Source: a virus. From it: DNA of 23,127 nucleotides. Position 1 is the stretch's first letter; the number at the start of each line of letters is the position of its first letter. Location of the stretch: positions 1 through 23,127 of the IMG/VR virus record IMGVR_UViG_3300032296_003868. One strand, given 5' to 3'. The notes beneath the pieces were generated by a model. That model searched no databases, was not told the DNA's origin, and saw nothing but the letters and a program-made list of their open reading frames with translations. Shown in pieces: positions 1-23,127 of this stretch. The translations under genes were made by a program, and so were the position numbers.

Positions 1-660
1 AACACAGGTGAATTAACAATTGAAGATGCAATTAAAAAAGAATTTGGAGATGTCAAATTATCAGATGAGCAAATGAAAATAATTATGGATCCAAATTCAT
101 CTGGAGTTGATGTTCAAAACGCCATAAATAGTGCGATGGGATTAGAAGCATATTCAAAAAAGGATGTATCACAGGACCTTTCACAAATAGCAACACCAAG
201 TGAAACTCCAAAAGTAGAGGATATTTCACAAATAGCAACACCAAGTGAAACTCCAAAAGTAGAGGATATTTCACAAATAGCAACACCAAAAACTGATGCA
301 GTTAGTGCAAATTCATTTTTAGGATTTACTCCACAATATGTTGATGTCAATGATATTAAACCTGAAACAATTTCTTATGAACCTGAAACATTGCTTCCAA
401 AACAATTTAATATACTACCACCTAGTCCAGCCCAACAAAGTTTAGAGGATGTTGGAATTGTTGGTGAACGCGAAATAGTAAGTTCTACTACAAATTATGT
501 CAGTACAGAATCTAATGGTTCTGCAAATAGTAGTACAGCGGCAATTAAGCAAATGAGTAATGTTTTAGAGATGTATGCAAATAGACCTGTAATTGTTCAA
601 ATAGGTGGAACTGAATTAAAATCCTTTAATAAAAGTTTGAAAGTCTATAATAATGCGTAA
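1..660 (+). CDS. Tail protein, C-terminal part (possibly the end of the tape measure protein)
   Basis: The reading frame is open from the first base, so the gene almost certainly starts upstream; the ATG at 73 is an internal methionine. The visible part (about 219 residues) is polar, rich in Ser, Thr, Pro and Asn, and looks low in complexity. It contains 2.5 copies of a 15-residue repeat (core SQIATPSETPKVED) encoded by the 45-base tandem repeat at 175-288. The last 30 residues are better ordered and include RPVIVQIGGTELKSF, resembling the short 'V-V-x-I-x-G' beta segment that often ends phage tape measure proteins. The next gene looks like a tail-tube initiator. In T4 the tape measure gene 29 is followed by 48 and 54, so the order also favours a tape measure. 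The function is inferred from context and a weak motif; it could be another tail or structural protein. Truncated by the window edge. Confidence 0.45.
   Translation, partial: NTGELTIEDAIKKEFGDVKLSDEQMKIIMDPNSSGVDVQNAINSAMGLEAYSKKDVSQDLSQIATPSETPKVEDISQIATPSETPKVEDISQIATPKTDAVSANSFLGFTPQYVDVNDIKPETISYEPETLLPKQFNILPPSPAQQSLEDVGIVGEREIVSSTTNYVSTESNGSANSSTAAIKQMSNVLEMYANRPVIVQIGGTELKSFNKSLKVYNNA
175..288 (+). repeat. 45-base in-frame tandem repeat, 2.5 copies
   Basis: Units lie at 175-219, 220-264 and a partial unit at 265-288. Units 1 and 2 differ only at their first few bases (gacctt versus gatatt); the partial third unit matches the second exactly. The period is divisible by three, so copy-number change keeps the reading frame. 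The repeat codes for a Pro/Thr/Ser-rich linker in the tail protein, and its near identity suggests a recent duplication. Confidence 0.95.
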
Positions 661-678
661 TTTTAAATAATTATTAAT

Positions 679-1221
679 ATGGCAGTAAAACCAAGAGCAG
701 GCGGAATTACATTTTCATTCACATCATTACCACCAGCAGGTCAAAGTGTTACTGTAGAATTTCATGCGTATTTAAATAGTATTACTGATAATTCTTCTGG
801 GGCTTGGGGAGAACATATGGATATGGGTCGTGGTGATCCAAAATATATGTATTCACAATATACACGAAGTATATCAGTTAATTTTAAAACAGCGGCATTA
901 TCTTCGGGCGAAGAAGCTACATGGTTAGAAGCGTTAAATACATTAACTCGAATGACTAAACCTATTTATAGTGAAGGGATAGGATTTAATGGCGTATTAT
1001 GCCAAATGATAGTAGGAAATTTTTTAAATGAAATTGGAATACTTGATTCTGTAGATATTAGTATTGATAACGAAACTCCTTGGATTAATGATACGCCGTT
1101 GTATATAGATGTCACAATTTCGTTTAAAGTTATTGGAGAAACAAAACCCAATTATAACGTAGACCAGCAGGGTGCGTTTGGAAGTAGAAAATATGGAACT
1201 GGACTTGCACCTTCAAAATAA
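679..1221 (+). CDS. Probable baseplate/tail-tube initiator protein (gp48/gp54 type)
   Basis: A 180-residue protein with no signal peptide or membrane segment and a beta-rich pattern. Recognisable elements are GRGDPKYMYSQYTRSIS (about residues 50-66), a helix around GEEATWLEALNTLTRMTKPIY, and the C-terminal block ILDSVDISIDNETPWIND followed by a beta strand. This pattern (Arg/Asp-rich entry, 'P-x-Y' turn, 'tPW' turn, long final strand) recalls tube-like beta-barrel proteins that start the tail tube on the baseplate. Position agrees: it lies after a possible tape measure gene and before gp53-like and hub genes. The ATG at 679 follows the previous stop by 18 bases; no strong ribosome binding site is visible. 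The family name is inferred from overall pattern and order; a tail tube or tail completion protein is the main alternative. Confidence 0.45.
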   Translation: MAVKPRAGGITFSFTSLPPAGQSVTVEFHAYLNSITDNSSGAWGEHMDMGRGDPKYMYSQYTRSISVNFKTAALSSGEEATWLEALNTLTRMTKPIYSEGIGFNGVLCQMIVGNFLNEIGILDSVDISIDNETPWINDTPLYIDVTISFKVIGETKPNYNVDQQGAFGSRKYGTGLAPSK

Positions 1222-1236
1222 TTATAGATAAAATAT

Positions 1237-1542
1237 ATGCGAAGATATTACGAACAAATTGAATTTTTTAAACAGCCCGATGGGGTTCAACGGTATGAAT
1301 CATTTAGATATCCAAAATTTGAACCTCGTGAAAGCGATCAATATATAATTACAAAGCAATTAGATAGATTGGATATAATTGCATATGATTATTATGTGGA
1401 CCCAACAAAATGGTGGGTCATTGCAAGAGCAAATAATCTACCTCCAGGAACATTTAGAGTTCCAGCAGGTACAAGATTGAGAATACCATATCCGTTGCCA
1501 GATAATGAATTATTTTTTACTGTAACAAATTCACAATTTTAA
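1237..1542 (+). CDS. gp53-like baseplate wedge protein (LysM-like fold)
   Basis: A 101-residue protein matching the core of the T4 gp53 baseplate wedge family. The diagnostic stretch is LDIIAYDYYVDPTKWWVIARANN (residues about 45-67): a short repetitive 'D.IA..YY.DP..WW.IA.AN' signature, followed by a proline/glycine turn (LPPGTFRVPAGTRLRIP) in the manner of LysM-like domains. In T4, gp53 helps join baseplate wedges around the hub. This protein is shorter than T4 gp53 (196 residues) and consists of little more than the domain, as in small LysM-type baseplate proteins of other contractile tails that sit beside the hub gene. The hub gene indeed follows 3 bases downstream. The ATG at 1237 is the only good start after the preceding stop. 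Confidence 0.7.
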   Translation: MRRYYEQIEFFKQPDGVQRYESFRYPKFEPRESDQYIITKQLDRLDIIAYDYYVDPTKWWVIARANNLPPGTFRVPAGTRLRIPYPLPDNELFFTVTNSQF

Positions 1543-1545
1543 TCT

Positions 1546-3558
1546 ATGAATACACCATGGTTTCGTCCTATTTTAGAAACTGCTATAAATGATTTAGGTG
1601 CTCGAAGAAATACCTATAAAAACGGCCCTCATTATAAAGCAGCAGTTAGAAATCCTGCATATTGCATAATGAAATGGAAAAATGGTACACTCCCAATAGA
1701 TACTGATTCTTGGTCTAAAACATATAGAGGTTCTGCAAATGGAAAACCACATCCCATTTTAAAATCTGTTGTGCTAACGATGGGTGATGGAACTACTCGA
1801 TTGCCCATACAAGCGAATTTTGAAATAAAGGTATTTACTAAATTTGATTTTACTGATTTGGTAGAAAAATTGTGCAAGCGTAGTATGAAACTTGAATTTG
1901 AATGGGGATACAAAAATGCATATGGTGATGGATATAGTGGAAGATCGATAAAGGGATTTTTATTAGCGGTATATACCTTTAGTACAGATACGGATGGTGG
2001 ATACACAATAAGTGGTACAGCGACGGGCCCTGCTCCTGGTTTAGGTACAATGAATATTAATTATTTAGTAAAAGAAACACCTTTACGTGAATATAAAGTT
2101 GGAGGTAAATCATATCCTGTTACGGGAATAGTGGAACTTTTAACATTTTGGGCACAAGGTAATGGTAAAAAATCAATTGATGAAGTTGATAATGGTGAAG
2201 TTTTTACAGTACCTCCAGGTGTAAATTCACAAGGTGATGAAGAACCCATGGGCAGTATTGTTGTATATGATTCTGAACATATATATAATAAAGGGTTTTT
2301 AGGAATTGGATCTAATAGAGTTGATTCAGACGATGTAAATGAAACGAGTAAAACAAACAATATTGTTTATGTTTCATTAGAAACTTTGGTAGGGATAATT
2401 AATACTGAAGTTTTACCACAATATACTAAATCTGTAATAGATAGTGATGGTAAAGATTTTGCTAAATCTGCAATAAAATTTGATTTGGGTGGTGACAAAT
2501 CCCCTCCGTTAAGTTATTCGTACCCAGATGAATATATTCGTTCGGCAATACCTACAAAAATTTTAATATTAAACGATAAACTTGGTAATTATAAAAATAC
2601 AGATGGTAAAGGTAAAAATTTTTGGGAAGACGCGAAAAATAAAGATGCGGTAAAAGCAGTTGTAGGAACTGTATCTGGGGATGGAGGAAGTGCAAATATA
2701 ATAGACCCGAGAAAAATTTTAATAGAAAGGTCTGTAATTCTTGAGGCGTTAGATGGTACATACACAGAGCCAAATGCGGCAACTACTATTAGTTCAAAAC
2801 AGAATAGAGAGGCCACATTAAATATAAATGAGTTTTTTAATAAAATTTTTGCACAAATAAAAGATGCAACCGGAGATAGGATATCATTAGTATTAAGTAT
2901 GCATCCTGAAGTATTTGATGCAGATGATTCAAAAGTTAATTTTTTATATATATTTGATGAAGCAAGCGGATACGCGGCAACTACTTTAAAGGTATGGGAA
3001 TTAGATCCTATTAATGGAGATGGCACAACTCGGTCGTGTCAAATAAAAGGTGATGTAGGTAGTCAAAATTTTCAAGGTTATATGTATCATGATACGAAAG
3101 CAGATTCTGCAGCATTAGAACGTGCAGAAGGGCTCGATAAAATTATCAGAGCGAAACGTGCACAAATGTATGCTCTTGCAAGAAAAAATATAGATTCTAT
3201 AATATATGACCCAGGTTCATTGGGCGATTCTGCATTCGATGATATTCACATGCAATCCCTCAAAAGTCAGTTCGTTACACTTGCACAAAACGAACCCGAC
3301 AAAATAAAACTTCGTAATTTAGATTTTGTGGGATTGGGAATAGTTGCTGAATTAGATGGTGTGTGGGGAATAGGCCCAGGTGCGGGTGTTTGGTCAACAC
3401 AAATGCCTGACTCATACAAAAAAAATTTCTCGTTTTTTAGAGTTTTTAGCACAACACATAAATTTGATGCAGACGCTTCTGATTGGTCAACAACAATTGA
3501 AGGCCCTTTATGTACAGATTTGGATGTAGAATATTTACCAAAAACGGGAACGACATAA
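1546..3558 (+). CDS. Baseplate hub protein, gp27-like
   Basis: A 670-residue protein, the largest of the tail group. The N-terminal part has features of gp27/gpD-type hub proteins: short strands ending in basic residues, the segment KLEFEWGYK (about residues 119-127), then GFLLAVYTFSTDTDGGYTIS (about 143-162), a layout typical of the tube-like domains that bind the central spike. The middle is rich in Lys, Asp and Asn, and the C-terminal third contains a long helix (about residues 525-560) and a Gly/Trp-rich segment (VWGIGPGAGVW). In contractile tails the hub trimer joins the tail tube to the spike. It follows the gp53-like gene by 3 bases, and the next gene starts 3 bases after its stop, consistent with one transcript. 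T4 gp27 is shorter (391 residues), so extra domains are likely. No peptidase or lysozyme motif is visible. Confidence 0.55.
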   Translation: MNTPWFRPILETAINDLGARRNTYKNGPHYKAAVRNPAYCIMKWKNGTLPIDTDSWSKTYRGSANGKPHPILKSVVLTMGDGTTRLPIQANFEIKVFTKFDFTDLVEKLCKRSMKLEFEWGYKNAYGDGYSGRSIKGFLLAVYTFSTDTDGGYTISGTATGPAPGLGTMNINYLVKETPLREYKVGGKSYPVTGIVELLTFWAQGNGKKSIDEVDNGEVFTVPPGVNSQGDEEPMGSIVVYDSEHIYNKGFLGIGSNRVDSDDVNETSKTNNIVYVSLETLVGIINTEVLPQYTKSVIDSDGKDFAKSAIKFDLGGDKSPPLSYSYPDEYIRSAIPTKILILNDKLGNYKNTDGKGKNFWEDAKNKDAVKAVVGTVSGDGGSANIIDPRKILIERSVILEALDGTYTEPNAATTISSKQNREATLNINEFFNKIFAQIKDATGDRISLVLSMHPEVFDADDSKVNFLYIFDEASGYAATTLKVWELDPINGDGTTRSCQIKGDVGSQNFQGYMYHDTKADSAALERAEGLDKIIRAKRAQMYALARKNIDSIIYDPGSLGDSAFDDIHMQSLKSQFVTLAQNEPDKIKLRNLDFVGLGIVAELDGVWGIGPGAGVWSTQMPDSYKKNFSFFRVFSTTHKFDADASDWSTTIEGPLCTDLDVEYLPKTGTT

Positions 3559-3561
3559 TAA

Positions 3562-4125
3562 ATGGCTGCAGCACCTGTATATCCCATATCAAAAATAAAA
3601 ACCGCGCAATACACGCGTGGAAACGAATTTATTATTGATAACACTGACCAATCTGAATATATTGGATTATATCATATTTTACCGAATGATGAATACTGGA
3701 CAGAACCATCTCCAAATGATAAGTCAGTTAAATTACTGAAACGACAATCAAAAGTTTCGGATGATGTGAAATTATATAGAAAAATAAATAATTTACCTCC
3801 AACAAATTATCTCGACCCAATCAGTTATTATCCAATATTAAAGACAGATGATTATCGATTAGGTTATATAATGCGATGCTTTGTTCAAAAAAGAAACAAT
3901 CCTTATCTGACAATACAAGAAATAACTCCGCAGCAATTTAATACAATTAATTCAATTAATAAACAAGGCATAAACGCATTGACTTGGAATTCAGTTGAAA
4001 TTAAATGGACGATAAAAGGCGTCTATGCACAAATGCTAAATTCTAAAGAAATATATAATGCAGAGCAGCGTGGATTTATAAATCTTTCGAATTTTTTAAA
4101 AAATACTTTGGAATTTTGGAAATAA
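3562..4125 (+). CDS. Unrecognised tail/baseplate-region protein
   Basis: A 187-residue soluble protein beginning 3 bases after the hub gene. The N-terminal half is rich in Tyr, Pro and Asp (for example PVYPISKIKTAQYTRGNEFI and NNLPPTNYLDPISYYPIL). The C-terminal half has the order MRCFVQKRNNP, a strand, then VEIKWTIKGVYAQM, and closes with a predicted helix RGFINLSNFLKNTLEFWK. The C-terminal segment looks like a structural protein that packs against a partner, but I cannot assign it to a T4 gene. Its tight spacing with the hub gene and its place at the end of the tail group argue for a virion role; this is inference only. No membrane segment, cysteine motif or enzyme motif is seen. Confidence 0.6.
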   Translation: MAAAPVYPISKIKTAQYTRGNEFIIDNTDQSEYIGLYHILPNDEYWTEPSPNDKSVKLLKRQSKVSDDVKLYRKINNLPPTNYLDPISYYPILKTDDYRLGYIMRCFVQKRNNPYLTIQEITPQQFNTINSINKQGINALTWNSVEIKWTIKGVYAQMLNSKEIYNAEQRGFINLSNFLKNTLEFWK

Positions 4126-4140
4126 TTGTTATATTTGTGC

Positions 4141-5460
4141 ATGGTTTTTTATGCGCAATATTTTGATATTGATTGGGTAAGTATATCTAATGATACCTTG
4201 TTAGTTATACCTATACTATCAGATGTGCAAAAACATCGATGTGAAAATACAATAAGTTTTGTTTATATTTATAATTTCGATACAGAAGAAGAATTCATAA
4301 TAGGTTGTAATCACAATGACATAGAAAAAAATGGTTGTGAATGGATATCTCAAGTTACTTGGGGGAATAATGTATTTTCATATAAAAATGCGATACTGAA
4401 GGACTATGGGGTCAATACATGGGATATTGATTTGTGTTATTGGTTGCAATTTAATATGCCTATGGAAATTCAACTATCTGAAGATATAATTTCATATCAT
4501 AGATGGTATCGAACTATAAACAATGTAAATGATATTGTACCAATAGTGGTTTATGTTGAATATTGTCAAAATATTGTTGAGAACTTTAAAGAATGTTTAT
4601 TAGATATTGAATTTGATAATTCTCTTAAATTTTACAATAATACTGTATTAGAAAATTTCAGACAAATAGAAAATTATGGAATTCCTATAAATTCGGAAAT
4701 ATTAAATAAATTTTTCAATAAAAAGGCTGATTGTTTGTATTCACAATATTTTCCGTACACGACAACTGGTAGACCAAGTAATAGATTCGGGGGTATAAAT
4801 TTTGCAGCATTGGATAAAAATACCGGTGTTAGAGAAATGATACAAGTTAAAAATAAAAATGAATATCTTGTAGAATTCGATTATGACAGCCATCATGTAA
4901 GATTAGTCGCTAAAATCATTGGGTACGATTTACCCGAAGGTAATTTGCATCAATATTTTGGTAGGCAATATTTTAACACGCCAATATTAAATCAGGAGCA
5001 GTATTTAGAATCAAAAAATATAACATTTAAAATGTTATATGGTAATATTTTGACAGAGTATTCTAATATTGATTTTTTTAAAATGGTTCATGAATACAGA
5101 AAAGATTTGTGGGAAAATTTTAAAAAATTCGGATTTATAGAAACTCCCTTAACCAAACGCAAATTATATTATAAAAATTTTGATGGCATGGCGTCAAATA
5201 AATTATTTAATTATATTTTGCAAGGATATGAAACTGATGTCAATTCTATAATGTTAAGCAGAATTTTGAAATATTTATATAAAAAGAAAAGTAAATTAAT
5301 ATTGTATACATATGATTCGTTTCTATTTGTATATGATACGCGAGATGGAAATGAATTTATAAATGAAATACTTGAACTATTAAATAATTATGGAATGAAG
5401 ACAAGTTTTAAATTTGGCAAGCAATATAATAAATTGATGAAACCAAAAATTGAAACATGA
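4141..5460 (+). CDS. Divergent family A (Pol I-like) DNA polymerase, short form
   Basis: A 439-residue protein with the Klenow-type layout. Residues 80-105 (VFSYKNAILKDYGV...WDIDLCYWL) resemble a 3'-5' exonuclease region with its catalytic acid replaced. Residues 160-192 (FYNNTVLENFRQIENYGIPI) match the thumb start of Pol I. TTTGRPSN at 207-214 corresponds to 'TGRLSS'. Motif A is FDYDSHHVR with Asp247. Motif B/O-helix is EQYLESKNITFKMLYG with Lys292, Phe296, Tyr300 and Gly301 in Pol I spacing. LQGYETDVNSIM follows at 360-371. Motif C is YTYDS with Asp392. Both metal-binding aspartates are kept. Unusual features: His252 at the Glu steric-gate position, Tyr288 where Pol I has the dNTP-binding Arg754, and Ser after the motif C Asp. 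An in-frame TTG at 4126 would add five residues; I prefer ATG 4141. The gene sits at the end of the tail group, far from the family B polymerase gene. Confidence 0.85.
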   Translation: MVFYAQYFDIDWVSISNDTLLVIPILSDVQKHRCENTISFVYIYNFDTEEEFIIGCNHNDIEKNGCEWISQVTWGNNVFSYKNAILKDYGVNTWDIDLCYWLQFNMPMEIQLSEDIISYHRWYRTINNVNDIVPIVVYVEYCQNIVENFKECLLDIEFDNSLKFYNNTVLENFRQIENYGIPINSEILNKFFNKKADCLYSQYFPYTTTGRPSNRFGGINFAALDKNTGVREMIQVKNKNEYLVEFDYDSHHVRLVAKIIGYDLPEGNLHQYFGRQYFNTPILNQEQYLESKNITFKMLYGNILTEYSNIDFFKMVHEYRKDLWENFKKFGFIETPLTKRKLYYKNFDGMASNKLFNYILQGYETDVNSIMLSRILKYLYKKKSKLILYTYDSFLFVYDTRDGNEFINEILELLNNYGMKTSFKFGKQYNKLMKPKIET

Positions 5461-5481
5461 ATACAGAGGGATTGAAAACTA

Positions 5482-5871
5482 ATGAAAACAAACTTACTAT
5501 GCACGTTTGTACATAAAAATGATTTGCAATTGATACTAGATCTTATACAAAAAACGTATCAATTAGATTCAAATTTGATTTTTATATTAAGTAATACGGA
5601 AAGACCATATCAGTACTATTGCACATATAACGTGATAGGAAATTATGAGTTGTCATCTAATACAATACTCATACATAGAAAATCAGATACAAATACATTA
5701 TATACTATTAATGCAATGAATGAAATAATCAAGAAAGTGAATAATGGTGTTTTAGATACCAAGTATCAACTTGATTGGGACAATTATAAAAATTCGATGT
5801 TATTAATTCAGAATGATGAGGTTATAAGAATCAATCTGAAATTGGAAAAGATTTTTAAAATACAACGATAA
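5482..5871 (+). CDS. Small protein of unknown function downstream of the Pol A-like gene
   Basis: A 129-residue protein starting 21 bases after the polymerase stop and probably co-transcribed with it. It begins with an alternating hydrophobic strand (KTNLLCTFVHKND), then a helix (LQLILDLIQKTY), then the segment PYQYYCTYNVIGNYE and a strand TILIHRKSDTNTLYTINAMNEIIKK, and ends in LDWDNYKNSMLLIQND plus a basic tail (LEKIFKIQR). No signal peptide, membrane segment or known catalytic motif is visible. The alternation of strands and helices suggests a compact alpha/beta domain. Position directly behind the polymerase suggests a shared role or regulation, but this is inference. The stop codon lies 12 bases from the end of the convergent ferritin gene. 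Confidence 0.65.
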   Translation: MKTNLLCTFVHKNDLQLILDLIQKTYQLDSNLIFILSNTERPYQYYCTYNVIGNYELSSNTILIHRKSDTNTLYTINAMNEIIKKVNNGVLDTKYQLDWDNYKNSMLLIQNDEVIRINLKLEKIFKIQR

Positions 5872-5896
5872 AAAAATGGGTGTTAACCACCCATTT
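5870..5896 (-). terminator. Intrinsic terminator of the ferritin cassette, overlapping the ferritin stop codon
   Basis: On the plus strand, aaatgggtg (5874-5882) and cacccattt (5888-5896) form a perfect 9-base inverted repeat around a 5-base loop. Read on the minus strand, the hairpin ends in a run of seven T (5876-5870), which is the form of an intrinsic terminator for the minus-strand genes. One arm is made of the last ferritin codons (Met-Gly-Gly) and the stop codon lies in the loop. On the plus strand no T-run follows, so it is less convincing for the convergent gene. Confidence 0.75.
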
Positions 5897-6371
5897 CATT
5901 ATCTAATAATCTTAAAGCAATCTTATCATTTCCAAATGCTTTCAATCTATCTACCCAAAATGTAGTTTTAGCAATTTCATCTACTTGTTCTTTCAAAAAC
6001 TTTTGAGCAAGATTTAAAGTCATATAATCACCTTCACTTTGAGCTTCACGAGCAAACTCTTGACATTGTGCAGTGATTTTCAATTCATGCTTATATGAAT
6101 CGACTATAATTGTTGGTAAACCTTGAAAATCAGTTTGAGGTTGATCCAATTTAGGAACTTTAGGTAATATGTTCAAATCAGCCAAATACTCATAAGACCA
6201 CTTTGCATGACCTAATTCTTCATCAGAATATGATTTCCATAGTTTAGCAGCACCTGCATAACCATTTAGATCTAACCATACACTCATTGCTAAATATAAT
6301 CTTGAAGACATTTCTTCTTGTTCAATTCTAAAATTAACAAGATCAATCATTTTGTTACTTATTACAGCCAT
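5883..6371 (-). CDS. ftnA: Ferritin (FtnA-type, non-haem)
   Basis: A 162-residue bacterial ferritin of usual length. It aligns end to end with E. coli FtnA with an offset of two residues: all ferroxidase ligands are present, namely Glu19, Glu52, His55, Glu96, Gln129 and Glu132, plus Tyr26. The four-helix order is clear (SSRLYLAMSVWLD, SYSDEELGHAKWSYEYL, DSYKHELKITAQCQEFA, FLKEQVDEIAKTTFW). Ferritins form 24-subunit shells that oxidise Fe(II) and store it as ferric mineral in the cytoplasm. A good ribosome binding site (AAGGAA, 6378-6383) lies just upstream. It is the last gene of a three-gene minus-strand cassette, 12 bases after the preceding stop, and ends inside a terminator hairpin. A host-derived metabolic gene is the simplest reading: iron storage or protection from oxidative damage during infection. 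Confidence 0.95.
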   Translation of the reverse strand: MAVISNKMIDLVNFRIEQEEMSSRLYLAMSVWLDLNGYAGAAKLWKSYSDEELGHAKWSYEYLADLNILPKVPKLDQPQTDFQGLPTIIVDSYKHELKITAQCQEFAREAQSEGDYMTLNLAQKFLKEQVDEIAKTTFWVDRLKAFGNDKIALRLLDNEMGG

Positions 6372-6377
6372 TTTGTT

Positions 6378-6383
6378 TCCTTT
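6378..6383 (-). promoter_or_regulatory. Ribosome binding site of the ferritin gene
   Basis: On the minus strand the sequence AAGGAA lies six bases before the ferritin ATG, inside the 12-base gap after the preceding stop codon. It supports the chosen start. Most other genes in the window lack such a site. Confidence 0.6.
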
Positions 6384-6650
6384 TTATTTTTTAGAAATGA
6401 AGTATTTTGCAAGATAATCTAAATTGGTAATGATATCTGTTAACTTCTTTTTTTCATTTGGGCCTAAATCTTCATCCCGTAAATACGCAGATAATACAGC
6501 TTTTGCGCCATTTACAAATTGATACGGATTATCTGCGTTTACAGTATAACCTTCATTGATATTGTTATTGAAATTTCTTTTAATTTCTTCTCGAATTAAT
6601 TGTTTCAAGTGCATAATTTTGTTGTTTTTTGTTTGCATTTCAATTTCCAT
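6384..6650 (-). CDS. Small protein of unknown function in the ferritin cassette
   Basis: An 88-residue, mostly helical protein. The chosen start follows the upstream stop codon by one base, which suggests translational coupling. A second possible start (Met13) would give a protein beginning MHLKQLIREEIKRNF, an amphipathic basic helix seen at the N-terminus of many T4-like phage proteins of marine origin. This is a recollection of a pattern, not a family assignment. The middle has a conserved-looking turn (NPYQFVNGAKAVLSAYL), then an acidic/basic segment and a C-terminal helix (LTDIITNLDYLAKYF). No cysteine or membrane segment is visible. Its role in the cassette is unknown. Confidence 0.6.
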   Translation of the reverse strand: MEIEMQTKNNKIMHLKQLIREEIKRNFNNNINEGYTVNADNPYQFVNGAKAVLSAYLRDEDLGPNEKKKLTDIITNLDYLAKYFISKK

Positions 6651-6651
6651 T

Positions 6652-6930
6652 TTATTTTTTACTTTGTATTTTGGGCATAAACCAGTTTGAACACCATTTT
6701 GAAGGATCTTTTATTGGTTCACCATTATAATCAACTAATTCTGCAGGATTTTCTAAATCTGGGAATTTTTCTAAAACATATTCTTGATAATGGTTGTTTG
6801 AACACATGTGTTTACCATCTTCAATATAATGGTATTTACATACATGGCAACCAAAACCTATAGGTGAAAACATATATGGTGGATATTCATGCCCTTCAGA
6901 TTCATTTAAAAATTCAAGCCGTTTTATCAT
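6652..6930 (-). CDS. Four-cysteine protein, possible iron-sulfur or zinc binder
   Basis: A 92-residue protein and the first gene of the minus-strand cassette that ends with ferritin. It has exactly four cysteines, Cys28, Cys31, Cys43 and Cys80, in the order CHVCKYHY, HMCSNNHY, KWCSNWF. The arrangement C-x2-C-x-Tyr, a third Cys and a final 'W-C-x-x-W' resembles high-potential iron-sulfur proteins (C-x2-C-x-F/Y ... C ... GWC-x-x-W), although the distance between the third and fourth cysteines is larger than usual. A zinc knuckle is the alternative. No export signal is visible. The pairing with ferritin makes an iron-related function attractive, but this is inference. The ATG at 6930 is about 10 bases downstream of the expected start of the candidate late promoter. 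Confidence 0.7.
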   Translation of the reverse strand: MIKRLEFLNESEGHEYPPYMFSPIGFGCHVCKYHYIEDGKHMCSNNHYQEYVLEKFPDLENPAELVDYNGEPIKDPSKWCSNWFMPKIQSKK

Positions 6931-6945
6931 TTTAATCTTTTTAGG

Positions 6946-6953
6946 TATTTATA
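6946..6953 (-). promoter_or_regulatory. Candidate T4-type late promoter for the ferritin cassette
   Basis: Read on the minus strand the sequence is exactly TATAAATA, the T4 late promoter element (-10 position). Transcription would begin near 6940, giving a short leader before the ATG at 6930. It is one arm of a perfect inverted repeat with 6956-6963. The DNA is very A+T-rich, so an exact match alone is modest evidence; its position in the only divergent gap and next to a gene start strengthens it. Confidence 0.5.
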
Positions 6954-6963
6954 TGTATAAATA
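6946..6963. repeat. Perfect inverted repeat, tatttata-tg-tataaata
   Basis: Two exact 8-base arms, 6946-6953 and 6956-6963, face each other across a 2-base spacer in the middle of the divergent gap between the ferritin cassette and gp32. Each arm reads TATAAATA outward on its own strand. The element could be a back-to-back pair of late promoters or a dimer-binding operator. Confidence 0.85.
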
Positions 6964-7012
6964 TGAATAATTTAGTAGATTTAAAAAAAATATAAAAAAT
7001 AACAAAATTTAT

Positions 7013-7043
7013 TTTGACATTTACAAAAGCTTATTTATCTTTG
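7013..7043 (+). promoter_or_regulatory. Bacteroidota-type (primary sigma) promoter of gp32
   Basis: A -33 box TTTG at 7013-7016 and a -7 box TATCTTTG at 7036-7043 (consensus TAnnTTTG) are separated by exactly 19 bases, the spacing of the Bacteroides sigma-ABfr promoter. Transcription would start near 7050, about 28 bases before the gp32 ATG. This is the best promoter in the window and the main support for a Bacteroidota host. It would allow host RNA polymerase to transcribe the gp32-uvsX replication genes early. Confidence 0.75.
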
Positions 7044-7077
7044 CATTTATTATATAACAATTAAAAATAGTTAATTT

Positions 7078-7872
7078 ATGGATTTAAGTAAAATCAGGGA
7101 ACGATTGGATTCGTTCAACAAGCAATCAAAGCCATCGGGCTCAAAGAGAATCTGGAAACCTCAACCAGGTCAACAAGTTGTAAGAATTGTGCCATATATC
7201 CACAATAGAGATTGGCCATTTTTGGAACTTTATTTTTATTATGACCTTGGTAAACGTACCATTATTGCGCCTCAAAACCTAGGAGAACCAGACCCTGTTC
7301 AAGAATTAGCTGACAAACTGAAAGCTACCGGTGAAAAGGAAGATTGGTTATTGGCAAAGAAAATTGAACCAAAAATGCGAACCTATGTACCAATTTTAGT
7401 TAGAGGATTGGAACACGAAGGAGTTAAATTTTGGGGTTTCGGTAAAACTGTGTACGAAGAATTGTTGAAAACAATTGATGACCCAGATTATGGTGACATT
7501 ACAGATTTGAAAACAGGTTCTGATATTACAATTGAATACGAACAGCCAAAAGATGGTTATCCTAAAACTTCATTTAGAGTTAAACGAAGTCAATCTCCTG
7601 CAACAACCGACCCAGCAGTTTTACAGTTATTGAAAGAAATGCCAACAATTCGTGATATTTGGGAAGTACCATCATACGATGAATTAGCAAGACTATTGGA
7701 TAATTTCATCAATAATACAGAAGATGAAACTGTAGATTCTAAAGTTTCTAATACTGAAGAAACTGAAGATACTGAACTACCTTCGGATTTTTATTCATCT
7801 GATATCAAATCAGATAGACGCGTTTCAGCGACATCTGATATAGATGCTGCGTTTGACGAAATGTTTGCATAA
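7078..7872 (+). CDS. 32: Single-stranded DNA-binding protein gp32
   Basis: A 264-residue protein of the T4 gp32 family. Recognisable parts are the basic N-terminus (residues 1-25, for cooperative binding), the start of the core (WKPQPGQQVVRIVPY, about 26-40), the core segment KMRTYVPILVRGLEHEGVKFWGFGKTVYE (about 100-125), DYGDITDLKTGSDI (about 138-151), and a long acidic C-terminal tail ending DIDAAFDEMFA, which in T4 recruits other replication proteins. T4 gp32 (301 residues) holds a zinc ion with one His and three Cys. Here there is no cysteine at all: at the matching place (residues 64-76) the sequence reads APQNLGEPDPVQE, where related proteins have 'CP...CPxC'. The protein coats single-stranded DNA in replication and recombination. 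uvsX follows after 2 bases, in the same transcript from the promoter at 7013-7043. Confidence 0.9.
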   Translation: MDLSKIRERLDSFNKQSKPSGSKRIWKPQPGQQVVRIVPYIHNRDWPFLELYFYYDLGKRTIIAPQNLGEPDPVQELADKLKATGEKEDWLLAKKIEPKMRTYVPILVRGLEHEGVKFWGFGKTVYEELLKTIDDPDYGDITDLKTGSDITIEYEQPKDGYPKTSFRVKRSQSPATTDPAVLQLLKEMPTIRDIWEVPSYDELARLLDNFINNTEDETVDSKVSNTEETEDTELPSDFYSSDIKSDRRVSATSDIDAAFDEMFA

Positions 7873-7874
7873 TT

Positions 7875-9107
7875 ATGGCAAAGAAAATAGAGACTGAAAC
7901 AGTTGACAATTTGGCAAGTGAGCTTGTTTCTTCATTGAATAGTAAATTCACACATTCAATAGATAAAGCAGCATATTTTTTATCAGATCCTGATGTAGTT
8001 GCTGATATTAAAAAATGGGTACCGACAGGTTGTGACATGTTAGATTTAGCAATCGCAAATAGACCTAACGCAGGCTGGCCTGTTGGTAGAATCATTGAGA
8101 TTACAGGATTAGAAGCATCTGGTAAATCATTGTTGGCTGCGTATGCGTTGAAAAGCACGCAACAGAAAGGTGGATTGGCTATTTACATTGATACTGAAGC
8201 AGCAACGAGCCGAGAATACTTACAAGCAATTGGTGTTGATATTGAAAAGATGGTATATATTCCATTGGAAGCATTGGAAGATATTTTTGATTCAATTGAA
8301 GCAACAATTGCAAAGGTTAGAAAGGCGAATAAAGATGTATTAGTTACAATTGTAGTCGATTCAATTATGGGAGCTACTACAAAGAAGGAGTTAGAAGGAG
8401 AGCATGGTAAAGATGGATATGCAACTGAAAAGGCAATTGTATTGTCAAAGGCGATGCGTAAAATTACAAACATGTTAGCAAGACAAAATATATGTTTGAT
8501 TCTTACAAATCAGTTGCGTATTAGAATGGGAGTGTCGTTTGGCGACCCCTACTCAACATCAGGTGGTAAAGCAGTTGCATTTCACTCATCTGTCAGAATT
8601 AGATTGAAATCATTAGGTCAAATTAAAATGAAACTTAATGGTGTCGAGCAAGTAATTGGAATTAAAACGAGAGCAATTGTTCAGAAAAACAGGTTAGGCC
8701 CACCATTGAAATCTGTTGATTATGACATCTATTTTGAATCCGGTATTGATAATTATGGCAGTTGGCTTGAAACATTGAAGACGTACAAGTTAGTAACATC
8801 TGGAACATATTGGTCCATGCCATTGTCTTATACAAGCATTTTGCAAACAAACGATAAAGGCAAGGGTATTGAAAAATCTTTTAATGATGAACTTGTTAAT
8901 CCAGAATCTGGTGAAATCAAAAAAACAGACGGAACCTTAAAATTCAGAAGTAAAGATTTCGGTAAATGGATGGAAGCAAATCCTAAATTGAAAGAATTTA
9001 TATATGATATGATATGTGATAGAGTGATTATGGTGTATAAAGTCAATGAAGATTTTGGAATTGATGATATTATAGTTGATGAGGATTTTATTTCAGAAGA
9101 TGATTAA
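7875..9107 (+). CDS. uvsX: UvsX/RecA-like recombinase
   Basis: A 410-residue strand-exchange ATPase, close in length to T4 UvsX (391). Walker A is GLEASGKS (residues 78-85). The segment IYIDTEAATSREYLQAIGVD (about 104-123) carries the conserved Glu of RecA proteins. Walker B is VTIVVDSI (157-164). The DNA-binding loop region contains TNQLRIRMGVSFGDPYSTSGGKAV (211-234), with the Asn-Gln pair typical of the family. It forms filaments on single-stranded DNA and starts recombination-dependent replication, working with gp32, encoded directly upstream. Two bases separate it from gp32, so they are surely co-transcribed. The C-terminal 60 residues are acidic (ends DEDFISEDD), as in other UvsX proteins. 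Confidence 0.93.
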   Translation: MAKKIETETVDNLASELVSSLNSKFTHSIDKAAYFLSDPDVVADIKKWVPTGCDMLDLAIANRPNAGWPVGRIIEITGLEASGKSLLAAYALKSTQQKGGLAIYIDTEAATSREYLQAIGVDIEKMVYIPLEALEDIFDSIEATIAKVRKANKDVLVTIVVDSIMGATTKKELEGEHGKDGYATEKAIVLSKAMRKITNMLARQNICLILTNQLRIRMGVSFGDPYSTSGGKAVAFHSSVRIRLKSLGQIKMKLNGVEQVIGIKTRAIVQKNRLGPPLKSVDYDIYFESGIDNYGSWLETLKTYKLVTSGTYWSMPLSYTSILQTNDKGKGIEKSFNDELVNPESGEIKKTDGTLKFRSKDFGKWMEANPKLKEFIYDMICDRVIMVYKVNEDFGIDDIIVDEDFISEDD

Positions 9108-9110
9108 TTA

Positions 9111-9117
9111 AAAGGAG
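9111..9117 (+). promoter_or_regulatory. Strong Shine-Dalgarno site (AAAGGAG)
   Basis: AAAGGAG ends five bases before the ATG at 9123 and fixes that start. Strong sites of this kind are rare in the window; an identical one with identical spacing precedes the truncated gene at 22967. Confidence 0.7.
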
Positions 9118-9122
9118 TTATT

Positions 9123-9479
9123 ATGCGAAAACAAATTTATGAGTATCGTGTCATTGGACATGCTAACAAAGGATCTAAAAAGAATCCTGTTTGGGAATCT
9201 GAAATTATCGATGAAGGTGAAATTTTGGCAACAGATTTAAAAGAAGCTGAATTTTTTGTGCATCGTAAAATTGATAGTGATGATATTGAATTATATGGGT
9301 TGGAAAACATTGAAATTGTTATCAGGTCATTTTTAAAAAACAATTACACAATATGGCCTTCAGTTAGTAATGGTTCGACATTTATTTACGATACGTCGCC
9401 ATATCATACTGATACACAATTTACAACAACCGGTGTAAATGATTCTATTAATGTCGTCAGCAGAACAGTAACAATTTAA
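9123..9479 (+). CDS. Small protein of unknown function between uvsX and the 5' nuclease
   Basis: A 118-residue protein. The N-terminal 70 residues look like a small ordered domain: a strand (IYEYRVIGHANKG), a charged turn, a strand (SEIIDEGEILATD), a helix (LKEAEFFVHRKI) and a strand (IEIVIRSF). This strand-strand-helix order recalls small phage domains of the kind seen again at 20755, but I cannot show homology. The remaining 45 residues are rich in Ser, Thr and Asn and probably extended. The strong ribosome binding site suggests abundant synthesis. It lies in the replication operon, 15 bases after uvsX, and the next gene starts 2 bases after its stop. Function unknown. Confidence 0.7.
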   Translation: MRKQIYEYRVIGHANKGSKKNPVWESEIIDEGEILATDLKEAEFFVHRKIDSDDIELYGLENIEIVIRSFLKNNYTIWPSVSNGSTFIYDTSPYHTDTQFTTTGVNDSINVVSRTVTI

Positions 9480-9481
9480 GT

Positions 9482-10525
9482 ATGAACAGACTCCAAGAAG
9501 TATGGAAATCATTTGCAGATGAATTGGGAACTCCGAGAGAAAAGGATGACCATGTTTTAATCATTGATGGATTAAATACATTTATCAGAGTATTTAGCGC
9601 AGTTCCCGCATTGAACGATGATGGAATGCATGTTGGAGGGGTAATAGGTTTTTTAAAATCAGTAGGTGCGAATATCCGTCAGTTTCAGGCAACGCGCTGT
9701 ATAGTTGTGTTTGATGGGACTGGCGGATCACAGCGCCGACGAAAATTGTATCCTGATTATAAAGCAAATCGTAAAAATAAAACAAAATTAAATCGTTACG
9801 AGGAATTTGCAGATTTAGTTGATGAACAAAAATCAATGAAACAGCAGTTTTCAAGGTTAGTTGAATATTTTGATACACTTCCTTTAACAGTAATTTCGAT
9901 TGATAATATTGAAGCAGATGATGTTATTGCATACATTACTAAACAATATTATGCGAATAAAGGCAATAGAATTACAATAGTTTCATCAGATAGAGATTTC
10001 ATACAACTGACAAATGACAGAGTACGAATTTGGAGCCCAACTAAAAAAATTTTATATACTACAGAAAAAGTTAAAGAAGAATTTGGAATATTGCCAGAAA
10101 ATTATTTACTTTACAGGATAATGTCTGGCGATACATCTGATAACATACCTGGAATTGAAGGTATGGGATTAAAAACTCTTATAAAACGATTTCCTAAAAT
10201 TACGGATTTCCCATGTAGTTTTGATGATATTTTATCTGAATCAAAAATTTGTGTGGATAATGGGCAAAAAATTAAAATTTTCAATCAAATATTGGATAAT
10301 CAGCATATATTGGATAGAAATTATAAGTTAATGCAATTAACAGAGGTTGATATTTCACCGACAAGTATGCTAAATATTTGTCAAAAAATCGATTCTGAAA
10401 TTAATAAATTGAATAGTAGACAATTTAAAAAGTTATTTACAGAGGACAAATTGTATGCTAACATAAAGGATTGCGATAGATGGTTAAGAGACACTTTTTA
10501 TAGATTGAATACTTATGCGAGATAA
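9482..10525 (+). CDS. rnh: 5'-3' exonuclease of the FEN / T4 RNase H family
   Basis: A 347-residue metal-dependent 5' nuclease, close to T4 RNase H in length (305). Conserved acids are in order: Asp29 in LIIDGLN, Asp78 in VVFDGTGGSQRRRKLYPDYK (with the basic stretch that grips the DNA), Glu144/Asp146/Asp147 in IEADDVIAYI, Asp170/Asp172 in VSSDRDFIQL, and Asp217/Asp220 in MSGDTSDNIPG. The helix-three-turn-helix GIEGMGLKTLIKRF (225-238) follows. The enzyme removes RNA primers and short flaps from lagging-strand fragments. The family A polymerase of this phage has no such domain, so this protein supplies the activity separately, as in T4. Its end overlaps the helicase gene by 11 bases, a sign of coupled translation. 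Confidence 0.9.
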   Translation: MNRLQEVWKSFADELGTPREKDDHVLIIDGLNTFIRVFSAVPALNDDGMHVGGVIGFLKSVGANIRQFQATRCIVVFDGTGGSQRRRKLYPDYKANRKNKTKLNRYEEFADLVDEQKSMKQQFSRLVEYFDTLPLTVISIDNIEADDVIAYITKQYYANKGNRITIVSSDRDFIQLTNDRVRIWSPTKKILYTTEKVKEEFGILPENYLLYRIMSGDTSDNIPGIEGMGLKTLIKRFPKITDFPCSFDDILSESKICVDNGQKIKIFNQILDNQHILDRNYKLMQLTEVDISPTSMLNICQKIDSEINKLNSRQFKKLFTEDKLYANIKDCDRWLRDTFYRLNTYAR

Positions 10526-11903
10526 AAACTTATCAGGATTTGGATTTAAATTCCAAGCAAAAATAATTTCATGTATAATGACCGATGCGACATTCGTCAG
10601 TCAAATATATGATTTACTTAAAACTGAATATTTTGATAGTGAATCAATAAAGTTTTTGGCAGACAGGTCATTAGAATACTTTAAAAAACATAAAAAGATT
10701 CCCACTATTGATGTATTAAAAGTTTTTATTGATGGAGTTGAAGACAAATTACTTAAACAAGAAATTGTCAATACATTAAAAGAGGCAGTAAAATCTGCAA
10801 CTGCGAGTGATTTAGATTTTATAAAAGAAACCACTCTCGATTTTTGTAAAAACCAAGAACTTAAATCAGCTATATTAGAATCAGTTCAATTGTTAAAAAC
10901 TGGTGATTATGATTCAATAAAAAATATTATTGATAGTGCACTAAAAATTGGAATGAATTCTGATATTGGTATGGATTATCTCGAAAATGTTGAAATTCGT
11001 TACCAAGAAGATTCGAGACACCCTCTATCAACAGGATGGAATGTCATCGATGAAATTACAAAGGGTGGGTTGGCAGCGGGAGAATTAGGTGTAGCCATAG
11101 CCCCATCAGGTGCAGGAAAGTCTTGGTTATTATCTTCTTTAGGAGCAAACGCATTAAAACAAGGTAAAACTGTCGTACATTATTCATTAGAATTGAGTGA
11201 GAATTATACAGGTTTGAGATATGATTGCATATTGACTGGAATAAGTTTAGATAAGATTCATCTGCATGTTGATAAAGTAAAAGAAACTTTGGGGCAAATT
11301 CCTGGCAAATTAATTATTAAATGGTTTCCAACAAAGTCTGTATCGTTGATGGGATTACGATCGCATCTTACAAAGCTCAAAATGTTGGGTACAGAACCTG
11401 ATTTAGTCATTATTGACTATGCTGATTTGTTAAAATTTGGTAATAGTAAAATGGCCAAACATGAAATATTAGAAGCATTATACGAAGATTTACGAGGGTT
11501 TGCAGGAGAAAATAAAATTCCTATTTGGACAGTGTCACAATCAAATAGGGAGGGATTAAATGATGATATTATTGAGGCAGATAAAGCTGCAGGAGCATAT
11601 GCAAAAATATTCCCAGCGGACTTTGTTATGTCATTATCAAGAAAGGCTCAAGACAAATTATCAAATACTGCAAGATTGCACATAATTAAAAATAGATTTG
11701 GGGTGGATGGTGTGACATTTCCTGTATATATGGATACATCAAGAGGTGTCATTAATGTGCATTCTGAAACAAGTTCAAAAGGTAAAGAGGTATCAAACAC
11801 AATGACAACTGATTCTGAATATAATCGTCAACGATTGAAACAACGAATGAGTCAATTAAACGAAAAAGTTAATGAAAATTCAAAGTCAAATCATTTATTT
11901 TAA
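10515..11903 (+). CDS. 41: Replicative DNA helicase, gp41/DnaB-like
   Basis: A 462-residue protein matching T4 gp41 (475) in length. The N-terminal helical domain (residues 1-150) is followed by the RecA-like motor: STGWNVIDEITKGGLAAGELGVAIAP (172-197), Walker A APSGAGKS (196-203), the glutamate-bearing strand VVHYSLELSE (220-229), Walker B DLVIIDYADLL (296-306), and the motif WTVSQSNREG. The C-terminus has the strand HIIKNRFGVDGVTFPVYMD, typical of DnaB motif H4. It acts as a hexamer moving 5'-3' on the lagging-strand template. No primase gene is seen in the window. The start overlaps the 5' nuclease gene by 11 bases. Confidence 0.9.
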   Translation: MRDKNLSGFGFKFQAKIISCIMTDATFVSQIYDLLKTEYFDSESIKFLADRSLEYFKKHKKIPTIDVLKVFIDGVEDKLLKQEIVNTLKEAVKSATASDLDFIKETTLDFCKNQELKSAILESVQLLKTGDYDSIKNIIDSALKIGMNSDIGMDYLENVEIRYQEDSRHPLSTGWNVIDEITKGGLAAGELGVAIAPSGAGKSWLLSSLGANALKQGKTVVHYSLELSENYTGLRYDCILTGISLDKIHLHVDKVKETLGQIPGKLIIKWFPTKSVSLMGLRSHLTKLKMLGTEPDLVIIDYADLLKFGNSKMAKHEILEALYEDLRGFAGENKIPIWTVSQSNREGLNDDIIEADKAAGAYAKIFPADFVMSLSRKAQDKLSNTARLHIIKNRFGVDGVTFPVYMDTSRGVINVHSETSSKGKEVSNTMTTDSEYNRQRLKQRMSQLNEKVNENSKSNHLF

Positions 11904-11929
11904 ATAATTATATAAAACAAAGGATACAA

Positions 11930-12268
11930 ATGTACGTTTACAAAGTTACACATCTTCCAACAGGAAAATATTATTTAGGTGTTAGCACATTGCCTAAAAC
12001 CACATTCGACCCATCTAAAGATTACGATCCGCATAATCAATTTGAAGTTTACGGAAACAATGGAACTAAACTCAAAATGGTTAATGTTGAAAAACGAATC
12101 ATTTGTATTGCTGGGGATGAAAATGAATTGGCGAATTTGGCAGCAGAGCACGCTAAAAATTGCGAAAATGATTTTAATTTTTTAGGATTAAAGGGTCAAC
12201 CTGTTCCTGCACAGCCTAAATCAGAACCAACGGTTGTAGCAACAAAGACATCCAATCCAACAACTTAA
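11930..12268 (+). CDS. Small protein with a GIY-YIG-like N-terminus, probably without nuclease activity
   Basis: A 112-residue protein. The first 20 residues (YVYKVTHLPTGKYYLGVS) match the start of GIY-YIG domains: 'VYK' stands for GIY and 'YLG' for YIG, with the same hairpin between them. A later helix (ENELANLAAEHAKN) sits where the family has the helix with the catalytic Glu. The conserved Arg helix is not apparent, so activity is doubtful. The last 25 residues are Pro/Thr-rich and look disordered. Start supported by AAAGGA (11919-11924), five bases upstream. Homing endonucleases of this fold often sit beside nrd genes in T4-like phages, which fits the place before nrdB. It could equally be a domesticated fold with a binding role. 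Confidence 0.5.
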   Translation: MYVYKVTHLPTGKYYLGVSTLPKTTFDPSKDYDPHNQFEVYGNNGTKLKMVNVEKRIICIAGDENELANLAAEHAKNCENDFNFLGLKGQPVPAQPKSEPTVVATKTSNPTT

Positions 12269-12324
12269 TTATTAAACACATATTAATTTTATTTAGTTAT
12301 TTCTTAAAATGACATGGCACACCT

Positions 12325-13305
12325 ATGAACATATTTGAACCTCGACACACGATTAAGCCGTATGAATATCCTGAATTAATAGACTTTGCCCAAGCAATTA
12401 TAGATTCGCATTGGCAAGTCAAGGAATTTCAAACGCAATTAAAAACTGATATGCTTGATTTTAATACAAAATTAACATCAGTTGAAAAAGAAGCAGTAAA
12501 ACGTGCAATGTTAGCAATCTCACATGTTGAACATGCAGTGAAAACATTTTGGGCAAGACTTGACATGAGAATGGATAAACCAGAGATTTCATTCGTAGGT
12601 TCAACATTTGGTGGTAATGAGGTAGTGCATTCATTTGCTTATGCTGAATTATTGAAACAATTGGGATTAGATGACGACTTTTCACATCTTATGGAAATTC
12701 ATTCAATTGCAGATAGAACAAAATATCTTAAAAAATATTTAGAAGGTATGAGTTCAAGATCGAACAAAGAATTTACTAAATCATTGATATTGTTCACATT
12801 ACTTGTTGAAAATGTATCATTGTTCAGTCAATTTTTAATTATATCATCGTTTTCAAAATACAGTAACAAGCTTAAAACGATACATAAAATTATCAATGCG
12901 ACTGCAAGAGAAGAGATAATTCATGGTAAATTTGGAAGCCATTTAGTCAATATAATCAGACGTGAAAATCCTGAATGGTTTGACCAAGAGATGGAAGATA
13001 AAATTAGAAGAAACGCAAGAAAGGCGTTTTCAGCTGAAATGAAAGTATTGGATTGGATATTTGAAATGGGCGACTTGGAATTTATGCCAAGAATTGCAGT
13101 AAACGAATTTTTAAAATCGAGATTCAATAATAGCCTTGAATTAATAGGATATGCACCTGAATTTGAAACAGATTCGGAATTATTAGAAAAATCTGATTAT
13201 CTCACAAATATGCTCACAGCAACAGCAGATTTTGATTTTTTTGACCAGAGAAGTGTTGATTACTCCAAAGGTTTAGATTATAACGAAGACTCATTATTTG
13301 ATTAA
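12325..13305 (+). CDS. nrdB: Class I ribonucleotide reductase small subunit NrdB
   Basis: A 326-residue di-iron radical protein. The metal ligands can be placed: Glu69 (SHVEHAVKTFW), Glu99 and His102 (NEVVHSFAY), Glu162 (LVENVSLFSQF), and Glu197 and His200 (AREEIIHGKFG). Tyr106, four residues after His102, is at the place of the radical Tyr122 of the E. coli enzyme, so a tyrosyl-radical enzyme is expected. The first ligand appears to be Glu rather than Asp, though the alignment there is less certain. The C-terminus is an acidic-aromatic tail (NEDSLFD), the part that binds NrdA. It makes deoxyribonucleotides for phage DNA with NrdA, encoded 13 bases downstream. The gene order B-A is the reverse of T4. 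Confidence 0.92.
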   Translation: MNIFEPRHTIKPYEYPELIDFAQAIIDSHWQVKEFQTQLKTDMLDFNTKLTSVEKEAVKRAMLAISHVEHAVKTFWARLDMRMDKPEISFVGSTFGGNEVVHSFAYAELLKQLGLDDDFSHLMEIHSIADRTKYLKKYLEGMSSRSNKEFTKSLILFTLLVENVSLFSQFLIISSFSKYSNKLKTIHKIINATAREEIIHGKFGSHLVNIIRRENPEWFDQEMEDKIRRNARKAFSAEMKVLDWIFEMGDLEFMPRIAVNEFLKSRFNNSLELIGYAPEFETDSELLEKSDYLTNMLTATADFDFFDQRSVDYSKGLDYNEDSLFD

Positions 13306-13318
13306 AAATTAAGGATAC

Positions 13319-14986
13319 ATGGAAAGGTTTGAATGGTTAACCGAAGATGCTCGTGTCTTTTTGGACAGAGGGTACATAGAAAATATTTCTGCTGAAGAAC
13401 GCTATATGCAAATTGCTAGTAGAGTTGAGGAAATAACTGAAATAAGCGGAATTTCAGATAAAATATATGAGTATTCAAAAAGAAATTTACTTTCATTTTC
13501 ATCCCCAATATTGAGTAACTTTGGCAATAACAAAGGGTTGCCAATATCTTGTAATTTTGGCGTAGTTGATGATACGTTACATTCTATATTGCACGGAATG
13601 TATGAAATGGGAATGTTAGCTAAAAATGGAGCAGGTACAGCCAAAAATTTATCAAATATACGCCCGTATGGTTTGACTTATGGAAAAGACGGATTAGGTA
13701 AATCGGAGGGATTGATTTCTTGGGTTCAAGAGTATAGTTCTATAATTTCCAAAGTTAGTCAAGGCGGGATGCGTAGGGGCTTTTTAACTGTATATTGTTC
13801 AGTTGATCATCCTGAAATTGATTGGTTCTTGGATATTGGAGCAAATGGCGATGCAAAAAAATCTCCAGGTTATGCCATACAAAATATAACAACTGGTGTT
13901 ACTATTCCTGCAGGTTGGATTGATGCAATGAAAGCAGGAGATAAAGAAAAACGAAAGATATACGCAAAAATATTGAAGCGTAGAAGTGAAATTGGATTTC
14001 CGTATATTTTATTCGAAGACAATTGCGATAACCAAAAACCTCAAGTGTATATTGATAAAGATATGAAAATCTTTACAAGTAATATATGTACAGAAGTTAT
14101 CGAATATTGTGATAATGAAAAAGAGTTTACTTGCTGTTTGATGTCATTAAATGCAGCGCATTTTGATGAATGGCCCGATGATTTAGTATTTACAGCAAAT
14201 ATTATATTGGATGCAGTTATTAGTGAGTATATCGAAAAAGGTTCTAAAATTGCTGGTTTAGAAAAAGCAGTCAAATTCGCATCAGAACACCGCGCAATAG
14301 GAGTTGGTATTTTAGGATTTCATTCATATTTGCAAAAGAAAATGGTCCCATTTGGAAGTTTGGAATCATATCAAATCAATAATAAAATTTTTAAAAAATT
14401 AAGAGACGAGTCAGATTACGCAAGTAAATGGATGGCTGAACATTGGGGCGAACCTGAAATGTTAAAGGGTTATGGTCATAGAAATACTACACGAATTGCA
14501 ATTGCCCCTACAAAGTCATCTTCATTTATTATGGGACAATGGTCATTATCCATTGAACCTATCAAGAGTAATTATCATGAAAAGACGCTTGCCAAGATTC
14601 AAACAACATATAAGAATCCGCAATTGCAGGAAATATTGAAAGGATATGGGAAGGATACAAGAGAGGTATGGAATTCAATATTACAGAATAATGGTTCAGT
14701 GCAGCATTTAGATTTCTTATCTGAATTAGAAAAGGATGTATTCAAGACCTTTTCTGAAGTCTCACAAGTAGATGTTATAAAACTTGCTGCACAGCGCCAG
14801 AAATGGATTGACCAAGGACAATCGATTAACATTATGATTCATCCTAAAACTCCACCAAAAGATGTTAGTAATCTTGTATTGACTGCACATGAAGAGGGTA
14901 TTAAAACATTATACTATCAATATTCAATTAATGCAGCGCAGGAGTTTAATGAAAATCTCATGACGTGCAGTTCATGTGAAGCATAA
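13319..14986 (+). CDS. nrdA: Class I ribonucleotide reductase large subunit NrdA, compact form
   Basis: A 555-residue catalytic subunit, much shorter than E. coli NrdA (761). It starts directly in the helical part before the barrel and has no N-terminal ATP-cone, so dATP inhibition through that domain is not expected. Catalytic residues are present: Cys78 (PISCNFG), Asn255, Cys257 and Glu259 (SNICTEV, thiyl radical site), Cys272 (TCCLMSLN), Tyr532 and Tyr533 (TLYYQYS, radical transfer), and a C-terminal Cys550/Cys553 pair (CSSC) for re-reduction by thioredoxin or glutaredoxin. It reduces ribonucleoside diphosphates (or triphosphates) to deoxy forms. The start is set by AAGGA at 13311-13315. 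The gene is intact; compact NrdA forms are known from other phages. Confidence 0.92.
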   Translation: MERFEWLTEDARVFLDRGYIENISAEERYMQIASRVEEITEISGISDKIYEYSKRNLLSFSSPILSNFGNNKGLPISCNFGVVDDTLHSILHGMYEMGMLAKNGAGTAKNLSNIRPYGLTYGKDGLGKSEGLISWVQEYSSIISKVSQGGMRRGFLTVYCSVDHPEIDWFLDIGANGDAKKSPGYAIQNITTGVTIPAGWIDAMKAGDKEKRKIYAKILKRRSEIGFPYILFEDNCDNQKPQVYIDKDMKIFTSNICTEVIEYCDNEKEFTCCLMSLNAAHFDEWPDDLVFTANIILDAVISEYIEKGSKIAGLEKAVKFASEHRAIGVGILGFHSYLQKKMVPFGSLESYQINNKIFKKLRDESDYASKWMAEHWGEPEMLKGYGHRNTTRIAIAPTKSSSFIMGQWSLSIEPIKSNYHEKTLAKIQTTYKNPQLQEILKGYGKDTREVWNSILQNNGSVQHLDFLSELEKDVFKTFSEVSQVDVIKLAAQRQKWIDQGQSINIMIHPKTPPKDVSNLVLTAHEEGIKTLYYQYSINAAQEFNENLMTCSSCEA

Positions 14987-15025
14987 AAATGTAAAAAATA
15001 TTTAAAAAATTTAAATTAATTCTAT

Positions 15026-15385
15026 ATGGAACAAAAAAATTTCACGCATTACAGAGATTTTTCATTCATTGTTAAAAAATCAGGAGACCCTAAATGCAGG
15101 GTTGTATCAACCGATTTAGTTCTTACACACTCCGTTATGGATGATTTTTCAGAATTTTTTGATGAATTCAATGGTTCATTATTTTGTTCATCAGCAGATC
15201 CTGATTTTGAACGTGTTTTAGATTTATATAATAGTGCTGTAAGTTTCGATTGTATAGCAATTGATAGAATTGATGTAGATTACGAAAATTTAGATTGGCT
15301 ATCAAACGAGTTGTTAGATGAACTTAAAAAAAAGTATCAAGGAGAAGAGTTCTATGATATCATTTTTTTAAGATACAGACACTAA
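15026..15385 (+). CDS. Small acidic protein of unknown function
   Basis: A 119-residue protein, 39 bases after nrdA in an A+T-rich gap without obvious signals. It is acidic and rich in Phe and Asp, with stretches such as MDDFSEFFDEFNGSLF and DYENLDWLSNELLDELKKKY. Three cysteines (in PKCRVV, LFCSS and FDCIA) are spread out and do not form a metal motif. The alternation of strands (FSFIVKKS, CRVVSTDLVL, IIFLRYRH) and helices suggests a small alpha/beta fold. The many acidic patches would allow binding to a basic partner or mimicry of DNA, but there is nothing specific to support this. No membrane segment. I do not recognise the family. Confidence 0.65.
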   Translation: MEQKNFTHYRDFSFIVKKSGDPKCRVVSTDLVLTHSVMDDFSEFFDEFNGSLFCSSADPDFERVLDLYNSAVSFDCIAIDRIDVDYENLDWLSNELLDELKKKYQGEEFYDIIFLRYRH

Positions 15386-15419
15386 AATTAATATTCAATA
15401 AATTTTTAAATTATAATAT

Positions 15420-16046
15420 ATGTATACGATTGCTAAAAATGCAGAGCATAACCAACGTTTGATAATGGATTTTTTAAAAATGGCATATCCATCGAGTGAA
15501 CCTTCAATTAGTGATTTGATTAATGACAACATAATTAACGGGTCGAGAATAGTAGAATTGGCAGTTAGTAAGGTTTCGGGATTGGAGTTTTCACCGACTG
15601 GATATAATCAAGATTTTATTGATATGTCAGATGTTAAAACAGCCACATTACAGAGACACGATAGAATTAGAACTCGACTTTTGGCAAACGGATCCAAAAA
15701 AAGATATAAATCCACATCTTATACAATCAGTATTAGTGATGTGAATAAAAAATTTGGTGTGTTGAGAATAATAGCTTGGAATAGATTTCTTAATAGATAT
15801 CATTTTTTTAGAATACCTCCATCTGCAGTGTTTAATAAATGCATTTTAAAAATAACATTTGATGCAGAAACTATAACTCCAACAGGGAAATATGCCCAAT
15901 ATGAAGTTGAGACATTTGAACAAGTCAGTGCTCCATTAAATTCAAGAGAGCTTGTATCGACTATAACTTCAAATATTTCCGAACAGACTATTGAGTTGCA
16001 GATAGATAAAATTATGAGTATGATTAAAAATAATTCTAACAAATAA
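15420..16046 (+). CDS. Unrecognised protein, possible PD-(D/E)XK nuclease fold
   Basis: A 208-residue soluble protein. The N-terminal part is helical and includes a possible leading Glu46 in RIVELAVSKVSG. Then comes GYNQDFIDMSDVKTATL (61-77), which contains Asp65 and the triad-like Asp71-x-Lys73 followed by Thr, the form of the (D/E)-x-K half of PD-(D/E)XK nucleases. Two strands follow (STSYTISISDV and GVLRIIAWN), and a basic-aromatic stretch (RFLNRYHFFRIP). The C-terminal 60 residues end in a helical tail. The fold assignment rests on one short motif with short spacing between the acids, so I hold it weakly. It lies between nrdA and a MazG-like gene; the next gene begins 7 bases after its stop. 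Confidence 0.6.
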   Translation: MYTIAKNAEHNQRLIMDFLKMAYPSSEPSISDLINDNIINGSRIVELAVSKVSGLEFSPTGYNQDFIDMSDVKTATLQRHDRIRTRLLANGSKKRYKSTSYTISISDVNKKFGVLRIIAWNRFLNRYHFFRIPPSAVFNKCILKITFDAETITPTGKYAQYEVETFEQVSAPLNSRELVSTITSNISEQTIELQIDKIMSMIKNNSNK

Positions 16047-16053
16047 CAAAAAT

Positions 16054-16419
16054 ATGACAGTAAAAGAATATCAAAAATTAGTAAAAAGAACTGATGCACT
16101 TCTTCCAGAAAAATATCATTCAATGGGAGCAATCCATATGTTAATGGGTATGACTACTGAAATCGGCGAGTTAATGGATCCTTACAAGAAAAATCTTGCA
16201 TATGAAAAGCCTATTGATTTTATTAATGTCAAAGAAGAAATTGGTGATTTATTGTGGTATATTGCAAATTTTTGTAATTTGCACTCTTTTGATATTGAGG
16301 AAATAATGGAAACAAATGTTAAAAAATTGCAAGCAAGATATCCTGAAAAATTTGATAAAATGTTAGCAGTTCAACGTAACTTATATAAAGAGAGAATTAT
16401 TTTAGAAGATGGTCAATAA
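16054..16419 (+). CDS. MazG-like nucleotide pyrophosphohydrolase
   Basis: A 121-residue helical enzyme of the MazG/all-alpha NTP pyrophosphatase group. The metal-binding motif pair is clear: Glu36 and Glu39 in TTEIGELMDPYKK, and Glu61, Glu62 and Asp65 in VKEEIGDLLWYIAN, followed by the usual tail NVKKLQARYPEKFD. Such enzymes split (d)NTPs to NMP and pyrophosphate, or act on (p)ppGpp-related signals; phage copies are often proposed to shape host nucleotide pools. The location between dNTP synthesis genes and the DNA polymerase gene, with 6 bases to the polymerase start, fits a role in nucleotide metabolism. Length matches the single-domain phage forms. The substrate cannot be read from sequence. 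Confidence 0.85.
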   Translation: MTVKEYQKLVKRTDALLPEKYHSMGAIHMLMGMTTEIGELMDPYKKNLAYEKPIDFINVKEEIGDLLWYIANFCNLHSFDIEEIMETNVKKLQARYPEKFDKMLAVQRNLYKERIILEDGQ

Positions 16420-16425
16420 ATTATA

Positions 16426-19056
16426 ATGTATAGAAGCATTTTTTATGATGAAAAAAAGAATAAAATTCATTTATGGGGTGATGGTGACCACGATGACAAT
16501 GGATATAACACATATGAATATTCGCCATATGCATATTTAATTGACCAAAATGGCGAGCATCAAACCATAGATGGGTTCAAATGTAAAAAAGTATCATCGT
16601 GGTCAGATGATGCAGTTAAAATGGGATTGGTTTATGAGCATAATGTATCACCCACGACTAGATTTTTAATTGACAAATATGCTGAATCCGATGAAATTTC
16701 CAAGTCAAATAAAATATTGTACTTGGATATAGAAGTTGCAAAAGAAGAACGATATAGTTCGCCTGCAGATGCAAATAATACAGTTACAGCTATAACTTAT
16801 TATGCAACTGGAGATACTGAATATACGTGTCTACTTTTGGATAGTAAGCGTAAATCAAGTACGTATTCTACTGAAATAGAAATACAGACAAAGTCTGAAA
16901 ATAAAAAAGTTGCAGCAAATATTGTAACATATACAAGTGAGCATCAATTATTAAGAGCATTTATGATGCAATATCAAAAAATTGGTCATAATGTTATTAC
17001 TGGATGGAATGTTGAATTTTTTGATATGCCATATTTGTATAACAGAATACTTAAACTTTTCGATTATGATATGGTGAATATGTTTAGTCCAGATGCTAAA
17101 ATTGTACGTAAGAAATACGTTAATTCTGGCGAATTAGTATATATCGCAGGAATTACCATTTTAGATTATCTAAATTTATACAAGAAATTTACGTATACAG
17201 AACAATCAAATTATAGATTGAACACGATTGCCAATTTTGAATTAGGTAGAGGTAAGGTAGAATATGAAGGCGATTTGGATCATTTATACAATACTGATAT
17301 TGTAAAATTTGCTGAATACAATATTATAGACGTTGAATTGGTAGTGTCATTAGATGAAAAAATGGAATTGGTTATGACTGCGTTGGGGCTATGCCATAAA
17401 GGTCATTGTGCTCATAGTGACATTCAATATACAAGCGCATATTTAGATGGTGCAGCATTGACATATTGCAGAAGGAATAATCTTGTAGCGTCAGCAAATA
17501 AGTCACAGCGAGATGAACCTGCACAAGGTGCATTTGTAAAAAAGCCCAATCCTGGATTATATAAATGGGTATATGACTTGGATTTGACGAGCCTGTACCC
17601 AATGAATATGATTACTTTAAATATTTCACCTGAAACTAAATTTTCAAAAGTAATCAATTGGGATGAAGAACAATATGGCAAAGGAGCGAATATTGAATAT
17701 GAAATTGAAGTATATCGTGATAATACAATAGCAGGTGAATTTGATGACTTTTTCAAACCTACAAAACCTAAAAATTTTAAAATAAAAGGTTCTGATGCAC
17801 TAAAGAAATATTTACTTGATAATAATCTTTCAATAGCATCAAATGGAGTCACGTACACAATGGATAAAACAGGAGTAATTCCTGCAATTTTGAAAATGTG
17901 GTTTGATGATAGAAAAACATTTAAAGATTTAAGAAAGCGAGCGGAAAAAGACGGCGATTTGGCATTAGCAGCTGCCTATGATAGGAAGCAATTAATTACT
18001 AAAATTCTGTTAAATTCTTTTTATGGAGTATTGTTACTACCATCATTCAGATTTTATGATAAGGCAAATGGTGAAGCAGTAACATTGACAGGGCAATCTG
18101 TTATTCAATGGGCAACAAAAGCAGCGGATTTTTTTTATAATAAAGAGTTGGGTACAAAAGGTGTGAATTATTGCATATATACTGATACGGATTCAATCTT
18201 TGAGCCACTTGAACCATTATTTGTTCACAGGTTTGGTTCAATGGAACAATATAATGATGACGAAATAATAAGCAAATGCAAAGAAATAATCAATGATGTA
18301 CAAACATGGGTAAACAATTCATATTCAGCATATGCAAAGAGATATCATAATGTTAATGAGCATAGATGGGATATTAAGCAGGAATTGATAGCAAAGCGTG
18401 CATTTTGGGTTGGGGCAGTAAATGATAAAACAGGTGATGTTGAAGGTGTAAAAAAACGTTATGCACAATGGATTGTTGATAAGGAAGGGCATAAGGTTAA
18501 TCATATGGATGTAAAAGGTTTGGATGTTGTTAGATCAAGTTTTCCTGCAAAGTTTAGAGAGTTTATGAATTCAGTTCTGCATGATATTTTACATGATGCC
18601 ACCAAGGATGAAATGAATGAAAAGGTTAGACAGTTTAAATCAAAAATGAACACATATGATATTTTAGATATAATGTTACCAACTGGAGTAAAGGATGTTG
18701 AAAAATGGAAAACAGATAAATTTGGGCAAAGATTGAAAGGGACACCTGTACATGTCAAAGCGGCAATGAATTATAATGATGTTTTGAAATTTACGAAAAA
18801 TGAAAGTGTACCTGAAATTTCAGATGGTGATAAAATCCTATGGGCATACATGAAACAAAACAAATACAATTTCGATACAATGGCATTGAAAGGTTTTGAA
18901 GATCCTGAATCTATTATGAGGTTTGTTTCTGATTATATCGATAGGGATGAAATTTTTGAAAGTTCACTAAAATCTAAATTAACAAATTTTTGGATTTCAT
19001 TGGGATGGGGAGAGATAGTGATTAACAATTTAAGTAATAAATTTTTTAAATTATAA
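16426..19056 (+). CDS. 43: Family B DNA polymerase gp43
   Basis: An 876-residue replicative polymerase, close to T4 gp43 (898) in length. The 3'-5' proofreading site is intact: Exo I LDIEVA (Asp101, Glu103), Exo II GWNVEFFD (Asp200) and Exo III YNIIDVEL (Tyr298, Asp302). Polymerase motifs are also intact: motif A YDLDLTSLYP (Asp386), motif B KILLNSFYG (Lys526, Asn530, Tyr533, Gly534) and motif C YTDTDS (Asp587, Asp589). The C-terminal end (SNKFFKL) is short and hydrophobic-basic, in keeping with a clamp-binding tail. It copies the phage genome with gp45, encoded next. There is no sign of splitting, intein or intron. Starts 6 bases after the MazG-like gene, so probably in the same transcript. 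Confidence 0.95.
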   Translation: MYRSIFYDEKKNKIHLWGDGDHDDNGYNTYEYSPYAYLIDQNGEHQTIDGFKCKKVSSWSDDAVKMGLVYEHNVSPTTRFLIDKYAESDEISKSNKILYLDIEVAKEERYSSPADANNTVTAITYYATGDTEYTCLLLDSKRKSSTYSTEIEIQTKSENKKVAANIVTYTSEHQLLRAFMMQYQKIGHNVITGWNVEFFDMPYLYNRILKLFDYDMVNMFSPDAKIVRKKYVNSGELVYIAGITILDYLNLYKKFTYTEQSNYRLNTIANFELGRGKVEYEGDLDHLYNTDIVKFAEYNIIDVELVVSLDEKMELVMTALGLCHKGHCAHSDIQYTSAYLDGAALTYCRRNNLVASANKSQRDEPAQGAFVKKPNPGLYKWVYDLDLTSLYPMNMITLNISPETKFSKVINWDEEQYGKGANIEYEIEVYRDNTIAGEFDDFFKPTKPKNFKIKGSDALKKYLLDNNLSIASNGVTYTMDKTGVIPAILKMWFDDRKTFKDLRKRAEKDGDLALAAAYDRKQLITKILLNSFYGVLLLPSFRFYDKANGEAVTLTGQSVIQWATKAADFFYNKELGTKGVNYCIYTDTDSIFEPLEPLFVHRFGSMEQYNDDEIISKCKEIINDVQTWVNNSYSAYAKRYHNVNEHRWDIKQELIAKRAFWVGAVNDKTGDVEGVKKRYAQWIVDKEGHKVNHMDVKGLDVVRSSFPAKFREFMNSVLHDILHDATKDEMNEKVRQFKSKMNTYDILDIMLPTGVKDVEKWKTDKFGQRLKGTPVHVKAAMNYNDVLKFTKNESVPEISDGDKILWAYMKQNKYNFDTMALKGFEDPESIMRFVSDYIDRDEIFESSLKSKLTNFWISLGWGEIVINNLSNKFFKL

Positions 19057-19065
19057 TTAAAATAA

Positions 19066-19096
19066 TTTGTAGAATCAAAAAATGTTCGTATATTGT
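19066..19096 (+). promoter_or_regulatory. Possible second Bacteroidota-type promoter before gp45
   Basis: TTTG at 19066-19069 is followed after 19 bases by TATATTGT at 19089-19096, two mismatches from TAnnTTTG. It lies in the 55-base gap between gp43 and gp45, one of the longer gaps of the operon, with the ATG at 19112. The spacing equals that of the gp32 promoter, but the -7 box is imperfect. Confidence 0.3.
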
Positions 19097-19111
19097 GCTA
19101 AATAATTTAAT

Positions 19112-19855
19112 ATGAAAAAGGAAAAATTAGTAAATTTTATACAAAAGTATTCATTGGGTGGTCAGTGCAATCAGGTCAAAGTATCTTCGAAAAGTAACAA
19201 ATTATACACTACGTTTGCAACAGACCAAAAGGATTTGTTAGGATTTGTTGTAATGAATGATGTAGATATTCAGAATCCGGGGGATACTACATTATCATCA
19301 GATTTTCAATTTGGTATTTTTAATACTTCTGTGTTGACAAAGGTTCTGTCTGCAATGCAGCAGGAAATTAATGTAGAATTTAAAGAAGAATTTGGTAAGA
19401 TTGTATCTATGCACATAAATGACAATGTGATGCAAAGTCAAATTATGTTAGCTGATTTGGATATTATTGAAAGTCCTCCAACAATAAATGAATTACCCCC
19501 ATCTGATGCTATATTAAGAGTATCACCAATATTTATTGATCAATTTATAAAGGCAAAAAATGCATTGGTTGATTCGGATACGTTTGCGTTTGTGCAGAAT
19601 GATAAAAATGTAAATTTAGTATTGAATTATGCAGAACACAATACGGATAAAATTACATTAAAAATGGAAAGCGATGAAAATAATTCAAATATTCCTATAA
19701 TGAAATTCAATGCAAATTTGGTGAAAGAAATTTTTATTGCCAATAAAGATTGCTTGCATGGTTCAATAAGTTTAAGTTCACAAGGATTGATGACGATTAC
19801 CTTTCAAGGAGAGTCGCATAATACAAAATATTTATTAGTAATGTTACAAAATTAA
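19112..19855 (+). CDS. 45: Sliding clamp gp45
   Basis: A 247-residue protein placed directly after gp43, of about the length of T4 gp45 (228). It has the alternating beta pattern of clamp domains and the expected opening helix (KEKLVNFIQKYSLGGQCNQVKVSSKSNKLYTTFAT). The two halves each contain a helix followed by strands (for example TSVLTKVLSAMQQEINVEF and SPIFIDQFIKAKNALVDSD), and the C-terminus ends in a strand and short tail (KYLLVMLQN). T4 clamps are trimers loaded by gp44/gp62; gp45 tethers polymerase and activates late transcription. Sequence identity to T4 is low by eye, so the call rests on pattern, length and its place beside gp43 and near gp44. Confidence 0.8.
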   Translation: MKKEKLVNFIQKYSLGGQCNQVKVSSKSNKLYTTFATDQKDLLGFVVMNDVDIQNPGDTTLSSDFQFGIFNTSVLTKVLSAMQQEINVEFKEEFGKIVSMHINDNVMQSQIMLADLDIIESPPTINELPPSDAILRVSPIFIDQFIKAKNALVDSDTFAFVQNDKNVNLVLNYAEHNTDKITLKMESDENNSNIPIMKFNANLVKEIFIANKDCLHGSISLSSQGLMTITFQGESHNTKYLLVMLQN

Positions 19856-19859
19856 AAAA

Positions 19860-20393
19860 ATGGTTAAGCCTGAAAATTATAATGTGTTATACACAAATAC
19901 CTTGTTAGAAGGATGGGAAATGACATTGGGTCGTTATATCAATGAGTATCATAAACAAAGCCCACTGCCAAGCACAGCTGTTTGTGTATTAGATGGAGCG
20001 TATCAATTTTTTACAAAGACATGTCAGTATGTAGCATTTGATATAAATTTGGATTTTTGTAGAGTTGATAGTGAAATTTCATCGGTTATGCGATTTGAAT
20101 CTCCAATAAAATCCAATAATAGAATTTATATTTTTTGTGATGTGCTGGATACTGGAAAAACGGCGAGTATTGTAGCTGATTATTATAGTAAACAATTTTC
20201 GGCAGCAGAATTGGTACTTTGCGCAGTTGCAGACAAATCGAATGTGCAGATAAGTGAATTGAAGGCGCGATATACAAAAATTTGGACAGGATTTCATTTA
20301 ACTGATGAATGGATTGTAGGTTATGGAATGGCGAATCCGCAAGGATATATGATGCAATCACCTTCTATTTTAAAGTTAAATCCAAATGATTGA
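19860..20393 (+). CDS. Hypoxanthine phosphoribosyltransferase-like protein
   Basis: A 177-residue type I phosphoribosyltransferase, the usual length for bacterial HPRT. Landmarks match in order: CVLDGAYQFFTK (42-53, 'CVLKGSFMF' in Hpt), DINLDFCRV (61-69, 'vDFm.vSSY'), the PRPP loop IYIFCDVLDTGKTA (89-102) with Asp94 and catalytic-base Asp97, VLCAVADKSN (119-128, 'DK' purine site), and DEWIVGYGM (149-157). HPRT makes IMP or GMP from free purine and PRPP, that is, purine salvage. Two expected acids are replaced: the acid before Asp94 is Cys93, and the Asp after GYG-L (Mg ligand, human Asp193) is Ala158. It may have altered substrate or activity. Starts 4 bases after the clamp gene; its stop overlaps the next small gene. 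Confidence 0.8.
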   Translation: MVKPENYNVLYTNTLLEGWEMTLGRYINEYHKQSPLPSTAVCVLDGAYQFFTKTCQYVAFDINLDFCRVDSEISSVMRFESPIKSNNRIYIFCDVLDTGKTASIVADYYSKQFSAAELVLCAVADKSNVQISELKARYTKIWTGFHLTDEWIVGYGMANPQGYMMQSPSILKLNPND

Positions 20394-20553
20394 ATTTTTT
20401 AGACATGCGACTGGGCTTTGCGGAGAAGGGCATCCCAATTTACTTTTAGGTGGAGGGGTATTAGTAGTAGCATATCGATATTGTTTGTGCTGGTTGAAAA
20501 TGAAATTCAATAAAAATCATGTGTGCGACCATGCCAAAAGCAAAAAAATTTAA
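20386..20553 (+). CDS. Small probable membrane protein, overlapping its neighbours
   Basis: A 55-residue ORF. Its ATG overlaps the end of the phosphoribosyltransferase gene by 8 bases (ATGATTGA), which suggests translational coupling, and it fills an otherwise unexplained stretch of about 130 bases. The N-terminus reads MIEFFRHATGLCGEGHPNLL, then comes a hydrophobic span LLLGGGVLVVAYRYCLCW (about 19-36) followed by Lys-rich residues (KMKFNKN...KSKK), the layout of a single-pass membrane protein with a cytoplasmic basic end. The 'RHaTGLCGEgHPnLL' start recalls a short phage protein seen beside other phage replication genes, by memory only. It overlaps the next gene by 23 or 35 bases depending on that gene's start. 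Function unknown. Confidence 0.6.
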   Translation: MIEFFRHATGLCGEGHPNLLLGGGVLVVAYRYCLCWLKMKFNKNHVCDHAKSKKI

Positions 20554-20740
20554 GCGAGGTCAATTAGTTCAAGATACTAATGATGTAATTTATATTTACG
20601 TAAAAAGAAACAAGTTGACTTCACATGCAATCAAATTGGACAACAATGGTATGCCGATTTGCATGTGTGAGATTATCACGCAAGATTTAGGGCCAATAAA
20701 AAATATACCAGAAGGATTTACATCAATTCAAATTTTATAA
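20531..20740 (+). CDS. Small basic protein of unknown function
   Basis: A 69-residue protein if read from the ATG at 20531 (MPKAKKFKRGQ); an ATG 12 bases upstream (20519) would add MCAT. I prefer 20531 because it gives a natural basic start and the smaller overlap with the upstream small gene. The body (KRGQLVQDTNDVIYIYVKRNKLTSHAIKLDNNG...) is a run of short strands like a small SH3-type or OB-type beta barrel, with two cysteines in ICMCEI. Phages often carry such tiny nucleic-acid-binding barrels, but nothing here proves it. Co-directional with its neighbours; 14 bases separate it from the next gene. Confidence 0.6.
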   Translation: MPKAKKFKRGQLVQDTNDVIYIYVKRNKLTSHAIKLDNNGMPICMCEIITQDLGPIKNIPEGFTSIQIL

Positions 20741-20754
20741 TTAAAAATATCTTT

Positions 20755-20973
20755 ATGAGAACAGATGGACAGCGTTATTTCAAAGTAGATGTGGAAATTA
20801 GTTCAGAAACTGACAGAGGTAAGTATAAAAAACATACCGAGCAGTACTTAACTCTTGCGACAGGATGCACTGAAGCAGAAGCTCAAGTTATCAAAAACTT
20901 TACAGATGTTGGAGATATTAGAGATTACAGAGTTAAGGGTGTGTCTGAAACTAAAATTGTTGAAGTAATCTGA
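20755..20973 (+). CDS. DUF4494-like small protein
   Basis: A 72-residue protein. The pattern 'YFKVDVEIS-x-charged-loop-KKHTEQYLTLATGCTEAEAQVIK' resembles the DUF4494 family of Bacteroidota and their phages ('K.kv.Y...edGk.KkvtE.YLvdA.sfTEAEaRi'), a strand-loop-strand-helix unit of unknown function. The TEAEA helix cap and the QYL strand are the diagnostic parts; the end (DYRVKGVSETKIVEVI) forms two further strands. The assignment is from memory of the family pattern. It supports the Bacteroidota link. Its TGA stop shares one base with the ATG of the next gene (tgATG), a sign of coupled translation. Confidence 0.65.
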   Translation: MRTDGQRYFKVDVEISSETDRGKYKKHTEQYLTLATGCTEAEAQVIKNFTDVGDIRDYRVKGVSETKIVEVI

Positions 20974-22013
20974 TGAAAATATTCATTGTTGATAATGCAT
21001 CATATGGTGTAAGTGAGCAGCACAGGTGGATTAGTGTTATATCAGATTTAAAAAATACACACTGCATTGGTGAGGTATTTCATATAAAAGGCAAATCTAA
21101 TTTTCACAGATATCATGCTGCAAATAAATATCAGACCATAGATGCATTATCCAATGAATTAATGTTCCATTTAAAAACGACAGTTGATGACAATTCCATT
21201 TTCATATTTGCAAATGCCAGAGATGCATTAGTATTGTCATTAAATGAATATAGAATTTTAACGAAGAAAAAATTTAAGATTTTTGCATATTGGGTTGATT
21301 CAATACACTTAACGCAAGGCATTTTATATAAACGTGCTGAAAAGCCATATTTGACTTGGATTAAAAGTTTTGAAAAATGTATAATTGATGCGTTGGATTT
21401 AAATATGGTTCCTTATGATTTACTTCATAACAGGATGATTAAAACATATTCGGATAGGGTGTGTAAAAAAATAATTAAATGCGCATTACCATTCGATTCA
21501 ACTTTGAATGAGTCTATTTTAGAGATACAGCAATTTGAAATTCCAAGAGAAGATATAATTGTTTTAAATACTGGTCCTGAAGATATTATGGATGCTACAC
21601 TGTTTAGAGCAATAACACGAGAATTTCCAACATATGAATTTATAAATATTGCTGATAGATATTTGACATCTATAGAATATAGACGTCTTCTTGCAAAATC
21701 AAAAGCAGTAATATCATTGAATAAAGCTGATGATGATCCGTATACCATTGTGGAATCAATGACATTGGGGTGCATTCCTATTCTCCCTGATATTGAAATA
21801 TATAAAGAGATGTTTCATTCTGATTGGATTTATTCAAGTATTATATTTAAACTTCCGTATTTAAACTTTATACGAAATCGAGAAGAAATATTTCTAAAAA
21901 TTTCAAATTGTGTAGAAAATTATGAATCATTTAATATAGAGGAGCAATGCGATTCTGTGATTGATAAATATTATAATTCGGACAATTTAAAACAAATTTT
22001 ATGCAATCAATAA
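20973..22013 (+). CDS. Glycosyltransferase-like protein (GT-B fold)
   Basis: A 346-residue protein. The C-terminal half carries the sugar-nucleotide site pattern of GT-B enzymes: YRRLLAKSKAVISLNKADDDPYTIVESMTLGCIPILPD (about 236-273), with Asp253-x7-Glu261 in place of the classic E-x7-E, then 'G-C-I-P-I'. The N-terminal half has Rossmann-like strands (MKIFIVDNASYG, SIFIFANARDA, FKIFAYWVDSIH). It lies inside the replication cluster, overlapping DUF4494-like and gp44 genes by 1 and 13 bases, so it is made together with the replisome. In T4-like phages such enzymes sometimes add sugars to modified DNA bases, but no hydroxymethylase or other base-modifying gene is visible here, and the substrate could be a surface structure instead. 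Donor and acceptor unknown. Confidence 0.7.
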   Translation: MKIFIVDNASYGVSEQHRWISVISDLKNTHCIGEVFHIKGKSNFHRYHAANKYQTIDALSNELMFHLKTTVDDNSIFIFANARDALVLSLNEYRILTKKKFKIFAYWVDSIHLTQGILYKRAEKPYLTWIKSFEKCIIDALDLNMVPYDLLHNRMIKTYSDRVCKKIIKCALPFDSTLNESILEIQQFEIPREDIIVLNTGPEDIMDATLFRAITREFPTYEFINIADRYLTSIEYRRLLAKSKAVISLNKADDDPYTIVESMTLGCIPILPDIEIYKEMFHSDWIYSSIIFKLPYLNFIRNREEIFLKISNCVENYESFNIEEQCDSVIDKYYNSDNLKQILCNQ

Positions 22014-22939
22014 ATCCAATAAAAAATTCGTTATGGACAGAAAAACATCGGCCCGCAAAATTACAAGATTATATTGGGAACGAATTTCTTAAAGATACAA
22101 TTCAGAGATATATAGAGCAAGACGACATTCCGCATTTATTGTTTTATGCAAGAGCAGGAACAGGTAAAACAACATTAGGAAAAATCATTGTCAATTCGAT
22201 TGATTGCGATGTATTATATATAAATGCGTCTGATGAAAATAATGTTGAAACAATTAGAACAAAAATCAAATCATTCGTTTCAAGTGTAGGATTCAAAAAA
22301 TGGAAGGTTGTATTTCTTGATGAAAGTGATTATCTTACATCAAATGCACAAGCTGTTTTGAGAAATATGATGGAGCAATTTTCAAAAAATTCAAGATTCA
22401 TACTCACATGCAATTATCCTGAAAAGATTATAGATCCTATTCAAAGTCGTTGTTCAGTGTTTGAAGTATATCCACCTTCAAAAAAAGATGTTGCTGTACG
22501 ATTAGTTAGTATCTTAAATGAAGAAGGAGTTCAATATGATAATAAAGATGTAGCAGTTGTAGTTAACAATTCATATCCTGACATTAGAAGAGTAATTAGT
22601 TCAGCACAAAGACAAGTAGTTGATGGTAAATTAGTTTTAACAAAGCAGGCAGTCATGGAAATTGATTACATGATAAAGATACTTGAACAATTAAAAACAG
22701 GCGCATCTGCAAAGGATATGTACACAAATATACGTCAAATAATTGCTGATAGCAAGGTTAGAACATTTGATGATTTATATAGATTTTTGTATGATAATTT
22801 GGATGACTTTGCACCTAATGGTAAACAAGCAGCAGTTATACTTGAAATTGCAAAAGCAATGAGAGAAGATATGAATTGTGTTGATAAAGAGATTAATATA
22901 ATGGCAATGTTTGTTGAAATTATTTCAAATTTAAAATGA
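22001..22939 (+). CDS. 44: Clamp loader ATPase subunit gp44 (RFC-like)
   Basis: A 312-residue AAA+ protein, matching T4 gp44 (319). The RFC-like opening LWTEKHRPAKLQDYIGNE (11-28) is followed by Walker A in LLFYARAGTGKTT (47-58; an Ala replaces the usual first Gly), Walker B VVFLDESD (103-110), sensor 1 LTCNYPE and the arginine-finger SRC (149-151). The second domain (DIRRVISSAQRQ) carries the sensor 2 arginine region. It opens and loads gp45 with gp62. No gp62-sized gene is seen next to it, although in T4 genes 45, 44 and 62 are together. It begins 13 bases before the stop of the glycosyltransferase gene, in another frame. Confidence 0.93.
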   Translation: MQSINPIKNSLWTEKHRPAKLQDYIGNEFLKDTIQRYIEQDDIPHLLFYARAGTGKTTLGKIIVNSIDCDVLYINASDENNVETIRTKIKSFVSSVGFKKWKVVFLDESDYLTSNAQAVLRNMMEQFSKNSRFILTCNYPEKIIDPIQSRCSVFEVYPPSKKDVAVRLVSILNEEGVQYDNKDVAVVVNNSYPDIRRVISSAQRQVVDGKLVLTKQAVMEIDYMIKILEQLKTGASAKDMYTNIRQIIADSKVRTFDDLYRFLYDNLDDFAPNGKQAAVILEIAKAMREDMNCVDKEINIMAMFVEIISNLK

Positions 22940-22954
22940 TAATTATTAATAAAT

Positions 22955-22961
22955 AAAGGAG
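22955..22961 (+). promoter_or_regulatory. Strong Shine-Dalgarno site (AAAGGAG)
   Basis: AAAGGAG ends five bases before the ATG at 22967, the same sequence and spacing as at 9111-9117. It fixes the start of the truncated last gene. An AATAAATA octamer just upstream (22948-22955) is one base from the T4 late element but is weak evidence in this A+T-rich DNA. Confidence 0.7.
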
Positions 22962-22966
22962 TTTTT

Positions 22967-23127
22967 ATGGATATTCAACAATTAGATCCCAAGATTTTAT
23001 TAAATCAGTCAAAGCCAGAAATATGCCCACAATGTGATGGAAATTTTTTTAGGCAAACATTTATGTTTAGACGAGTTTCAAAAATTTTAGTGGGTGCCCC
23101 GCAAGACCAATTGATACCAATTCCAGT
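22967..23127 (+). CDS. Truncated protein with a CxxC motif
   Basis: Only the first 53 codons are present; the frame runs off the window without a stop. The visible part has a hydrophilic opening (MDIQQLDPKILLNQSK), then a zinc-knuckle half EICPQCDGNFFRQTF, a basic stretch (MFRRVSKILVG) and APQDQLIPIP. The Cys-x2-Cys pair suggests the first half of a zinc ribbon whose second half would lie beyond the edge. Small zinc-ribbon proteins of this kind recur in T4-like phages of marine hosts without known function. The strong ribosome binding site makes the start certain; the function is not. Confidence 0.7.
   Translation, partial: MDIQQLDPKILLNQSKPEICPQCDGNFFRQTFMFRRVSKILVGAPQDQLIPIP

Follow-up and report, generated by a model that had tools for sequence, protein, structure and literature searches.

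By its sequence and predicted fold, the protein of 439 residues encoded at positions 4141-5460 (plus strand) of the window, the whole 23,127-base IMG/VR fragment studied here, is a divergent family A DNA polymerase and belongs to divPolA1, a kind of phage enzyme that is already known. It probably serves as an accessory, exonuclease-dead polymerase beside the replicative one, engaged in short-patch synthesis together with the replication proteins.

Pfam DNA_pol_A matches the protein with E = 2.4e-7 and 30.5 bits, slightly below the curated cut-off of 34.3, and PHROG phrog_17 (DNA polymerase) does so with E = 2.8e-11. A phmmer search against PDB sequences returned no polymerase, only a chance match at 0.14, so that a fold search was needed. 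The AlphaFold2 model, built from an alignment of 45 sequences comprising the window and IMG/VR loci only, is confident (pLDDT 92.9, pTM 0.90); its top PDB match is the Klenow fragment (E = 1.2e-17, TM 0.75 by query length), 190 PDB matches fall at E <= 0.001, and the palm and fingers fold of Pol I is present. When the family profile is aligned to E. coli Pol I, motifs A, B, Q and C come into register, and chance can be ruled out since the catalytic residues are kept in 83-84 of 84 relatives. An earlier note on this DNA had proposed that the phage has, in addition to its complete gp43-type enzyme, another polymerase that belongs to family A, with a Pol A profile search and a structure prediction as checks; both bear the proposal out, and all residues that it named (TTTGRPSN 207-214, Asp247, Lys292, Phe296, Tyr300, Gly301, Gln361 and Asp392) were read correctly. 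The start codon is taken to be the ATG, which fits both the N-terminus of the family and a promoter-like element discussed below better than does the in-frame TTG at 4126.

The name divPolA1 was given by Yutin et al. (2024, Virol J 21:200; PMC11348598), who reported 14 phages, 155-190 kb in size, that encode the enzyme in addition to a regular polymerase (family A, B or C), and described replication genes downstream, an active palm, a truncated thumb and an inactivated exonuclease, all three exonuclease Asp residues being replaced in their superposition; their reading places its role in replication (PMC11348598). Our literature search found no further paper using the name beyond the authors' own preprint. 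We assign the window protein to this family because of its homology, its context and its co-occurrence with a regular polymerase: the product of gene 1 of phage immuto is homologous (tblastn E 1e-37, 32% over 90%), replication genes in conserved order follow downstream, and gp43 is encoded at 16426-19056. Among 50,697 phage records, tblastn found six carriers, namely four immuto records, Microcystis phage Mel-JY01 and LR756508, a 484-kb uncultured phage. The family is common in environmental phages: a scan of viral contigs with a single sequence gave no match, one with a four-sequence alignment gave hundreds, amounting to at least 578 IMG/VR loci, the best 80 of which were kept. Complete members are mostly 420-465 residues long, and the window polymerase has a new sequence, which comes closest to L014 (70%) and clusters with L014-L017 with full support. 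Cellular genomes yielded 4 matches in 84,980, all in contigs of MAGs or environmental bins, two of them Bacteroidota; these were taken as binned phage, and a cellular origin was rejected.

The active site is conserved throughout the family. In the TTTGRPSN segment (4759-4782, plus strand, as are the following motifs) T209, R211, P212 and N214 are invariant (84/84); motif A, DYDSHHVR (4879-4902, residues 247-254), keeps D247 and H252 in 84/84 and R254 in 83/84; motif B, K292-F296-Y300-G301 (5014-5043), aligns to K758/F762/Y766/G767; Q361 and E364 of the Q361-x-x-E364-T365 segment (5221-5235, the Q849 region) are invariant in 84/84; and motif C, Tyr391-Asp392-Ser393 (5311-5319), corresponds to H881-D882-E883 of E. 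coli, with Y391 and D392 in 83/83 and Ser or Ala at position 393. Phe296 and Gly301 likewise do not vary among the 84 members, and Asp392 is found in all 83 with data. In E. coli Pol I numbering, D705 is thus D247, E710 is H252, R754 is Y288, K758 is K292, F762 is F296, Y766 is Y300, Q849 is Q361, H881 is Y391, D882 is D392 and E883 is S393. The motif A Asp, the motif B Lys and Tyr-Gly and the motif C Asp are accordingly present in 83-84 of 84 relatives.

The changes at E710, R754 and H881 could alter or lower dNTP synthesis and, together with that at E883 and an apparently reduced thumb, would suit a polymerase that has lost catalysis and is retained to bind DNA as a structural or regulatory subunit. 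This we hold to be very improbable: the pair of metal-binding Asp residues, Lys292, Phe296, Tyr300 and Gln361 are almost invariant in relatives down to about 27% identity, and Yutin et al. likewise took the palm to be active on the basis of its structure (PMC11348598). The residues typical of canonical enzymes, Glu at the E710 position and His-Asp at motif C, are absent, with His in 84/84 and Tyr-Asp in 83/83 instead; as Glu and His characterise canonical members and do not define the fold, we narrow the claim to a divergent subfamily of family A. Ser in place of E883 was rejected as a novelty, Twort and Tt72 also having Ser.

The missing E710 steric gate raises the question of a ribonucleotide-tolerant polymerase that would synthesise or extend RNA or mixed primers, since the invariant His stands where the enzymes of E. 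coli and T7, that of Twort and the canonical Pol A of immuto all have Glu. T7-type RNA polymerases arose from family A, which speaks for such an activity, as does the Asp-Ser of motif C, found also in T7 RNA polymerase. As reported in PMC9324360, with reference to Astatke 1998, E710 is the side chain by which Pol I excludes ribonucleotides, and it is described there as strictly conserved. We nevertheless regard ribonucleotide tolerance as improbable: the bulky His may itself exclude the 2'-OH, Phe296 and Tyr300, which DNA polymerases have, are retained, the DNA polymerases of Twort and Tt72 also show Asp-Ser, the nearest folds are DNA polymerases, and a separate primase exists, as described below.

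The N-terminal exonuclease-like domain lies inside the Klenow fold match, and the few acidic residues conserved there in the alignment of relatives form no DxE..D..D pattern; the 3'-5' exonuclease domain appears to be degenerate and proofreading-dead. From this domain to TTTGR the model has about 55 residues, where Klenow, by its known numbering, has about 147, and the thumb appears, in the model, to be much reduced. An enzyme without proofreading, its exonuclease published as inactivated (PMC11348598) and lacking a conserved pattern of exonuclease acids, with a remodelled nucleotide pocket and with UvsX and SSB encoded nearby, might also be a low-fidelity translesion or recombination-linked repair polymerase, which reads through damaged templates or elongates D-loops formed by UvsX. 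We consider this unlikely, though worth keeping in mind; polA is near-universal in the clade, which argues against it, and so does the promoter evidence given below.

An accessory status of divPolA1 follows from its company, because every carrier record of at least 91 kb has another polymerase. In the window this is a T4-type family B replicative polymerase, gp43 (16426-19056, plus strand; phrog_262 5e-175, PF00136 3e-31), which is of full length, phrog_262 covering residues 7-870 of 876 with 585 bits. A separate replicative polymerase is present in 10/10 carrier records of at least 91 kb; it is of family B in 7/7 long IMG/VR carrier records, in Mel-JY01 and in LR756508, and immuto has a canonical family A enzyme beside divPolA1, without family B. 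To judge from these genomes, divPolA1 is accessory whatever the family of the main enzyme, and it probably has a separate job, as the earlier note had suggested for the second polymerase. In the jumbo phage LR756508 the family B Pfam matches are divided between one reading frame at 260-262 kb and another at 266.6 kb, and the gene is possibly split. Separate primases are present in immuto and in the two carrier genomes G001 and G004 (the Toprim_4 profile alone missed primases of carrier phages), and a primase role for divPolA1 was rejected on this ground.

The gene sits at the seam of the tail and replication modules, before the genes for orf129, SSB, UvsX, the exonuclease and gp41 in almost every relative; the following counts include only loci whose flank is long enough, and the genes given with coordinates are on the plus strand. 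Directly upstream of polA lies a conserved gene of the tail or baseplate region (3562-4125, 187 aa), with a homologue in 62/65 loci, and the hub gene is kept in 54/54. Downstream follow orf129 (5482-5871), a small conserved protein and candidate partner (43/43), a gp32-like ssDNA-binding protein (7078-7872; 36/37, and annotated as SSB in immuto), a UvsX/RecA recombinase identified by profile matches (7875-9107; 29/30), a 5'-3' exonuclease resembling the Pol I 5' nuclease or RNase H (9482-10525; PF02739 1.3e-35, 23/25) and a gp41/DnaB-type helicase (10515-11903; phrog_19 2e-75, 23/25). Among the 50,697 phage records orf129 is confined to the same six as polA, and it is found in 14 of 15 long carrier records, the contig of the fifteenth ending shortly after polA. 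Its AlphaFold model is confident; a fold search against the PDB gave no match at E <= 0.001. The family invariants of orf129 are C7, H65-R66-K67, N71-T72-x-Y74-T75-x-N77, N80 and W99. Common descent of one phage group alone could account for both the orf129 pairing and the conserved neighbourhood.

Between orf129 and SSB the window carries a minus-strand block (5883-6930) made up of two small ORFs and a gene whose product resembles ferritin (PF00210, 6.6e-22), and in three other loci (L021, L060, L064) a ferritin homologue stands on the plus strand between polA and orf129. The gap between these two genes ranges from -4 to 3629 bases, and the seam from polA through orf129 to SSB looks, from its gene content, like a cargo site. 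Further to the left, near-identical tandem repeats (SQIATPSETPKVEDI) occupy window positions 115-290, within an ORF that is cut off at the left end and precedes the tail tube gene.

From the place of the gene behind the tail genes, the earlier note had argued for a different time of expression. This argument is not supported, as the gene stands at the seam before the replication genes and has a promoter-like element of its own, shared with gp41 and with replication and nucleotide genes and not with tail genes. The element, TTTG-N19-TATATTTG of the Bacteroidota sigma-A type, lies at 4107-4137 (plus strand), 3 nt before the ATG of polA, and a similar one, TTTG-N19-TATCTTTG, is found ahead of SSB at 7013-7043 (plus strand); the flavobacterial sigma-A -7 box is TAnnTTTG (PMC9723704). 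The full consensus TTTG-N17-21-TANNTTTG occurs four times in the window against 1.9 expected, a number reached by 12 of 100 shuffles, and its two plus-strand matches stand precisely ahead of polA and of SSB. By itself the window does not reach significance, and the strength of the signal comes from the sequences of the relatives: TTG-N18-24-TAWWWT-N3-11-ATG precedes polA in 39 of 53 non-redundant relatives (1.7 expected by dinucleotide shuffling) and gp41 in 18 of 27 (1.0 expected), against 3/190 for four tail genes combined (Fisher p = 1e-29 and 6e-17, respectively). Before the gp41 gene of the window the element was not seen in this form. The T4 late promoter TATAAATA gives no signal in the window (6 against 6.1 expected), and a generic sigma-70 scan of the window found no excess. 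The -33 part of the polA element overlaps the 3' end of the upstream gene, and the element would give a leaderless mRNA, a type uncommon in flavobacteria (5.5%; PMC9723704).

In the genomes G001 and G004 the element is carried by 7/187 and 11/203 genes, respectively. They include polA, gp41, the primase gene (in one genome), an endonuclease gene that immediately precedes polB, and the genes for dUTPase, GTP cyclohydrolase and QueD; all genes of the two that are annotated as head or tail genes lack it. As a side observation, genes of replication, nucleotides and DNA modification in both genomes (L110-L126) form a small set that resembles a regulon, with the same leaderless promoter-like element. 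From these patterns, polA appears to be expressed with the replication genes, not with the tail genes. That the element is common to gp41, primase and nucleotide genes points to routine replication and away from translesion synthesis or repair, as does the absence of its leaderless form before most UvsX (3/45) and SSB (0/48) genes of the relatives.

From the Pol I fold, the conserved active site, the companion polymerase, the gene order and the shared element we infer a timing, a substrate and a partner for this accessory polymerase. It would be made at replication time and synthesise DNA in short, distributive steps where the DNA is coated with SSB; its most likely task would be to extend RNA primers or to fill gaps after the phage 5' nuclease has removed primers, as in a split Pol I whose polymerase and 5' nuclease are separate neighbour genes. 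Possibly it also primes from UvsX strand-invasion ends; it would then pass the DNA to gp43 or leave a nick for ligase, and orf129 may make up for the apparently reduced thumb by helping to grip the DNA. A bolder version, to which we give little credence, would make divPolA1 and orf129 an obligate two-part enzyme with a His gate, a counterpart of DNA polymerase alpha which extends primers with ribo- and deoxynucleotides, cooperates with the separate primase and then yields to the replicative polymerase, whatever its family.

The host of the window phage is likely a member of Bacteroidota, because immuto grows on Flavobacterium, two of the four MAG contigs are Bacteroidota, and the promoter is of that type; the host of Mel-JY01 is a cyanobacterium. 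In immuto, DpdA, QueD/QueE/QueF-type and FolE genes at 21300-71000 (L127) make up a 7-deazaguanine DNA modification set, and QueC is seen in L002. A second polymerase kept across a large group of environmental phages would mean that synthesis is split between two enzymes, as in eukaryotes and archaea, in contrast to T4, which relies on gp43 alone. New here are the at least 578 IMG/VR loci, the separate polymerase in 10/10 long carriers, the His at E710 in 84/84, the 43/43 pairing with orf129 and the promoter-like element common to polA and gp41. The invariant His252 and the fixed partner orf129 offer two simple features for the bench, and with immuto, a Flavobacterium phage that is in culture, the question can already be put to the test.

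Among known systems, T7 RNA polymerase shares the family A-related palm and the Asp-Ser of motif C, but has Gly at the E710 place and Met at that of Phe296, and is not a top fold match. Klenow is the best PDB match over the whole chain, with the four motifs in register; at about 13% identity, the window enzyme differs at E710 (His), at R754 and H881 (both Tyr) and at E883 (Ser), and apparently also by the loss of the exonuclease acids and by a reduced thumb. The divPolA2 of barbaviruses, likewise a divergent family A enzyme that comes in addition to a polymerase of family B, by its published description has an unrelated N-terminal domain and a variable gene neighbourhood (PMC11348598). The T4-like phage RM378, cited in the earlier note as a family A precedent, is none: its whole record has no PF00476 match, and it carries a family B polymerase, apparently split into exonuclease and polymerase genes, with the polymerase domain at 79977-81137 and p024 resembling, by eye, the exonuclease domain. 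The true precedent is divPolA1 in immuto and its relatives, where gene 1 of immuto is homologous along the chain (about 30% identity, equal length), has the same downstream neighbours and is likewise a companion to a regular polymerase; the inactive exonuclease and reduced thumb published for divPolA1 (PMC11348598) probably apply to the window protein as well. None of its differences speaks against membership; the window copy differs in that the ferritin-bearing minus-strand insert follows it, an arrangement peculiar to this locus among those compared.
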